Shown in pieces: positions 1 to 64,000 of a stretch of DNA of 64,000 nucleotides. The stretch is taken from NCBI GenBank assembly GCA_020072585.1, contig JAIQGL010000013.1, forward strand, positions 1-64,000, given 5' to 3'. Under the pieces are notes generated by a model, which had not been told where the DNA came from, ran no database searches, and saw nothing but the letters and a program-made list of their open reading frames with translations. The position numbers and the translations under genes are program-made. Positions within the stretch are counted from its first letter, which is position 1, and the number at the start of each line of letters is the position of its first letter. This stretch comes from Terriglobia bacterium (GTDB lineage Bacteria; Acidobacteriota; Terriglobia; Terriglobales; Acidobacteriaceae).

Positions 1-83
1 ACTGATAGGTGATTCAAGTACAGGTGCTTTCCAGTGTCTTCGTCGACAGAGTTCTGGTGGCCAACAAAACGATGCTTACGCAT
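1..83 (-). CDS. Possible N-terminal fragment of an unknown protein
   Basis: An ATG at 83 opens a minus-strand frame that stays open to the window edge (27 residues, beginning MRKHRFVGHQ). The same frame is also open upstream of this ATG, so the start is uncertain. No family is recognisable and no clear ribosome-binding site is seen. It would lie downstream of the small gene at 152-535, in the same direction. This is a weak call: it may be non-coding sequence. Confidence 0.2.
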   Translation of the reverse strand, partial: MRKHRFVGHQNSVDEDTGKHLYLNHLS

Positions 84-151
84 CGCCAGGGACAGTTTTT
101 CCTTGACAGGACCTTCGCTCTTATCGAGGGGCACCCCGCGACGAGGATTTG

Positions 152-535
152 CTATTGATGCCGTCTGGAGTTGGTAAGGGGTTTGTCCGGTTGAGTACGA
201 AGGCTGCCAAAGAGTTCGGCATCGTGGTCTTCTCTTCCGGCAAAGAGGCGGAGGAGATCACGGTTAGCCAGGGCGCGAAGTTCTTCCGTGCGGTTGCGGA
301 AGTCAGGCAGGCAGTGGAGGGGGAAGATGCATGGTTTTTGCAGACGGTCCAGTCTTTGCAAGCGGTCAAGCGCAGCAAGGGCGACGCCAAAGCCACGGTT
401 CAGGTGCCGCAGGGCTTCAAACAGCTTGGATTTTACTTGCGGGTCATTTATTTGCGAGCCTCTCGGCTGCGGGTTAGGGCTGCGGCGCTGAGGTTGCGCC
501 AAAGGATTGGAGCGTTTAGCTTTGTTGGTAGCCAT
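152..535 (-). CDS. Small hypothetical basic protein
   Basis: A 127-residue protein of no recognised family. The start is supported by a GAGG ribosome-binding site just upstream of the ATG at 535. The N-terminal 35 residues are basic and proline/glutamine rich and look disordered (MATNKAKRSNPLAQPQ), followed by a leucine-rich, probably helical segment (VKSKLFEALRHLNRGFGVAL, about residues 34-53) and a charged C-terminal half. No signal peptide, membrane segment or metal-binding motif is visible. It precedes nothing identifiable and follows the HTH gene at 628-924 in the same direction, about 90 bases apart, so the two may be co-transcribed. Function unknown. Confidence 0.5.
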   Translation of the reverse strand: MATNKAKRSNPLAQPQRRSPNPQPRGSQINDPQVKSKLFEALRHLNRGFGVALAALDRLQRLDRLQKPCIFPLHCLPDFRNRTEELRALANRDLLRLFAGREDHDAELFGSLRTQPDKPLTNSRRHQ

Positions 536-627
536 CGTTGCCTCTTATACAGGTGATGTTGGTCAGGGCGGCGTCGGTGTGCAATCACTGGCGCTGTCCG
601 TTAGGTTTGGTTTTTGGCCATTGGCTC

Positions 628-924
628 TTAGCTCTTGGCTTTTGGCTTCTTCTTTTCAGGTTTGCGAGACTTGTGTGACACAGCTCCCGGCTGTGGCTGA
701 TGTTTCTCCCTCAGTTTTGAGTAACGGGTTTTCCTGCCGTTGGCGATCTTGGGCAGAAGCTGGCGGACGTGTTCGATTTCTTCTTCAGTCCAGACGTGTG
801 TGGGCCGGATGCCCGGAATTATCCCTTTAGGCAAGGGAAGTTTGCCCGCAGCAAGGTATTGCGTGAGCGTATTGTGCGGTATCCCTAACTTCTTTGCAGC
901 CTGGCGTGTTGAATAGAGATCCAT
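628..924 (-). CDS. Small helix-turn-helix DNA-binding protein, excisionase/MerR-like
   Basis: A 98-residue protein. Residues 1-60 read as a winged-helix HTH of the excisionase/MerR type: LYSTRQAAKKLGIPHNTLTQ is the recognition helix-turn-helix, followed by a KLPLPKG wing and a VWTEEEIEHVRQLLPK helix. The C-terminal 35 residues are very basic (KSRKPEKKKPKAKS) and probably disordered. The ATG at 924 is preferred over the TTG at 930. A promoter-like site with an inverted repeat lies just upstream (934-962), suggesting autoregulation. Such proteins serve as excisionases or small regulators; no integrase is seen here, so a regulator is the safer reading. Confidence 0.65.
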   Translation of the reverse strand: MDLYSTRQAAKKLGIPHNTLTQYLAAGKLPLPKGIIPGIRPTHVWTEEEIEHVRQLLPKIANGRKTRYSKLREKHQPQPGAVSHKSRKPEKKKPKAKS

Positions 925-933
925 TCGCAAGCA

Positions 934-962
934 ATTGTTCTAGATAGACAATGGCTTGTCAA
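934..962 (-). promoter_or_regulatory. Promoter with overlapping dyad operator upstream of the HTH gene
   Basis: On the minus strand TTGACA (962-957) is followed after 17 bases by AACAAT (939-934), four of six matches to a -10 box. The -35 box is part of an inverted repeat, TnGACA-N6-TGTCnA, spanning 945-962. The predicted transcript would begin only a few bases before the ATG at 924. The overlap of dyad and promoter suggests a repressor site, perhaps for the HTH protein itself (inference). Confidence 0.4.
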
Positions 963-1204
963 GAGGCTTTGAAAGAAACGAATAAAGTAAAGCGGCTGTT
1001 TTACTTTGTTAAGCGCGCGCTCCGCTGCATTGCGTCCCAGCAAGCCAAAACCGGACTTCCACCCCAACACGAGAAACCCGCGCGTGCTGGGGGCCCGGGC
1101 TTGCTGGGAGCAGCTGCGCGCGAGCCTGCGGCGCAAGGAAGTTGCGGGGGGAGGGGCAGGCAGGAAGCGAGGAAGAAAATAAAGGCGGGCGATTCAAGAG
1201 GAAC

Positions 1205-2191
1205 TTACAGCAAGTTTTCTTTCGGCGGATTTCGCGTCCTGTAGATTTGAAGCTTGTTCGGTTGTACGGCCAGCATTAAATCTTCAGTGAGCCCGAATTC
1301 GAAACGATCTCCCCAATCGCCCGCACTCGTCACCTTCTGGCCCAGAACCAATTTCTTAATAAAATCGAAGGAGCAGGTTTCTCCTTGCAGGTTCTTCTCA
1401 CAGGGCAGCATCACGGCTGTTCCCTCGGCCCATCCGTCATTCGGACCGAATTCAATCTGACGTCCGATCATGCGAAAAGTCAGATTATCAGAGAATATTA
1501 TGAATACCCCAACAGAAGTTGTTTCAATCTCCCGGACAGCTTTTCCTTCGAAGGTCTTGAAAACTTCCGGGAAAGATGAGTCCCATCCCTTTCCAAGTAG
1601 CTTATATCGGTGTCCGAATTGCTTAACTAACTCATCCCTTCCTTCAAACGATTCCGTTAAGCGATACACAAAGTCGTAGAAACCGGGGGCGATCAAAATG
1701 CCATTGTGCGGAAAATAAAGTCGCTTACCAACAGCCTTAAGCACGCGCTCAACCATTTGGCTGCACGTAGCGTTTCCGAATTTGAGTTTTTTCCCTTTTA
1801 ACGGCGGAATAAGTCCAAGATTGTAACTACTCCCCCAAGGTTCGCACCCTTTGGTGAAACCGCTCGGAGACATGATTAAGCCAAGATACTTTTTGCCTTC
1901 GGAGTATTTGTTCATTGTGTGAACAACTGCGGCCCACTCTTGAATATCAGCGGGTTCCGCTTTTGAGGTTTCATAGTCCTTACAACTGATGAGAAGTTTC
2001 AAATCGGGGCTTTGCTGAAATCCAGTAGTGATTACGTCGATCTCCTTTTTTGGCGGCCCGACAAAGGACGCTACTTCCGGAGAGGTTGCAAGTTCGATTC
2101 TTAACGTCTTGTTGTGCTCAATAGTGGCATCGCCGCACACGTTCTTGGCAGCTTCAAAAGTTTTCCGTTCCAAGTCGTTCTTGAAATTCAC
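1205..2191 (-). CDS. PD-(D/E)xK-like nuclease domain protein
   Basis: About 328 residues. The N-terminal 100 residues resemble restriction-endonuclease-like folds: an early acidic helix, then KEIDVITTG (about residue 49) and, after a short gap, LKLLISCKDYE (about residue 65). These fit the Asp-...-xxK active-site layout, although the usual Glu two positions before the Lys is a Ser. The remaining 230 residues are not recognised. The start is taken as the GTG at 2191, which overlaps the TGA of the preceding gene as GTGA. It is the last gene of a three-gene overlapping minus-strand unit. This would fit a DNA-targeting (defence-type) nuclease, but that role is inference; no methylase or helicase is nearby. 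Confidence 0.55.
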   Translation of the reverse strand: MNFKNDLERKTFEAAKNVCGDATIEHNKTLRIELATSPEVASFVGPPKKEIDVITTGFQQSPDLKLLISCKDYETSKAEPADIQEWAAVVHTMNKYSEGKKYLGLIMSPSGFTKGCEPWGSSYNLGLIPPLKGKKLKFGNATCSQMVERVLKAVGKRLYFPHNGILIAPGFYDFVYRLTESFEGRDELVKQFGHRYKLLGKGWDSSFPEVFKTFEGKAVREIETTSVGVFIIFSDNLTFRMIGRQIEFGPNDGWAEGTAVMLPCEKNLQGETCSFDFIKKLVLGQKVTSAGDWGDRFEFGLTEDLMLAVQPNKLQIYRTRNPPKENLL

Positions 2192-2589
2192 CAATAAACC
2201 TTCTCGCCCGTACGCAATACCATTCCCGGTTTCAGGTCTGTTGCAAGTACCTTTCTCAAACTGTCGCCATCTCGAATAACAAAAACGCTGTCGGCAGCCA
2301 ATGACTGTACAACTGAGCCTATCTGATGCCGCACACCCTGGCCAAAGCGGACCACTGACACTTCTGTCACTTTTTTAACCCAATGACCGGCCTGGTCCGG
2401 TGCCGGGGCTCCCGTCTCTGGATGACCTAACCCCGTGACCACAAAAATATCCATGTCCCCCACATACGCCACAACGCCCACGTCATCGTCGGCAAGAATT
2501 CGATTGGGGTCTTCGCGGCACCGCCCAACAAGTTCATCCACATCGATTCTCTCGCCTTTCGAATTGATGAGCAGTGGTTTGTCACTCAT
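2188..2589 (-). CDS. Hypothetical protein, middle gene of the three-gene cassette
   Basis: A 133-residue protein without recognised family. The first half is acidic (RCREDPNRILADDDVGVVAY), and the C-terminus (VLATDLKPGMVLRTGEKVYW) resembles the closing strand pattern of Hint-like or other small beta folds, a weak resemblance only. No signal peptide, membrane segment or cysteine motif. It overlaps the upstream gene by 8 bases and the downstream nuclease-like gene by 4 bases, so the three are probably translationally coupled and act together. Confidence 0.5.
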   Translation of the reverse strand: MSDKPLLINSKGERIDVDELVGRCREDPNRILADDDVGVVAYVGDMDIFVVTGLGHPETGAPAPDQAGHWVKKVTEVSVVRFGQGVRHQIGSVVQSLAADSVFVIRDGDSLRKVLATDLKPGMVLRTGEKVYW

Positions 2590-2941
2590 TCACGCCGCCT
2601 GTCGACCCCTTTTTACTATCCTTGAATCTCTTTCGGACGTCTTCTAGAGCCTTGGCTCTTTGCTCGTCTGAAATATCCAGCTTCTCTCTTGAACTGCCCT
2701 GCACCGGAATTAGCCTAGGTTCACCGTTTGGGTCGCTGCCCATTACGTAACCGGGATCGCCTTCAAGCACCAACAACTTTATGCACGATTCGCAGCGGGC
2801 ACACACAACAAGAACCTCTTGTAGCGGTGGCATAATCGTTATCACGCCGCCACAATTGCAGGTTATGGGAATCGGGTCACCGCGTTCTACTGCCATACCC
2901 GCTACAAAGGCGAACAGGTCAGGCTTTAGTTTCGCTACCAT
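2582..2941 (-). CDS. Zinc-ribbon-like hypothetical protein, first gene of the cassette
   Basis: A 119-residue protein. Two cysteine pairs, CNC at about residue 28 and CARCESC at about residue 47, separated by a hydrophobic strand, look like a small zinc ribbon. The C-terminal third is charged and predicted helical (SDEQRAKALEDVRKRFKDSKK). No export signal. It opens a tightly overlapping minus-strand unit with the two genes downstream. No family is recognised; a DNA- or RNA-binding accessory role beside the nuclease-like protein is plausible but inferred. Confidence 0.5.
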   Translation of the reverse strand: MVAKLKPDLFAFVAGMAVERGDPIPITCNCGGVITIMPPLQEVLVVCARCESCIKLLVLEGDPGYVMGSDPNGEPRLIPVQGSSREKLDISDEQRAKALEDVRKRFKDSKKGSTGGVNE

Positions 2942-3036
2942 TTACACATGATATCCGACCTTTGGCCATAATCTGCCGCGCTCCGCTGCACTACGCGACG
3001 GCCTACGGAGCAAGGAAGGGCTCTTATCGCATTTCT

Positions 3037-3132
3037 TACGGCCCGGCTAAAGCCGAGCCCTGATACCTCCAGAGGCTAAAGCCACAAATCCAAAAGGACT
3101 TTTACGGCCCGACTGAAGTCGTGTCCTGATAC
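3037..3132. repeat. Two copies of a REP-like palindromic repeat
   Basis: Copies at 3037-3066 and 3103-3132 share TACGGCCCG at the left and CCTGATAC at the right, around a small palindrome (GGCTAAAGCC in the first, GACTGAAGTC in the second). A third copy lies at 27486-27515 between nuoG and nuoH. The copies differ in the stem but keep base pairing, as in REP/palindromic-unit families. Confidence 0.7.
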
Positions 3133-3456
3133 GAATCTTGACGGCGGAGTGGGGAAGCATGCCGAGTGGAATCCTGTCCTTGGTAAAAGAGAGTGAAGGA
3201 TGGGGCCCCAAGCAGCAGCGGAGCCGATCCCTCGCCTACGCGCCGGAGATTGTGGATGCGTGAGATGTTTCTTGTGCTTCGGCTCGGGATAGCACATCGA
3301 GGGGGAGGCATTTTAGTGAGAACGCCCTGAAGCGGTATGGGTGGTGGATATATTCTCGGGGTTCCTCGGCTCCCGCTTAGTCCCCTTGCCCTTCGCAAGC
3401 TCAGGGGGCAGGGTCCCGCGCGGTCGCTCGGAATGACAGAGGTTAAGGGTCATTTC

Positions 3457-3918
3457 GCGGCCCTGAAGGGCCGCTCTTTCACCACAAAGCCAACCACCAC
3501 AAAGCCAACCACCACAAAGACGACCAACCACGAAAGCCAAGCAAGCGCAAAGCCACCAACGAGCCCATCAACCCGACACCCGGCGCTTCGCCGGGTGTCT
3601 CTTTATTCGTGCAGAGGCGCTGCGAAAAGGAAGCCCGGCAGGGCTTCCGCGCGGCGGGTCTGCACGAATGGGTGCGGAGAGAATAAAGATACAAAGCGAT
3701 TTTCGAGAGAATTCCCTGAAGCAGCATGGCAGAGAAAGCGCTGTCGGGGTCCTCGAAGCTCCCTCGGCTTCGCTCGGGATTTCGCCTGCGGGCTCATACG
3801 CCCGCACAACGGCTCAACTTCGACTCCTCCTCAGTCGCGATGCGCTTCCTCGGAGTCGCTCAGGAAGACAGGGTTATAAGGGGGCTTTTCGCGGCCCTGA
3901 AGGGCCGCTCTTTCACCG
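3457..3918. repeat. Pair of direct repeats built on an 18-base palindrome
   Basis: The perfect palindrome GCGGCCCTGAAGGGCCGC occurs at 3457-3474 and at 3891-3908, each followed by CTCTTTCACC and preceded by a similar purine-rich GACAG...TTAAGGG/TTATAAGG leader. The 434 bases between the copies are not coding. It looks like two members of a dispersed non-coding repeat family. Confidence 0.6.
3575..3609 (+). terminator. Strong hairpin with a T-rich tail, terminator-like
   Basis: An 11-base-pair stem (GACACCCGGCG/CGCCGGGTGTC, 3575-3599) with a CTT loop is followed by TCTTTATT. The T tract is weak. No gene ends just upstream, so it may be part of a repeat rather than an active terminator. Confidence 0.4.
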
Positions 3919-4055
3919 GAAGGCAACCCAGCTCCCGGAACCTGGCGATTCAATGTGCGAAAGCGAACAGTTCCGCGCTGTGTCTTTGTCAAGATGTACT
4001 AATTCGCGCGGTTTGTCTGAGGAATTTTGTTGATTTATAAACCGTGTTCGCCTAG

Positions 4056-4217
4056 GATTCGTACCAGGAAGACCGAGAGCGGCGTCGGTGGGTTGAGCAA
4101 CTGGCAATGAGGCATTCGCCAGGGAGCAAGACCCGGAAAGGCCTGCAACCCTACGGTCTGGGGGCACTCGTTCCGTTCCCAGTTTCCGTGGCCCCGCTGA
4201 TACAGAGAACTCGAATC
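4056..4217 (+). ncRNA. Candidate structured RNA of unknown family
   Basis: Hand folding gives five nested helices: GATTCG 4056-4061 with CGAATC 4212-4217, AGCGG 4078-4082 with CCGCT 4194-4198, TGGG 4089-4092 with CCCA 4178-4181, an inner hairpin 4101-4122 (CTGGCAATG...CATT-C-GCCAG), and AGACC 4129-4133 with GGTCT 4155-4159. No coding frame fits. A classical terminator lies about 190 bases downstream on the same strand (4411-4433). Size and rod-like shape would allow a 6S-type RNA, but no diagnostic motif was recognised; orientation is tentative. Confidence 0.35.
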
Positions 4218-4262
4218 TCTGGTTTTGCCCGCGGCTTGGGGCTAGAGGTGCGTCCGGACAAG

Positions 4263-4351
4263 ATTGCCAAAATCGCCGAAATTCCACCCCGTCAAGCCAA
4301 AAGCGGGCTCGCCGTGGCCCCGGAATTGCCAAAATTGCCAAAATTGGAAAC
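4263..4351. repeat. Period-9 short repeats (TTGCCAAAA / TTTTGGCAA type)
   Basis: Two clusters, at about 4263-4280 and 4324-4351, contain units of a 9-base word that reads TGGCAATTT on the minus strand. The same word family recurs between nuoE and nuoF (32105-32146 and 32550-32592) and beside the FKBP gene (42871-42908). Confidence 0.6.
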
Positions 4352-4410
4352 GTGAAAATCTGCAAGTCCCGCAGGCGAGGGCGCCTGCGCTCCACGAAAT
4401 CAAAATCTGA

Positions 4411-4433
4411 GCCACCCAGTGGGTGGCTTTTTT
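4411..4433 (+). terminator. Rho-independent terminator
   Basis: GCCACCC-AGT-GGGTGGC (4411-4427) is a perfect 7-base-pair stem directly followed by TTTTTT. There is no protein gene ending upstream on the plus strand, which supports a non-coding transcript in the 4.0-4.4 kb region. It ends about 45 bases before the GTG start of the next gene. Confidence 0.75.
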
Positions 4434-4479
4434 ATTGGAAAAAACTGCTTTTGAAAAAAACTGCTTTGGAGGGAAGACG

Positions 4480-5310
4480 GTGACGAGAGAAGAGATTATT
4501 GCTGCGGTAAAAGAGTGCGTGGCCAGGCTTGGGCGGGCGCCTGGCGCCGATGAATTTCGACTAACCATGTCAGTAAGAAGACACCTTATCCGGAAATATT
4601 TCAGCACATACACGCAATTGCTGACAGAGTGCGGGCTGGAGCGCCACGGGTCAGGGAAGGCGCTCACGCTGGAGTCGATGTTCCGGGATTGGGCGGGTGT
4701 GGTGCGTAACACGGGCAAAATTCCAACCGCAGCGGATTATGACCGGCATGGGACGCACAGTTACCGTCCTTTTTTGACCCGCTATAGACACTGGAGAGAG
4801 GTGCCAGCGGGAATGCTGGCCTACATGGTGGAAAAAGGACTGGGTGATGAGTGGCAGGACGTGCAGAAAATCATTGCCGACCACCTGCGGATGCCACTGG
4901 AGGAAGCCACAAAGTACAAATTGCCTTCTGAAAGTACTTTCCGGCCAAGGATCATGGCGGACCGGCCGATCTACGGGCTGCCACTTCTGCAGGGGCCATT
5001 GACTTTTGCGCCGACCAACGAGGCCGGAGTGCTGGCGGCTTTTGCCTGCCATGCGCGAGAGCTGGGCTTTACCATCCTGAGGCTGCAGGCGGCATTTCCG
5101 GATTGTGAGGCGTTGCGTGAGGTGGGTCCAAACAAAGGGCAGAGAGTGCTGATTGAATTGGAATATGAAAGCCGGAATTTTCTGGAGCATTTACACCCCA
5201 TAACTGGTTGCGATCTGATTGTTTGCTGGATTCACAATTGGCCGGAGTGTCCGCTGGAAGTGATCGAGTTGAGCAAGGTGCTAGGAAACGGAGCCCCCCA
5301 AAAAACTTAA
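4480..5310 (+). CDS. Homing-endonuclease-associated repeat protein with nuclease-like C-terminal domain
   Basis: The GTG at 4480 is chosen because GGAGGG lies 6 bases upstream; the product is 276 residues. Residues about 3-55 (EIIAAVKECVARLGRAPGAD...YFSTYTQLLTECGL) match the HNH-endonuclease-associated helical repeat, a DNA-binding module, and a second, degenerate copy follows. The C-terminal 100 residues contain the TNEAGVLAAFACHARELGF segment, then FPDCEALREV, IELEYESRNF and CDLIVCWIHNW. This layout (Asp/Glu...Glu-x-Glu, hydrophobic strand) suggests a restriction-endonuclease-like fold, inferred from pattern only. It stands alone, downstream of a terminator. Probable role: site-specific DNA binding or cleavage; substrate unknown. 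Confidence 0.6.
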   Translation: MTREEIIAAVKECVARLGRAPGADEFRLTMSVRRHLIRKYFSTYTQLLTECGLERHGSGKALTLESMFRDWAGVVRNTGKIPTAADYDRHGTHSYRPFLTRYRHWREVPAGMLAYMVEKGLGDEWQDVQKIIADHLRMPLEEATKYKLPSESTFRPRIMADRPIYGLPLLQGPLTFAPTNEAGVLAAFACHARELGFTILRLQAAFPDCEALREVGPNKGQRVLIELEYESRNFLEHLHPITGCDLIVCWIHNWPECPLEVIELSKVLGNGAPQKT

Positions 5311-5622
5311 CCACTGATGAACACTGATGACACTGATCAGAGATCGGGACATCAGGTGTTCCGGTGATCGGGAAGGGCTGAGAAACTGATAGTCGAGAGA
5401 GACAGAGATTGAAGGTACTGCGGCGCAAGGATTAGAAATCCACTGCATCCTCGTAAACCCCTGTATTTACTGCCTAAAAATGCACCTGAATCGGGGCTTC
5501 CGGACTGGAATCCATCAATTACCTCCGTAACCCCAGGGCAATGTTCTTGTGGGCACGGTGCGCGGGACTTTGGGGTATGATGCGCGTGTTCCTCCTCCCA
5601 GACTTGCACAGGTACCCCAACG
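5311..5622. other. Intergenic region with short CACTGATGA repeats
   Basis: 312 bases without a gene. Directly after the stop codon lie three units of the word ACTGATGA/CACTGATCA (about 5313-5340), a short repeat of the same style as others in this window. The rest shows no convincing frame, terminator or promoter by eye. Confidence 0.5.
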
Positions 5623-7725
5623 ATGCAAGAAAACCCGGAATCCGCCACCGGCACTGCCACAGCCACAGGCAATGCTACCGCCTCGGCCACAGCTACAGCC
5701 CCGCGCACTGACCGTTTAGAGCTGGTCAAGGAGTTGCCGCGGGGAAGCGTGGGCGTCGTCCACCAGGCCAGAAGTCCGCAGCAAAACCGTTCCGTCGTAT
5801 TGCGCAAGTTTGACGTGCCGGAGTGGCTGGACGATGCCAATGAGTTAATACAAAAGATCCTTGCGGGAGCCAAGGCCGCCAGCGCGCTGGACCATCCCAA
5901 CATTGCGCGGCTCTATACTTGCGGCTACAAGGATTTCACCGTCTTTATGACGGCCGAGTTCATTGAAGGACAGAACCTGAAGGAAATGATGGCCAAGCGC
6001 CAGCCGGAAATGGCTGAAGCGCTGCAGCTAGCCAAGCAGCTTTTGGCCGCGCTGGATTATGCGCATGGCAAGGGCGTATTCCATCATTTTCTGAACCCGT
6101 ACAACATCAAAGTGCTGCCGGATGGCACGCTCAAACTTCTGGACTTCGGCATACTGCGCGATAAGAACCTGCTGACGCAGTCGCCCACTAAGAAGCTTGA
6201 GAACGAGCCGTATCTTTCACCAGAACAGGTGAAGAACAAACCGTCGGACAAGGCGTCAAATCTTTTTAACGCCGCGACGATCATCTATCAGCTGTATACG
6301 GCGCGCAGTCCGTTTGCCGGACCGCATCTGGGTGAAGTGGACCGCAGCATTACTGACGTGAATCCGCACCCGATGCAGATGGCGCATCCGCGCGTGCCGG
6401 AACAGATATCCAATGTGGTGCTGAAGGCGCTGGCAAAAAATCCGGCCGACCGGTATACGAGCGGCCAGCAGTTCTTTGCGGCGCTGGAAGAAGCAGCCAA
6501 GTTCCAACCGGTGGCGCGCGCCAATTCGACAGGGTCCATGCCCGCGTATCAGGGTGGACCGGGAGCGGCCAACGCTACGGGAGCGAGACCTGCCTATCAG
6601 GGCGGACCAGGGCCGAATGCGAGCCAGTCATTCAATGCGATGTCGCCGAATGCGAGCCAGGTAATCAAGACGCCTGCGCCGGGAACCACGCGTGTTGCAG
6701 CGCAGCAGACCACGTCACGTCCGCCGGTAAGCACGGCAAACCACTGGAAGCTGGTGGGAGGCGTGGTTGGAGGCCTTTGCCTCATTGTTGGCCTGGCATT
6801 GATTTTTCAACATCGACCGGGATCGCTTCCCGCGGACGATGGCACAGCACAGACAACGCAATCGGCTGCGAGCACGCCGGCGCCGTTCAATCATCAACAG
6901 GAACAGGCACAAGACGGGCAGGCGAAGACTCATACGCAAGCAGCGCAACCTCATTCGAGCAGATCGGCCAGGAACGCTCCGGCTGCGGCCCCTGTGGCTC
7001 CGCCCGCGCCGACGGAAGGACAGTTGATCGTCTCGTCCATGCCGATGGGCGCAACCGTGGAGATCGAAGGACGTGCCGGACAATCGTGGAAAGCGCCGCA
7101 GACCGTTCCTGCGCTTTCTCCGGGGACTTACAAGGTCACGTTCAGCATGCCGGGCTTTGCCACGGAGACACGCAATGTTCAGGTGGTTGCCGGAGCGCGC
7201 ACGCCACTCGATGTTCGTATGACCGCCGTGAAGGGCTTTGTCACGGTGGCAGGCTCGCCGGCTGGCGCCCAGGTGTGGATCAACGGCAAGGATACCGGCA
7301 AGGTTACTCCGATCGAATTTCTCGTGGAACCGGGAACGCAAAATATCATGGTCCGGAAGCAGGGTTTTCTTGACGCCAACACGGAACTCAAACTAGTGGC
7401 AGGCCAGTCTGTGAACTATGCGCCCAGCCTCATGGTGGCGGGCCGTACTGACAACATTAAGCTTTTGGGCGGTGGCGTGGGCAAAATGTTTGGCGGCGGT
7501 GGTTCGTCGCAAGGCATGGCCCGGATTGAGATCAAATCTGAGCCCAAGGGCGCGCAAGTTACCATCAATGGCACGCCTCTGCAAAAAACAACGCCCCTGG
7601 AGATACAGGTCGAGCCCGGCAACTATGACATAGTGATTCAAAAAGATGGCTATAAGCCGGCCCATGAAAGCGCGATTGTGGGAGTGGAAGACCGGATCAA
7701 GATCAACGGGACTCTAACTCGCTAG
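5623..7725 (+). CDS. PEGA-domain membrane protein with Ser/Thr kinase-like domain, probable pseudokinase
   Basis: 700 residues. After a 28-residue Ala/Thr-rich lead, residues about 30-295 form a Hanks-type kinase fold: LVKELPRGSVGVVHQA glycine loop, DFG at 174-176 and YLSPEQ. However, the catalytic loop reads HHFLNPYN (154-161) where active kinases have HRDLKPxN, so the catalytic Asp and Lys are Phe and Asn, and the ATP-binding Lys region reads VVLRKF. A proline/glycine-rich linker leads to one membrane helix (about 378-396), then a Gln/Ala-rich stretch and three PEGA beta domains (about 475-700), probably outside the membrane. It ends at a clear terminator and is likely monocistronic. Probable role: binding or scaffold signalling rather than phosphorylation. 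Confidence 0.8.
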   Translation: MQENPESATGTATATGNATASATATAPRTDRLELVKELPRGSVGVVHQARSPQQNRSVVLRKFDVPEWLDDANELIQKILAGAKAASALDHPNIARLYTCGYKDFTVFMTAEFIEGQNLKEMMAKRQPEMAEALQLAKQLLAALDYAHGKGVFHHFLNPYNIKVLPDGTLKLLDFGILRDKNLLTQSPTKKLENEPYLSPEQVKNKPSDKASNLFNAATIIYQLYTARSPFAGPHLGEVDRSITDVNPHPMQMAHPRVPEQISNVVLKALAKNPADRYTSGQQFFAALEEAAKFQPVARANSTGSMPAYQGGPGAANATGARPAYQGGPGPNASQSFNAMSPNASQVIKTPAPGTTRVAAQQTTSRPPVSTANHWKLVGGVVGGLCLIVGLALIFQHRPGSLPADDGTAQTTQSAASTPAPFNHQQEQAQDGQAKTHTQAAQPHSSRSARNAPAAAPVAPPAPTEGQLIVSSMPMGATVEIEGRAGQSWKAPQTVPALSPGTYKVTFSMPGFATETRNVQVVAGARTPLDVRMTAVKGFVTVAGSPAGAQVWINGKDTGKVTPIEFLVEPGTQNIMVRKQGFLDANTELKLVAGQSVNYAPSLMVAGRTDNIKLLGGGVGKMFGGGGSSQGMARIEIKSEPKGAQVTINGTPLQKTTPLEIQVEPGNYDIVIQKDGYKPAHESAIVGVEDRIKINGTLTR

Positions 7726-7750
7726 GAAATTCTTAAAATCAGACGGATGG

Positions 7751-7779
7751 CGGACGGCCGAATGTGCCGTCCGTTTTTT
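7751..7779 (+). terminator. Rho-independent terminator of the pseudokinase gene
   Basis: CGGACGGC (7751-7758) pairs with GCCGTCCG (7766-7773) and is followed by TTTTTT. It lies 25 bases after the stop codon. Confidence 0.85.
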
Positions 7780-7870
7780 CTTGTGCGTTGATCATGTCGC
7801 ACGCATCAGGGCAGATTTCCAGATAGAATAGAAGGAACCCATTCTTAGGAACAGAGAGCCATAAACCGAT

Positions 7871-9706
7871 TTGAACTCCAGGATTCGCAATATCGCAATT
7901 ATCGCGCACGTAGACCACGGAAAAACCACGCTGGTAGACGCCATGTTGCGCCAGAGCGGCGCGTTTCGCGCCAATGAAGCTGTGGTGGACCGGGTCATGG
8001 ACTCGAACGACCTTGAGCGCGAGCGCGGCATCACCATTCTGGCGAAGAACACCGCCATTTTGTATCACGACGTAAAGATCAACATTGTAGACACACCCGG
8101 CCACAGCGATTTTGGCGGGGAAGTGGAGCGCGCCCTGAAAATGGTGGACGGCGTGATGTTGCTGGTGGACGCCAGCGAAGGCCCTCTGCCGCAGACGCGC
8201 TACGTGCTGAGCAAGGCCCTGGAAGCCGGTTTGCCGCCCGTGGTGGTGATCAACAAGATTGACCGGCCTGACGCTCGGGCTCAGGAAGTGCTCAACGAGC
8301 TTTACGATCTTTTTATCGATCTCGACGCGCGCGAAGACCAACTGGGGTTTCCCGTGCTCTATACCAACGCAAAAGCGGGCACGGCTTCCACCAGCATGGA
8401 TGTTCCGGGCGAGGACCTGCGGCCCTTGTTTGACGCCATTCTCGCCAGCACGCCGCCGCCTGCGGGAGATGCCGCGAGCGCATTGCAGATCCTGGTAGCG
8501 AACCTGGATTACAGTGACTATCTTGGCCGTCTGGCGATTGCCCGTGTGTTCAACGGAACACTGCGAAATGGCCAGGAAGCCGGTATTGCCAAGCTTGACG
8601 GCTCGTTGCAGAAATGGAAGATCACCAAACTGTTTTCCTTCAGCGGTCTCAAGCGCGTCGATATCGAGCAGACCGAACTGGGCGACATCGTGGCCATCGC
8701 CGGTGTAGAAGGCATTGGGATTGGTGAGACCATTACAGACGTTGAGAATCCCGCGCCTCTGCCGCACATCGTCATTGACGAGCCCACAATTGCCATGCAG
8801 TTTTCCGTGAACACCTCGCCATTTTCCGGACGCGAAGGAACGTACGTTACATCGCGCAACCTGCGTGACCGTCTGCAAAAAGAGCTGCTCACCAACGTTT
8901 CTCTGCGCGTCGAAGACAACGGTGCCACCGATTCATTCAAGGTCCTGGGCCGCGGCGAATTGCAACTTTCCATTTTGATTGAAACCATGCGCCGTGAAGG
9001 TTATGAACTTGCAGTGGGCAAGCCGGAAATCGTTACCAAACGCATTGACGGCAAGCTGATGGAGCCGCAGGAAAAGCTGATGGTGGATATTCCGGAAGCG
9101 TTCATCGGCGTGGTGATTGAAAAGCTGGGTGCGCGCAAAGGCCAGATGCTCAAGATGCACAATCACGGCTCCGGGCGCGTGCGGCTGGAATTTACCATCC
9201 CCAGCCGGGGCATGATCGGTCTGCGTTCAGAGATGCTGACCGATACGCGCGGCACTGTGATACTCAACTCTTTGTTTGACGGCTACACCGAGTGGCTGGG
9301 AGAAATTCCGCATCGCATGACCGGCGCTCTGGTTTCCGACCGCAACGGCCCCTCGACGGCTTATGCACTGTGGAGCCTGCAAGAACGCGGTGTTTTGTTC
9401 GTCGGCGCTGGTGTGGAGCTGTATGAAGGGATGATCGTGGGCGAGAATGCCCGCGAAGTCGATCTGGATGTGAATGCCGTCCGCGAAAAGAAGCTGACCA
9501 ACATGCGCGCCTCCACCGCCGACGAAGCCATCCGCCTGGTTCCGTTCAAGAACCTGACTTTGGAACAGGCGATTGAGTTTGTGGCTGACGACGAACTGGT
9601 TGAAGTCACGCCAAAATCGCTGCGGCTGCGCAAGAAAATCTTGCAGGCCAATCGACGGCCAAAGAAGAACGCAGCGCAGCCTGCCGGGACGCCGACAACC
9701 GTTTAG
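7871..9706 (+). CDS. typA: Ribosome-associated translational GTPase TypA/BipA
   Basis: 611 residues, normal for the family. The G1 loop AHVDHGKTT, effector loop RERGITI, G3 DTPGHSDF and G4 NKID are all present, followed by EF-G-like domains II, III and V and the TypA-specific C-terminal domain with a basic tail (RRPKKNAAQ). It binds the ribosome in a GTP-dependent way and helps ribosome assembly and stress translation. The start is a TTG at 7871: an in-frame stop lies 9 bases upstream and no better start follows before the conserved [13 protein letters not shown]. It follows a terminator and precedes a small lipoprotein by 8 bases. Confidence 0.95.
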
Positions 9707-9714
9707 CGGCTGCC

Positions 9715-10137
9715 ATGATTTCGAAAGCAGCATGTCGATTGCTGATTATCGCGCTCTTGGCTGTAGTGAGTTGTAAGCACAAAAGGACTGACTCAGAGGC
9801 ACGATCATTACTCGTCGGCGAGTGGAACCTCCACATAGGCAGTGATTGTGCCATGTATGGTGTTGCGTCGGACAAGCTTATTCTTCATTCTGACGGAACG
9901 CTCGAGCAGCATACGGTTTCCAAGCGAGGCTTTCATTACGACGCACCTGCTGAGAAGTGGGACTTTCTACCAGAGCACAGCGTCTCCTTCGATTCACGAA
10001 AGAATTTCTTCAACAGCCAGCCGGCGAACGAATTTGTGGGCGCGAAAATAGGCGAGGTACTACTTGTGGAATTCACGACGCCACCCGTCATTCTGTTGAA
10101 TCCTAACGAAGATTGTTTCTATACCAAACCCAAATGA
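9715..10137 (+). CDS. Small predicted lipoprotein of unknown function
   Basis: 140 residues. The N-terminus is a lipoprotein signal: MISKAACRLLIIALLAVVSC, with Cys20 as the acylation site. The mature part has a GEWNLHIGSDCAMYG segment and DKLILHSDGTLEQH, a beta-rich pattern resembling lipocalin-like or glycoside-recognition cores in which a WxL...DG-T pattern is common, but no family is firmly recognised. Three mature cysteines are present. It begins 8 bases after typA and may be read with it, although no functional link is apparent. Confidence 0.7.
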   Translation: MISKAACRLLIIALLAVVSCKHKRTDSEARSLLVGEWNLHIGSDCAMYGVASDKLILHSDGTLEQHTVSKRGFHYDAPAEKWDFLPEHSVSFDSRKNFFNSQPANEFVGAKIGEVLLVEFTTPPVILLNPNEDCFYTKPK

Positions 10138-10229
10138 TCGGCGCGTGAACACCTAATAATTTCGTGTTCATTCGCGTGTATTCGCGGCGTACTTTTTCTG
10201 ATCTGCGCTTTTCTGCGCAAATCTGCGGC
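10138..10229. repeat. Short-word repeats between two convergent genes
   Basis: GTGAACAC pairs with a nearby GTGTTCA (a small hairpin), followed by repeated TTCGCG and ATCTGCG words (about 10148-10232). These are the kind of short-period non-coding repeats seen elsewhere in this window. The two genes either side converge here, so it may also act as a terminator zone. Confidence 0.4.
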
Positions 10230-11474
10230 TCACTCCAACTGCTTCCCCTTCGTCTCCGGCAATTGCGTGGCCATTATCGCGGTAAGCACAAACGCTATCG
10301 CGCACAGCAGGAATGCCGCGCTCAGGCCCTTTTTGTCCCCGACCCAGCCAATCGTGTAAGGCGCCACGCAGCTCAATGCGCGAGCGCCGTTGTACGTAAA
10401 GCCGAGAGCGCGTGCGCGAACACGCGTAGGAAAAATCTCGCTGCCGATGATCCCCGAGCCGGCAAAGAACCCTGTGCCGAAGAAACCGACTAGCGCCCCG
10501 AGAATAAGAATGATCCACTGCGTGCGCGCAGCGGCATAAAACGGGATGAGCGCAGCGGCGCTCAGTGTATACAGGATGAGGGACCGCTTGCGCCCCAGCT
10601 TGTCCGCGACCCACCCGTAGCAAAGATAGCCGGGAAACATTCCCACCAGGTTCAACGTGACCAGCAGCCCCGTTGTGTTCATCATCCCCAGGCCGCGTCC
10701 GCCTTTTTCGATGGGCAAAGTCAGATACGGCGGCATCCAGCTAAACAGGCCCCACCATGCGAAGAGTCCAAAGACATTCAGCAGCAGCAGAAATAGGGTC
10801 TGTTTCCGCAGTCCGGTGGAAAAGATTTCAGAGAACGGTGCCTTGGTCGTTGCCTGATCGCGATGCTGCTTCCACATCTCTGACTCAGGAACGCTCTTCC
10901 GTATCCACAAAGTGACCAGCGCGGGCAGAACGCCGACGAAGAAAACCGCGCGCCAATTCAAATGCAGACGGTCCAGAACAATCCATGCCGTAAGAGCGGC
11001 AGCGGCCAGACCCCAGGCCCAGGCGCTTTGCACAATCGCTATGGCCCGGGCGCGCAGATTGGTGGGCCACGTTTCTGCTACCAGGGTCGCGCCCGTGTTC
11101 CACTCGCCGCCCATGCCCAGCCCCAGGACAAAGCGGAAGAAAATGAGCATAACGATGGAAGTGGAAAATCCGGAGCCCAGCGAGCACAGCGAATACGTAA
11201 GAATGCTCAACATCAGCGCTTTGGTGCGGCCAATGCGGTCAGCGATGAAGCCAAAAAGCACTCCACCGATTCCTGACGCCAGCAGCATAAATGCATTGGG
11301 CAATCCGGCGATGGCCTTGGAATGGATGCCCAGCGCCGTCATCACGTGGATCTGCACGTTGCTGTAGAGCAGAACGTCAAATCCATCCAGCCCCCAGCCC
11401 AATGCCGCTGCAATCAGCGTGCGCTTCTGTGCCGGCGTGACTTGAGAGATCGTGGGGAGTGTGGTGGAAGCCAT
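10230..11474 (-). CDS. MFS transporter, aromatic-acid/metabolite:proton symporter type
   Basis: 414 residues with about 12 membrane helices. TM1 carries WGLDGFDVLLY, in which the Asp is typical of the aromatic acid:H+ and sugar-acid symporter branch, and the loop between TM2 and TM3 has GFIADRIGRTKAL, the MFS signature. The loop after TM4 reads GLGMGGEWNTGATL. The C-terminus is short (TKGKQLE). Substrate cannot be told from sequence. It is transcribed away from ribF, or at least is separated from it by an inverted-repeat element, and faces typA and the lipoprotein tail to tail. Confidence 0.85.
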   Translation of the reverse strand: MASTTLPTISQVTPAQKRTLIAAALGWGLDGFDVLLYSNVQIHVMTALGIHSKAIAGLPNAFMLLASGIGGVLFGFIADRIGRTKALMLSILTYSLCSLGSGFSTSIVMLIFFRFVLGLGMGGEWNTGATLVAETWPTNLRARAIAIVQSAWAWGLAAAALTAWIVLDRLHLNWRAVFFVGVLPALVTLWIRKSVPESEMWKQHRDQATTKAPFSEIFSTGLRKQTLFLLLLNVFGLFAWWGLFSWMPPYLTLPIEKGGRGLGMMNTTGLLVTLNLVGMFPGYLCYGWVADKLGRKRSLILYTLSAAALIPFYAAARTQWIILILGALVGFFGTGFFAGSGIIGSEIFPTRVRARALGFTYNGARALSCVAPYTIGWVGDKKGLSAAFLLCAIAFVLTAIMATQLPETKGKQLE

Positions 11475-11505
11475 TTGACAGTCGGGATTCTATCAGCTTG
11501 GGGCC

Positions 11506-11721
11506 AAGAATCCACCACGGAGACACGGAGGCACGGAGAAGAACTGTTTCTGATCTTGGCACAACGAGGTTCCGATGACTTTAGAAATAAGATGAGATAC
11601 GAGATTCGGAATTATCTTTTAGTTTTTAGACTGAATGTCTCGTGCGGATATGCGCATCGGTCTTCGGAGTTTCAGATGGAATGTTTTTCTCCGTGTCTCC
11701 GTGCCTCCGAGGTGGATTCTT
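11506..11721. repeat. Inverted array of period-8 repeats (CACGGAGA type)
   Basis: The left arm (11506-11541) reads AGAATCCACCACGGAGACAC and continues with ACGGAG words; the right arm (11685-11721) is its imperfect reverse complement, about 32 of 35 matching. Each arm is built of 8-base units ACGGAG(A/G)C. About 140 bases of unique, AT-richer sequence lie between. The right arm runs into the 3' end of ribF and supplies its last codons and stop. Confidence 0.75.
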
Positions 11722-12658
11722 CTTTTCCTATCAATCCAAAATACCGCTGTGCCCGTTTCACGTCTTTCCCTATCTGAGCTTTCAGAGCTTCTACAGACGG
11801 GAACTTGATTTCCGGCCGCAGCCATTTCAGGAAGGAAATCTCTACTTCGGTTTGTGCCGTCACGTCGAGCGGATGGAAGTCGAGCAGGTGGGTTTCAATG
11901 GCGAATGACTCATCGCCGAACGTTGGACGCAGGCCCACATTCGTGACTGAATTAAAAGTCTCATGGTCCACGCGCGTGCGTGTTAGGTAGACGCCGTTTC
12001 CGGGAACCAGATCGTCATAGCGGCTCAGGTTGATGGTTGGCACAGTGTATTTGTGACCATAGCCTCGGCCGCGCCCCGGAGCGCCGGTAATGCTGAAAGG
12101 TCTTCCCAAAAGACGCCCGGCCATACTGACCTTGCCCGCATTCAGCAGTGCGCGCACCTGGCTGCTGGAGACCACGATCCCGCGCACCATCATGACCGGA
12201 TAGACGCACACTTCAAAGCCAAACTGCCCGCCTAGCTCCTTCAGGCTTGCAGTGGTGCCCTGGGCTTTGTGTCCGAAATGGAAATTGTCTCCTTCATGCA
12301 CTTCTTTTGCGTGCAGTCTGCCCGCCAGAATATTGCGCGCAAATTCTTCCGCTGTGGTCATGGAGAAGTCGCGGGTGAAGGGGACTTCCAGCAGAGCATC
12401 CAGTCCGGTTTCTGCCAGCAGCGCTTCTTTCTTCGCCAGCGGCGTGATCAGCCGCGGCGTAACATCCGGCCGCAGGATGCGAAATGGATGCGGTTCAAAT
12501 GTGACCACCACGGCCCTGGCGCGGCTCTCGCGCGCACGCCGTACCATCTCATGCAAAACGTGCTGGTGGCCGCAGTGGATGCCGTCAAAATTTCCCACGC
12601 TGACAATGGTGGGTCCAAAATCCGCGGGTACTTCCTCCAGGGAGCGGAATATCTTCAT
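11672..12658 (-). CDS. ribF: Bifunctional riboflavin kinase / FAD synthetase
   Basis: 328 residues. It converts riboflavin to FMN and FMN to FAD. The N-terminal nucleotidyltransferase domain has VGNFDGIHCGHQHVL and later HEGDNFHFGHKAQG and VVSSSQVR; the C-terminal riboflavin kinase domain has GRPFSITG, GRGYGHKYTVPTINL and FAIETHLLDF. The last 15-18 residues (EESTSEARRHGEKHSI) are unlike the family; they are encoded by the right arm of a period-8 inverted repeat, suggesting the natural stop was displaced when the repeat arrived. The start overlaps the preceding gene as ATGA; last gene of the ygfZ-DUF1844-MBL-ribF unit. Confidence 0.93.
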   Translation of the reverse strand: MKIFRSLEEVPADFGPTIVSVGNFDGIHCGHQHVLHEMVRRARESRARAVVVTFEPHPFRILRPDVTPRLITPLAKKEALLAETGLDALLEVPFTRDFSMTTAEEFARNILAGRLHAKEVHEGDNFHFGHKAQGTTASLKELGGQFGFEVCVYPVMMVRGIVVSSSQVRALLNAGKVSMAGRLLGRPFSITGAPGRGRGYGHKYTVPTINLSRYDDLVPGNGVYLTRTRVDHETFNSVTNVGLRPTFGDESFAIETHLLDFHPLDVTAQTEVEISFLKWLRPEIKFPSVEALKAQIGKDVKRAQRYFGLIGKEESTSEARRHGEKHSI

Positions 12659-13428
12659 GCGATATCGAACTCCAGCTTCAAGCCATCATGCGCCAGGCGC
12701 ACGTGCTCCGGCAGCCCCTGATTGGTTTCCTGATGCGGCAGGTCATGCGAGATATGCGTAAAGAAAGCGCGTTGCGGCTTAAGTTCTTCCACCAGGCTGA
12801 GAGAGTTCGCTACCGTGGAGTGTGTGGGATGCGGACGATGGCGCAGAGCATCAAGAAAGAGAATGTCCAGGCCGCGCAGCTGCTCTTTGGACTCAGCTGG
12901 AATCTCGCTGAAGTCAGTGAGGTATGCGGCGGAGCCAAAACGGAAACCATGGATTTCAGCTTCTCCGTGCACGATCCTCACCGGCTCAAAGCGTGCGCCA
13001 AAGAGCTCCACCGCTCCGTTGAACCGGTTCATCTCTACGCGCGCGATTCCGCCAAATTTATAGTCTGACTTGAAGATATAACGGAAGATGCTCTCCAGGC
13101 TGCTGGCCGCGGTTTCATGAGCATAAAGCGGAATTTTGCCTTCGCGTTTGAAGCTGAGAGGGCGCACATCATCCAGGCCCAGGATGTGATCCGCGTGCGC
13201 GTGCGTATAAAGTATGGCGTCCAGCCGTGTGATTTTTTCCCGAATCGCCTGCTCGCGGAAATCCGGCGTCGTGTCAATGAGCACGGTGTGGCCGTCATAC
13301 TCCACCAGAACGGACGGACGTGTGCGCCGGTCATGCGGATCAGCCGAGGTGCACACGCGGCAGTTGCATCCGATGGTGGGAACGCCCATCGATGTACCGC
13401 TGCCCAGCACCGTGAGGATTGCTTTCAT
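12655..13428 (-). CDS. MBL-fold metallohydrolase, PhnP-like phosphodiesterase family
   Basis: 257 residues from the ATG at 13428, where the conserved MKAILTVLGSGTSMGVP begins. Metal ligands are visible: THAHADHILG (HxHxDH), a later HGE, and a C-terminal THISHD. The cysteine pair GCNCRVC after the first strand is typical of the PhnP/lipoyl-octanoyl-transferase-associated branch, which also binds a structural zinc. Likely cyclic phosphodiesterase or related hydrolase; substrate unknown. It lies 10 bases after the DUF1844 gene and overlaps ribF by 4 bases. Confidence 0.85.
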   Translation of the reverse strand: MKAILTVLGSGTSMGVPTIGCNCRVCTSADPHDRRTRPSVLVEYDGHTVLIDTTPDFREQAIREKITRLDAILYTHAHADHILGLDDVRPLSFKREGKIPLYAHETAASSLESIFRYIFKSDYKFGGIARVEMNRFNGAVELFGARFEPVRIVHGEAEIHGFRFGSAAYLTDFSEIPAESKEQLRGLDILFLDALRHRPHPTHSTVANSLSLVEELKPQRAFFTHISHDLPHQETNQGLPEHVRLAHDGLKLEFDIA

Positions 13429-13438
13429 TTCTTGGCTT

Positions 13439-14089
13439 CTACTTCTTATCGCCGGGCGGCATGGCTCCAGGCGGCACCGCTCCCGGCCTGGTGGCGGAGG
13501 TCGCAACGGCGTTGGTGATCTCGATCCAGGCCATCCGCAATTCAAAGAGCACATTTTGCAGCAATGTTTTTTCGCGGTCGCTCAGGTTTCCCTTGGTTTT
13601 GTCCTGCAGGATGGAGAGCGAATCAATCGTCTGCCGCGCGCCAATAATGTCCACGCGGGGCTGCTCGCCTTCCTGCCGGATTGCGCCCATCTGAATCAGC
13701 GCGCTCATATAAAACGACTCAATCACGCGCTCAAAGTTCATCTCCATCGGACCGCCCTGGGGGGCCTTGCCCGCGGCGGAGATCATCTCGTCAATTTTTC
13801 TGCCTGAGGCCTTGTACGCTTCACTCTGTTCGTGCTGTTCTTCGGCAGTGGGAGGTGCCGGCAGTTCATCGTCCTGCTCAGGGCCTTGCGGCGCCTGCCC
13901 GGCAGGTGGTTGTGCGGCAGCGGCGGGCGGCGTTGTCTTCTGGACTGGTGGCGGTGGCGGTGTGGTTTTTGGCGCTGGCGGCGCCGCTGCTTTTTCCTCT
14001 TCCGCTACCGGAGCATCAGGACGTGGCTCGCCTTCGGTCCCAAATCTGCGTCGGTCCGTTACTACAAACTCTGATTTTTTCTCAGCCAT
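13439..14089 (-). CDS. DUF1844 domain protein
   Basis: 216 residues. The N-terminal FVVTDRRRFGTEGEPR is the usual lead-in of this family; then comes a 70-residue Pro/Ala-rich low-complexity linker (PPPPPVQKTTPPAAAAQPPA), and the DUF1844 helical domain (about 130-195): MNFERVIESFYMSALIQMG and a QTIDSLSILQDKTKGNL helix. A proline-rich tail follows. Family function is unknown; its neighbours are housekeeping genes for folate-linked Fe-S repair and flavin synthesis. The start codon lies 16 bases after the ygfZ stop, so it is in the same operon. Confidence 0.85.
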   Translation of the reverse strand: MAEKKSEFVVTDRRRFGTEGEPRPDAPVAEEEKAAAPPAPKTTPPPPPVQKTTPPAAAAQPPAGQAPQGPEQDDELPAPPTAEEQHEQSEAYKASGRKIDEMISAAGKAPQGGPMEMNFERVIESFYMSALIQMGAIRQEGEQPRVDIIGARQTIDSLSILQDKTKGNLSDREKTLLQNVLFELRMAWIEITNAVATSATRPGAVPPGAMPPGDKK

Positions 14090-14105
14090 TCATTCCTCAG
14101 TGTTA

Positions 14106-15176
14106 TTAGATTTTTTCAAATACCAGGCCTTGAAAAGGCAGCTCAACCACCGTTGCTTCAAGACCGTTTAAGTCGATCTTTGGCCCTGCGGCCAGCGCTT
14201 CGCGGCGAACATAGCCAAGCCCGATATTCTTATCTCCACCTGGCGCAGGCACACGGGCGATCGTTGTGATTTCAGCAAGAGCGCGGCCGTCAGCTTCATA
14301 TTTCCCGGGTGCAGGGACCCGTTCGCTGAAGACAAACCCCGTAAACTTGCGGTGCACCTGTCCGCGCGCGCGGATACGCTCTACAATTTCCTGCCCGATG
14401 TAACAGCCTTTCGTGAAAGTCAGGGCCTGCATCTGTTCGGTTTCCTGCGGCAGGTCGCGATCGCGAATGTCCTGGCCATAGTTAGGGATGCCGCGCAACA
14501 CTCTCCACATTTCCAGCGCTTCGGCGCCAACCGGCTGCGCGCCGGAGCTGATCAGCTTGGTCCAGAGATTTTGCGCCTGGTCCGCATCAAGCCAGAGCTC
14601 AAACCATCCAGGCCTTTGTTCAGGGCCACGGACTAGAGTAATCGAGATACCGTCCACGCTCAGATCACGAAGCTCCAGCGGCTCCATGCCCGTTGCGTTG
14701 ATTCCGGCACTGGCGAGCACAGATTCTGCCTTGGGTCCACAGAGGCCCAGGGTAAGCAGCGCATCACCTGCGCTGGTCAGCTCAACTTTATCCATGATGA
14801 TGAAGCGTTTCATCGTGGTGAGCAGCGCTTCCGCCTGGCTGGCGTCCGTCTCCATGATCAGCGACTCGCCCCGGTTGTAGATGTATAAGTCTCCCAGGAT
14901 TCGGCCCTGCGCGTTCAGCACAAAGTTATATTTGCCTCGATTTACCGGCAAGTCGCGCACGTTATTGGTGACCATGTTGTGCAGCCAGCGCACCCGGTCC
15001 TTGCCCGCAACGTTGATCCTGCCACGCCATGCGAGCGAAAAAATGCCGCAGCCGGAGTGCAGTGCCGCAAGCTCACTGGCGGGGTCGCCAAAGCTGAGCG
15101 CGGTTTCCACGCCGTTATACACACCGATGCGGGTTTCGGCGGAAGAGATCCAGGGATAGAGAGCGGTTTGCGGCAT
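14106..15176 (-). CDS. ygfZ: YgfZ/GcvT-family folate-binding protein
   Basis: 356 residues from the ATG at 15176 (a TTG at 15200 would add eight residues). The family signature KGCYIGQE appears at about residue 236, and the N-terminal GcvT-like folate domain has HSGCGIFSL and VRWLHNMVTNNVRDL. Family members use tetrahydrofolate to help assemble or repair Fe-S clusters. The gene is first in the minus-strand unit with DUF1844, the MBL hydrolase and ribF. Confidence 0.88.
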   Translation of the reverse strand: MPQTALYPWISSAETRIGVYNGVETALSFGDPASELAALHSGCGIFSLAWRGRINVAGKDRVRWLHNMVTNNVRDLPVNRGKYNFVLNAQGRILGDLYIYNRGESLIMETDASQAEALLTTMKRFIIMDKVELTSAGDALLTLGLCGPKAESVLASAGINATGMEPLELRDLSVDGISITLVRGPEQRPGWFELWLDADQAQNLWTKLISSGAQPVGAEALEMWRVLRGIPNYGQDIRDRDLPQETEQMQALTFTKGCYIGQEIVERIRARGQVHRKFTGFVFSERVPAPGKYEADGRALAEITTIARVPAPGGDKNIGLGYVRREALAAGPKIDLNGLEATVVELPFQGLVFEKI

Positions 15177-15389
15177 AGTCCAATATTTGATTATAGCCAA
15201 CCGTAGGGCCAGTTTTAGAAAACTGGCTCTATGGCGTATCAGCGTCTAGAGATTTGCTTGCAAATCGCGGGCCTTTAGGCAGACGTTTATCGCGCGAGCG
15301 ATAAAACATGAGTATGAGGTAACGGATTATCTAGCTGCTAAAACGGCGTTCTCTACCTCCCTCATCTGTCCCACTGCTAAACTCATCCT

Positions 15390-15626
15390 ATGCCTGATCC
15401 GCTCCCAGAAAAGAACAGCAGCCAGAGCATGTGGCGACAGATTGGCCGGTACAGCAATCTGGGATTCGTTCTGCCTGCGGCGGTTGTTGTCGGGTTGGTG
15501 ATCGGCCACCTGCTGGATCGCTGGCTCAACACATCCTGGATCACGCTGGCCGGACTGCTGGTGGGGTGCGTAGCCGGATTTGTCGCGTTGATACGCGGCG
15601 TGGTCAGGGCCGGCAAGGACACATGA
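15390..15626 (+). CDS. atpZ: AtpZ/AtpI small ATP synthase accessory protein
   Basis: 78 residues with two membrane helices (about 25-43 and 49-68), joined by HLLDRWLNTSW, the normal form of AtpZ/AtpI proteins that help c-ring assembly or Mg/Ca supply. The stop overlaps the next start as ATGA. It opens the a/c-subunit ATP synthase cluster. Confidence 0.85.
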   Translation: MPDPLPEKNSSQSMWRQIGRYSNLGFVLPAAVVVGLVIGHLLDRWLNTSWITLAGLLVGCVAGFVALIRGVVRAGKDT

Positions 15627-16114
15627 GCACGCCACCAGAAAAACCGGCCTCAGATGAAACACCCGTTTCTGCTGAAACACCCGTTTCTGCTGAAACAGAA
15701 GACCGTCTCTCCGGCGCCTATCGCCGTATTCAGCGCGGTGCGATTGCTTTAAGCGTAACTGCCACCATCGCCGCATTTTTACTGGTGAACTGGCCCAGCG
15801 GGTTAGGTCTGGCTATCGGATCAGCACTCGCGTTCATCAACTTTGTCTGGCTGCATCACGGCACTGAAACCATGGTGCAGCGGATGATCGCTCCTGCCGG
15901 CCATGCTCCTTCAAAATTTCGCTTAATGTTCCATTTTCCGGGGCGTTATCTGCTCGTAATTGCGGTGGCATATGTTATATTAAAAAGTTACCCGCGGATG
16001 CTGATTGGCTTCATGGTGGGCTTGGTTTTGCCGGTTCTGGCCTCCATGGGCGAGGGTATCTACGAAGCGGTTGTAATCAGCAAGATAGACCAGCCCCCGG
16101 GTTCGCGAACCTAA
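15623..16114 (+). CDS. ATP synthase subunit I-like membrane protein
   Basis: 163 residues starting at the ATG that overlaps the atpZ stop. After an acidic N-terminus with a duplicated ETPVSAETPVSAETE stretch (18-base DNA repeat), four membrane helices follow (about 41-57, 60-75, 102-120, 124-145) with LMFHFPGRYLLVI. The pattern fits the AtpI/subunit I family that accompanies Fo genes. The next gene, atpB, begins 76 bases on. Confidence 0.75.
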   Translation: MSTPPEKPASDETPVSAETPVSAETEDRLSGAYRRIQRGAIALSVTATIAAFLLVNWPSGLGLAIGSALAFINFVWLHHGTETMVQRMIAPAGHAPSKFRLMFHFPGRYLLVIAVAYVILKSYPRMLIGFMVGLVLPVLASMGEGIYEAVVISKIDQPPGSRT

Positions 16115-16190
16115 AGATTAGCGCGCCCAAACTTAGCGGTTCGAGATTCATTTTCAGTTTTAGATTTTCAAGGTTGATACAAACAGAAAA

Positions 16191-16922
16191 ATGCCTGAGC
16201 AGCTCTGGTTAACTGAATTTCTAAATCATCATCTTGGCGCGATAACCACTTCGTTATTGCGTCATCTTGGCATTCAGCCAACGTATCCTGATGCACCCAT
16301 AACCAATGCCGTAACCATGGAGTTTCTGGTTGTTTTCATGCTGCTGGCTTTCTTCTTGGCGGTGCGTGCCAGCTTGTCCGTGGAAAAGCCGGGCGGATTG
16401 CAGCACACCGTGGAAGCGCTTCAGGAATTGATTGCGGAGCAGGCCAATGGAGTCATTGGACATGGCTATGAGCGTTATCTGCCGTATGCCATTACCCTCT
16501 GGTACTTCATTTTGCTGTCGAATCTGCTTGGTCTTGTGCCCGGATTTGAATCGCCGACGGCCAATCCGGCCGTTCCGCTCGGTTGCGCGCTGGTGACATT
16601 TGTTTACTACCATTTTCACGGGATCCGTACCCACCGCTTTCATTACATCAAACAGTTCATTGGTCCTGTAGGTGCTTTGGCGCCACTCCTGTTGCTGATT
16701 GAAATCATCAGCCACTTTGCCCGTATCCTGTCACTCACCGTCCGTCTTTACGCCAACATGTTCGCCGGTGACATGGTCACGCTGGCGTTCTTTTCGCTGG
16801 TGCCGGTACTGGTTCCGGTCGCGTTTCTGGGGCTGCATCTGTTTGTATCACTGGTGCAGACATTCATTTTTGTAATGCTCACGCTGGTCTATCTCGGCAT
16901 GGCAGTCAGCGAAGAGCACTAG
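16191..16922 (+). CDS. atpB: F-type ATP synthase subunit a
   Basis: 243 residues, five to six membrane helices. The essential Arg lies in LSLTVRLYANM (Arg185), in the helix that faces the c-ring. Loops include GFESPTANPAVPL and the conserved GHGYERYLPY region. It forms the proton half-channels of Fo. Upstream comes the subunit I-like gene, downstream atpE after 100 bases that contain a hairpin. No b, delta or F1 genes are present in this window. Confidence 0.95.
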   Translation: MPEQLWLTEFLNHHLGAITTSLLRHLGIQPTYPDAPITNAVTMEFLVVFMLLAFFLAVRASLSVEKPGGLQHTVEALQELIAEQANGVIGHGYERYLPYAITLWYFILLSNLLGLVPGFESPTANPAVPLGCALVTFVYYHFHGIRTHRFHYIKQFIGPVGALAPLLLLIEIISHFARILSLTVRLYANMFAGDMVTLAFFSLVPVLVPVAFLGLHLFVSLVQTFIFVMLTLVYLGMAVSEEH

Positions 16923-16963
16923 AAGCCATCGATTTTTGGGTAACATGCCGCCAGCGTGAGGGC

Positions 16964-16981
16964 TCCGTCCCCCAGGACGGA
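16964..16981 (+). promoter_or_regulatory. Intercistronic hairpin before atpE
   Basis: TCCGTCC (16964-16970) pairs with GGACGGA (16975-16981) around a CCCA loop. It sits between atpB and atpE and is not followed by a T tract. Together with the strong AGGAGG ribosome-binding site before atpE, it could protect or set the level of the atpE message, which is needed in excess (inference). Confidence 0.4.
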
Positions 16982-17022
16982 CGTCAACCACCCACTGGCA
17001 GCAAATTCATGAGGAGGAATAA

Positions 17023-17328
17023 ATGAGAAAACTTACATTTCTGTTCCTGGTGCTTGCGATCCTGATGATCGCTTCGCCAGTGTATGCGCAAACCGGCGCG
17101 CCCGCCGCAAGCAATTGGGGAATACCCATTGGTGTTGGCCTCGGCATGGGCCTGGCTGCGGGACTCGCTGGACTAGGCCAGGGTAAGGTTGCTGGATCAG
17201 TGGCTGAAGCTCTTGCCCGGAACCCCGGCGCACGCCCTGGTATCCAACTTGCGCTTTTCATCGGACTGGCGTTCATTGAATCGCTGGTTCTATTTACATT
17301 CGTGTTGCTGTTCCTTCGCACCCAGTAG
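17023..17328 (+). CDS. atpE: F-type ATP synthase subunit c with N-terminal signal-like extension
   Basis: 101 residues, longer than the usual 70-90 because of an N-terminal signal-like segment (LFLVLAILMIASPVYAQTG) before the two core helices. The second helix has FIGLAFIESLVLF; Glu86 is the ion-binding carboxylate. The first has GLGQGKVAG, with a Gln, but the residue after ES is Leu and the Tyr four residues later is missing, so proton rather than sodium coupling is more likely. ARNPGARP is the polar loop. An AGGAGG ribosome-binding site precedes the ATG; a terminator follows. Confidence 0.93.
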   Translation: MRKLTFLFLVLAILMIASPVYAQTGAPAASNWGIPIGVGLGMGLAAGLAGLGQGKVAGSVAEALARNPGARPGIQLALFIGLAFIESLVLFTFVLLFLRTQ

Positions 17329-17343
17329 CACACCTGAATTTGA

Positions 17344-17379
17344 AGAGGCCTTTGCTCTTGGCGAAGGCCTTTTCTTTTT
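17344..17379 (+). terminator. Terminator of the atp gene cluster
   Basis: GAGGCCTTTGC and GCGAAGGCC form a stem of about 9 pairs with a TCTTG loop, followed by TTTTCTTTTT. It begins 15 bases after the atpE stop. Confidence 0.75.
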
Positions 17380-17431
17380 GCCCAAAGCAAGCCTGATTGC
17401 CTGCAAACCCAGTGTTATTCTTATTTCATCC

Positions 17432-18373
17432 ATGCCTAGCGTTCCGGCCCTGGAGTTTAACGATGTCAGCAAGCAGTATCGCGGCTTCTTCAGGAGCCAG
17501 TGGGTCACCGCGCTGCGCAATTTTTCCTTGCGGGTTGAACCGGGTGAGATATTTGGCTTTCTTGGACCTAACGGCGCGGGCAAAACAACGGCCATTCATC
17601 TCGCTATTGGACTCATGTTCTCCTCCAGCGGCCGGGGTGAAATGCTGGGACATAAATTTGGCCATGCACCTACCCGTCGGCGCGTGGGCTTTCTGGCGGA
17701 GAACGTTGCTCTCTACCATCGACCGGCGGAAAAACTGGTGCGCTTTTATGGCGCGCTGAACGGCATGCGCGATCCGCACCTCCGCCGTCGCACCACGGAG
17801 ATGCTGAAGGAAGTGGAACTCACGGAGGTCGCCGGGCGCAACGTGGGGAAATTCTCCCGCGGCATGCTGCAGCGTGTGGGGCTGGCGCAGGCGCTGGTGA
17901 ATGACCCTGAGCTGCTCATCCTCGACGAGCCGGCCTCGGCTCTTGATCCACTGGGGAGGCTCCGCGTGCGGGAAATCCTGCAGCGGGCCCGGGAGGCGGG
18001 AAAGACGGTCTTTCTCAGCTCACACCTGCTATCAGAGGTCGAGCAAATCTGTGACCGCCTGGCGATTGTGATCAAAGGCCGTGTGGCCCGCGTGGGAACG
18101 GTGGCCGAGCTGCTGGAAGCGCAGGACCGGTTTGTGATTACCGCGAAGGGAATTGACGCGCTGATGTTTGAAGGCACACAACAGAACGGTTTTATGAAGA
18201 TCACCGTCCCCGCGCTAAGCCAGCGCCAGACGATTGAGAAGATTTGGCTGTCCGGTGGTGAGGTGGTGGCTGTCAATCCAATCCGGCGGACGCTGGAGGA
18301 GCTGTTTGTAGAGTTGGCAAACCAGAATGGCGGCGGGCACATCGCACAAGAAGACGCGAGGGGGCCAAAATGA
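17432..18373 (+). CDS. ABC transporter ATP-binding protein
   Basis: 313 residues from the ATG at 17432. Walker A GPNGAGKT (45-52), signature FSRGMLQR, Walker B LLILDEPASALDP and the H-loop SSHLLSEV are intact. The C-terminal 90 residues are the extension common in CcmA/NatA-type exporter ATPases, ending near VVAVNPIRRTLEELFVELAN. It overlaps the next gene as ATGA; an ABC permease-type protein follows two genes on. Probable exporter ATPase; cargo unknown. Confidence 0.9.
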   Translation: MPSVPALEFNDVSKQYRGFFRSQWVTALRNFSLRVEPGEIFGFLGPNGAGKTTAIHLAIGLMFSSSGRGEMLGHKFGHAPTRRRVGFLAENVALYHRPAEKLVRFYGALNGMRDPHLRRRTTEMLKEVELTEVAGRNVGKFSRGMLQRVGLAQALVNDPELLILDEPASALDPLGRLRVREILQRAREAGKTVFLSSHLLSEVEQICDRLAIVIKGRVARVGTVAELLEAQDRFVITAKGIDALMFEGTQQNGFMKITVPALSQRQTIEKIWLSGGEVVAVNPIRRTLEELFVELANQNGGGHIAQEDARGPK

Positions 18374-19533
18374 GGATGTGGCTAAAAGCGCTAGCCTTGC
18401 TCTGCCTGTGTTGCTCCGTTCGCGGAATGGCAGAGAGCGCCGATCCAACCTGGAAAGTGGATATCCGGGAGCGGTTCGAGTTTCAGGCATTTGACCGCAC
18501 CATCAATTTCCGCTGGACGCTCCACCAGGGTGTGTTGTTCATTTCACCGGAAAGAATCCTTGTCTATCAGGTCAACCGGTCGCGGGGAGCAGCCAAGCTC
18601 TCTGCGCGCGACGCCAGCGGCGGCGGGGGCAACTTTATCCTGGATATGCGGGTGCTGAACGCCCGCGACGGAAGTGATATCAAGTCTATTCAGCTTCCCA
18701 CGAACGCGGACTTTTCCAAAGTCATTGCCACGCATGGTGGAAAATTTATTGTCCGGACAGGAGATATTCTCTACCTCTATTCCGCCAATTTTGAGAGGCT
18801 TGCTTCACGCGCGCTGCCCTTGAAGCGCCAGGTATCGGAAGAGGGCTGGCAGATCGGCGTCTCCCCTTCAGGCGGGGAAGTGGTGCTGGTCCACCAGCAG
18901 ATATTCAAGCGCAATGCAATGTCGCCCGCATCCAACGTGGAAAGTGCGGAAGCCGATATAGAGGTACTGAATGCTGAAACGCTGCAGTTGGTAAAGAGCT
19001 TCACGCTGCCGTCATTTCTGGCCACATGGTTTGCGGCCGACCATTTTTTATTAAGCTCCAGCCCCACATCCCCTCCAGAGGATACGTTTGGCCTGCTGGA
19101 TTTTGATGGAGCATGGTCTCCTCTTCTGCCGGAGTGGTATTCAGGAAAACAGCTATGTGGCTATCAGGCTGCGGCGCTGGAACACCAGCTCTTTGCCGCC
19201 TTTGGTTGCGGCAATCTTTCTGTATTTTCCAGGAATGGGGTAAAGTTCCTTTCGCTCAAGACTGGATCAAAGGAGTTCGTTGGCTCGGTGATGGGAAGCG
19301 GGGATTATCTTGCGGTCCAGTTTGAACGCCATTTTGTGAGCCGGGAAACTTCCGCAAATATTCCGGTCGCCATGGCCCAACCGCTGCGGATCGATCTTTA
19401 TGAGCTCAAAGGCAGCAAGCCGCTGTTGTCCGTCGGGCTGCATAGCAGCAACGTACACTATGCGGTCTCCAGCCGCGGGGCCCTGACCGTGGTGGATGGT
19501 ACGTCGCTCGAGTTTTTTGCCGCCAGACGCTGA
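18370..19533 (+). CDS. Exported beta-propeller-like hypothetical protein
   Basis: 387 residues. A signal peptide (MRMWLKALALLCLCCSVRGMAES, cleavage after about residue 20) is followed by repeated four-stranded blocks with a Trp/Phe-DxxG... pattern of a beta-propeller (for instance IVRTGDILYLYSANFERL, FGLLDFDGAWSPLLPE, LRIDLYELKGSKPLLSVG). No catalytic motif is seen. Placed between an ABC ATPase and a permease-like gene (4-base overlap upstream, 8 bases to the next), it is probably a periplasmic partner of that system. Common in style among Acidobacteriota. Confidence 0.7.
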   Translation: MRMWLKALALLCLCCSVRGMAESADPTWKVDIRERFEFQAFDRTINFRWTLHQGVLFISPERILVYQVNRSRGAAKLSARDASGGGGNFILDMRVLNARDGSDIKSIQLPTNADFSKVIATHGGKFIVRTGDILYLYSANFERLASRALPLKRQVSEEGWQIGVSPSGGEVVLVHQQIFKRNAMSPASNVESAEADIEVLNAETLQLVKSFTLPSFLATWFAADHFLLSSSPTSPPEDTFGLLDFDGAWSPLLPEWYSGKQLCGYQAAALEHQLFAAFGCGNLSVFSRNGVKFLSLKTGSKEFVGSVMGSGDYLAVQFERHFVSRETSANIPVAMAQPLRIDLYELKGSKPLLSVGLHSSNVHYAVSSRGALTVVDGTSLEFFAARR

Positions 19534-19541
19534 TTTCAAAA

Positions 19542-20246
19542 ATGCGAGCCATATTCCTGATCGGCGTGAACTTTGCCCGGACCCAGTGGATCGCTCTGGC
19601 TGTGATGTCAGCCTATGTGCTGGGGATTGGCGGAGTGTATCGTCTGCACACGCAGAGCGATGAAGTGCTTTTCTTCCTGCGCTGGCATGCCGGCTACGCC
19701 ATCTTTCTTGCCACCATGCTGGCGATACCGGCCTTTCAGATGGAGCGCAAGACACGGCGAATTCTGGCTGTATTGTCCAAGGGAATTCATCGCTGGCAGT
19801 ATGTGGGTGGTCTCCTGTGCGGATGTGCGATGATCTCAGCGTTCTTCTGCCTGCTGATTGGCGGTACCGCCGCATGGCTCGGCCAGGAAGGTGGAATTGC
19901 GACGGACGGCCTGGGCCCGGTCATGCTGGCGCTGTTTTTCTGTTGCGTAGCCTCTGCTGCTACCGGACTTTTTTTTGCGGCGTTTCTCCATCCTCTGCTG
20001 GCCATGGCAGCCACTTCCATCGCTCTTGCTCTGCCTCTGGCCGTGGACCAGGCAGGCGGGCATGCGCCATGGGCGTTATTTCCGGTGGCCGGGCTCTTTC
20101 GCATGCTGTGGACGACGTTCCGATTCCGGCCGGCAGCGGACGGCTTGCTCGTTCTTACTGTCGTGGCAATAGGTGAGGCGTTACTTTTCTGGATAGCAGC
20201 CGCTTTGGTTTTTGCCCGGCGTGACGTGACTATTTCACCGGAGTAG
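19542..20246 (+). CDS. ABC-2-like multi-pass membrane protein, probable permease
   Basis: 234 residues with six membrane helices (about 13-30, 44-62, 85-105, 120-150, 153-170, 205-230). After TM2 there is FQMERKTRRILAVLSKGIHRWQY, which resembles the cytoplasmic coupling segment of ABC-2 permeases (E-r-r-x-G-t-l). It lies with the ABC ATPase at 17432-18373, so probably forms the transporter with it. Its 3' end overlaps the convergent nuoN end by 17 bases. Confidence 0.7.
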   Translation: MRAIFLIGVNFARTQWIALAVMSAYVLGIGGVYRLHTQSDEVLFFLRWHAGYAIFLATMLAIPAFQMERKTRRILAVLSKGIHRWQYVGGLLCGCAMISAFFCLLIGGTAAWLGQEGGIATDGLGPVMLALFFCCVASAATGLFFAAFLHPLLAMAATSIALALPLAVDQAGGHAPWALFPVAGLFRMLWTTFRFRPAADGLLVLTVVAIGEALLFWIAAALVFARRDVTISPE

Positions 20247-21780
20247 TGGCAACAGGCGCGGACGATGGTGCGGTTGCAGACACTGTGCCGACGGCTGCTG
20301 TCGACGGAGTCAGATCGCGAGCGCCGGCCACAGAAAGGTTCAGCGCGCGGTCTGGGACTACGCCCAGATAAATCGTGGCAAGCGCGGCCAACACAAGCGC
20401 CAGACGAGTGCCAATCGAGGCGGGCGCAGGCGCCTCCGCTACCAGCGGTTCGCGCATATACATCACCACGATCAGGCGTAGGTAGTAGAAGGATGCTACC
20501 GCGCTGTTGACCAGGCCGATCACGGTCAGCCAGACCAGCGCAGTCGGATGCGCGGAGGCTGAGAGCGCGGCGCTGAATACGTAATACTTTGCCAGGAAGC
20601 CGGCCGTGGCTGGTATGCCGATCAGTGACAGCATGAAGATGGTGAGAGTGAAGGCAAGCAGCGGAGAGCGGCGGCCCAGGCCGGAGTAGTCATCGACGGA
20701 AATATAGCGCTCACCACCGGCGGCAAAGTGGCTGACCACCGCAAAAGCGCCCACGTTCATGGCCGCATACGCCGCCGTATAGAAAATTGCGGCAGAGATG
20801 CCAATCTCATTGCTGGCGGCAAAAGCAACCAGAAGATAGCCGGCATGCGCGATGGAAGAATACGCCAGCATGCGCTTCACGTTGTTCTGCATGAGCGCGC
20901 CAAAGTTGCCCAGTGTCATGGAAAGCGCCGCGCAGATCCAGACCAGAGTGAACCATTGCGCGGACTGCGTCGCAAACAGCACACGCAGCAGGACGGCGAA
21001 GGCAGCAGCCTTGGGGCCGGTGGACATCAGCGCAACAATGGGTGCCGGAGCGCCTTCGTACACGTCAGGCGTCCAGACGTGGAAGGGCGCGGCAGCCACT
21101 TTGAAGCCCAGGCCAATCATCATCAAGGCCGTGGCTGCAATCGCCAGCAGGCCCGGGTCCGTAGTGGCCAGAGCTTTGCCGATTGTAAGGATGCTGGTTG
21201 ATCCTGTCTGGCCGAACATGAGGGCAACGCCATAGAGAAAAAATGCCGTGGCAAACGAGCCAAGCAGAAAATACTTAATAGCCGATTCGGCGCTGCCGGC
21301 ATTTCGGCGGCGGTATCCGGCAAGGATATAGGTTGAGATCGAGGAAATTTCCAGAGCGATAAAGATCAGGACAAGCTCAACGGCTGAAGACATCAGCACC
21401 ATGCCGACTGTGCCGAAGAGAATCAGGGCGTAATATTCGCCGCTGCGGATATTTTGCGCGTCAAGATATTCGAGTGAGAGCAGGATGCAGACCGCGGAGA
21501 TGGCGGGAATCAGCAGGTGAAAGAAAATGGCAAAGCTGTCCACGCGCACCATGCCAAACCATCCGGGCTGGGCGAATTGGGCGTCGCGGGCCGACCAGGC
21601 AATCTGGCAGAAGGTGGCGGCGATGGCGGAGATGGCGCCAGCGAGCGAAATCAGCCCCAGGCCTTTGCGGCTGGCGCCGGGTTTCAGCAGCGGATCAGCC
21701 ATCATCACCACAATGCCAAAGGCGGTGAGCACCAGCTCAGGCAGGATGCGAATGTAGTCGATTGTTTGAATCGGGTTCAT
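20230..21780 (-). CDS. nuoN: NADH-quinone oxidoreductase subunit N
   Basis: 516 residues, about 14 membrane helices. Antiporter-like subunit of the membrane arm of complex I. It has LEISSISTYILAGYRR and GLGFKVAAAPFHVWTPDVYEGAPAP, the conserved Lys-containing proton channel motifs. The C-terminal 30 residues are Thr/Ala-rich and probably disordered. Last gene of the nuo operon, immediately following nuoM (no gap). Confidence 0.95.
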   Translation of the reverse strand: MNPIQTIDYIRILPELVLTAFGIVVMMADPLLKPGASRKGLGLISLAGAISAIAATFCQIAWSARDAQFAQPGWFGMVRVDSFAIFFHLLIPAISAVCILLSLEYLDAQNIRSGEYYALILFGTVGMVLMSSAVELVLIFIALEISSISTYILAGYRRRNAGSAESAIKYFLLGSFATAFFLYGVALMFGQTGSTSILTIGKALATTDPGLLAIAATALMMIGLGFKVAAAPFHVWTPDVYEGAPAPIVALMSTGPKAAAFAVLLRVLFATQSAQWFTLVWICAALSMTLGNFGALMQNNVKRMLAYSSIAHAGYLLVAFAASNEIGISAAIFYTAAYAAMNVGAFAVVSHFAAGGERYISVDDYSGLGRRSPLLAFTLTIFMLSLIGIPATAGFLAKYYVFSAALSASAHPTALVWLTVIGLVNSAVASFYYLRLIVVMYMREPLVAEAPAPASIGTRLALVLAALATIYLGVVPDRALNLSVAGARDLTPSTAAVGTVSATAPSSAPVATTPVK

Positions 21781-23433
21781 CTATTTCTGCCCACCCGTGG
21801 CGGAATCTTTCTGGACGGAATCTTTTTGGATTGAATCTTTTTGGATCAAACCGTGGGCCGTTGCGTCGGCGGCTGCCATTGCAGGGCCCTGTTTGTATTG
21901 ATCGAGTCTGGAATGGACGATGGGTTTCTGCGGCTGTGATTTTGTAACGGCGGCAGCCTGCGGAAGGGTGCTGGTGACCGCGGGGCCAATGGAGCTCATC
22001 CAGTAGGGCGAAGCCACACCCATAATCACTGACATCACCACCAGGGGCACAAGAGAGATGCGCTCGCGGCCGTCAATCTCCGGCAGTGTCTTGTTCTCAT
22101 CGTGGTGAATCTGCCCGTAGAAAACTTTCTGGTACATCCAGAGCAGGTAGCACGCGCCCCAGATCACCCCGCTGGAGCCAAGAATGGCGAAAAGCATGCC
22201 ATGCGGGACCGCGCTCTGGAACGCGCCGCTCAGGACCAGAAATTCGCCAACAAAGCCGTTCAGCAGTGGCAGCCCGACGGACGACAGCACAGCGAGTAAA
22301 AAGAACGTTGCAAACACCGGCATAGGAGTGGCAAGGCCGCCGAACTCCTTGAATTCGTAGGTGTGCTTGCGCTCATAGAGCATGCCGGCCAGCATGAATA
22401 GCGCACCGGTGGAGATGCCGTGGTTCAGCATCTGGTAGACCGCGCCGTCCGTGCCGATGGTGGTCAGACTGAAGATGCCTAAAACGACAAAACCAAGGTG
22501 GCTGACGGAAGAGTACGCGATCAGCTTTTTCAGGTTCGGCTGAACCAATGCGACCAGCGCGCCATAAATGATTCCGATTACGGCTAGCACGTTGATCCAG
22601 GTGGAGTTGTAGGCCGATTGGTCCGGGAACATGCCGACGTTGAACCGCAACAGGCCATATGTGCCCATCTTGAGCAGCACGCCGGCCAGCAGGACGGAGC
22701 CGGCCGTTGGCGCTTCCACGTGTGCGTCCGGGAGCCATGTGTGCAGTGGGAACAGCGGGACCTTTACGGCAAAAGCGATAAAGAAACCGAGAAAGAGCCA
22801 CTGTAGCGCAGTGGAGGAGAACCCGCCGTGGGCAATCACGTCACGAAATGCCGTGTACTCAAAGTTATGCTGCGGATTGTGCGTGTAGAGCCAGATGATC
22901 GCCACCAGCATGAAGACCGAAGCAACCATCGTATACAGAAAGAACTTCACTGCCGCGTAAACCCGGCGCTCATGGCCGTACATGCCGATCAGCAGGGCCA
23001 TGGGGATCAGCGTTGCTTCCCAGAAGACATAAAACAGGAACATGTCCAGTGAGAGGAATACGCCGATCATCGCCATCTCCAGCAGCAGGAGCAGGACGAA
23101 GAATTCCTTGACCCGGTCATGAATCGATTTCCATGAAACCAGCACGCTCAATGGGACCAGGAACGTTGTGAGCAGCACCAGCCACATGGAGATGCCGTCG
23201 GCGGCCATGTGATAGTGGATGGTCTGGCCGATCCAGTTGCGATTCACGTCAAACTGGAAGCCGGATTGGCCGGGGTCATAGTACATCGGCAGGTAGAGCG
23301 AGAGGCCGAACGTTGCAAGGGAGATGATGAGAGCGGCCCAACGCAGCGAGCGGTCATTGCGTGGCATCAGCATCAGGACGAGCGCGCCGATGGCGGGGAG
23401 GAACGTGACGAGTGTGAGAATGGAGTCGCTCAT
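21781..23433 (-). CDS. nuoM: NADH-quinone oxidoreductase subunit M
   Basis: 550 residues from the ATG at 23433, which overlaps the nuoL stop as ATGA (an earlier in-frame start would lie inside nuoL). Antiporter-like membrane subunit: ALMLIGMYGHERR, SLDMFLFYVFWEATLIPM and KVPLFPLHTWLPDAHVEAPT are conserved. The C-terminal tail is unusual: about 45 residues after the last helix end in a tandem IQKDSIQKDSVQKDS repeat that comes from a 15-base DNA repeat. Confidence 0.95.
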   Translation of the reverse strand: MSDSILTLVTFLPAIGALVLMLMPRNDRSLRWAALIISLATFGLSLYLPMYYDPGQSGFQFDVNRNWIGQTIHYHMAADGISMWLVLLTTFLVPLSVLVSWKSIHDRVKEFFVLLLLLEMAMIGVFLSLDMFLFYVFWEATLIPMALLIGMYGHERRVYAAVKFFLYTMVASVFMLVAIIWLYTHNPQHNFEYTAFRDVIAHGGFSSTALQWLFLGFFIAFAVKVPLFPLHTWLPDAHVEAPTAGSVLLAGVLLKMGTYGLLRFNVGMFPDQSAYNSTWINVLAVIGIIYGALVALVQPNLKKLIAYSSVSHLGFVVLGIFSLTTIGTDGAVYQMLNHGISTGALFMLAGMLYERKHTYEFKEFGGLATPMPVFATFFLLAVLSSVGLPLLNGFVGEFLVLSGAFQSAVPHGMLFAILGSSGVIWGACYLLWMYQKVFYGQIHHDENKTLPEIDGRERISLVPLVVMSVIMGVASPYWMSSIGPAVTSTLPQAAAVTKSQPQKPIVHSRLDQYKQGPAMAAADATAHGLIQKDSIQKDSVQKDSATGGQK

Positions 23434-25505
23434 TTCACCCCCAGCCAGATCATGTAAGCCAGCACGGCGGCACCGCCGATGGCGACCCATGCGGCATAAG
23501 AGCGTATGTTGCCGGACTGCATGCGCCGCAGCTCATTGCCAATGCCCTTGGAAGTGGCGCCTGCGCCGTTCACCAGACCGTCGATCACGCCCTGATCAAC
23601 ACCGCGCCAGAAGACAACAGTAGAGAGCGCCAGCAGCGGTTTGACGAAGATCGCACCATAACCTTCGTCAACGTAGTATTTGTGCAGGACCATGGTGTAG
23701 ATGCCGTGTATTTTCGAGGTAATGCGGTCGGGCAGCTCGGGCTTTTTGTAATAGAGCAGCCAGGCAAAGAAGAAACCGAAGATAGCGGCGGCGACAGATG
23801 TGCCGGCCAGGAGCAGTTCTTCGTTCGTTGGCTTTTCTTCGGGACGACTGATGGGGTCTAATACCTTCATTGCCGGCGCAGGTTGTTCGCCAGCAACAGC
23901 TGGTGATTCCATCACAGGCGCCAGAAAATGTTCAATCTTGTTGTTGCCACCGATGAATTCAGGAATGCCAACCCATCCGCCAGCCACAGAAAGCACAGCC
24001 AGGATGACAAGCGGCGCAAGCATCACCCATGGCGATTCGTGCACGCCGCCATGGCCGTGGCCATCGTCGTGGCCACTTCCATGCGCATCTGCTCCGTGCG
24101 CCGAAGCTGCATGAGCGGTCGGGGCTAAATGCGCATCCCCAAGATCGGCGTCTGGCTTGTATTCGCCGAAGAACGTCATGAACCAAAGGCGGAACATGTA
24201 AAAGGAAGTGAGTCCGGCGGTGATAACGCCAACAGCCCAGATCACCGGTCCGCCGTAAGGACTGTGGAATACTGCGCCAAGAATCTGGTCTTTGCTGAAG
24301 AAGCCGGCGAAGGGTGGAATTCCGGCAATAGCAATGGTGGCAATCGTAACCACCCAGAACGTGACGGGAATCTTTGTGCGCAGGCCGCCCATGCGGCGCA
24401 TGTCCTGCTCACCGCCTACAGCATGAATCACCGATCCCGCGCCAAGGAAGAGCAGCGCCTTGAAAAACGCGTGGGTCATCAGATGGAAGATTCCGGCGGC
24501 GTAGGCAGCCACGCCGCAGGCCAGAAACATGTAGCCAAGCTGCGATACGGTGGAGTAGGCCAGAACTCGCTTGATGTCCGTCTGCGCCAGGCCCATGGTT
24601 GCAGCGAAGATGGCGGTAAGACAGCCGATAATCGCGACAATCTCCAACGCATGCGGAGCCAGATTAAAGATGGCGTGCGAGCGGGCAATCATGTAGATGC
24701 CGGCGGTGACCATGGTCGCGGCGTGAATCAGCGCGGAGACCGGCGTTGGGCCTTCCATGGCGTCCGGCAGCCAGACGTAAAGCGGGACCTGCGCCGACTT
24801 GCCGGTGGCGCCAAACATCAGGCAGAGCGCGGTAATGGTAAAGAATCCCCAGCCAACTTCGGGACTGAAATGAGCTTCAGCAATCTTTCCAAACACCGTG
24901 TCATAGTTCAGAGAGCCAAAATGCTGGATCAGCAGAAACATCCCGATCAGGAAGGCGAAGTCGCCGATGCGGTTGACGATGAAAGCTTTCTTGCCCGCGT
25001 TGGCGGCTGAGTCCTTGAGAAAGTAAAAGCCGATCAGCAGGTAGGACGCCAATCCCACGCCCTCCCAGCCCACGAACATGAGCAGGTAGTTGTTGGCCAG
25101 CACCAGCGTGAGCATGAAGAACATGAAGAGATTCAGGTACGCGAAGAAGCGGTAATACCCGCCTTCATGCGACATATATCCGACAGAGTAAATATGAATC
25201 AGGAACCCGACGCCGGTGACCACCAGGACCATGATCATGGAGAGCTGGTCTAGATAAAAGCCGAACGGCGCGGAGAAGCTGCCGGCGGTGATCCAGGGGA
25301 AGGGCAGCGTTTCAATATGGGCGGTTGCTCCGCCCGGCCAGACGCTATACACCGCCCACGCAGCCCAGCCGAAAGAGACCGCGGTGAAAAGCAGGGCAAC
25401 GGCGCTGACCATCGCGTTCTTGAAGCGGCGGCCAAACAGACCGTTAATCGCCGCGCCGACCAGCGGCAACAGCGGAATTACCCAGAGATATAGATTCTTG
25501 GTCAT
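23430..25505 (-). CDS. nuoL: NADH-quinone oxidoreductase subunit L
   Basis: 691 residues. The largest antiporter-like subunit, with the lateral helix at the C-terminus. Conserved elements include [68 protein letters not shown] and [12 protein letters not shown] His-rich insert of about 40 residues ([19 protein letters not shown]...) interrupts a loop before SPWVMLAPL; its genomic position is about 24010-24140. It overlaps nuoK by 4 bases. Confidence 0.95.
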
Positions 25506-25843
25506 AATTTCAGCAGGTTCACGCGATCAACGTTCAGGGTCTCACGGGTGCGGAAAACCGAAATAATAATTGCCAGTCCAACCGCAGCTTCTGCCGCGGC
25601 CACCACCATGACAAAGAAGACGAAGACGTGGCCGCTCAGGGGGACCATCTGAGCGCCGCTGGGAAGCTTGTCCAGGTGTGTGTTCCAGTAGTTGGCAAAC
25701 GCCACAAAGCTCAGGTTCACGGCATTGAGCATGAGCTCAATCGACATAAAGATGGTGATGATGTTCCGCTTCAGCAGAAAGCCAAACACACCCAGGCAGA
25801 ACAGGACTGCGCTAAGAATGAGATACCAGGAAAGTGGGACCAT
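25502..25843 (-). CDS. nuoK: NADH-quinone oxidoreductase subunit K
   Basis: 113 residues, three membrane helices (about 5-23, 29-47, 67-88). The conserved Glu pair lies in [14 protein letters not shown] and in [13 protein letters not shown]. It overlaps nuoL as ATGA and starts one base before the nuoJ stop region, so the message is continuous. Confidence 0.95.
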
Positions 25844-26344
25844 CTAGCTTTCTCTCTTTCCCAGCACCACCGCGCCCATAATGGCGATCAGGATCAGCAC
25901 TGAAGTGATTTCAAAGGGCAGCAGGAAATCCTTGAACAACAGGCGCGCGATGGCGTGGGTCTCGCCGAAATCGCTGGAAGCAATGGTGACGCTGCCCAGT
26001 TGCCCGCTTCCGGTCACCAGAAGCCAGCCGACCGTGGCAGCCAGAATAATCACGCCCGGCACGCCCAGGATCAAAGCGACGCGGCTGCCGCGCGTGCGCT
26101 CTTCCTCTCCGGCGTTCAGCAGCATGATCACAAAGACGAACAGCACCATGATGGCGCCGGCATAAACAATCACCTGGATGGCAGCCACGAACTCAGCGCC
26201 CAGCAGCAGGTAGATGAGCGCCAGAGAAGCCATGACTACCACCAGCGAAAGTGCGCTGTTAATGGGATGGCGCTGCAGCAGCAGGTTGATGGCGCCCGCC
26301 ACACAGATGAGACCGAAGACGATGAAGAGGACCTGATGGACCAT
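25844..26344 (-). CDS. nuoJ: NADH-quinone oxidoreductase subunit J
   Basis: 166 residues, five membrane helices. The conserved ALIYLLLGAEFVAAIQVIVYAGAIMVLFVFVIMLLN block, with the pi-bulge helix, is intact. It follows nuoH after 4 bases. The usual gene between nuoH and nuoJ, nuoI, is not present. Confidence 0.95.
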   Translation of the reverse strand: MVHQVLFIVFGLICVAGAINLLLQRHPINSALSLVVVMASLALIYLLLGAEFVAAIQVIVYAGAIMVLFVFVIMLLNAGEEERTRGSRVALILGVPGVIILAATVGWLLVTGSGQLGSVTIASSDFGETHAIARLLFKDFLLPFEITSVLILIAIMGAVVLGKRES

Positions 26345-26348
26345 CCGG

Positions 26349-27434
26349 TTATGCCCTCCAAGCCACGATCAGGCTGGTGACAATGATATTGGCAATGGCC
26401 AGCGGCAGAAGAAACTTCCAGCCAAAGGCCATGAGCTGGTCATAGCGGAAGCGCGGCAGCGTGCCGCGAATCCATATATAGAGAAAAATAAAAAAGAAAA
26501 CCTTGAGCGCGAAATAACCCACTGGCAGCAGAGACTGGAGCAGCGGCGGAAGAAATGCAAGCTGCGGGCCGTGCCATCCGCCAAAGAAGAGTAGGGTAGC
26601 CAGACACGCCACGGTGAACATGTTCACGTATTCCGCCATAAAGAACATGGCAAACTTCATGGAGCTGTATTCGGTATGGTAACCGGCCACCAGTTCTGTT
26701 TCCGCTTCCGGCATGTCGAATGGAATGCGGTTGGTTTCCGCATAGGCCGCCAGCAGATAAATAAAGAAGCCGATGATCTGCGGAAAAATATACCAGTGTG
26801 GCAAAAAGCCCAGCCAAGGATGATCAACGCTGCCCTGAATCTGTGTTTGAACGATCTCACGCAGGCTCAGGCTGCCGGATAGAAGCAGAATGCCGACGAG
26901 TGAGAGCCCAAGAGCAAGCTCGTAGCTGATCATCTGAGCGCTGGCGCGCAGCGAGCCGAGCAGGGAATACTTGCTGTTCGATGACCAGCCTGCCAGTGCG
27001 ACTCCGTAAACGCCGATGGAAGTTACGCCAAGAATAATGAGCAGACCAATATTGATGTCGCTGATGCCGCCGCCCGCTTGAATAATGCCGCTGATCTGGA
27101 GCGCGGTGGTATGCCCGGCGATCGTGATGGTCTCGCCAAAGGGAATCACTGCAATCGAGATCAGAGACATGATCAGGGCCAGCATGGGCGCAAGGATGAA
27201 TAGTCCCTTGTGGACATAGTCCGGCAGCAGGTCTTCTTTAAGAATGAACTTGATGCCATCAGCCAGCGGTTGCAACAGGCCGAAGGGGCCCACGCGGGTT
27301 GGTCCCCAACGGTTCTGGATGCGGCCGATCAGCTTACGCTCCAGCCATGTGGTATAGGCCACGCCCGTGAGCATGATGAAGACCACGAGCGCGATCTTAA
27401 TTACTGCAGCGATGATGAAGGTTGTTATGTCCAC
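26349..27434 (-). CDS. nuoH: NADH-quinone oxidoreductase subunit H
   Basis: 361 residues, about eight membrane helices. The quinone-site region is clear: YTTWLERKLIGRIQNRWGPTRVGPFGLLQPLADG near the N-terminus, and AETNRIPFDMPEAETELVAGYHTEYSSMKFA in the middle. The start is a GTG at 27434 with a modest AGGGA upstream. The 218-base gap to nuoG contains a REP-like repeat. Confidence 0.95.
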   Translation of the reverse strand: MDITTFIIAAVIKIALVVFIMLTGVAYTTWLERKLIGRIQNRWGPTRVGPFGLLQPLADGIKFILKEDLLPDYVHKGLFILAPMLALIMSLISIAVIPFGETITIAGHTTALQISGIIQAGGGISDINIGLLIILGVTSIGVYGVALAGWSSNSKYSLLGSLRASAQMISYELALGLSLVGILLLSGSLSLREIVQTQIQGSVDHPWLGFLPHWYIFPQIIGFFIYLLAAYAETNRIPFDMPEAETELVAGYHTEYSSMKFAMFFMAEYVNMFTVACLATLLFFGGWHGPQLAFLPPLLQSLLPVGYFALKVFFFIFLYIWIRGTLPRFRYDQLMAFGWKFLLPLAIANIIVTSLIVAWRA

Positions 27435-27485
27435 GATCCCTATACAGTGTTGCAGGGGCTAAAGCCCGGTTTCTAAAATGTACGC

Positions 27486-27533
27486 TACGGCACGAGTCAA
27501 CTCGTGCCCTGATACCTGCAGCGGCTGAAGCCA
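27486..27533. repeat. Third copy of the REP-like palindromic repeat, nuoG-nuoH gap
   Basis: TACGGCACG...CTCGTGCCCTGATAC at 27486-27515 is a palindrome (CACGAGTCAACTCGTG) framed like the copies at 3037 and 3103; it continues with CTGCAGCGGCTGAAGCC. A further GGGGCTAAAGCCC word lies nearby at 27457-27469. No coding frame fits the gap. Confidence 0.7.
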
Positions 27534-27652
27534 TTCCGTTTCATGCTCAAAATAGCGAGCCGCCCGATCCTATTGCGCAATCCACAATTCAACACTCTAG
27601 ATTCCACTGAACCGTGTAAAGCCAAGTACTAAGAGTCAAATACCGCCCTTTC

Positions 27653-30022
27653 TCAATCCGCCATCACTTCTTTGTTCTGCGGTGCGCGACGATTTTCCAG
27701 CACGTTGTTCAGTGTCTTTGAATATCGCCCCAGCGTTCCGGAGGTAAACAACGTATCATTCGCGGGAACAATCTGTACCAATCCCTCTGCGACTCCGGCA
27801 TTGCTGCGCTCAGCGGCGTTCACGTGCTGGTCATTGCCTGCCAGCAGCCCCAGACGCGAGAATTCATAGCCGGGCACCAGGCGCTGGATCTCATCGAGCA
27901 TGGCATACGGATCAAAAGGACTGAATCTGGGTTCAAGGTTATTTGCAGTGAGCCATACGGAATGCCGGTCCGCTTCACCGGACTGCGCTCCGCGGGTCTG
28001 GCCCATATCAGCCCGCACACCGCTGCCGAACGGCACCAGCCTGCGCACCTCAGTGCCCATGCGCTCCGCCACGCGAACAATGATTTCAAAATCACTCTTG
28101 ATGCCGGAGATGTCCCCGGCTTTCTTCAGCAATTGCAGATCGCCGCAGGTATTGGTGAAGGTGCCGGATTTTTCATAAGCCGATGCGGCCGGCAAAACCA
28201 CCTCCGCCAGCATGGCCGTCTCAGTAAGAAACAGTTCCTGGACCACGACAAAGGTATTTTGCAGTGCTGCCGGATCAAAGTTGTAATCGACCACCGGATT
28301 TGAACCAACCACGTAGAGAGCGGAGAGTTTCCCGGCCTTGGCGGCCTGCATCATCTCCTGCAGGGGCAGGCCCTTTGTCTTCGACAAGGAGCCCCACTCT
28401 TCGTTGTACTTGTGCGGCCCGTTGATGGCGACATAGCCCGGCAATAGATCAGGGTAGAGGCCCATATCCGCCGCGCCACGCGAGTTGGCGTAGTCGCCCA
28501 GGCAGATGAACTTTGCGCCGGAGGCGCTGCCGAACTTCACCAGTGCAGTAATATCTGCGCCGTTCAGCTCTGAACCGAAAATGATGACCAGATTTTTCTG
28601 GGCCTTCAATTCGTCGCGCAATTGTTTCAGCGCGTCATTGGAGCCACTGGCGCCTGTGAGCGTGCCGGCTGCGGCATCGTCTCCGTTGAGGAAAGCAACA
28701 AGTTTCCCTTCGCGGCCTTCCGGTATCTGCACAAAGCGCGCAGCCTGGCGCTGTAGCTTGATCGGCTGTGCGTTCACCACGTATAGCTTGCCCTGGTTCA
28801 GGCGGACATTGGTACGAATGTTCCAGGCCAGCAGCGGATGGCGCTCCGTGGGATTATTGCCAATCAGCAGGATCGCCGGGGCGCTGGCCACATCACGCAT
28901 AGTTGCTGTGATGTTTTCCTTTCCGGCGATGGCGCGGGCAAAGCCGGCGAAGTCCGCCGTGCGATGGTGGTCAATATTGTTCGTGCCCAGCACGGTGCGG
29001 GCAAATTTCTGGAGAAGATAATTTTCTTCGTTCGTGGTACGGTTGGACCCGATCACTCCAATAGACTGTCCGCCCTTGCTGTCGCGGATCTCGCGCAGAC
29101 GCTTGCCCACATGCTCGATGGCTTCTTCCCAGGTAGTGGGTGTGAGCTTGCCGTCTTTGCGGACCAGAGGCTGGCGCAGCCGGTCTTTGTGATCGAAATA
29201 ATCAAAGCCGTAGCGGCCCTTGATGCACAGAAAATCGCCATTGATGCCGCTTTTGTCCCGGTTATCGCCGCGCACAATGTCCATGCCGGTATCAGAGCGG
29301 CGCACGCCGAGCGTGGTCTTGCAGCCATCGCCGCAATGCGTGCAGATGGTGCCCACGTGCTTCATCTCCCACGGGCGGGTCTTGTAACGGTATGCGCCGG
29401 AAGTAAGGGCTCCAACGGGGCAAATGTCGATGCACATGCCACACTCTTCGCAATTCAGATGGTCGCCTTCATTGGGGGCGATCACGGAACTGGAGCCGCG
29501 GAGCTGCACGCCGAGTGCGGAGACATCCATCCCTTCGCCGCAGACGCGCACGCAGCGGTAGCAGAGAATGCAGCGCGGGCGATCAAAGAAGACAACAGGA
29601 GACCACTGCTGCTCCTCTTTGTGCAGCTTGCCTTCCATATAGCGCGATTCAGCCGCGCCGTACTTGAAGGTCATGTCCTGCAATTCGCATTCGCCACCGG
29701 CGTCGCATACGGGGCAGTCCAGCGGATGATTGCCCAGCAGAAGCTCGATCATCGATTTGCGCGCCTGGCGGATTTCATCCGTGTCAGTGGCCACGACCAT
29801 GCCATCGGTGATCGGCACTGTGCAGGCAGTCTGAAGCTTGGGCATCTTTTCAATGCGCACCAGACACATGCGGCATGCTGCCTGAAGGGAAAGCCCTGGG
29901 TAGTAGCAGAACGATGGGACTTCAATACCCACGGCTTTGCAGGCTTCAATCAGAAGAGTGCCTGCAGGCGCGGTGACCTGTTTGCCGTCGACGGTGATGG
30001 TTACGTTCTTAACTTCAGCCAT
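27653..30022 (-). CDS. nuoG: NADH-quinone oxidoreductase subunit G
   Basis: 789 residues. Electron-carrying subunit. The [2Fe-2S] domain has CYYPGLSLQAACRMC (about 39-53); HPLDCPVCDAGGEC supplies the His/Cys-ligated cluster; CILCYRCVRVC and CEECGMCIDICP the ferredoxin-type clusters; and CTHCGDGC with a later Cys in FLCIKGRYG an additional N7-type cluster. The C-terminal 500 residues form a molybdopterin-oxidoreductase-like domain. Upstream lies the 165-base gap with a large hairpin that separates it from the DinB gene. Confidence 0.95.
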   Translation of the reverse strand: MAEVKNVTITVDGKQVTAPAGTLLIEACKAVGIEVPSFCYYPGLSLQAACRMCLVRIEKMPKLQTACTVPITDGMVVATDTDEIRQARKSMIELLLGNHPLDCPVCDAGGECELQDMTFKYGAAESRYMEGKLHKEEQQWSPVVFFDRPRCILCYRCVRVCGEGMDVSALGVQLRGSSSVIAPNEGDHLNCEECGMCIDICPVGALTSGAYRYKTRPWEMKHVGTICTHCGDGCKTTLGVRRSDTGMDIVRGDNRDKSGINGDFLCIKGRYGFDYFDHKDRLRQPLVRKDGKLTPTTWEEAIEHVGKRLREIRDSKGGQSIGVIGSNRTTNEENYLLQKFARTVLGTNNIDHHRTADFAGFARAIAGKENITATMRDVASAPAILLIGNNPTERHPLLAWNIRTNVRLNQGKLYVVNAQPIKLQRQAARFVQIPEGREGKLVAFLNGDDAAAGTLTGASGSNDALKQLRDELKAQKNLVIIFGSELNGADITALVKFGSASGAKFICLGDYANSRGAADMGLYPDLLPGYVAINGPHKYNEEWGSLSKTKGLPLQEMMQAAKAGKLSALYVVGSNPVVDYNFDPAALQNTFVVVQELFLTETAMLAEVVLPAASAYEKSGTFTNTCGDLQLLKKAGDISGIKSDFEIIVRVAERMGTEVRRLVPFGSGVRADMGQTRGAQSGEADRHSVWLTANNLEPRFSPFDPYAMLDEIQRLVPGYEFSRLGLLAGNDQHVNAAERSNAGVAEGLVQIVPANDTLFTSGTLGRYSKTLNNVLENRRAPQNKEVMAD

Positions 30023-30068
30023 GTTTACCTAAGATCCAAACTTGATATACGTCTTCAACAGCTTCGCT

Positions 30069-30173
30069 GATTTTGGCAATTGGGTAAATTGGTAATTGAA
30101 AACCTGTGTTCCGGAAAGACTTTGTGTTTCCTTTCCAAATTACCCAATTACCAAATTACTCAATTACCAAATC
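30069..30173. repeat. Inverted repeat hairpin in the DinB-nuoG gap
   Basis: The left arm at 30069-30098 and right arm at 30145-30173 are near-perfect reverse complements (26 of about 30 positions), made of short TTGGTAA / TTGGGTAA words. The 46-base loop holds an additional TTACCCAATTACC copy. A transcript of the nuo operon would form a roughly 30-base-pair hairpin here. It resembles the repeats that enclose the two IVP genes but has no gene inside. Confidence 0.75.
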
Positions 30174-30186
30174 TTCCTTGCTCTCG

Positions 30187-30753
30187 CTAGGGCGTTGCAT
30201 CCATACCCTTGAGCGTGTTTCTAATCTCGTGAATCTGTGCCGCGTGCCGCTCGGCATGCTTGGCGATAATGATGGTCATTTCATAGGTGCTCACATTTCC
30301 CGCCGCCGGGTGCGGATGCGTTACCTCAGAAGTGCGAAGGTCTTCCGTGCTCTGCTCCACAAATTGAATCACGCTATTTCTCGTGCTCCGGAACTGAACA
30401 GCTGCCTCAGCAAGACTGGCAAAGCGTCCGCGTGGCTGCCCGCTCTCCGGAGATTGCATCTTGCGGCTTCGGTCGCCGATGACCTGAAGAAATACCTGTT
30501 CACGATTTGGCGCGTCAGCCTGCCTCGGCCTGCGGTCGCTGGTGATGAGCTTCAGCATGATTCCTTCAGCCGAGGTCAGATGCTCGACAGTATCAAGGAC
30601 AGACCAGGAGCCGGGGGACGGTCGCATGCGGCTTTGTTCATCGGAAACGCCAGCAAAGCTGCTCAAAAACTTTTCCTGGCTGGCGAGCAGAAGCGTCACC
30701 AGGAATTCCTTGTCAGAATTCGCGCCAGTCACCGGATTGTTCAGGGCGTTCAT
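30187..30753 (-). CDS. DinB-like metal-binding four-helix protein
   Basis: 188 residues. The helical-bundle pattern of the DinB/YfiT superfamily is clear: VLDTVEHLTSAE (first metal His) and KHAERHAAQIHEI (further His ligands). Members bind divalent metal and some are bacillithiol or maleylpyruvate transferases; this one's reaction is unknown. The start is 3 bases after the nuoF stop, so it is read within the nuo operon between nuoF and nuoG, although it is not a known complex I part. This may be an inserted passenger gene. Confidence 0.8.
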   Translation of the reverse strand: MNALNNPVTGANSDKEFLVTLLLASQEKFLSSFAGVSDEQSRMRPSPGSWSVLDTVEHLTSAEGIMLKLITSDRRPRQADAPNREQVFLQVIGDRSRKMQSPESGQPRGRFASLAEAAVQFRSTRNSVIQFVEQSTEDLRTSEVTHPHPAAGNVSTYEMTIIIAKHAERHAAQIHEIRNTLKGMDATP

Positions 30754-30756
30754 GGG

Positions 30757-32085
<1,329 letters not shown>

Positions 32086-32104
32086 TACCTTTCGTTTCTC
32101 AGTT

Positions 32105-32592
32105 GAAAATTGCCAACAATGCAAAATTGCCAAAGAATCCAAATTGCAGGATCATCTGCCCTTTTTCGCCGTTTGTCGGGACGCGGAGAATATGGCAGTC
32201 AGTTCCCGAGCCTCTTGCAACAAACCGTCCAGTCTTTCCTTTTTCATGATTTTCAGGTCGCAAAGCAGTTCAAGCCAAAAGACAGACTCATCAGCCTCTT
32301 CCACGACAACGCCGATCTTGGAGATAAAATCCGCTCTGGATCGCGCATGACAAGCAGAACGGTAATTGGCTCCAACAGAAGTGCCGCACCGCAGAAGTTG
32401 ATTGCCAATGGTCTGGGCTTCTTTCGTGCCAGGTAGTGCTTGGAATAAATGGATAATGCGAATCGCAAAATCTTTCGTTCGCGCTCTCAGCTTTTCCGTT
32501 CTGCTGTCCATCTCACTCCGTCTCAGAGCTCCACGCCGTTCTTGCCGTCCAATTTGGATTCTTTGGCAATTTTGGCAGTTCTGGCAATTCTC
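32105..32592. mobile_element. Inverted-repeat element enclosing IVP1 between nuoE and nuoF
   Basis: A perfect 25-base inverted repeat lies at 32122-32146 and 32550-32574, and the imperfect pairing extends to about 32105 and 32592. The arms are built of period-9 words (TTTGGCAAT type). Between them lies exactly one gene, the four-helix-bundle protein IVP1. The element fills the space from just after the nuoE stop (32594) to shortly before the nuoF start (32085). It resembles 23S rRNA intervening sequences, which are also an IVP gene inside an inverted repeat. Its mobility is inferred. Confidence 0.65.
32152..32511 (-). CDS. Four-helix-bundle protein, 23S rRNA intervening-sequence protein (IVP) family
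   Basis: 119 residues with the S23/IVP family pattern: RTKDFAIRIIHLFQALPGT, then QLLRCGTSVGANYRSACHARSRADFISKI and VVVEEADESVFWLELL. These are the four-helix bundle core with the conserved (S/C)xSVxANxxEA-like turn. It is over half identical to IVP2 at 33106-33462, ungapped. Family proteins occur in 23S rRNA intervening sequences and as scattered copies with unknown biochemical function; related bAvd proteins bind nucleic acid. Here it lies inside an inverted repeat in the nuo operon. Confidence 0.85.
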   Translation of the reverse strand: MDSRTEKLRARTKDFAIRIIHLFQALPGTKEAQTIGNQLLRCGTSVGANYRSACHARSRADFISKIGVVVEEADESVFWLELLCDLKIMKKERLDGLLQEARELTAIFSASRQTAKKGR

Positions 32593-32593
32593 T

Positions 32594-33070
32594 TCACCGC
32601 TTCTTCCTGTACCCCTCCAGCACCGCGTCCATCTTGTCGTTGGTTAAATTTTCGTGAAAATCGTAGTTCACCTGCACCGCCGGGGCCCAACTGCATGCGC
32701 CGATGCATTCCACTTCTTCCAGAGAAAAGGTCCCGTCCGCCGTGGTCTGTTTGTGACCGATGCCCAGCTTACTCTTGCAATGCTCAAGAATCTCCTCGCC
32801 GCCGCGCAGCATGCAGCTGATATTGGTGCATACCTGGACGTGATATTTGCCCATCGGCTTGGTGTGCAGCAGGGAGTAATAGCTGATCACGTTGCGGACT
32901 TCCAGCTCAGTCAGTTCGGTCTTTTTCGCCAGATGCGCGATTGCTTCGTCGCTCAGATAGCCCAGCTCATCCTGCGTGTAAAGCAGCATGGGAACCAGGA
33001 ACCCGCGCTTGGTCGGGTACTCCTTCATCTTTTCATCGAAAAATTTGTCGAGCTTGTCTGATATCACCAT
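32594..33070 (-). CDS. nuoE: NADH-quinone oxidoreductase subunit E
   Basis: 158 residues. The thioredoxin-like [2Fe-2S] subunit: cysteine ligands in VCTNISCML and ECIGACSWAP. EYPTKRGFLVPMLLYTQDELG is the usual N-terminal helix region. It is bracketed by the two IVP elements: IVP2 between nuoD and nuoE, IVP1 between nuoE and nuoF. Confidence 0.95.
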   Translation of the reverse strand: MVISDKLDKFFDEKMKEYPTKRGFLVPMLLYTQDELGYLSDEAIAHLAKKTELTELEVRNVISYYSLLHTKPMGKYHVQVCTNISCMLRGGEEILEHCKSKLGIGHKQTTADGTFSLEEVECIGACSWAPAVQVNYDFHENLTNDKMDAVLEGYRKKR

Positions 33071-33071
33071 G

Positions 33072-33513
33072 AGATTTCGAATTTAAAATTTCTAATTTTA
33101 AATTTTCAGTTCTTCCTGATCGTACTCGTGGCAGCAGTGAAAATCGCCGTTAATTGCCGGGCTTCTGTTAATAGAGGCTCTGATTTCTCCTTTTTCATTG
33201 TTCCCGATTCAATCAACAATTCGAGCCATAGAGCACTTTCGTCTGCTTCTTCCAGCACTACTGAAAGTCTGGAAAGAAACTCTGCACGCGACCTTGATCT
33301 GCATGCCGCCCGATAATTTGCAGCTACAGATGTTCCAGATCTCAATAACTGTTTTCCCATTACCTGCGCCTCGCCCGTTCGAGGCAAAGCGCGGAACAGT
33401 TTTACCACTCGTAACGCAAAATTCTTTGTTCGGTCCCTGAGTTCTTGCGTTCTTTCGTTCAAAATTTCTACCCAGGTCTGAATTTTTAAATTACAAATTC
33501 AAAATTTAAAATC
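33072..33513. mobile_element. AT-rich inverted-repeat element enclosing IVP2 between nuoD and nuoE
   Basis: The flanks at about 33072-33110 and 33475-33513 are imperfect reverse complements (roughly three quarters matching), built of AAATTT/AATTTAAA words and ending in AGATTT/AAATCT. They fill the gap between the nuoD stop (33519) and the nuoE start (33070) and enclose only IVP2. The arm sequence is different from that around IVP1, but the plan is the same. Confidence 0.6.
33106..33462 (-). CDS. Four-helix-bundle IVP-family protein, second copy
   Basis: 118 residues, a paralogue of IVP1: same length, ungapped, with RTKNFALRVVKLFRALPRT, QLLRSGTSVAANYRAACRSRSRAEFLSRL and LEEADESALWLELL. Its start is a TTG at 33462 (MNERTQEL...), with the stop 35 bases before nuoE. 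The arrangement of gene plus inverted flanks parallels the IVP1 unit two genes along. Function unknown. Confidence 0.85.
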   Translation of the reverse strand: MNERTQELRDRTKNFALRVVKLFRALPRTGEAQVMGKQLLRSGTSVAANYRAACRSRSRAEFLSRLSVVLEEADESALWLELLIESGTMKKEKSEPLLTEARQLTAIFTAATSTIRKN

Positions 33514-33518
33514 TGTTC

Positions 33519-34724
33519 CTACCGATCGATCTCCCCAAGAACGATATCTATACTTCCAATCGCCGCCACCACGTCGGCGATCAAGCGGCCTTCGCACATC
33601 TGAGGTAAAGCTTGAAGGTTGGCGTACGAAGGCGAGCGCATGTGTACACGCATCGGCTTGGCAGTGCCATCGCTCACAATGTAATAGCCCATCTCACCAC
33701 GTGGAGATTCAATCGCGTGGTATACCTCACCTGCCGGCACAGCAAAGCCTTCCGTAACAATCTTAAAGTGATAGATGAGGGCTTCCATCTGCGTCTTCAT
33801 CTTCTCGCGATCGGGAAGAACGATCTTCGGCGCATCGGCTTTGGTGGGACCGGAGGGCATGCCTTCCAGGGCCTGTTTGGCGATCTCGCGCGACTGGCGC
33901 AGCTCGGCAACGCGGCACAGATAGCGGGCCCATACGTCGCCTTCCTTCTGGACCGGCACCGAAAATTTGAAATTTTCATAACCGCAATAAGGCATATCGC
34001 GGCGGATATCAAAGTCCACGCCGCTGGCGCGAAGAGACGGGCCAGTGAGCCCGATGGCAAGGGCGTCGTCAGCGCTGATCTTGGCTACACCCTTCAAGCG
34101 ATCAATGAAGATAAAGTTGCCGGTCAGCAGGTTCTCGTATTCGTCAATTTTTTCCGGGAAGCGGTCAAGGAACTGTTTTACCTTTTCAAAAAAGCCGAGC
34201 GGAGGATCGAGCGCCAGCCCGCCAATGCGGAAGTACGAAGTCATCATGCGCTGGCCGCTGACCATCTCGTAAATGCGGAGCAGATCTTCGCGTTCACGGA
34301 AGCAATAGAGGAAGACCGACATTGCGCCGATGTCCATGGCGTGCGTCCCCAGCCAGACCAGATGCGAGCTGATGCGCTGGAGCTCAGCCAGCAGCACGCG
34401 CATCCATTGCGCGCGAGGCGGGATTTCCAGCCCCAGCAGTTTCTCCACGGCCATGACGTAGCAGAGGTTGTTGACCATGGGGCAGAGATAGTCAATGCGG
34501 TCCGTAAGCGGGACCACCTGCTGATAAAACTTGGCTTCGCAGGTCTTCTCAATGCCGGTATGGAGGAATCCGATGTCCGGCATCATCCGGACAATCGTTT
34601 CGCCGTCGATCTCCAACAGCAGGCGCAACACACCGTGCGTGGACGGGTGCTGCGGGCCCATGTTGAGGATCATGCTCTTATCTTCAGTAGCGTCCAGCAC
34701 CGGATTGGGGTTTAAGTGGCCCAT
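33519..34724 (-). CDS. nuoD: NADH-quinone oxidoreductase subunit D
   Basis: 401 residues, the 49-kDa quinone-site subunit. NMGPQHPSTHGVLRLLLEIDGE, PDIGFLHTGIEKTCE and GFAVPAGEVYHAIESPRGEMGYYIVSD are conserved, ending LIADVVAAIGSIDIVLGEIDR. Its ATG overlaps the nuoC stop (TAATG). NuoC and NuoD are separate, not fused as in enterobacteria. Confidence 0.96.
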   Translation of the reverse strand: MGHLNPNPVLDATEDKSMILNMGPQHPSTHGVLRLLLEIDGETIVRMMPDIGFLHTGIEKTCEAKFYQQVVPLTDRIDYLCPMVNNLCYVMAVEKLLGLEIPPRAQWMRVLLAELQRISSHLVWLGTHAMDIGAMSVFLYCFREREDLLRIYEMVSGQRMMTSYFRIGGLALDPPLGFFEKVKQFLDRFPEKIDEYENLLTGNFIFIDRLKGVAKISADDALAIGLTGPSLRASGVDFDIRRDMPYCGYENFKFSVPVQKEGDVWARYLCRVAELRQSREIAKQALEGMPSGPTKADAPKIVLPDREKMKTQMEALIYHFKIVTEGFAVPAGEVYHAIESPRGEMGYYIVSDGTAKPMRVHMRSPSYANLQALPQMCEGRLIADVVAAIGSIDIVLGEIDR

Positions 34725-35215
34725 TAACGATATCCCTCCACCGGATAGTCCTTGCGCAGGGGATGGCCTTCCCAGTCTTCCGGCAGCATGATACGGCGCA
34801 GGTATGGGTGGCCCAGAAAACGTATGCCAAACAGATCAAACAGCTCGCGCTCAAAGAAATTGGCTGAAGGCCATATCGAAACGATGGATTCCACCGATGC
34901 GTCATCACCGGACAGCCGGACTTTCAGACGTACACGCTCTTTCCGTTTCATGGAGAGTAGGTGATAGGCGAGTTCAAACCGCGGTTCGCGCGGATAGTAA
35001 TCGGCGCAGGTCACGTCAGAGAGGAAGTCTGTTAATCCTTGAGCTTTCAGACGAGCACAGGCTTCGCGGATGGCTTCGCGGGCAATGAAAATTGTCAGTT
35101 CGTCGCGGTCAAATCGGGCGCCCTGGACGGCATCGGCCCGCCAGGCGAGTAGATCGGCGACCATGGGGCGATCTTTTAGTTGTTCAATATCGGTAATGGC
35201 AGGCGCGAGTGGCAT
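34724..35215 (-). CDS. nuoC: NADH-quinone oxidoreductase subunit C
   Basis: 163 residues. The 30-kDa-type subunit: FLSDVTCADYYPREPRFELAYHL, SIWPSANFFERELFDLFGIRF and the signature LPEDWEGHPLRKDYPVEGYR at the C-terminus. It begins 2 bases after the nuoA stop, where nuoB would normally be placed. Confidence 0.95.
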   Translation of the reverse strand: MPLAPAITDIEQLKDRPMVADLLAWRADAVQGARFDRDELTIFIAREAIREACARLKAQGLTDFLSDVTCADYYPREPRFELAYHLLSMKRKERVRLKVRLSGDDASVESIVSIWPSANFFERELFDLFGIRFLGHPYLRRIMLPEDWEGHPLRKDYPVEGYR

Positions 35216-35217
35216 TT

Positions 35218-35610
35218 TCAGTTTCCACCCTTCTCAGAGGCATTCCAGTCCAGTATGCCCTTCTTCCATATATAGAAGAAGCCGACGAGCACCAGACCGA
35301 TGTAAACCATCATCTCCCAGAAGCCAAACATCTTGAGTTCGCGGGCAATCACGGCCCAGGGATAGAGGAAGACCGCTTCCACGTCAAACAGGATAAAGAG
35401 CATGCCAACCAGATAGAACTTGACGCTAAAGCGCTGCTGGGCATCGCCTGTGGGCTCAATGCCGCATTCGTAAGCGGTATTTTTTGCGCGACTCCACTTG
35501 TGCTTGCCAAGCAGATGAGAAAGGGTGACCATGATGGTAGCCAGGGCAATGGCGACGATCACCTGAATCAGCAACGGAATATAATGAGCAAAGTAGCTGT
35601 TTTCCGGCAT
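35218..35610 (-). CDS. nuoA: NADH-quinone oxidoreductase subunit A
   Basis: 130 residues from the ATG at 35610 (MPENSYFAHYIPLL). An in-frame GTG at 35652 would lie at the predicted transcription start and is rejected. Three membrane helices with YECGIEPTGDAQQRFSVKFY and ILFDVEAVFLYPWAV, the conserved acidic loop. First gene of the operon, behind a strong promoter. Confidence 0.95.
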   Translation of the reverse strand: MPENSYFAHYIPLLIQVIVAIALATIMVTLSHLLGKHKWSRAKNTAYECGIEPTGDAQQRFSVKFYLVGMLFILFDVEAVFLYPWAVIARELKMFGFWEMMVYIGLVLVGFFYIWKKGILDWNASEKGGN

Positions 35611-35655
35611 GCAAGGCCTGTACAGAAAGAGCAACTGCAATATGCCAAACACTCG

Positions 35656-35684
35656 AATGTAATTTCCATTCGCGGGAGTGTCAA
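35656..35684 (-). promoter_or_regulatory. Sigma-70 promoter of the nuo operon
   Basis: TTGACA (35684-35679) and TACATT (35661-35656) are spaced by 17 bases on the minus strand. The likely transcription start is near 35649, leaving about 40 bases before the nuoA ATG at 35610. Confidence 0.7.
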
Positions 35685-35790
35685 GCCCTTGACTTTGAAC
35701 GGAGTTAATGATTTCTAATCAGCATCTGACCGGGGCTTGACAGCGCAGAAAAAAGTTCGATCGTCCACGGCATATTTTTTCATTCTTATT

Positions 35791-36372
35791 ATGACGATTT
35801 TCGGATTCAACACAGATGTAAAGCAGGCTGACGTGGTGTACCACGTGCAGAGTGAGGCTCGCCAAAACGACCTGTTGTTGCAGACGCTGATTTTTGTGAA
35901 AGGCCAATGCGTGGGCAAGCAGGCATTCTCTTACGCGCATGAGCTGGCGCATCCCGGCTTTTCCACGGAAGCCATGCATGAATTGTTGAAGACGCAGCAC
36001 AAGGCCGTGATTGACGCAATCCAGCAGGGCCAGCTGCATACCGTGTTGGGTGGCGGAGCAGAGGTGCAGGACGTGGGCGGATCCGGGCTCTCTTTGCAGT
36101 GGAAGGCGCCGGCCTCAGTCGGCGATGCTGCCGATCTTCCGGTGAGTTTTCAGGTTCTCGATTTAGGCCAACCGGCCAAAGGCGCGGAGATTGTGGTGCG
36201 CGGAGTGATTCCATCCGATGGTCTGGAACTGGCGCGTGGTATTGCCGATGCAACCGGCGCAGTAGGATTATCGATTGCGATCACGGAAGATGTGCTCAGC
36301 CGGGGCGCGGTGATTGTGCAGGCCACGCACCAGGGAAAATCGGTGACGCGGAAGTTCAGAGTGAAGAGATAA
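35791..36372 (+). CDS. Hypothetical protein
   Basis: 193 residues from the ATG at 35791; an in-frame TTG at 35737 would add 18 basic/hydrophobic residues. The N-terminal third (about 30-90) is helical with FVKGQCVGKQAFSYAHELAHPGFSTEAMHELLKTQHKAVID. The C-terminal part (about 110-193) looks like an immunoglobulin-like beta fold (LPVSFQVLDLGQPAKGAEIVVRGVIPSDG and GAVGLSIAI), as in carboxypeptidase-regulatory-like domains. No recognised family and no clear export signal. It is divergent from the nuo operon. Confidence 0.6.
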   Translation: MTIFGFNTDVKQADVVYHVQSEARQNDLLLQTLIFVKGQCVGKQAFSYAHELAHPGFSTEAMHELLKTQHKAVIDAIQQGQLHTVLGGGAEVQDVGGSGLSLQWKAPASVGDAADLPVSFQVLDLGQPAKGAEIVVRGVIPSDGLELARGIADATGAVGLSIAITEDVLSRGAVIVQATHQGKSVTRKFRVKR

Positions 36373-36444
36373 AAGCCGTTGCTTGCTCAAACAGCGTTTG
36401 CAGGTCAGCAAGAGTTTCCGCGGTAAGACTTTTCAATGAATTGT

Positions 36445-37470
36445 TCAGCGGCCTTTGCCCTTCTTGATCGCGCTCAGGCCAAGCCGTTTTTCTACCAGCG
36501 GCCACCAGTCATTCATGGAATTAATCTCCCAATCACGCGCATTTTGCCGCGTGATGGAGGGAGGCGCAGGGACAAGCTGGTTGAGGCGATCAAATATCAG
36601 GAGCCTTTCTTCCACGTTAGCGTGAGGGAAAAGGTTGAGCAGGGTCAATGCATCACGCTGGCGGGAATCACGCAGGACAGTTTCAAGCGCCGCCCGATGA
36701 TACGCGCTTCCGGTATCGCTAAAGGAAAAATCCAGTAGCGCCTGTTTGAACACGGCGCTTGAGTCCTCAAAGTATGGAGGTGAGAGCGTGCCATCGGCAG
36801 CAATGTGGGCAGCGGCGCCCGCGGGGACCAGTGATTGCCTGTAGATATGGCTCAAATCCACCCAGCCTGTAAATACTCTGAGCTCGCCTCGGCCATCACG
36901 TTCAATCTTCAAGGTATATTCGCAGCCCAGGTCAATCGCACGGGCCGCGGGCGTATCAACAACAAAAAGTCCGGGTGGCGCTGAGATATGCGCGTGAATG
37001 AAGCCATAGCGCAATGAGAGCCTCTGGCGGTCCTGCCGCGACTCAGTCAGGCTCACCAGTGAATCACCCGCAACTTCTATCTCGCCGATCTTGCCGGCGC
37101 GGAGGTGAACAGTTGAATCGTGGTTGGTTGCCAGCCATTGACCGGGAAGGAGCTGCTGGACCTTCAATTTTTTACCGGCAAGTTCAGGTGCGCCGCTTAC
37201 AGTGCGCGCCTCCCAGTCAGAGGAAGAGATTGCGGGAGGCGCCATGGCAATCCAGGTGGCAAACAGAACGGCAGCGACTGATGCGGCGGCAACAGGGACC
37301 ATCCAATGCTGGCGCAGAAACGCCGTGCACCGGGCCAGCAGGGAAGGCCGGGGGACGGGACGAAAATCGAGCGTGCTTTCAGCCATGCGCAACGGCGCCA
37401 GCAGCTCTTCCAGCCGTGAGATATCTGGATCAGACGCGCCGCTTCGGTCCCACAAATACGGTTCGTTCAT
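36445..37470 (-). CDS. FecR-domain membrane protein, putative anti-sigma partner
   Basis: 341 residues. A cytoplasmic N-terminal 50 residues, one membrane helix (about 57-75), then a FecR-like beta domain: EARTVSGAPEL, VHLRAGKIGEIEVAGDSLVSLTES and FVVDTPAARAIDLGCEYTLKI. It overlaps the sigma-factor gene by 4 bases, so the two are translationally coupled. Such proteins sense a periplasmic signal and hold the ECF sigma factor at the membrane. Confidence 0.8.
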   Translation of the reverse strand: MNEPYLWDRSGASDPDISRLEELLAPLRMAESTLDFRPVPRPSLLARCTAFLRQHWMVPVAAASVAAVLFATWIAMAPPAISSSDWEARTVSGAPELAGKKLKVQQLLPGQWLATNHDSTVHLRAGKIGEIEVAGDSLVSLTESRQDRQRLSLRYGFIHAHISAPPGLFVVDTPAARAIDLGCEYTLKIERDGRGELRVFTGWVDLSHIYRQSLVPAGAAAHIAADGTLSPPYFEDSSAVFKQALLDFSFSDTGSAYHRAALETVLRDSRQRDALTLLNLFPHANVEERLLIFDRLNQLVPAPPSITRQNARDWEINSMNDWWPLVEKRLGLSAIKKGKGR

Positions 37471-38030
37471 CGTTGCACACCTTTCTCGAGAGCTTCGCGC
37501 AGCAGCTCCATGCCGCGATGCAGGTTCACGCGCACCGAGCCATGGCCCAATCCGGTGCGCTCGGCGATCTCCGGGCCGGTCATGCCCTCCACAAGACGAA
37601 GCACCAGTGTTTCGCGGTATGCCTCCGGCAGGCCTTGAATCACTTCGAGCACGGTTACAGCATCAATCCGCGCGGGTGCGCCAGGAGAGCTGCTGGCATG
37701 GTTCTCCGTCAGCTCCGTGGATTCCAAGCGGTCGCGATAAAAATCCGCTGCACGGTTGCGTGCGATCATGGCCACCCAGCTACCGAAGGCCGCAGGCTCG
37801 CGCAGGTCCTTCAGCTTGCGCAAGGCAGAGAGAAAAACTTCCTGCACCAGGTCTTCGACTTCCGCGGGAGGGATGCGCGATAAAAGCATGCCGTGGACCA
37901 TGCGCGCAAACTTTCGGTACAGCTCACCAAATGCCCCCTGATCGCCCTGCTGGGCCGCGACGACCAGATCGCGCACCTCATCCGCGGCTGCATTCATTGC
38001 ACTCTCGGGTGAGTCGATCATGCGGAGCAT
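37467..38030 (-). CDS. ECF-type RNA polymerase sigma factor
   Basis: 187 residues; the ATG at 38030 is used, although an ATG 33 bases later (MNAAADEV) is possible. Sigma region 2 is clear: GAFGELYRKFARMVHGMLLSRIP, EDLVQEVFLSALRKL and FGSWVAMIARNRAADFYR; region 4 has LPEAYRETLVLRLVEGMTGPEIAERTGLGHGSVRVNLHRGMELLRE. It directs transcription of an unknown regulon. Partner: the FecR-like gene just downstream. Confidence 0.9.
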   Translation of the reverse strand: MLRMIDSPESAMNAAADEVRDLVVAAQQGDQGAFGELYRKFARMVHGMLLSRIPPAEVEDLVQEVFLSALRKLKDLREPAAFGSWVAMIARNRAADFYRDRLESTELTENHASSSPGAPARIDAVTVLEVIQGLPEAYRETLVLRLVEGMTGPEIAERTGLGHGSVRVNLHRGMELLREALEKGVQR

Positions 38031-38184
38031 TTACGCAGGATAGACGCCAAAATGCAACAAGCGTTAACAACAAAAGGCGAAGTATTTATCGCACATATGT
38101 GTTAACACGGCATTAAATCGGGGCGTCATACCGGGCGATTGAAGATTGGGATGAACGTCTCAAAATCGCTTCAGGAGATTGGCC

Positions 38185-38763
38185 ATGAAATCACTGCGCA
38201 AAACTCTAATGCTGTTGGGGCTGGCTGCGATAAGTTCCGCAATCCATGCCGGCAGCGGTCCACCCATACCGCAGCCGCCCGCCAATGTTTCCTCTACCGG
38301 CATAATCGCGGATGCGCGTGAGCCGGGAGAGCGGCTGGAGATTTCCGGTCAGGTCTTTGCGCCAGACGGAACAACGCCGGTGGCCAACGTGATTGTGTAT
38401 GCGTATCAAACAGACGCCACTGGCGAGTACCACAATGATCCCGGTACACATGTGGCGCGACTGCATGGCTGGGCAAAGACAGACGCACAGGGACGTTATG
38501 CTTTCCACACCATCAAACCGGCGCCTTATCCTGGGCGAGGCATTGCAGCGCACGTGCACATCCACGTGTGGGGAGCTGGTTACCCGCTGCAATGGACTCC
38601 TGAACTCCTGTTTGCCGGTGATCCGTTCCTGAAGGCCGATCAAATCGCCGCATCCAAAGCGCTGGGCAAGTTTGCCAACGTGCAAACACTGCAAGCCGCC
38701 GCGGACGGAGCCATGAGCTGCATTTTCAACATTCACATCAGTGCGGTTTCAAACTACAAGTAA
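38185..38763 (+). CDS. Exported intradiol ring-cleavage dioxygenase-like protein
   Basis: 192 residues from the ATG at 38185, with AGGAG 7 bases upstream. A signal peptide (MKSLRKTLMLLGLAAISSAIHA) is followed by a protocatechuate-3,4-dioxygenase-like beta fold: SGQVFAPDGTTPVANVIVYAYQTDATGEYHN, then IKPAPYPGRGIAAHVHIHVWG, which carries a Tyr and His-x-His set matching the non-haem Fe ligands. Known members cleave catechols; exported versions are poorly studied. Divergent from the ECF sigma factor gene, with about 150 bases between. Confidence 0.8.
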   Translation: MKSLRKTLMLLGLAAISSAIHAGSGPPIPQPPANVSSTGIIADAREPGERLEISGQVFAPDGTTPVANVIVYAYQTDATGEYHNDPGTHVARLHGWAKTDAQGRYAFHTIKPAPYPGRGIAAHVHIHVWGAGYPLQWTPELLFAGDPFLKADQIAASKALGKFANVQTLQAAADGAMSCIFNIHISAVSNYK

Positions 38764-38793
38764 TGCGCGGGTAATGCACGGATAATGCGCGGG
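38761..38793. repeat. Three-unit 11-base tandem repeat
   Basis: TAATGCGCGGG, TAATGCACGGA and TAATGCGCGGG follow each other directly after the dioxygenase-like gene; the first TAA is its stop codon. Confidence 0.8.
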
Positions 38794-38855
38794 CTGTCAA
38801 CATTCATATTCTGATTGGAGCGGTCCGTCCGAAGCAATGATTTATCCTTACGGGC

Positions 38856-40295
38856 GTGTCAGACAAACTGGCCAGGCTGGAATTGCCGGAGTGCGATGCC
38901 ATTGTGGTGGGCTCGGGACCGAACGGGCTTGCCGCAGCGATCCGTCTGGCGCAAGCGGGGCGGGGTGTGGTGGTGCTGGAGTCAGCCGGCACTCCCGGCG
39001 GTGGCGTGCGGTCAGCGGAGCTGACACAGCCAGGCTTTATCCACGATATTTGTTCCGCGGTTTATGCCATGGTGGTGTGCTCGCCTTTTCTGCGCGAGCT
39101 GCCGCTCACGGCGCAGGGACTGGAGTGGGTCTTCCCGCCTGCTCCGCTGGCGCATCCGCTGGATGACGGCACGGCAGTGGTGCTGCACCACTCTATCGAC
39201 GAGACCGCACGTTCTCTGGGCACAGACGGGGATGGTTATCGCAAGCTCATCGGGGATCTGGTTCCGCGCTGGCAAGACCTGGTACAGGATGCATTTGCTC
39301 CTCCGGGTATTCCGCGGCATCCATTTTTCTTTGCGAAGTTTGGTTTGCGGGCGCTGCGTCCGGCAACATCTCTGGCGCGCGCGTACTTTAAGACGGAGCG
39401 GGGACGCGCGCTTTTTGCCGGACTGGCGGCCCATTCCATTTTGCCACTGGAAAGCCTGACAACTTCTGCAGTGGCGCTGGTACTGGCCGTGGCTGGCCAC
39501 GCCGCAGGCTGGCCGTTTGCCCGCGGTGGTTCGCAGCAGCTTACGTCCGCGATGGTCCGTTACCTGGAATCACTGGGCGGAAGGGTGATTACCAATTGCC
39601 GCGTTGATTCTCTTGATCAGCTGCCGCCGGTACGAGCGACCCTGCTGGATGTGACGCCGCGGCAACTCATTCGCATAGCGGGCGAAAAGCTGCCTGCATC
39701 TTATCGGCAAAAGCTGGAGCGTTACCGCTACGGCCCTGGCGTCTACAAAATGGATTGGGCCCTGCATCAGCCGGTGCCATGGCGCGCGGCTGAGTGCGCC
39801 CAGGCCGGAACAATCCATCTGGGCGGACCGCTGGATGAGATCGCTGATTCAGAAAGGCGCTGCTGGCGCGGAGAGGTTTCTGCCCGTCCTTATGTGCTGT
39901 TTACGCAGCCCAGCCTGTTTGATACGGCGCGCGCTCCGGCAGGCAAACACACGGCATGGGGTTATTGCCATGTGCCCAACGGCCATACGGGCAACATGAC
40001 GGAGATCATTGAAAATCAGGTGGAACGTTTTGCTCCGGGCTTCCGCGATTGCATTGCGGCACGCTCCATCATGGGGCCGGCGGAGCTAGAGCGGCACAAT
40101 CCTAATCTCATCGGCGGCGACATAGGCGGCGGCGCGGCGTTTCTGAGCCAGCTTTTTCTGCGCCCCACCGCCAGTCTTTACCGCACACCCCTGGAAGGCG
40201 TTTTTCTCTGTTCTGCTTCCACGCCGCCCGCGCCCGGCGTGCATGGCATGTGCGGATACTTTGCGGCGGAAGCAGCCCTTAAACGATTTGCCTGA
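38856..40295 (+). CDS. FAD-dependent oxidoreductase, phytoene-desaturase-like
   Basis: 479 residues with a GTG start. The dinucleotide-binding motif is DAIVVGSGPNGLAAAIRLAQAGRGVVVLE (about 14-42), followed by GGGVRSAELTQPGFIHDICSAVY. A C-terminal FAD-contacting GVFLCSASTPPAPGVHGMCGYFAAEAAL completes the amine-oxidase/CrtI-type fold. These enzymes oxidise carotenoid, retinol or other lipid substrates; the specific substrate is not apparent. No carotenoid genes are near. Likely transcribed alone. Confidence 0.85.
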   Translation: MSDKLARLELPECDAIVVGSGPNGLAAAIRLAQAGRGVVVLESAGTPGGGVRSAELTQPGFIHDICSAVYAMVVCSPFLRELPLTAQGLEWVFPPAPLAHPLDDGTAVVLHHSIDETARSLGTDGDGYRKLIGDLVPRWQDLVQDAFAPPGIPRHPFFFAKFGLRALRPATSLARAYFKTERGRALFAGLAAHSILPLESLTTSAVALVLAVAGHAAGWPFARGGSQQLTSAMVRYLESLGGRVITNCRVDSLDQLPPVRATLLDVTPRQLIRIAGEKLPASYRQKLERYRYGPGVYKMDWALHQPVPWRAAECAQAGTIHLGGPLDEIADSERRCWRGEVSARPYVLFTQPSLFDTARAPAGKHTAWGYCHVPNGHTGNMTEIIENQVERFAPGFRDCIAARSIMGPAELERHNPNLIGGDIGGGAAFLSQLFLRPTASLYRTPLEGVFLCSASTPPAPGVHGMCGYFAAEAALKRFA

Positions 40296-40437
40296 TGGAC
40301 AAAAGGCCGGTTACTAACGAGAGTGGTTCTCTCTGGGGCGCCGTGATTGCCTTTTCAATCTCAATGAAGTACTTTCCGACTTGGAGAGGCTGTGCCGCTG
40401 TACCCGTTGAGCAACGTGAAAGGCGAGTGAGGTGTCA

Positions 40438-41397
40438 ATGTTTTGCTTCAAGTGCGGGGCTTCCATGCCCGACGATTCTACTGTCTGTCCGCAGTGCGCC
40501 GCTCCGGTGCAGGGTGTACCTTTGCCGGCGCCACCTCCTCCTGCTCCGCAGGCCGGCGCGCCGGTGCCTGCTTCAACTTCAGCGTGGCTCAATGTGCCTC
40601 CCGCCCAATATCCGTCACAGGGGCAATATTCTCCGCAGGCACTATATCCGGGACAGAGCCAGCCATATTCCGGCATGGCTCAAGCGCAGACCGATGGCGG
40701 CGCAATTGTGAGTTTGGTCCTTGGCATCTCGTCATTCGCCCTGTGCCTTAGCTTTATCACGGGCATTCCGGCGATTATTGTGGGGCATATTTCATGGTCA
40801 AAGATTCGCCGCAGCGCGGGACGACTGAAGGGTGAAGGCATGGCGCTGGCCGGATTGATCCTGGGGTATCTCAGCCTTCCTTTTATTCTGATTGTTGCCG
40901 CTATTGCTATTCCAAACCTGATGCGGGCAAGAATGTCAGCCAATGAATCTGCCGCTATGAGCACGGTGCGCACCATCAACACGCTCCAGGTGACTTACGA
41001 CACCATGTACCCGTCACAAGGCTATGCTCCCGATCTGTCGGCCCTGGGCAACGGTCCAGGCGACACATGCAATGGCACAGGCAATGCCGAACATGCCTGC
41101 CTGCTGGACGGCGTGCTGGGAGCTGCAAGATGCACATCAGGAGTCTGGTGTTCCAAAGGGGCTTACAAATACACGATCAGCTCCAATTGTGGCGCCCCCA
41201 GTTTGACCGCTAAGAATGAGCAACAGGGCGATGAAGGGGCCTGTAAAGAATTTGTGATTGTGGCCTCGCCAATAACCTCGACCAACGGGCTGCATAACTA
41301 CTGCTCCATAAAAGATGCGGTTGTCAGGTCGCGTTCGGGCGGGCCGCTGACAGTGCCTCCAACAGTGGAGGAGTGCGCCGAGTGGGCCCCTATCTAA
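40438..41397 (+). CDS. Zinc-ribbon, DUF4190 and pilin-like fusion protein
   Basis: 319 residues from the ATG at 40438 (GAGG upstream). It begins with a zinc ribbon, CFKCGASMPDDSTVCPQC, then a Pro/Ala/Gln-rich linker, two DUF4190 membrane helices (about 80-103 and 120-150), a third hydrophobic segment ILIVAAIAIPNLMRARMSANESAAMSTVRTINTLQ, which closely resembles a type IV pilin/GspG N-terminal helix, and a pseudopilin-like C-terminal domain with several Cys (CNGTGNAEHACLLDG). Cytoplasmic ribbon plus external pilin-like head is a typical acidobacterial design. Function unknown. Confidence 0.75.
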   Translation: MFCFKCGASMPDDSTVCPQCAAPVQGVPLPAPPPPAPQAGAPVPASTSAWLNVPPAQYPSQGQYSPQALYPGQSQPYSGMAQAQTDGGAIVSLVLGISSFALCLSFITGIPAIIVGHISWSKIRRSAGRLKGEGMALAGLILGYLSLPFILIVAAIAIPNLMRARMSANESAAMSTVRTINTLQVTYDTMYPSQGYAPDLSALGNGPGDTCNGTGNAEHACLLDGVLGAARCTSGVWCSKGAYKYTISSNCGAPSLTAKNEQQGDEGACKEFVIVASPITSTNGLHNYCSIKDAVVRSRSGGPLTVPPTVEECAEWAPI

Positions 41398-41479
41398 GGT
41401 TGCCGCCGCTCGGAAACCTTAGTTGCTTAGCCAGACCAACTAGCAGAGCTGCTTCTGCTTCTAAGTGAATGGATCCAAT

Positions 41480-42724
41480 ATGGAAGCCCTTCGCTTGGCA
41501 CAAGCACCTGCTCCCGACAATCCGAGACCATCACTGTTCCATAAGGCGGCACGCACGCTGCCCGGGATCATTGCCGGCGCCGCCGATCTTGACCCTGCGG
41601 CGGTACTTACGGCTACGGTGGCAGGCGCGAGCTTTGGAGTCTCCCTGGGCTGGGTGGTAGTCCTTTGTGTTCCGGTGCTGTTCAGCGTCTTTGCCGTTTC
41701 GTCCCGCATTGGGCAGGAGACGAAAAAAGGACTGGTTGAACTGATTCGTGAGCATTATGGCCGTAAGTCCGCGATGCTGATTGCTTTATTCATCGTGGGA
41801 GTCAATCTGACCATGATCGTGGGCGACATTGTGGCGGTGAGCGACAGTTTTTCTCTTTTGACCATGTCGCCACGCCTGTTCTTTCTGGCGATCGTGGGCT
41901 TTACGGTCTGGTATGTGCTGATTGTGGGCAACTATCAGAAGACGACCAAGGTCCTGGGTACTCTCACTCTGATTCTGATTGCTTATGTCTTGGCGGCGTA
42001 CCGCGTTACCGATTCCTTTCCCACGCTTGCCCGGGACGTGCTGCTGCCCCGCATGCAGGTCAATTCGGGATACATGATGGGCGTGGTCGCCGTGTTTGGC
42101 TCACTGCTAACGCCGGACGTGATCGTATGGCAGACCAGTTCCAAGCGCGGTCTGCCGGAAGGCCTGGCCAAGGCCCACGTAACGGAGTCGCACGCGGGAA
42201 CGTTTGTTGCCTGCCTGATTTCACTCTCAGCGATGGTGGCGGCCTCACACATGCACGTGGCCGATCCCTCCAACATGACCACACGCACTGCGTCAGAAGC
42301 GCTGGGCTCATTTGGCTATGCCGGGACGGTGCTCTTTGCATTGGGCATCATCGCGTCAGGGATGATTGCGCTGCCGATCCTGGTGGCGTCACTGTGCTTC
42401 AGTGTGGCGGAAGCCGCAGGCTGGAGGTCAGGCCTCTCCATGGAGCCGTGGAACGCGCGGCTGTTTTTTGTGATGATCTCGGCGACGGTGTTCCTGGCCG
42501 TGGTCATCGACTTTTTTGGCGTGAATACCGTACATGTGCTTTACTGGTCACAGATTCTGGCAGGAATAATTCTGGTGCCGATCTTCGCCTACATCCTGCT
42601 GCTTTCCAACAATTCCAAAATCATGCGCACAACCAACAGCCGGTTTGAAAATTTCTGGTTGGGCTGTGCCGTTACGGGCATGCTGATCTCAAACGTGCTG
42701 TTTTTCTGGTTTGTGTTGAAATAG
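41480..42724 (+). CDS. NRAMP-family-like divalent metal transporter with changed metal-site motifs
   Basis: 414 residues from the ATG at 41480 (GGA 6 bases upstream; a GTG at 41465 is possible). Eleven membrane helices fit NRAMP/MntH architecture. In canonical members helix 1 carries DPGN and helix 6 MPH; here the equivalent positions read DLDPAAVLTATVAG and GSLLTPDVIVWQTSS. The Asn and Met metal ligands are therefore missing, as in NRAMP-related Mg or unknown-substrate transporters. Stand-alone gene. Confidence 0.75.
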   Translation: MEALRLAQAPAPDNPRPSLFHKAARTLPGIIAGAADLDPAAVLTATVAGASFGVSLGWVVVLCVPVLFSVFAVSSRIGQETKKGLVELIREHYGRKSAMLIALFIVGVNLTMIVGDIVAVSDSFSLLTMSPRLFFLAIVGFTVWYVLIVGNYQKTTKVLGTLTLILIAYVLAAYRVTDSFPTLARDVLLPRMQVNSGYMMGVVAVFGSLLTPDVIVWQTSSKRGLPEGLAKAHVTESHAGTFVACLISLSAMVAASHMHVADPSNMTTRTASEALGSFGYAGTVLFALGIIASGMIALPILVASLCFSVAEAAGWRSGLSMEPWNARLFFVMISATVFLAVVIDFFGVNTVHVLYWSQILAGIILVPIFAYILLLSNNSKIMRTTNSRFENFWLGCAVTGMLISNVLFFWFVLK

Positions 42725-42870
42725 CAGTCAGCAATCAGCCAAGGCGATGACAGACAGCAGTTGGCAATTAGCAAAACCAAGAGCTAAAAAACCAAGAGCA
42801 ATTTTGGCGGGGGTTTTCACAGCACTCAAAATTCCTCCCGAACTCATCTTTTGCCGTCTGCATTTGTCAA

Positions 42871-42908
42871 TAATGGCAATTCCGGCGATTTTGGCAATTC
42901 TGGCAATC
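42871..42908 (+). repeat. Period-9 TGGCAATTT-type repeat array
   Basis: Four adjacent 9-base units, TGGCAATTC-CGGCGATTT-TGGCAATTC-TGGCAATC, lie just before the FKBP stop. A further two-unit copy (GGCGATTCTGGCAATCC) lies upstream of the same gene at about 43411-43427. Confidence 0.75.
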
Positions 42909-42911
42909 TAA

Positions 42912-43376
42912 CTACTTCACTCCCACCAATTCAACGTCAAAGATCAGAGTTGCATTCGGAGGGATGGCAGAACCAGCGCCGCGTGCGCCATAACCAAGAG
43001 CTGGCGGGATGTGCAGCTGCCGTTTTCCACCGACCTTCATCCCAACAATGCCCTGGTCCCAGCCCTTGATGACCTGCCCGGTGCCCAGCTCAAACTCAAT
43101 GGGCTCACCTGAATCGAGTGAGCTGTCAAATTCTTTGCCGTCGACAAGCCATCCGGTGTAATGCACCTTGACCTTCTTGCTTGCCCCGGCCAGCGCGCCG
43201 GTGCCTACTTTAATGTCCCAATATTGCAGCCCGGAGGCGGTAAGAACTGGTTTGCCGGAAACCTTGGTGGGGCCGGCAGGTTTTTTTTGAGCTTTGGGCG
43301 GAGCGGGCTTCTTGGTCTGGGCGAGCAGGGCAATCGACAAGGTCAGTAAAAAGATGAAAGATGCTTTTCGCAGCAT
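42912..43376 (-). CDS. FKBP-type peptidyl-prolyl cis-trans isomerase, exported
   Basis: 154 residues. Signal peptide [20 protein letters not shown], a lysine/proline-rich linker, then an FKBP domain with [49 protein letters not shown] and [11 protein letters not shown], with active-site aromatic residues in place. It speeds proline isomerisation in exported proteins. Flanked on both sides by period-9 repeats. Confidence 0.92.
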
Positions 43377-43505
43377 GGCTTCTCCTCAGTAAAGGGATGA
43401 TACAAGAAAAGGCGATTCTGGCAATCCTTGTCGGGTTGGAGCGGCCCCCTCTTGGTTCCAGAGCCTAAAATCTGATGTAAACTAGCCCTGCAAAGAACAA
43501 TTCAT

Positions 43506-43931
43506 ATGTGGCTAAAAAAACAATTTGGCGAAGGCAAGACAGCTCTGGGCCAGTTAGGAAGCCTGGAGTCTGAAGTGATGGAGCGTGTCTGGCATCGCGG
43601 CGAAGTGAGCGTCCGTGAGTTGCATGCCGAGTTCGCGACCCGCCTGGCCTATACCACGGTGATGACCACCCTGGACCGGCTTTACAAAAAAGGAATGCTA
43701 CAGCGGCGCAAAGTGGGGAAGGCCTTCATGTATGTTGCGGCGCTTACCGAGCAGGAGTACCGGGAGCAACTGGCCCACCATTTGTTTGGCATGGTTTTGC
43801 ATGACGGCACGAACAGCGGCGCCGTGCTCTCAAATTTTGTTGACGCCGTAAGTGACACTGACGAGAGACTCCTGGAGAAGCTGGACCAGCTAGTAAAAGC
43901 CAAACGGCAGACTTTGCGCCGGCCGGAGTAA
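43506..43931 (+). CDS. BlaI/MecI/CopY-family transcriptional regulator
   Basis: 141 residues. Winged-helix DNA-binding domain (about 13-85): LGSLESEVMERVWHRGEVSVRELHAEF and AYTTVMTTLDRLYKKGMLQRRKVGKAFMY; C-terminal dimerisation helices follow. In BlaI proteins a metalloprotease partner cleaves the regulator to induce target genes. The partner M56 gene starts 6 bases downstream. Probable targets include this operon and perhaps the downstream CHAT gene. Confidence 0.9.
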   Translation: MWLKKQFGEGKTALGQLGSLESEVMERVWHRGEVSVRELHAEFATRLAYTTVMTTLDRLYKKGMLQRRKVGKAFMYVAALTEQEYREQLAHHLFGMVLHDGTNSGAVLSNFVDAVSDTDERLLEKLDQLVKAKRQTLRRPE

Positions 43932-43937
43932 ACAGCC

Positions 43938-44909
43938 ATGTTTTACGTTTTGGCCATTGCCCTTTGCCTGGCGGTGCTGTTTCTTGTGCTTGCATCCACC
44001 TCTCTGCTCTGCATGGCGGGGTTACGGCTGGTGTTGAAGACGGTCCCTCTCTCTTCGCCGGGCACGCGAGCAAACCTGCTCTTTGCAGCGCGGCTTCTGC
44101 CGCTTGGGCTGGCTTGCGTTATTACATTCAGTCTCGCGCTGCCGGCTTTTCTGGAATTTGAACCTTCTTCCACAGATGAAGGCATGGGGTTCCGTTTGAT
44201 GGCGCTGGCAACCCTGGGCGCCCTGTTGCTGGTTGGCATGGTGGCGCGTGGCATCGGACTTTTGCGTGCAACCAGGGAAGCGCAACGCGGGTGGCGGGAA
44301 AATTCGCACAGGCTCCAAATGGATGGAATACGCGTTCCGGTTTATTGCGTGGAAAATAGTCCTTCGTTGATGGCGGTGACGGGGATTTTTCGTCCGCGGA
44401 TTTTTGTTGCTAGTGTGATTGCAAAAACGCTTTCACCGGATGAACTGCGCGCCGCGCTCTCCCATGAGCTGGCCCACGTTTCTTCCTTTGACAACCTGAA
44501 GCAGCTTTTGCTCAAGATCACGCGCGCACCGCGATGGCTCAAAGCCTTGTATGCTGCCGATGCGGAATGGACGAACGCGTCAGAGCTCGCGGCCGACCGT
44601 GATGCGCTGGCGGAAGGCGCGTCAGTGCTTGATTTATCGTCCGCGCTGATCAAAGTGGGGCGACTGAACCGGCCGGCGGGAAGAGAAGCCGTAGCTTCGC
44701 ATCTGGTGCCCACCGCTTGCGGGTCTGCCCTGGAAAGCCGCGTCACGTGCCTGAGCGAATTACTGGAAGGCAAGAGCGTAACTCCCGCTCATGCAGCGAA
44801 GCGCAGCAACCTGGTGCTACCCACGGTGATTACGTTGGCAACGTATGGCGCTTGTATTCATGCGGTCCTTCCCGCAGTGCATGAAGCCCTGGAATTTCTC
44901 GTTCGCTAG
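43938..44909 (+). CDS. M56-family BlaR1-like membrane metalloprotease
   Basis: 323 residues with three N-terminal membrane helices (about 4-30, 50-68, 88-108), a metalloprotease domain with LSHELAHVSSFDN (HExxH), and a fourth hydrophobic segment at the C-terminus. The penicillin-binding sensor domain of BlaR1 is absent, so the signal is not a beta-lactam by this route. It lies with the BlaI-like regulator in a two-gene operon. Confidence 0.88.
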   Translation: MFYVLAIALCLAVLFLVLASTSLLCMAGLRLVLKTVPLSSPGTRANLLFAARLLPLGLACVITFSLALPAFLEFEPSSTDEGMGFRLMALATLGALLLVGMVARGIGLLRATREAQRGWRENSHRLQMDGIRVPVYCVENSPSLMAVTGIFRPRIFVASVIAKTLSPDELRAALSHELAHVSSFDNLKQLLLKITRAPRWLKALYAADAEWTNASELAADRDALAEGASVLDLSSALIKVGRLNRPAGREAVASHLVPTACGSALESRVTCLSELLEGKSVTPAHAAKRSNLVLPTVITLATYGACIHAVLPAVHEALEFLVR

Positions 44910-45041
44910 CAAAGCTCCAGAATCGCCGGCCACGGTGCCGACAGCAACGGCAATTTTGTTCCCGCTACATGGCATTCAAAGAGTCCCGCTTCGACTAACG
45001 AATGCTCAAACCCGAGCAGTGCAATATACTTTGCTAACACC

Positions 45042-47609
45042 GTGTCGCAGAAAACCATCATTTTTGTCTCCGCTGTGACTCTGGCGCTGTTTGCGCCTGT
45101 TGCTGCCATTTCCCAGGCGGCAAACAGCCAATTCAAGGCGCAACTTGAGAAAGCCAGAACGCTGCGGGACGCAGGCTCTTCCGACGAAGCGCGCAAGATC
45201 TATGAGTCCGTGCTTACGCCGTTGCGCTCGCAGGGGCCAAGCCCGGAGATGGTGGACACTCTGAACAATCTGAGTGATATCGCGACCATGGCTGGGGAAT
45301 ATGAACGTGCCGTCGCTCTCTCTCGCGAGAGTGCCACAGCCTGCCGGACCATGCATGACAAAAATTGTGAAGCGCAGGCACATAGTGATGCCGGTCTGGC
45401 GCTCTCCAATGCGGGCAACTACGCGGAAGCGGCAACGGAACTCGATGTCGGCCTGAAGCTGACGGCGGAAACCGGAAACGCGCAAACGGCCGTGCTCATC
45501 CTCAACAATCTTGGAGTGGTTTACTACTATCAGGCAAAATATTCGGAAGCGCTGCGCACCTATGAGTCCGCTCTGCAATACGTGGAGAAGTCCGGAACGG
45601 AAGATTGGACGCCAACGTGGCGGCAGATCACGTTGCTGAATCTGGCAACGCTTTATCAGCGATTGGGGAACGACCAGCGCGCGATCGGAATCTACACTGA
45701 TATTCTTGCCCATCCCAAGGACCTCTCGCCGCGCGATGTCGGCCACATGGATGCCAATATGGGAGCTCTGTATCGCCGCCTGGGCGATCCTAAACAGGCG
45801 CTCCAATTCTACGGTTATGCCGACGAGTATTACGCGAAGGAAAAAGACACTGACGGCCAGCTGGCGGTGCTGAAAAACACCGGCATTGTGTTGGCGCTGG
45901 AACTTGGCCGGCTGCAGGATGCGCTCAAGACGTTTGATCGCGCCCGCGTGCTGGCTGAAAAAACAAAGAACCAGCGCGAGGTAATGCAGGCCATGTTGTA
46001 TCGCGGGGAGACGCTGTACCGCATGGACAGATTGTCGGAAGCGGAAAAAGAATTCGCCGCCGCGCTGGCTTCCGCCGAACAGCTTGGCACCGTGGAAGAG
46101 CAGTGGAAAGCGGTCAACGCCATGGGCAAGATCGCGCTCAAAAATGGCAGGCGTGACGCCGCGGAAGCCAGGTTCCGTGACGCCATCCAGCGGATTGAAA
46201 GCCTGCGTTCGCAACTGCAACTCTCACGGTTGAAGTCAGATTTTTTGGCCGACAAACGTGACGTCTACAACGCCCTGATCAAACTTCTTCTGGAACGCAA
46301 CGATGCCGCTGCTGCCTTTGAGTTCATGGAGCGCAGCCGCGCCCGCGTCTTTCAGGACCGCTTTTTTGGCGGCAAGCTCGCGCCTGACGCGCTTTCTCTC
46401 CACTCGATCCAGGCGCGTCTTGGTCCGCAGACCGCGCTCATTGAGTTCTGGGCCGGCGCCGACGGGCTGGCTGCCGTCTGGGTAACCAGCGAGTCAGCCG
46501 GCATCGCGCAAAGCCATTTTTCCGCCGCTGAGATGGATGCGCTCCAACAATTTGTCTCCGGCCTGCCTGACAATCTCAGCACTGACTGGCAGAAGGACTT
46601 TCAGAAAATCGGCGGCATGCTGCCGAAGAACGTCGCCCCTCTTGCACAGGACCGTTACTCACATGTACTGATCGTGCCTGACGGCTTTCTCAGCATGGTG
46701 CCATTCGAACTCGTGTCTACCGGCTCAGGGCAGCCGCTGCTTGAAAGCCGTGACGTTACCTATCTGCCCAGTGCCGTACTGCTCTTGCGTGGCGCACTCA
46801 AAAACGCTTCCGCCACCAGGTTTCCGTGGCAGCAACAGCTCGTTGGTTTTGGTGATCCCGCCGTGATTGGCAGCGGAGAGAGCTCGCTTACCACCGCTTC
46901 ACGCGGCAATATCGCCGGATCGCTGCCCGCTTCCGGCGAAGAAATCCGTATCATCGCCCGCATGAGCGCCGGCAGAACCAGGCTTTTTCTGGGGCCGGAA
47001 GACCGCAAGCGCAGCTTCTTTGAATCCGCGCGTTCGGGCGCTGCTCTGCTGCATGTGAGCACACACGCCGTGGCAGATATGGACGACCCTGAGCGCTCGC
47101 GTCTTCTTTTCTCTCCCGACGAGCCCGGCCAGCCCAACAACTATCTGTTTCTTAAAGAGCTGTACGATCTTGATCTTCGCGGCATGAGCCTGGCCACTCT
47201 CTCCGCCTGCGACACCGAACGCGGACGCCTCGTTCCAGGCGAAGGCATACAGGCTTTCAGCCGAGCCTTGCTTGCCGCTGGATCACGTTCCGCTCTTACC
47301 ACTTTATGGCGCGTTCCAGATCAGCAGACCTCAGAATTCATGCAGCATTTTTATTACTACCTGCTGAAGAAGCACAAACCCAAGTCTGAAGCGCTGCGCC
47401 TGACCAAGCTGGAATTCCTGCATTCCGGGACGGCGCTCAGCCATCCGCGCTACTGGGCCGCATTTGTCCTGAATGGCGATGGCTCCGAGCCCGTTCCCAG
47501 GTTCATTCCCTGGCAGCTTCTGGCGCTTCCTGTCCCGCTGATTATTCTTGCAGTGCTTCTCTATGCGCGAATGCGGCGAAGGAGAAAATCCTCTGCCGCA
47601 ATCGATTGA
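45042..47609 (+). CDS. Exported TPR-CHAT protease-like protein
   Basis: 855 residues. An N-terminal signal peptide (MSQKTIIFVSAVTLALFAPVAAISQ), about ten TPR repeats (60-400), a coiled linker, and a C-terminal CHAT caspase-like domain (about 530-820): the catalytic His is in HVSTHAV (His675) and the Cys in LSACDTERG (Cys723), then a membrane helix WQLLALPVPLIILAVLLYA and a basic tail. The layout puts the protease in the periplasm, anchored at the C-terminus. A GTG start is used. TPR-CHAT proteins act as regulated proteases; the substrate is unknown. It faces the ECF sigma/anti-sigma pair tail to tail. Confidence 0.85.
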   Translation: MSQKTIIFVSAVTLALFAPVAAISQAANSQFKAQLEKARTLRDAGSSDEARKIYESVLTPLRSQGPSPEMVDTLNNLSDIATMAGEYERAVALSRESATACRTMHDKNCEAQAHSDAGLALSNAGNYAEAATELDVGLKLTAETGNAQTAVLILNNLGVVYYYQAKYSEALRTYESALQYVEKSGTEDWTPTWRQITLLNLATLYQRLGNDQRAIGIYTDILAHPKDLSPRDVGHMDANMGALYRRLGDPKQALQFYGYADEYYAKEKDTDGQLAVLKNTGIVLALELGRLQDALKTFDRARVLAEKTKNQREVMQAMLYRGETLYRMDRLSEAEKEFAAALASAEQLGTVEEQWKAVNAMGKIALKNGRRDAAEARFRDAIQRIESLRSQLQLSRLKSDFLADKRDVYNALIKLLLERNDAAAAFEFMERSRARVFQDRFFGGKLAPDALSLHSIQARLGPQTALIEFWAGADGLAAVWVTSESAGIAQSHFSAAEMDALQQFVSGLPDNLSTDWQKDFQKIGGMLPKNVAPLAQDRYSHVLIVPDGFLSMVPFELVSTGSGQPLLESRDVTYLPSAVLLLRGALKNASATRFPWQQQLVGFGDPAVIGSGESSLTTASRGNIAGSLPASGEEIRIIARMSAGRTRLFLGPEDRKRSFFESARSGAALLHVSTHAVADMDDPERSRLLFSPDEPGQPNNYLFLKELYDLDLRGMSLATLSACDTERGRLVPGEGIQAFSRALLAAGSRSALTTLWRVPDQQTSEFMQHFYYYLLKKHKPKSEALRLTKLEFLHSGTALSHPRYWAAFVLNGDGSEPVPRFIPWQLLALPVPLIILAVLLYARMRRRRKSSAAID

Positions 47610-47638
47610 ATCTTTGTGTGTGCCTGACTTTCTTCGCT

Positions 47639-48376
47639 CTATTTCACTTTGAAGTTTTCCGCGTTCGAATGAGCAATCTCTTTTCCTGTTGCATCCAGTG
47701 CGGTTACCTTCCACTTGAGCGGCTTGCCCGGCAGTATCTGCGCCTTCATCGCCGATGTCAGCGGCAGAGTTATTTGCGTGGACTTCTCGCTGGCCAGCAC
47801 ACTTCCCAGCACGTCCGTCAGTTCAATTGAATAGCTACTGGCGTCTTTCACCGCTTCCCAGCGAAACTCTGCCGGCGTCTGGCTCATCTCGCCGATCGGA
47901 GCAACCAGTTTGACAACGTCACTACGGTAAATCTCCGGGCCGGTCGGGCCATGCAGTGAGGGATTATTTAAATTCCTGCCGTTGTAGAGTGAAACCGCCA
48001 GAATCAGCACCGCGGCCAGGGCCCCTGCTCCAGCCAGGTAAGGCATTTTGAACATGTTGCGCCAGAAGGATGGGCGGGCGGCTTTCTGCTGCGCCATTTG
48101 TTGCTGAACCGTTTTCTGTTGAACCTGTTTGCGCTCCAGCTGGGCCGCGATCCACGCCACCGCTGCGCCTTCCTCCGCTGAGGGGACAGACGCTTCAAAG
48201 CTCTTCAGCATGGAAAGCTCAGTCTGGCAGTGCGCGCAGCCGGCCAGATGAGCAGCGGCTTTTGCATCGGCTGAGCTGCTCTCCGTCATCCGCTCCAGCA
48301 CTTCCAGCGGGAGACATTCTTCCGTGGCGGAAGCGGCGGCTTGCCACATTTTTAGGTTTGATTTGTTATCGGCCAT
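47639..48376 (-). CDS. Zinc-finger anti-sigma factor-like membrane protein
   Basis: 245 residues. An N-terminal zinc-binding anti-sigma domain with HLAGCAHCQTELS (HxxxCxxC, about 44-51), a Gln-rich linker (KQVQQKTVQQQMAQQK), one membrane helix (about 113-131) and a periplasmic beta domain (FRWEAVKDASSYSIELTD). It is encoded 35 bases after the ECF sigma gene in the same operon and probably holds that sigma factor at the membrane. Confidence 0.85.
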   Translation of the reverse strand: MADNKSNLKMWQAAASATEECLPLEVLERMTESSSADAKAAAHLAGCAHCQTELSMLKSFEASVPSAEEGAAVAWIAAQLERKQVQQKTVQQQMAQQKAARPSFWRNMFKMPYLAGAGALAAVLILAVSLYNGRNLNNPSLHGPTGPEIYRSDVVKLVAPIGEMSQTPAEFRWEAVKDASSYSIELTDVLGSVLASEKSTQITLPLTSAMKAQILPGKPLKWKVTALDATGKEIAHSNAENFKVK

Positions 48377-48411
48377 GGTGTATCTCCCTCAAAACTTCTA
48401 GATGCAAACTC

Positions 48412-49170
48412 TCAGGCTCTCGCCTTCCAGCGTTTTGCTGCCCGGTCAAGCTTTCTCTTTGCGCTCACCAGATAAGCTTTTGCTCCGCTGGCGTTGTTCA
48501 GGTTGAGCATCCGCGTAATCACGTCCAGCGGCAGCTCTTCCGCAAAGTGCATGGTAAAGACCGCTTTTTCGGTTTCTTCCAGTGTTTCATTCATCATTTG
48601 GCGGGCAATGTCCGCCTGCTGTTTCCGCTCCACATGGGCCAGCGGACTGTCAGACGCCACGTCCGGCAGCGTCTCCATGAGCAACTCGTCTGTGTCCATT
48701 TGCGGGGCGCTCGCTCTGGACCGGACGGCATTGAGACAGTGGTTGCGGGTAATGGAATACAACCACGTGGAAAATTTGGATTGTCCTTTGAAGTAAGAGA
48801 GGTTCTGGTAGGCCTTAACGCAGATCTCCTGGGCCAAATCGGCTGCCGATTCACGGTCACCCGTCACCGACAGGCACCAGCGGGCCACTTTCACGTGATG
48901 GCGGCGGAAGAGCTCATTCAGGTACTGTTCGGCTGAAGCCTGGCCGGCTTCTGCCCTGTACCGGGCGATGAGCGCCTCATCCGTAAGGTCCTCCCAGCGC
49001 ATTTCCGGGATTATAGCAACTGCTTCTCCCTTACCGATTTGCGGCTGAGCGCTGCGGGCGGGCACCAACCTCAGTTGACTCACCGCGTCTCTTGGCTCCA
49101 TGGCACGGTTCGGGCTGGCTTCCGCCCCTGCCGGATACATTGAAGCCACCGTTGTCGATTGTGCTGCCAC
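48412..49170 (-). CDS. ECF-type RNA polymerase sigma factor
   Basis: 252 residues; the first 55 look like an unstructured extension, so an internal start such as the ATG at 49002 (MRWEDLTDEAL) is possible. Region 2: AADLAQEICVKAYQNLSYFKGQSKFSTWLYSITRNHCLNAVRSR; region 4: ELPLDVITRMLNLNNASGAKAYLVSAKRKLDRAAKRW. It pairs with the zinc-finger anti-sigma gene downstream. The convergent neighbour is the CHAT protease gene. Confidence 0.85.
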   Translation of the reverse strand: MAAQSTTVASMYPAGAEASPNRAMEPRDAVSQLRLVPARSAQPQIGKGEAVAIIPEMRWEDLTDEALIARYRAEAGQASAEQYLNELFRRHHVKVARWCLSVTGDRESAADLAQEICVKAYQNLSYFKGQSKFSTWLYSITRNHCLNAVRSRASAPQMDTDELLMETLPDVASDSPLAHVERKQQADIARQMMNETLEETEKAVFTMHFAEELPLDVITRMLNLNNASGAKAYLVSAKRKLDRAAKRWKARA

Positions 49171-49252
49171 TGGGCGATTGTCCTTTCCCCTTACACCAAC
49201 TGAGACAACCCTGAGTACCTGCCGGGAACAACTTTCTTGTTTTGCCCCTTTT

Positions 49253-50143
49253 TCACCTCCCTGCGTGGTGCTCCACGTCCTCGGGGACTATCAGGACCTC
49301 GCTCTGGCTGCTCTTCCGGGGCGCTTCGGAAGGTAGCGATACCGAACGGTTATCTGCCACCCCCTCCCCTGGCTCAACCCCGAAAAATATAGACTTAGCC
49401 GATTCAACCCCGGGGATGCCCTCCGCGTTCTGGGGTTCCAACCTGTCCTCGGTCCTTGATGCTGTACCTTTTTCCTGACTCTCTTCGTCGGCGATCTCAG
49501 CGTTCTCAGCGGTGAAATCCCCGGACGGTTCTTCCTCTGCGCTCCTCTGTGGTAGAGCTTTTGCTTCTGATGTCGGCGATGACGCGCGATTACGACGATC
49601 CCTTGGCGCTTTCGTCACCATCTCTGCATGGTTCGTGTCTCTGAAAGTTGTAAACCGGGCATTCACCATGGCTAGTTGCAGGCCGTAAAACATCAGTCCT
49701 GCTGTCTTTTCGCTGATTCGGCCCTCCGCCAGCCCGCGTAAAACGTCCATCAGCCACAGCATCACGGCATTCGCGTCTTCCAGCGGAGGCAGGTTCCATC
49801 GCCGTGGCCGTTTCTCCTCCATCAGCGTGTGGGCATAACACAGCTTGCCTTTGCGGACGCGCGGTGCCCCGCAACTCCTGCCGTCCGTGAACACATGCTC
49901 GCAGCGGGGCGCATGGTTGGCCTGCTCCAGCAGCGCCAGCTGTCGGCGGTGGAACTCTATCTTGAACTTCGGAAGGTCCCATTTAGGCGGAGCGCCAAGC
50001 TCCTTGCGTATCTCCTGCTCCATCTTAAAGCGGAGAGCATCCATATCGTCCCGGGTCAGGACCAGTGGTTGCTCATCTTCTTGGTTTGGATCTTCTTGAT
50101 CGTCTGGATCTTCTAGGTCTAAGTCTTGGACGTGCTCTGCCAT
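49253..50143 (-). CDS. Acidic hypothetical protein with a cysteine/histidine cluster
   Basis: 296 residues from the ATG at 50143; a longer in-frame start at 50254 is less likely. The N-terminus is very acidic (DLDLEDPDDQEDPNQEDEQP). A zinc-binding-like cluster follows: CEHVFTDGRSCGAPRVRKGKLCYAH, with C-x(n)-C...C-x2-H. Next come helical regions (LEDANAVMLWLMDVLRGLAEGRISEKTAGLMFYGLQLAMV), and the C-terminal third is low-complexity and is encoded partly by short repeats of TCAGCGTTC type (about 49480-49520), so it may be recently extended. Family function unknown; similar proteins are frequent in Acidobacteriota (recollection). Confidence 0.7.
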   Translation of the reverse strand: MAEHVQDLDLEDPDDQEDPNQEDEQPLVLTRDDMDALRFKMEQEIRKELGAPPKWDLPKFKIEFHRRQLALLEQANHAPRCEHVFTDGRSCGAPRVRKGKLCYAHTLMEEKRPRRWNLPPLEDANAVMLWLMDVLRGLAEGRISEKTAGLMFYGLQLAMVNARFTTFRDTNHAEMVTKAPRDRRNRASSPTSEAKALPQRSAEEEPSGDFTAENAEIADEESQEKGTASRTEDRLEPQNAEGIPGVESAKSIFFGVEPGEGVADNRSVSLPSEAPRKSSQSEVLIVPEDVEHHAGR

Positions 50144-50371
50144 GGCGTCATTCGCTTTCTCCGCCCGCGAAGAATGCAATGGCTCGGCACAGCAGCGCAA
50201 CCGGGTGGCCGGTCCATTGCACCGTTGTCTTGGGAAGGGGATAGTTGGCCTCAATGGGCGTCCTATTTATGGCGTATAATAAGCGAAAGCGAACAAAAAG
50301 TCAATGGGTTTAAGAACAAAAATTGGGCAATAATGTGCTTCGCGCGGTAAAAAGCCAAAGAACTCATCAAA

Positions 50372-51121
50372 ATGGTCGAAGCGTACTTTGACGAAAGCGG
50401 GTCGCATAATGGCTCTCCTGTCTTGTGCGTGGCTGGCTATGTTTTTGAAAAAGAATCGTGCGGCAAGCTTGATGCTTTATGGTCTGAAGTGTTGGACAAA
50501 TTTAAGTTGCCGTACTTCAGAATGTCCTCCTGTGCTCACGGAACAAAGCCCTTCGATGTATTGACTAAAGATCAGCGCATAGAAGTAGAGACCGAGATGA
50601 TAGGTCTCATTAAGAAGTTTGCGGCTTTCGGAATTGCCGTGACCATCGAGCAAAAAATGTTCGATGCGATCGTCCCCGAGCTACCAGAAATTGGAAGTGC
50701 GTACAGCTTCTGTGCGCACACTTGCCTGACGGCAGTAAAGTCATGGGCCAATGAAACTGGATATCACGGCGATATAGCCTATTTTTTCGAGAGCGGACAC
50801 AGCAGCCAATCTGAAGCAAATGACATCATGAACACGCTTTTCAAAAATACTAAAATGCGCTTGGAGCACAGATACGCTTCACACACTTTTGCAAACAAGG
50901 AAAAAATTAGGCCATTACAGGCGGCTGACCTTCTCGCATGGCAATGGCATACTGATCATAAGCGCAGAATGCGGGGAAATATCAGACCGAGACTAGATTG
51001 TCTTGCCCTTGTAGAAAATGAGAAACCGCCGCACAAGGCCATGCACTATAACGCTGCCCAATTGCGAGAACTGACAGGTAAGGCCCTCCGCAGAAGATAT
51101 CCATTGGTGTATCCGTGGTAG
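50372..51121 (+). CDS. DUF3800 domain protein
   Basis: 249 residues. DUF3800 begins at once with YFDESGSHNGSPVLCVAGYVF, and the C-terminal IRPLQAADLLAWQWHTDHKRR and the DIAYFFESGH segment are typical. The family has a predicted RNase H-like fold and is common near defence and mobile genes; enzymatic activity is not established. It is preceded by a TATAAT-like box at 50275-50280 without a good -35. Short plasmid-like island with the next two genes. Confidence 0.85.
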   Translation: MVEAYFDESGSHNGSPVLCVAGYVFEKESCGKLDALWSEVLDKFKLPYFRMSSCAHGTKPFDVLTKDQRIEVETEMIGLIKKFAAFGIAVTIEQKMFDAIVPELPEIGSAYSFCAHTCLTAVKSWANETGYHGDIAYFFESGHSSQSEANDIMNTLFKNTKMRLEHRYASHTFANKEKIRPLQAADLLAWQWHTDHKRRMRGNIRPRLDCLALVENEKPPHKAMHYNAAQLRELTGKALRRRYPLVYPW

Positions 51122-51126
51122 ATTTT

Positions 51127-51414
51127 CTAACGATGGCGCTTCTTTTCCTGGTTCGCCCTCATCCGGCTGTAATGGTTCCGGTCATCTAACTCGCGCTCGT
51201 TGACCTTGGAAATCACATAACAGTTGATCTTTGCTGCTATTTCCCTAATCGGGGTTTCCTGACTGTAAGCATAATCCTCGGCAAGAACGCCTATTGATTC
51301 CAGTTTGTAGAGCGAAGCCGTTATTTGCGCAAAGGAACGGTTGATCAAGCCCATTGTCTCGTAAACGTTGGCCTTGATTTCGTCAGCGTCGTCTCTGAAG
51401 TCCTCTGTGTCCAT
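51127..51414 (-). CDS. Small hypothetical protein
   Basis: 95 residues from the ATG at 51414 (AGGA 5 bases upstream); an upstream TTG would give a longer form. It is helical and acidic at the N-terminus (MDTEDFRDDADEIKANVYETMG) and basic at the C-terminus (NHYSRMRANQEKKRHR). No family is recognised. It is convergent with the DUF3800 gene, 5 bases between the ends. Confidence 0.55.
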   Translation of the reverse strand: MDTEDFRDDADEIKANVYETMGLINRSFAQITASLYKLESIGVLAEDYAYSQETPIREIAAKINCYVISKVNERELDDRNHYSRMRANQEKKRHR

Positions 51415-51573
51415 AGTGTCCTTTCGAGCGAACGCCATCCCGACAGGTCCGTATTTGGCGGCGCTGTCATCAGCGGCCAAATAGGACCGGAGGGATCTGC
51501 TCCGCTACAGCCATAAGAATCAATGTAGCGTGCACACTACACGTAGCCTGAATAATACATTCATCCTAAAGGG

Positions 51574-51789
51574 ATGGCAAATGACATTAGAAGGCAGTTC
51601 GGCGAGAGAATACGTAAGTTACGCAAGAAGCGTGGCTGGAAATTAATTGAACTGTCCGTTGAAACCGACCGTGGCCGGGTGTTTCTCTCCAATCTGGAGA
51701 ATGGAAAGCATGAGCCGAAGCTGGGAACGATCAAAAAGCTTGCGGATGCTTTTGGCATGACAATTTCGCAATTGATGAAGGGATTGTGA
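51574..51789 (+). CDS. XRE-family helix-turn-helix regulator
   Basis: 71 residues, essentially only a Cro/C1-type HTH domain: RIRKLRKKRGWKLIELSVETDRGRVFLSNLENGKHEPKLGTIKKLADAFGMTISQLMKGL. It probably represses itself or its divergent neighbour at 51127-51414. Such small XRE proteins often control defence or toxin-antitoxin operons; no toxin partner is recognised here. Confidence 0.85.
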   Translation: MANDIRRQFGERIRKLRKKRGWKLIELSVETDRGRVFLSNLENGKHEPKLGTIKKLADAFGMTISQLMKGL

Positions 51790-52116
51790 TGGGCGAGCGC
51801 TGGAGACGCAGAGGGTGTCGCCCCTAAGGCTCACCATATCTACACCTTGCACCGAGCGCATTTTTTGAGTCTCTTGCCATCACATGAGAATCTTATGGAC
51901 TGATACTTATGTTGCCAGCGACGATAAGTATTCTCTTGAACGGACTAAAGCGCCAGCACCTTCATCGCGTCGGTCCAGCTGAATTGGGCTTTGGCCCGGC
52001 CTAAAAACAATAAACCTGAAACACGCCGGCCTGTTTTTTCACTATTCATCAAGCAAAAGTGTCTATAGTAAATTGCAATCTGCAATCTCCGTGCTGCTAG
52101 GTTGAGGGAGGGGAAC
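51790..52116. other. Intergenic region
   Basis: 327 bases between the XRE gene and the TPM gene. No convincing open frame. A GGGCTTTGGCCCGG palindrome lies near 51986-52000, and a T-rich run follows GGCCTG at about 52034; either could be part of a weak terminator. A strong GGGAGGGG ribosome-binding site lies just before the next start. Confidence 0.4.
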
Positions 52117-53592
52117 ATGACCGCCAGGAAACTCGCTACGCTGCTAGTCCTGCTCTGTGTCACCGTCGGCGTCTTCGCGCAATCTGCCACCACCTATCCT
52201 GTGAAGAAGGGCGCGGTCAATGACTATGCCGGCAAGCTGGATCAAGCCCAGATCAATGAACTGACCGGCCTTATCCGGCACTATGAACGCGAGACCTCCA
52301 TTGAATTTGTGATCGTCATCGTGGACAACCTTGAAGGTATGGCCATTCGAGATTATGCCACCGGCCTTGGAGATTCCTGGCGCATCGGCAAGGCCGGACG
52401 GAACAACGGCATTGTGCTGTTGTGGGCCCCGAATTCGCGGTCTTATTCGTTCCGGGTCGCCAGCGGCTTGTCGGCGGACCTCAATAACGCCGACGCCAAT
52501 CTGATCACCCAGCAAAACCTGCTGCCTAACTTCAGACGCGGCGACTATTACGCCGGATTGAAGGAAACCGTTCTGGCGGCCATGGAACATCTTGGCAACA
52601 AGCCATGGGAAGAGCGCCTAAAGGCGCGTGAGCAGGCGCGCGCGCAGGCCGTAGAGCAAGAGATGCTTGATCGCAAGCGGCGTGCGGAAGAGGCGTGGCA
52701 GGCGGAAGTCCAGCGCCGCCAGCAGGAGGCCAGGCAGGCCGAAGACCGGGCAGAGGATGCCCGCGTTGGGCTGATTTTTCTGCTGGTGGCAGGGATAACC
52801 GTTCCGGCTGGAATTTTTATATACCGTTCGCAACGCCGCAAGGCCAAACTTGCGGAGATGGCAGAGGCCTCCACAGCCATTGCGAATGACCTTGCCACCG
52901 CGGAGAAGAATGCCCCGGAGCTCCGGCGGCTGCTGGATGATTTTGCCCAACAATCACCGGAGCAGGACATCAGCCAATTGCGCCAGAGCTTTGCCGGGCA
53001 GCAGGACCGGATTTTGAAAATCAAAGTGGATGCCCAGGTGGTGGACCTTACGAAACTTGAGTCCTATGACGAGATGGTGCGCGTCAGGGCCAACGCTGAA
53101 AGTGAAGCGCTGCTGCTGGACAACACAAAAGGCAGCATCGCTAAAATCAGGGCAGCCAAGGCGCAGAGCCAGGCACTGATGGATCAACTTTCCCGCGAAA
53201 GATTTGAAATCACTGACGTCCGCGATAGCTCCCGGACTGACGAAGTCAACCGGCTCCTGTTACAGAGCCGCCATGACTATGAGCAGGCCCGGCAGGGCAG
53301 CTCAATGTCCGTGGTGGACTGGCTGGTCATCAACCAGATGCTGAACAACTCACACAGCCAGATGCAGCAGGCAGTGCAGTGCTCGCAGGAAGCGCCGTAC
53401 GCTCCTTCGTTTTCCTCGCTCGATGATGATTCCAGCTCCAGCTCGAGCCGTCGTTATAGCTCAAGCAGTAGCCTCTTCGGCAGTAGCAGCAGCCCCAGCT
53501 CATCTTCGTCCAGCAGTAGTTTCAGCAGCAGTAGCAGCTCAGGCGGCGGTGGCGGCTTCAGCAGCGGAAGCGGATCGGATGGAAGTTACTGA
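52117..53592 (+). CDS. Exported TPM-domain (YgcG-like) membrane protein
   Basis: 491 residues from the ATG at 52117, with GGGAGGGG just upstream. Signal peptide (MTARKLATLLVLLCVTVGVFAQ), a TPM domain (about 30-165) with VNDYAGKLDQAQINELTGLI and FVIVIVDNLEGMAIRDYATGLGDSWRIGKAGRNNGIVLL, then a charged coiled-coil stretch (about 180-220), a membrane helix, a second coiled region, and a Ser-rich tail ending GGGGGFSSGSGSDGSY, typical of YgcG-like proteins. Probable membrane or envelope role; function unknown. Confidence 0.8.
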   Translation: MTARKLATLLVLLCVTVGVFAQSATTYPVKKGAVNDYAGKLDQAQINELTGLIRHYERETSIEFVIVIVDNLEGMAIRDYATGLGDSWRIGKAGRNNGIVLLWAPNSRSYSFRVASGLSADLNNADANLITQQNLLPNFRRGDYYAGLKETVLAAMEHLGNKPWEERLKAREQARAQAVEQEMLDRKRRAEEAWQAEVQRRQQEARQAEDRAEDARVGLIFLLVAGITVPAGIFIYRSQRRKAKLAEMAEASTAIANDLATAEKNAPELRRLLDDFAQQSPEQDISQLRQSFAGQQDRILKIKVDAQVVDLTKLESYDEMVRVRANAESEALLLDNTKGSIAKIRAAKAQSQALMDQLSRERFEITDVRDSSRTDEVNRLLLQSRHDYEQARQGSSMSVVDWLVINQMLNNSHSQMQQAVQCSQEAPYAPSFSSLDDDSSSSSSRRYSSSSSLFGSSSSPSSSSSSSSFSSSSSSGGGGGFSSGSGSDGSY

Positions 53593-53634
53593 CCACAATC
53601 CAACCCGCGTTGTCCGTATGAATCCGCGGTAAGG

Positions 53635-53668
53635 TTTTTTCTACGCGCCTTTTTTTTCTACGCGCCTT
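53635..53668. repeat. Two-unit direct repeat TTTTTTTCTACGCGCC
   Basis: Two adjacent copies of TTTTTT-CTACGCGCCTT occur just upstream of cdd (first at about 53635, second at about 53650). They may be a duplicated terminator-like or promoter element; nothing more can be said. Confidence 0.6.
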
Positions 53669-53705
53669 GAGGTGTTACTGTATCTAGTTCTACTTGGAGT
53701 GACTC

Positions 53706-54116
53706 ATGCCGCCAATTGCCCTTACTGACAAGGAGCGAGCCATGCTCCTGGGAACCGCCACCCAGGCAATGCAAAATGCCTATGCGCCTTACTCTAACTT
53801 TCACGTGGGCGCCGCTATCCTCACCTCTGATGGCCATCTCTTCACCGGATGCAACGTTGAGAACGCCTCTTACGGTCTGACCATCTGCGCCGAGCGCGCC
53901 GCCATTTTCAATGCCGTGCATCAGACGCAAGGAAAGCTTGTGCTGCGCGCCGTGGCCGTGGTCAATGGAAATGATGTGCCATGCTCTCCGTGCGGCGCTT
54001 GCCGGCAGGTGATTGCCGAATTTGGCGCGAATACGGCTGTCATCTTTCGCGGACAGAAAGACTACGTGGAGATGAGCATCTCTGATTTGCTGCCGGAAAC
54101 TTTCCGTTTAACCTGA
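53706..54116 (+). CDS. cdd: Cytidine deaminase
   Basis: 136 residues, the normal length. The zinc-binding active site is seen as ICAERAAIF (CAE) and PCSPCGACRQ (PCxxC). NVENASYG and FHVGAAI are also conserved. It deaminates cytidine and deoxycytidine to uridine forms. First of the salvage genes; pyrimidine-nucleoside phosphorylase follows 8 bases later, so they are co-transcribed. Confidence 0.95.
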   Translation: MPPIALTDKERAMLLGTATQAMQNAYAPYSNFHVGAAILTSDGHLFTGCNVENASYGLTICAERAAIFNAVHQTQGKLVLRAVAVVNGNDVPCSPCGACRQVIAEFGANTAVIFRGQKDYVEMSISDLLPETFRLT

Positions 54117-54123
54117 TCCGCAC

Positions 54124-55437
54124 ATGCTAGTCACTGACCTGATCCGCCGTAAGCGCGACGGCTCCGAGCTGCAGCGCAATGAAATCGAGTTTCTCGTCAA
54201 CGGCTACACCCGTGACGCGATTCCTGATTATCAGATGTCCGCCTGGCTCATGGCAGTCCTGTGGCGCGGCATGACGCGCGCTGAACTCGCCGCGCTCACC
54301 GAATCCATGCTCAACTCCGGCCAGGTCCTGGATTTCTCTGAGCTTCCGGCCGCCCGGGTCGACAAGCATTCCACCGGCGGCGTCGGCGATAAGACCTCGC
54401 TCATTATCGCCCCCATTGTTGCTGCGGGCGGTTTGTTTGTCCCCATGATCAGCGGACGTGGTCTTGGACACACCGGCGGCACGCTCGACAAGTTGGAGTC
54501 CATTCCCGGCTTCAACGTGAATCTTTCTGTTGCCGATTTCCGCCGCGTGCTGGCGCAATGTGGCGCCGGATTGATCGGCCAGACAGCGGAGATCGCTCCC
54601 GCCGACAAAAAGCTCTACGCCCTGCGCGATGTCACTGGCACAGTGGAAAGCCCATATCTGATCTGCGCCTCCATCATGAGCAAGAAGCTCGCCGAAGGTA
54701 TTGATGCATTGGTGCTTGACGTAAAGACCGGCAGCGGCGCGTTCATGAAAGCAGAAAAAGACGCGGTCTTCCTTGCCGAACTGATGGTGGAAACCGGCCA
54801 GCGTCTGGGCAAGCGAGTATCGGCGCTCATCACCGATATGGACCAGCCACTGGGACGCGCCGTCGGCAACGCGCTTGAAGTTGCTGAATGCATTGAGGCC
54901 CTGAACGGCAAAGGCCCTGACGATCTGCGCGAACTCAGCCTGGTTCTGGCCGCATGGATGTTCTTTCTGGGCAAACGCGTGCGCAGCATGGATGAAGGCA
55001 GGGAACTCGCAGAGCAGATGATCTCCAGTGGCAAGGCCCGCGATAAATTCCGCGAGATGATTCGCCTGCAAGGCGGCAACGCCGCGGTGATGGACAACCC
55101 TGGTCTGCTGCCCCAGGCAAAACAAAAGACTGACGTGAAGAGCCGGACTGCCGGTTTTATTACCGGCATCATGTGCGAACAAATCGGCACCGCCGGCGTT
55201 CTTCTTGGCGGCGGCCGTGCCCGGAAAGAAGACTCTGTCGATCCCGCCGTGGGGATAATGATCCACAAGAAAGTTGGTGACAAGGTTTCTGTGGGCGAGC
55301 CGCTCTGCACCGTGTTTTACAACTCAGCCGAGCGCATGGCCAGCGCAGCTCCGTTGATCGAGCAAAGCTACACGATTGCAGCCGCCGCGCCGTTAAAAGC
55401 ACGTCCTCTTGTCCACCAGATCATCGGTGACAAGTGA
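54124..55437 (+). CDS. Pyrimidine-nucleoside (thymidine) phosphorylase
   Basis: 437 residues. The signature SGRGLGHTGGTLDKLESIPGF (given in two parts: SGRGLGHTGG and TLDKLESIPG) and the phosphate-binding KHSTGGVGDK are present, and the C-terminal YNSAERM typical of the family follows. It splits thymidine, uridine or deoxyuridine with phosphate, releasing sugar-1-phosphate. Together with cdd it salvages pyrimidines. Whether it is deoA or pdp type cannot be decided by eye. Confidence 0.93.
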   Translation: MLVTDLIRRKRDGSELQRNEIEFLVNGYTRDAIPDYQMSAWLMAVLWRGMTRAELAALTESMLNSGQVLDFSELPAARVDKHSTGGVGDKTSLIIAPIVAAGGLFVPMISGRGLGHTGGTLDKLESIPGFNVNLSVADFRRVLAQCGAGLIGQTAEIAPADKKLYALRDVTGTVESPYLICASIMSKKLAEGIDALVLDVKTGSGAFMKAEKDAVFLAELMVETGQRLGKRVSALITDMDQPLGRAVGNALEVAECIEALNGKGPDDLRELSLVLAAWMFFLGKRVRSMDEGRELAEQMISSGKARDKFREMIRLQGGNAAVMDNPGLLPQAKQKTDVKSRTAGFITGIMCEQIGTAGVLLGGGRARKEDSVDPAVGIMIHKKVGDKVSVGEPLCTVFYNSAERMASAAPLIEQSYTIAAAAPLKARPLVHQIIGDK

Positions 55438-55480
55438 AACAATCAACATCCTTGCTAAACCATGGTGCTGCATACAAACC

Positions 55481-56329
55481 TTACTTCTCCGCCACGTCCT
55501 GCGCGATCAGCGGCACCACGTCCCTGAGCAGCGCTTTAAACTGCCCGGAGATTCGTCTTCCAATCTCCAATACTTCTTCGTGATTGATCGGCGCGTCGGT
55601 TGTTCCTGCTGCCATGTTGGTCACGCAGGAAATCGCCAGCACTTTGACTCCCAGTTGTCGAGCCACAATTACTTCCGGCACCGTGGACATGCCAACCAGA
55701 TCGGCGCCCATTGTGCGAAAAGCGCGTATCTCCGCCGGCGTTTCATAGCTTGGGCCAAGCACCGCAACGTAAACGCCTTCGGCAAGATCAATACCCAGCC
55801 GTTTTCCCGCGTCCAGCGTCATCTGCCGGTAGCTCTTCGAATACGCTCCGGTCATATCGATAAACCGCTGCCCCACGCGAGGATCTTCCAGCCCCACCAG
55901 CGGGTTCTGCCCTTGAAAATTGATGTGGTCTTTGATCACCACAAGCCGGCCCTGTCCGTAGTCCAGGTTGATGCCGCCAGCCGCATTGGTCAGGATCACG
56001 GCGCGCACTCCCATGCGGGCAAACACTCGCATCGGGAAAACCACGCTCTGTACTGGATAGCCTTCATAAAGATGGACTCGGCCCTGCATCACCACCACGG
56101 GCCATGCGCCGATATTGCCCAGCACCAGCTGGCCGGCATGTCCCACGGCAGTGGAGCGGGCAAAATGCGGGATGTCGTTATAGCCGATGCGGACTGCGTC
56201 CGTCATCTCGTCGGCAAATCCCCCCAGTCCTGATCCCAGCACGATTGCCACCAATGGCTTGATCGGGCTCTTGGAAGAAATAAACTTCGCTGTGAATTCT
56301 GCCTGGGTAAAGTCGTCGCTCATGCTCAT
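55481..56329 (-). CDS. Purine-nucleoside phosphorylase
   Basis: 282 residues, PNP family 2 (trimeric). Conserved blocks: IVLGSGLGGFADEM, GHAGQLVLGNIGAWPVVVMQGRVHLYEGY, NAAGGINLDYG, GPSYETPAEIRAFRTMGADLVGMSTVPEVI, and SCVTNMAAGTTD. It splits inosine/guanosine with phosphate. It is read divergently from the adenosine-deaminase-like gene and convergent with the pyrimidine phosphorylase. Confidence 0.94.
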   Translation of the reverse strand: MSMSDDFTQAEFTAKFISSKSPIKPLVAIVLGSGLGGFADEMTDAVRIGYNDIPHFARSTAVGHAGQLVLGNIGAWPVVVMQGRVHLYEGYPVQSVVFPMRVFARMGVRAVILTNAAGGINLDYGQGRLVVIKDHINFQGQNPLVGLEDPRVGQRFIDMTGAYSKSYRQMTLDAGKRLGIDLAEGVYVAVLGPSYETPAEIRAFRTMGADLVGMSTVPEVIVARQLGVKVLAISCVTNMAAGTTDAPINHEEVLEIGRRISGQFKALLRDVVPLIAQDVAEK

Positions 56330-56407
56330 GACTATTGGGATTCCTCTCTATCGAACACCGCGCTGCATATTGTGCGGAACCCAAATTGTAATGCTATAGT
56401 TCGATCC

Positions 56408-57955
56408 ATGTTAGTCTCACGTTCCTTGTACGCCGTCCGCTACTTGTTACTCGTCGTTTTCTTATCTTCTTTTGTGCCATCCGCCTGGTCTCAGAAAAAG
56501 GCGTCAGTGGCAGCTTCACCCGAGCAAAAAACTGCCCGCTACTTTGAATCCGTGCGCAGTCAGCCGTTGTTGCTGCACGCTTTTTTGCAGCAGATGCCAA
56601 AAGGCGGCGATCTTCATAACCACCTTTCTGGCGCAGTCTATGCGGAAAGCTTCATGGCTTATGCCGTGCAGGACGGCCTATGCGTCGATCGTACCGCTCT
56701 GGCGTTCGCGTCTCCGCCTTGCGACCCCGGCAGCAACAAGCCTCCTGCCAGCGTCGCTCTGCAGGACCCCACACTGTATGGGCACCTTCTTGATGCGTTC
56801 TCCATGCGCCAGTTCATTCCTGGAACTGAATCCGGCCATGACCATTTCTTTGCCACCTTCGGCAAGTTCGGCGCTGCCACCAACGGCCACACCGCGGACA
56901 TGCTGGCTGAAGTCAGGTCACGCGCTGCCGCCGGCCATCTCCAATATGTGGAGCTCATGTTCAATCCGGATGGAGGCGCTGCAGGACGCTTGGGAGCTTC
57001 CCTTGAATGGAATGACGATCTGAGCAGGATGCGGGAGCAACTCTTGTCCGGCGGTCTGGCAAAGATTGTTGCCGATGCCAGCAAGTTTCTGGATGACGCT
57101 GAAAAACAAGAGCAGGGAATAATGCACTGCGGACAGCCGCAGGCCAGTCCCGGCTGCAACGTGCAGGCCCGTTATCTCTACCAGGTCTCACGTGGCTTGC
57201 CCAAAGGTTCAGTCTTTGGCCAGATTCTTGCTGGATTTGAGATGGCGTCAAAAGATCCGCGCGTGGTTGGTCTCAATCTGGTGATGGCGGAAGATTGGTA
57301 CGTTCCCATCCACGATTTCAACCTGCACATGCGTATGCTCGACTACCTGCATGGAATTTATCCCAAAGTTCACATCACTCTCCACGCCGGAGAGCTGACA
57401 CAAAACCTGGTTCCTCCTGAAGATTTGTTCCACGTTCGTGCATCTGTCGAACGCGGCCATGCAGAGCGCATCGGCCACGGCGTGGATGTGATGCAGGAGC
57501 ATGACCCTGAGGCGCTGCTGCGCAGCATGGCCCAGAAGAAAGTTCTGGTCGAAATCTGTCTCACCAGCAATGACGTCATTCTCAATGTGACCGGCGATCA
57601 CCATCCTCTGCCCATGTATCTGAAATTTGGCGTGCCCGTTACCCTGGCCACCGATGACGAAGGTGTTTCGCGCGGTGACATTGTTCATGAATACGAGCGC
57701 GCTGCGGCAACTTACCGCTTCAAATATCGGGAGCTCAAAAACTTTGCGCGGGCCAGCCTTGCGTATAGCTTTTTGCCGGGAAACAGTATCTGGAAGGACA
57801 CAAGCTCAGGCATTCGCTCTTCAGCTTGTGCGGCTGACAAGCCCAGCTCTGCCAAGCTATCTTCAAACTGCGCCGCGCTGCTCGCAGCCAGTGAAAAAGC
57901 AAAACAGGAGTGGGAACTGGAAAAGGCCTTTGCGGAATTTGAAAGCAAATTCTAG
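56408..57955 (+). CDS. Exported adenosine deaminase-like (ADGF-type) enzyme
   Basis: 515 residues from the ATG at 56408, where a signal peptide begins (MLVSRSLYAVRYLLLVVFLSSF). Adenosine-deaminase fold: GGDLHNHLSGAV (metal HxH), HITLHAGEL, ERIGHGVDVM, LVEICLTSNDVILNV and TLATDDEGVSRG, all present. The domain is about 460 residues, as in secreted ADGF/ADA2-like enzymes. It likely deaminates adenosine outside the cytoplasm; the neighbouring PNP and NupC genes fit uptake and breakdown of the product inosine. Start region is directly divergent from PNP. Confidence 0.88.
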   Translation: MLVSRSLYAVRYLLLVVFLSSFVPSAWSQKKASVAASPEQKTARYFESVRSQPLLLHAFLQQMPKGGDLHNHLSGAVYAESFMAYAVQDGLCVDRTALAFASPPCDPGSNKPPASVALQDPTLYGHLLDAFSMRQFIPGTESGHDHFFATFGKFGAATNGHTADMLAEVRSRAAAGHLQYVELMFNPDGGAAGRLGASLEWNDDLSRMREQLLSGGLAKIVADASKFLDDAEKQEQGIMHCGQPQASPGCNVQARYLYQVSRGLPKGSVFGQILAGFEMASKDPRVVGLNLVMAEDWYVPIHDFNLHMRMLDYLHGIYPKVHITLHAGELTQNLVPPEDLFHVRASVERGHAERIGHGVDVMQEHDPEALLRSMAQKKVLVEICLTSNDVILNVTGDHHPLPMYLKFGVPVTLATDDEGVSRGDIVHEYERAAATYRFKYRELKNFARASLAYSFLPGNSIWKDTSSGIRSSACAADKPSSAKLSSNCAALLAASEKAKQEWELEKAFAEFESKF

Positions 57956-57972
57956 ATTAAGGTCCCTCGCTC

Positions 57973-57993
57973 CGCTCGGGATTTCGCCTGCGG
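57973..57993. repeat. 21-base word shared with 3771-3791
   Basis: The word CGCTCGGGATTTCGCCTGCG and one further G occurs exactly at both positions, each inside longer CTCG-rich repeat sequence. It lies directly after the adenosine-deaminase-like gene. A dispersed non-coding repeat of unknown type. Confidence 0.6.
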
Positions 57994-58042
57994 AGTCCCG
58001 CTCGGCTTGCCTCGCTTACGCTCGCAACCGGCCCAACTTGAC

Positions 58043-58069
58043 ATCCCGTCTACAATAGACGGGATTTTT
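58043..58069 (+). terminator. Rho-independent terminator after the adenosine-deaminase-like gene
   Basis: ATCCCGTCTA-CAA-TAGACGGGAT is a perfect 10-base-pair stem (58043-58065) followed by TTTTT. It separates the deaminase gene from nupC, 40 bases upstream of the nupC start. Confidence 0.85.
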
Positions 58070-58108
58070 CCAAACGCAATCTTTCATCTTTAGCTGAGAA
58101 GGACCCTA

Positions 58109-59338
58109 ATGTCGCGATTCGCGGGTTTGCTGGGCATCATCGTTTTTTTGTCGATCGCTTACCTTTTCTCGACCGATCGCCGCGCAATTCGTTTAAAGAC
58201 CGTTCTCTGGGGCCTGGGGTTGCAGTTTGTCTTCGCCTGGATCGTCGTCCGCTATACCTGGGGCCAGGCCGTGATGAGCGCCGCCGGTGAGAAGGTCAAG
58301 AAGCTTCTGGCTTACTCCTTCGTCGGGTCGAGCTTTGTTTTTGGTGACCTGGGCTCGAACGCTTCTCATCTGGGTTTCTTCTTTGCGTTTCAGGTATTGC
58401 CGACGATCATCTTTGTTTCCGCATTTTTTGCGCTGCTCTACCACTTGGGGGTGATGCAGATCATCATCAAGGGAATGGCTTGGGTCATGAGCCGGATTAT
58501 GGGCGTCAGCGGCGCGGAGTCGCTGGACGTGGCCGCATCCATCTTCATGGGGCAGACAGAAGCTCCGCTCACCATCCGGCCGCTTCTTCCTGAATGCACC
58601 AAATCCGAATTGATGACCATCATGACTGCGGGCATGGCGCACGTATCCGGCGGTATCATGGCCGCCTACATTCTCTATGGGATTGACGCAAAGAACCTGC
58701 TCGCGGCTGTGATCATGACTGCGCCGGGAACCATCCTGATGGCCAAGATGCTGGTGCCGGAAACGGAGCAGCCCAAAACCGCGGGCACGGTCCAGATCTC
58801 CAAGGATGAAATGCACAAGGACGCCAACATGCTTGGCGCCATCGCCCGCGGCACCATTGACGGCGGGCAGCTCGCTTTCAATGTCGCCATCATGCTGATT
58901 TCGTTTTTAGCTTTGATCGCGCTTTTGAACGGCATCATGGGCTGGACTCACAATCATGTGGGCTGGTTCCCCGAAAGCATTCAGCAGGTTCTTGGGTTTA
59001 TTTTCTCTCCTGTGGCGTGGCTCATCGGCGTGCCTAAACATGACTGTAGCGCCATCGGCAACCTGCTTGGCTCACGCATGGTGATTAATGAGCTGTATGC
59101 ATACACCCTGTTGGGGGCTCAGAAGGCCACTCTTGACCCCCGCTCTTTCACCATCGCAACGTTCGCTCTCTGCGGCTTTGCCAACCTGAGTTCAATCGGT
59201 ATCCAGATCGGTGGCATCGGCGCTCTCGCCCCTAACAAACGTGACCAGCTTGCCAAACTTGGTTTCCGCGCCATGATCGCCGGTACCATGGCCAATCTCA
59301 TGTCGGCTTCAATCGTGGGATTGTTGATGAGAAGCTGA
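58109..59338 (+). CDS. nupC: Concentrative nucleoside transporter, NupC family
   Basis: 409 residues with about ten membrane helices. Conserved CNT features: SVAASIFMGQTEAPLTIRPLL-like VAASIFMGQTEAPLTI, MAHVSGGIMAAYI, VMEFLGVPxxDC-like LIGVPKHDCSAIGNLLGSR, and LCGFANLSSIGIQIGGIGALAPNKR. It imports nucleosides with ions. It follows a terminator and has an AGAAGGA ribosome-binding site. The last membrane-facing end is at a stop 111 bases before a convergent gene. Confidence 0.94.
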   Translation: MSRFAGLLGIIVFLSIAYLFSTDRRAIRLKTVLWGLGLQFVFAWIVVRYTWGQAVMSAAGEKVKKLLAYSFVGSSFVFGDLGSNASHLGFFFAFQVLPTIIFVSAFFALLYHLGVMQIIIKGMAWVMSRIMGVSGAESLDVAASIFMGQTEAPLTIRPLLPECTKSELMTIMTAGMAHVSGGIMAAYILYGIDAKNLLAAVIMTAPGTILMAKMLVPETEQPKTAGTVQISKDEMHKDANMLGAIARGTIDGGQLAFNVAIMLISFLALIALLNGIMGWTHNHVGWFPESIQQVLGFIFSPVAWLIGVPKHDCSAIGNLLGSRMVINELYAYTLLGAQKATLDPRSFTIATFALCGFANLSSIGIQIGGIGALAPNKRDQLAKLGFRAMIAGTMANLMSASIVGLLMRS

Positions 59339-59449
59339 GCGGCTTACGCGGTCAGGAAGCCGTGGCGCGGTGACGGTCTTGCAGACCATCACCGGCCGTC
59401 TTGTAGAGAACCGCAAAGAGACCACCTCAACGCCTTCTAGCTGGACTGC

Positions 59450-60148
59450 TTACAAAGAGACGTTGATGGCAATAGCAACTCCGGGATGGCGCCGGTTGTA
59501 CATGTAATACCCGTCATTGACGTAGTCAACATAAACGTCGTCAGTTTCGTACCAGGTGGGTGCCCAGTATTCGGGCCACGGATCAACCATGCTGAACCAG
59601 AACCCACCGTACTGAAACCTTGGATGTCCGGCCACGATGACTACAGGAACAGTGTGAACCCGGAACCAGTGTCCCCGGCCAAAATGCGCGCGGAAACGGT
59701 CTTCGGGAATGCGGTAGCCTCTGTAGCCCCCGCGTTCGCGCCAGCTATGATGTTCATGCTCCCAATGGTGTGCGCGATGGCCTTCCCATGCCTCTCGCCT
59801 GGAGTGCTGGTCGTGCTCATGCCAGTTCGCTTCACGCACGTGTTCCGGCCCATGTCCCTGCTGGTAATGTGGCTCCCGGCGTTCTGGCCTGTCGTGGTGT
59901 TCTGGCCTGTCGTGGTTGGCCCGCCCCTGCTCGTAAGGGCGTTGATCGCGTTGGTGCTCCCGTCCATTCGCCTCGTGTTTGTCCGAGTGCTTCGCAGACG
60001 AGTTCCCTTGCTCTTTTTGGTGCTTGTTATCTTCGTGCTTCCTGGAGTCGCCTTGCCGTCCGTCGTTGTCTCTATGCTGTGGGTTGGCAAAAGCTGTTGT
60101 TCCTAAAAGCACGCCCAGAAGTGATGTGCTGATTGCAATCAGTTTCAT
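59450..60148 (-). CDS. Exported His/Arg-rich hypothetical protein
   Basis: 232 residues. Signal peptide MKLIAISTSLLGVLLGTTAFA; residues about 22-140 are low-complexity and rich in His, Arg, Glu and Asp, with a duplicated HDRPEHHDRPERR unit. The C-terminal 90 residues are better ordered: YRIPEDRFRAHFGRGHWFRVHTVPVVIVAGHPRFQYGGFWFSMVDPWPEYWAPTW. A YNRRHPGVAIAINVSL ending recalls other small acidobacterial envelope proteins. Function unknown; metal binding is plausible from the His content. Confidence 0.7.
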   Translation of the reverse strand: MKLIAISTSLLGVLLGTTAFANPQHRDNDGRQGDSRKHEDNKHQKEQGNSSAKHSDKHEANGREHQRDQRPYEQGRANHDRPEHHDRPERREPHYQQGHGPEHVREANWHEHDQHSRREAWEGHRAHHWEHEHHSWRERGGYRGYRIPEDRFRAHFGRGHWFRVHTVPVVIVAGHPRFQYGGFWFSMVDPWPEYWAPTWYETDDVYVDYVNDGYYMYNRRHPGVAIAINVSL

Positions 60149-60396
60149 TCGGTACTCCGTATCGCGAGTTTAGGTCATCTCTATTTGACATTCCAGTTAC
60201 GCAAGGCCGATGCCTCCTTGCTCTCGGCGGTTTTTGTGAGACGTCGTGGCTCGCTGTGTCGCCGGATTTTTCTCTTCTTAACTTTACTTTCTCAGCAGCT
60301 AGCTTACTGAGCCCGGAGACGAGAAGCCTCACCATGATCCGAGGTTGTATAATCCTCCGAGCTCGGATCATCTTGCTTGGGGAACGTGGGTGAAAT

Positions 60397-61578
60397 ATGC
60401 GGTTGAAAGCATTTTTTGTGTTCGCAATAGCTTGTCTCTGCACGTTGATGCTGCCAGCCTGGGGACAAGCCACCACCAAGATCGGCGTTATCACTTCACT
60501 CACCGGCAGTCTGGCCGCATTCGGCGAGGCCCACAAAAACGGCTATGCCATCGCGCTTGATGAGATCAATGCCAAGGGCGGCGTTCTGGGTAAAAAGGTC
60601 GAACTTGATTTTTATGATGACCAGAGCAAGCCTGACCAGGCCGTTCAGGGCGTCTCCAAGCTCATTGATCAGGACCAGGTTCCCATCCTTCTGGGTTCCT
60701 ATTCCAGTGAGAGCACCAAGGCCATTGTCGGCTCGGTCACGCAACGCGAGACGCCGTTGATCATCCCCACCGCCACCGCCGACAATGTGATGGACTCCAA
60801 GTCTCCTTGGATCTTCCGCATCTGCGCCGGGGCCACGGATTACGCCAAGGCCACCATTGCGTTCCTGAAAGCGAACGGCGCGCCAAAGAAGATGGCTATC
60901 GTGTATGAGAACACCAATTTCGGCCAGTCAAACATGAAAGCAATGACCGCCGCAGCCAGGGAAGCTGGCATCGAACTGGTGGCAGTGGAATCTTATGAAG
61001 CCAAGTCGCCTGACTACAAGGCCGTCCTGCAGCGCGTGAAACAGGCCAATCCGGATGTGATTTATTTCTGTTCTTACCTTTTGGATGCTACTACGCTCAT
61101 GCGTCAGGCCAGGGAAGTGGACCTGAATCCTAAGTACTACACTTCAGCAGGCACTGGATTTGCCGCAGCCGAGTTTCCCACGGAGAAAGGCGCGGGCAAG
61201 AATGCCGACTTCACGTTTTCCGTATCCCAGTGGCTGCCTGACGCCAAGTGGGCAGGCTCAAAGGAATTTGATGCTGAGTACTTCAAACGCTTCAACTCGC
61301 ATCCGGCCTACCATGCGATTCAGGCCTATTCCGCGCTGCGTGTCGCTGCTGCTGCCATCAACAACGCAAAATCTCTCGATCCTGCAAAGATTCGCGATGC
61401 CATCAAAAACATCAATCTGACCTCCACTCCGTTTGGTCCTATCAAGTTTGAAAATGGACAGAACCAGCATCCGGTCCTGATTACGCAGGTGCAGAAGGAG
61501 CAATATCGCGTGGTTTTTCCGCCGGACGCCGCGGAAGCCAAACCCATTATTCCCGCGCCCGCCTGGTCAAAGCGCTAG
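60397..61578 (+). CDS. Periplasmic substrate-binding protein, LivK family
   Basis: 393 residues with a signal peptide (FFVFAIACLCTLMLPAWGQ) and a type 1 periplasmic-binding fold: IGVITSLTGSLAAFGEAHKNGYAIALDEINAKGGVLGKKVELDFYDDQ and ILLGSYSSESTKAI are the sugar/amino-acid class blocks. It captures branched-chain amino acids or related ligands and delivers them to the permease genes that follow. The spacer to the permease gene carries a tandem repeat array. Confidence 0.88.
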   Translation: MRLKAFFVFAIACLCTLMLPAWGQATTKIGVITSLTGSLAAFGEAHKNGYAIALDEINAKGGVLGKKVELDFYDDQSKPDQAVQGVSKLIDQDQVPILLGSYSSESTKAIVGSVTQRETPLIIPTATADNVMDSKSPWIFRICAGATDYAKATIAFLKANGAPKKMAIVYENTNFGQSNMKAMTAAAREAGIELVAVESYEAKSPDYKAVLQRVKQANPDVIYFCSYLLDATTLMRQAREVDLNPKYYTSAGTGFAAAEFPTEKGAGKNADFTFSVSQWLPDAKWAGSKEFDAEYFKRFNSHPAYHAIQAYSALRVAAAAINNAKSLDPAKIRDAIKNINLTSTPFGPIKFENGQNQHPVLITQVQKEQYRVVFPPDAAEAKPIIPAPAWSKR

Positions 61579-61590
61579 ATTTACCCGTAT

Positions 61591-61643
61591 CAAAGATTCA
61601 CGTACCAATGATTCACCGTACCAACGATTCACCGTACCAACGA
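61591..61643. repeat. Tandem repeats of 16 bases, GATTCACCGTACCAAC
   Basis: About three and a half units of the 16-base word GATTCACCGTACCAAC, slightly varied, stand between the substrate-binding gene and the permease. They may be an inert repeat or a binding array; the number of units is small. Confidence 0.75.
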
Positions 61644-61711
61644 CTTGAGCGCTCCAGGATCGAAGCAGGGCTATGAACTGGTCTTCGCCAAAGCAGGAGG
61701 TCTAGACACGG

Positions 61712-62578
61712 TTGGTCCGTTTCTTTCAAGCCTGTGCTGATGGTCTGCTGACCGGAGCGCTTTACGCCCTGATCGGCATGGGCCTGGCGCTGATCTTCGG
61801 CGTTATGCGCATCGTCAACTTCGCCCATGGCGCTTTTCTCATGGTGGGCATGTATGCCACCTATGTGCTGTTTGACTACTTCAAAATCAATCCTTATGTC
61901 GGCTTCCTTCCTGCCGGGCTTTTCTGTTTTATTTTTGGCTACATCGTTTATGTGGCGCTGATCAGACCGGTGCGTGACCGTTCGCATTTCATGCAGATCC
62001 TCATGACCACAGGCATCGGCCTGATTCTTACGGATAGCGCGCAACTGATCTTTAAGGCCGACTATCGCCAGACGAATATCGACCTGATCAACCGCAGCGT
62101 GCATCTCGGCCCCTTTGGCGCAAATGCTGCTGAGGTGCTCTCTTTTGTAATTGCTCTTGCCTTCGTCATGGGCCTGCGGTCGTTTGTGGTCAGAAGTCGT
62201 ACTGGACAGGCTTTACGTGCTATCTCGCAAAACCCTGAAGTTGCGCCATTAATGGGGATCAATCTCGTTCGCATCCAGAGCTTCAGCTTCGCGCTGGGAA
62301 TTGCGCTCGCTGGTGTCGCTGGAGGGCTGTTGCTGCCCCGGCTCTATCTCTTTCCCGGCGTCGGTGAAGATTACACCACCAAAGCTTTTGTGATGGTCGT
62401 GCTTGGCGGCATGGGCTCCGTTGAAGGCGCAGCGTTTGGCGGGCTGGTGCTTGGTCTTTCCGAAAGCCTGACCAGTCTGTATCTCGGCAATCAATGGGCA
62501 TTGATTATCGACTTTGTTCTTTTCCTTTTGGTGCTGTCCTTTAAACCCAGCGGCATTTTTGGGAGGCAGCGCGCATGA
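61712..62578 (+). CDS. ABC permease, LivH family
   Basis: 288 residues, TTG start at 61712 with AGGAGGT 11 bases upstream. Seven to eight membrane helices. Typical LivH features: LTGALYALIGMGLALIFGVMRIVNFAHGAFLMVG at the N-terminus, ALRAISQNPEVAPLMGIN and GMGSVEGAAFGGLVLGLSESL near the C-terminus. It overlaps the next gene as ATGA. Confidence 0.9.
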   Translation: MVRFFQACADGLLTGALYALIGMGLALIFGVMRIVNFAHGAFLMVGMYATYVLFDYFKINPYVGFLPAGLFCFIFGYIVYVALIRPVRDRSHFMQILMTTGIGLILTDSAQLIFKADYRQTNIDLINRSVHLGPFGANAAEVLSFVIALAFVMGLRSFVVRSRTGQALRAISQNPEVAPLMGINLVRIQSFSFALGIALAGVAGGLLLPRLYLFPGVGEDYTTKAFVMVVLGGMGSVEGAAFGGLVLGLSESLTSLYLGNQWALIIDFVLFLLVLSFKPSGIFGRQRA

Positions 62579-63555
62579 GCATAAAGAGCTGGAAATTCTG
62601 GGTCTTTATCATCGTAGTGCTGCTGTGGGCCCGGGTACCGTGGTTTATCCGCAACAACTACCAGTTGCAGGTTCTCTTTCGTATCACTCTGTTTGCCGCG
62701 CTGGGACTGGCCTGGAACCTGGTGGGCGGCTATGCCGGACAGCTTTCGCTCGGCCACGTTGCGTTCTTCGGGATTGGCGCTTACGGGCTTGCGCTCTTTA
62801 CTGAGCTGTCCATTCCCGTCTGGATTTCCGTCTTTCTTGCGGCCGTTGTGGCAACATTATTTGCCGCCCTGATTGGTGTGATCGCTTTCCGCCTTCGCGG
62901 CCCCTATTTCACCCTGGCGACCATTGCGTTTGGTGAAGTGCTGCGATTGGCCGCGACCAACCTGAACGTCACGGGCGGGGCGATTGGTCTAACCATGCCT
63001 GCGCTCTTCGTCGGCAGGACGTTCTGGCGTTCATACTATCTTGCTGCGGTGGCGCTTGTGGTGATTGCATTTCTCACGAATTACTGGGCCTCGCGCTCGC
63101 GCTTCGGCTATTACCTCATGGCCATCCGGGAAGACGAAGATACTGCGGGAGCGGTGGGCATCAACACCACTCTCTGCAAGTTGCAAGCGCTGTTGGTGAG
63201 CGCGTTTCTCACGGCGCTGGCCGGCGCGCTTTATGGGAGTGCTTTCCAGTTTATTGTCCCTGACAGCATTTTCACCCTGGAGATCTCGATTCAAATTGCC
63301 ATCATTACCATGCTGGGCGGCGCAGGAACACTGCTTGGCCCCATCGTAGGCGCTGTGCTGCTTCTCTCCGCTTCAGAGGCTTTTAAAAACCAGTTCAAGG
63401 AAAGTCATCTTCTGATTTACGGCGTTCTCATCGTTGTGGTGGTGTTGTTCATGCCGGAAGGAATCGTTGGCGGGTTGCAGCACCTGTTCCGTAAACGGTC
63501 GAAGCCCCCTGCTGGTGCCAGGCCGCAGCCAGCGTTAGACGGAGCCGCCCAATGA
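62575..63555 (+). CDS. ABC permease, LivM family
   Basis: 326 residues. The LivM blocks are seen: LGLAWNLVGGYAGQLSLGHVAFFGIGAYGLALF, RLRGPYFTLATIAFGEVLRL, AIREDEDTAGAVGINTTLCKLQALLVSAFLTALAG and GGAGTLLGPIVGAVLLLSASE. The C-terminus is a short polar tail. It overlaps the upstream LivH-type gene and the downstream LivG-type gene as ATGA. Confidence 0.92.
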   Translation: MSIKSWKFWVFIIVVLLWARVPWFIRNNYQLQVLFRITLFAALGLAWNLVGGYAGQLSLGHVAFFGIGAYGLALFTELSIPVWISVFLAAVVATLFAALIGVIAFRLRGPYFTLATIAFGEVLRLAATNLNVTGGAIGLTMPALFVGRTFWRSYYLAAVALVVIAFLTNYWASRSRFGYYLMAIREDEDTAGAVGINTTLCKLQALLVSAFLTALAGALYGSAFQFIVPDSIFTLEISIQIAIITMLGGAGTLLGPIVGAVLLLSASEAFKNQFKESHLLIYGVLIVVVVLFMPEGIVGGLQHLFRKRSKPPAGARPQPALDGAAQ

Positions 63556-64000
63556 CGCCCGTTCTCGAAATGCAGAATGTCACAAAGTGCTTTGGCGGGC
63601 TCAGGGCCGTCAAGGGTGTGTCACTGGAGATGAACGCGGGCGAGATCCTTTTCATCATCGGCCCCAATGGCGCCGGTAAAACCACTGTGTTCAATCTGAT
63701 CAGCGGTTTTCTCCATCCTGATGAAGGTGTCATTCTCTTTCAAGGGAAAAATATTTCCCGTATGGCCCCACACCGCGCCGCGCGTCTCGGCATTGGCCGC
63801 ACCTTTCAGATCGTAAAGCCTCTCCCCAGCTTGACTGTGCTTCAGAACGTGATGCTGGGGGCCTTCATGCACACCGGCAACCTGAGTCATGCGGAAAGTG
63901 AAGCGGCAAAGATTCTCGATTTTCTTCAAATGTCGCACCTGAGCAAATTTTCCGCTCGGGGACTGCCCCTGGCGGCGCTCAAGCGCCTTGAGATCGCCCG
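63552..64000 (+). CDS. ABC ATP-binding protein, LivG family, truncated by the window end
   Basis: Starts at the ATG at 63552 overlapping the LivM-type stop and is open to 64000 (about 149 residues visible). Walker A IIGPNGAGKTTVFNLISG and the Q-loop GIGRTFQIVKPL are present; the downstream signature begins at LPLAALKRLEIAR, where the usual LSxGQ is replaced by LPLAALKR-type sequence, the normal LivG variant. It powers the importer together with an expected LivF further on. Confidence 0.9.
   Translation, partial: MTPVLEMQNVTKCFGGLRAVKGVSLEMNAGEILFIIGPNGAGKTTVFNLISGFLHPDEGVILFQGKNISRMAPHRAARLGIGRTFQIVKPLPSLTVLQNVMLGAFMHTGNLSHAESEAAKILDFLQMSHLSKFSARGLPLAALKRLEIA

Follow-up and report, generated by a model that had tools for sequence, protein, structure and literature searches.

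The nuo operon of a bacterium of the class Terriglobia (Acidobacteriota) raises the question of what two small genes, each enclosed by its own inverted repeat, represent in adjacent gaps between its genes. The locus lies in a window of 64,000 nucleotides, by which we mean the whole stretch of DNA that was analysed. The encoded proteins belong to the IVP/S23 family, whose function is given as not known in the accessible text of PMC4990558. In the same partial text, the intervening sequence (IVS) of Coxiella burnetii is 428 nt long and holds an S23/IVP ORF and terminal inverted repeats; as many as three heptamers in tandem, together with a degenerate one, precede the ORF (PMC4990558). An earlier note on this DNA had read the two genes as members of an IVS-like element class that can enter intercistronic gaps, and that might process or stabilise the nuo message at the RNA level or be a passive mobile unit. 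Here, the observation is confirmed and the interpretation is partly supported. Beyond that note, we found that the repeat arms are tandem arrays, that the unit of the array matches the encoded protein, that GxxExxY genes have the same plan, and that gene-free derivatives occur.

The nuo operon is on the minus strand of the window. The host genes are nuoD (33519-34724), nuoE (32594-33070) and nuoF (30757-32085, with the ATG at about 32085 as counted from the ORF), all three named from gene order and an earlier finding. IVP2 (33106-33462, minus strand) lies in the nuoD-nuoE gap, downstream of nuoD, and encodes a protein of 118 aa with a TTG start. IVP1 (32152-32511, minus strand), which encodes 119 aa, lies in the nuoE-nuoF gap, upstream of nuoF, and nuoE is thus flanked by both elements. 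Both products are four-helix-bundle proteins. In profile searches, IVP1 and IVP2 matched TIGR02436 at 1.2e-24 and 5e-24, with 86.6 and 84.6 bits against a curated cut-off of 24, and PF05635, the sole Pfam match of either protein, at 4.5e-16 and 1.8e-16. For IVP2, the search for solved structures gave one relative, 2rld, an entry with five chains. The source genome has five IVP matches.

The arms are described here in the sense of the genes, on the minus strand. The upstream arm of IVP1 (32550-32592) is an inverted array of AATTGCCAR-type units with a period of about 9, and the downstream arm spans 32105-32146. The perfect 25-nt repeat reported earlier, 32122-32146 with 32550-32574, is present, and with gaps allowed the alignment reaches 32105-32146/32550-32592, scoring 59. 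The upstream arm of IVP2 (33478-33514) is an AT-rich array of ATTTTRAA-type units with a best period of 7; its complementarity to the downstream arm (33072-33109) is imperfect, as had been noted, and the alignment scores 34. Since control windows (n = 587) have a median of 19 and a 99th percentile of 28, both repeats are above chance, that of IVP2 by a smaller margin. The elements occupy the whole gaps, one from the nuoE stop at 32594 to the nuoF ATG at about 32085 and the other from the nuoE ATG at 33070 to the nuoD stop at 33519. Profile matches, alignments and gap coordinates therefore agree with the arrangement described before, in which two IVP genes in adjacent nuo gaps, each in its own inverted repeat, fill the space between two nuo genes.

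Inverted arms are a general property of IVP genes. In the source genome and 40 relatives, 100 IVP matches were found, in 31 of the 41 genomes. After exclusion of 13 fragments or weak rows, 87 matches from 30 genomes remained, and the 300-nt upstream flank of each was aligned to its reverse-complemented downstream flank of the same length. The median score was 40 for IVP genes, compared with 18 for mispaired flanks (n = 1500) and 19 for the control windows; the control 99th percentile of 28 was exceeded by 72 of 87 IVP genes and by 47 of 1500 mispaired flanks. A second set comprised 79 named loci from 14 phylum-level groups, of which two, L166 and L168, had flanks too short to be used. Arms were found at 70 of the remaining 77 (mispairs 80/1500, controls 7/424), or at 65 of 72 when the five loci shared with the first set are left out. 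The third set was taken from 15 genomes of other phyla, chosen for holding an IVP; from 30 loci of each family, drawn from more rows, 29 IVP and 28 GxxExxY loci were used after fragments had been omitted. Arms are present at 23/29 IVP genes (cross 3/400) and at 22/28 GxxExxY genes (cross 15/400). Seven of these 29 IVP loci repeat the second set, and without them arms are found at 17/22. A clear repeat is absent at 15/87, 7/77 and 6/29 IVP genes of the three partly overlapping sets. The check for inverted repeats at other IVP copies, which the earlier note had suggested, thus found them in each of these sets.

We also scanned 377 kb of genome G015, 400 kb of G000 and the window for repeats with a score of at least 40, a threshold above the repeats of IVP2 and of locus L001 (both 34). 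Three IVP genes lie inside repeats found by this unbiased scan. The other enclosed contents are mostly ORFs that we take to be RAYT-like from their HxH motif, together with a few unnamed ORFs and gene-free hairpins. At several places in G015 and in contig C1 of G000, RAYT-like ORFs are flanked by long inverted REP-like repeats. The 1.1-Mb genome of a patescibacterium (G054) has 12 IVP matches, four of which lie within 4.3 kb (C19:8534-12855). A search of phages for IVP gave one record, which is unannotated, and 25 plasmid records carry an IVP, 11 of them from Nostoc.

Both arms are made up of short degenerate units (7-10 nt) that are repeated in tandem, and the two arrays are inverted relative to each other. 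IVP genes were divided by bit score into class A, the high-scoring ones, and class B, the class of the window genes. A period of 7 is found in 39 of 42 class A genes and in 6 of 30 class B genes (Fisher p 1.5e-10); genes whose repeats are weak (13 in class A, 2 in class B) were omitted. IVP2 is among the six; the class B genes of G039 and G040, on long branches set apart from the others, also have period 7. All 21 class A IVPs of the third set are new, and 16 have arms, with period 7 in 15 of the 16. The arms are in-register copies of each other: the identity of the held-out half was.814, compared with.643 in neighbouring registers; in 53 of 67 elements it exceeded the neighbouring value and in 12 it fell below, 40 gapped alignments having been skipped. 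The motif points inward in class A (39 vs 2, with 1 tie) and in class B (66 vs 5, with 24 ties). In the upstream arm, G exceeds C in 119 of 137 elements and C exceeds G in 13.

GxxExxY genes (PF13366, PDDEXK-like), which came to our notice through one in the nuo operon of the Bacteroidota locus L155, are built on the same plan. Arms are present at all 30 loci examined, out of 60 match rows; the cross count of 61/400 is high because the unit is common to GxxExxY loci. This unit, C[AG]CN[ACG]A[GT] followed by 1-3 nt, occurs in at least two copies in 27/30 GxxExxY upstream arms and in 2/137 IVP arms. IVP class A, IVP class B and GxxExxY proteins are each encoded between arms whose unit corresponds to the protein.

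Inverted arrays are also found without a gene. In the same nuo operon as IVP1 and IVP2, a hairpin of AATTACC-type units (30072-30171, arms 30072-30098/30145-30171) lies upstream of nuoG, between nuoG and the ORF 30187-30753, and is probably a derivative that has no ORF. Another gene-free hairpin (11506-11721, arms 11506-11544/11683-11721) has CACGGAG-type arms, which belong to the unit family of GxxExxY elements. On another contig of the source genome, the same scan over 400 kb detected two inverted array pairs, one of which encloses an IVP gene. The ORF 30187-30753, between nuoF and nuoG, has a homologue at the same place in five relatives, G002, G004, G006, G007 and G023 (33% identity); it is presumably DinB-like. 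The window also has a tandem repeat of period 15/30 at 3480-3560.

We read 39 nuo loci and found at least one IVP in 13, all in the family of the window's organism (13/24 there, 0/15 outside). The D-E gap contains ten of the genes, one of which is split into two pieces; E-F has four, F-G has two, and one follows nuoG. In relatives, a nuo gap can be empty or contain a hairpin with no gene, or the gene lies in a different gap; the hairpins were read by eye. The sister genomes G004 and G006 adjoin the window's genome in the tree; G006 has the D-E gene and G004 has an empty junction. In G004, G007 and G008, nuoD and nuoE overlap as TAATG. A 25-aa IVP remnant lies beyond nuoC in G008, and in the nuoE-nuoF gap of G002 (L069) a decayed remnant lies within AATTGCC-type arms, as read by eye. 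The comparison of relatives proposed earlier thus gave empty gaps and also genes in different gaps; together with the repeats at other copies, it supports the idea that elements of an IVS-like class enter the gaps between cistrons.

On the best IVP tree, four changes are needed for D-E, three for E-F and two for F-G. The starred branches force fewer (one, one and two), so that a single origin for D-E or for E-F is allowed. Between G000 and G006, the synonymous codon identity is.37 for IVP (null.34), compared with.61 for nuoD (null.45) and.61 for nuoE (null.47). In four of five species pairs, same-gap IVPs are near the codon-usage expectation, unlike nuoD and nuoE; the pair G012/G019 is uninformative because nuoD is also near its null. 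The IVP protein is conserved while its synonymous sites are saturated, and the comparison with nuoD and nuoE means that the copies predate the species split or change much faster. In two Bacteroidota loci, L151 and L155, an IVP lies directly 3' of a nuoD homologue. Homing to nuo across phyla is not claimed here, as both group with the Bacteroidota locus L166, outside the acidobacterial nuo rows, in a quick and poorly resolved tree. The nuo operon of L155 has a class A-like IVP between nuoC and nuoD, a class B IVP after nuoD, and the GxxExxY gene further on; the next genes are those that we take to be nuoH, nuoI and nuoJ.

Two other gaps were compared. In the fumC-fabH gap, read by eye, the IVPs of G000 and G007 have opposite orientations, each 3' of the co-directional gene, and G004, G006 and G008 (L291, L293 and L297) have gene-free hairpins with GxxExxY-like units. 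In the dprA-topA gap, 8 of 10 readable genomes have a class A IVP, with arms that vary and, in six of the eight, score more than 28; the gap has no IVP in G005 and G009, and G003 was unreadable. This IVP looks like a long resident. Comparison of its copies in G004 and G006 (L278/L279) shows a mosaic, in which identity is.55 in the upstream arm and.77-.88 over the initial two thirds of the ORF, rising to.92-.97 in the last third and the downstream arm, with flanks at about.80-1.00, as after a partial replacement. A search by eye for target-site duplications at nuoD-nuoE, dprA-topA and fumC-fabH gave none that could be called from the empty sites, and neither an excision product nor a transposition event was observed.

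The orientation of the genes is biased. Of 161 IVP genes, counted whether or not their arms are clear, those in tandem gaps number 84 in sense and 9 in antisense, with 26 in convergent and 13 in divergent gaps. For GxxExxY genes, the corresponding counts of sense and antisense are 14 vs 2 and 11 vs 0. Mirror-image arms give no cause for such a bias, and expression of the ORF or RNA-coupled insertion should therefore matter. The bias also speaks against a purely passive mobile unit, the other possibility that had been raised.

We consider it rather probable (about 0.6) that these are mini-elements like RAYT/REPIN, with one ORF inside inverted arrays of 7-10-nt units. The encoded protein would recognise the arms of its own element, in the form of a DNA hairpin or duplex, and the pair of protein and arms would spread and be maintained much like RAYT and REPIN. 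Copies would establish themselves downstream of a host gene and in the same orientation, so that read-through transcription can express the ORF, and copies that lose the ORF would persist as gene-free hairpins. Movement would be an active process with a DNA-level route. To our knowledge, IVP has no known catalytic residues or catalysis, and it would presumably act with a catalytic partner. Several results weigh against this reading: no clear target-site duplication, excision product or transposition came to light, IVP genes without a clear repeat occur in all three sets, the dprA-topA copy looks like a long resident, the starred branches force a single change for D-E, the count correlations given below leave room for a mobiliser in trans, and most other ORFs in the repeats of the unbiased scan were RAYT-like, with IVP2 itself below its threshold.

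The elements could also be passengers that are moved by a host RAYT (Y1 transposase) or by a reverse transcriptase (RT), which we regard as doubtful. The IVP count correlates with the counts of Y1 transposase (rho.69), GxxExxY (.61) and RT (.44) and with genome size (.49), so that a mobiliser acting in trans is possible; RAYT-like ORFs of the same genomes also lie between inverted repeats, and PF05635 is similar to Avd, which accompanies RTs in diversity-generating retroelements (DGRs) according to the available parts of PMC10053308 and PMC8934634. However, an RT match is absent in 15 of 31 IVP-bearing genomes, one of which has 9 IVP matches, and a Y1 match in three of the 31, one of which has 4 IVP matches and is rated 98% complete, although draft genomes may miss such genes. 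Dependence on RT was rejected for this reason, and dependence on Y1 as well, though the counts correlate. The arms, by eye, are tandem arrays and not REP palindromes. The RNA-level role that the earlier note had offered, in which the arms form an mRNA stem, RNase III cuts it and the nuo message is processed or stabilised, is unlikely. This plan is that of the 23S rRNA IVS, which is excised by RNase III according to the accessible part of PMC4990558; the elements lie in the sense of transcription, and the folds of the two window elements are more stable than those of 100 shuffles (z -4.8 and -4.1). The stable folds, however, are explained by the repeat alone. A selected RNA stem would give an excess of G.U-type over A.C-type mismatches between the arms, and 137 elements have 111 and 108, respectively, in a count that had no positive control and in which mismatches may date from array formation. 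With no G.U excess, conserved RNA pairing is unsupported, and it was rejected. The arm sequences also vary between lineages, close relatives are without the elements, only 17 of the 100 IVP matches are in nuo, and Rfam gave no match, including none to rRNA, in 10000-36000.

Vertical descent of ordinary resident genes with a cellular role, in which repeated loss would give the appearance of mobility, is quite improbable. The IVP in the dprA-topA gap of eight genomes, the amino acid conservation with saturated synonymous sites, and the clustering of nuo-located IVPs in trees are in agreement with it. On the other hand, loss would demand exact excision at the three TAATG overlaps, the orientations in the fumC-fabH gap are opposite, the saturated sites lie beside less diverged flanks, and the occupied gaps differ between species. 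It is very improbable that the hairpins came first and that IVP ORFs entered the loops of pre-existing repeat hairpins, as could be imagined from the gene-free hairpins of such units in nuo gaps and from the Coxiella IVS, which sits in helix 45 of the 23S rRNA (PMC4990558, seen in part). Unit length depends on the IVP subfamily even among genes of a single genome, and GxxExxY genes use a different unit again; such protein-specific units argue against insertion into random host hairpins, and pre-existing hairpins are disfavoured as the target.

The preferred reading, mini-elements like RAYT/REPIN, has several implications. If IVP genes carry arms matched to their protein, the function of the protein becomes testable as binding of its own arms. 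Many small intergenic hairpins and 7-9-nt arrays would be readable as relics of such elements, GxxExxY would join the same scheme, and rRNA intervening sequences would be linked to REPIN-like elements. We propose only tentatively, at slightly less than even odds, that one small protein, of IVP class A, of IVP class B or of the nuclease-like GxxExxY family, with protein-specific inverted arrays of 7-10-nt units defines a class of mini-elements in many bacterial phyla, inserted in sense at the 3' side of genes without a known transposase, with the rRNA IVS as a special case.

The architecture is real and general, and it is absent from the descriptions in the open literature searched, which covered titles and abstract openings, with subscription papers outside the scope; the part seen of PMC8700078 merely lists four helix bundle genes. 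When compared with classical insertion sequences, the elements have no transposase within them, as Pfam gives PF05635 alone. Cyanobacterial STRR sequences are intergenic heptamer repeats. TAACTGA heptamer repeats have been described in intergenic DNA of Beggiatoaceae, in the portion available of PMC4679880. Both share 7-nt units in intergenic DNA with the arms described here, which differ in being inverted pairs around a gene of the matching family. The IVS of 23S rRNA shares the protein family, the position of the ORF within terminal inverted repeats and a similar size. However, the window elements lie between nuo genes and not in rRNA, their unit follows the IVP subfamily, gene-free derivatives exist, and there is no sign of conserved RNA pairing. 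The likeness of PF05635 to Avd of DGRs is seen in both sequence and structure alignment, as far as the accessible text goes (PMC10053308); the elements differ from DGRs in that the three RT matches of the source genome are on contigs C23, C61 and C63, whereas the window is on C47, that reading of the ORFs listed at 28000-38000 revealed no RT, and that 15 IVP-bearing genomes are without an RT match. The closest analogue in plan is RAYT/REPIN, small extragenic elements with hairpin-forming inverted repeats, gene-free copies and repeats tied to the protein family (PMC3116915, consulted in part). Intergenic pairs of inverted repeats with gene-free copies are found in both systems, whereas the proteins here are IVP or GxxExxY instead of a Y1 (HUH) transposase, and the arms are tandem 7-10-nt arrays instead of REP palindromes.
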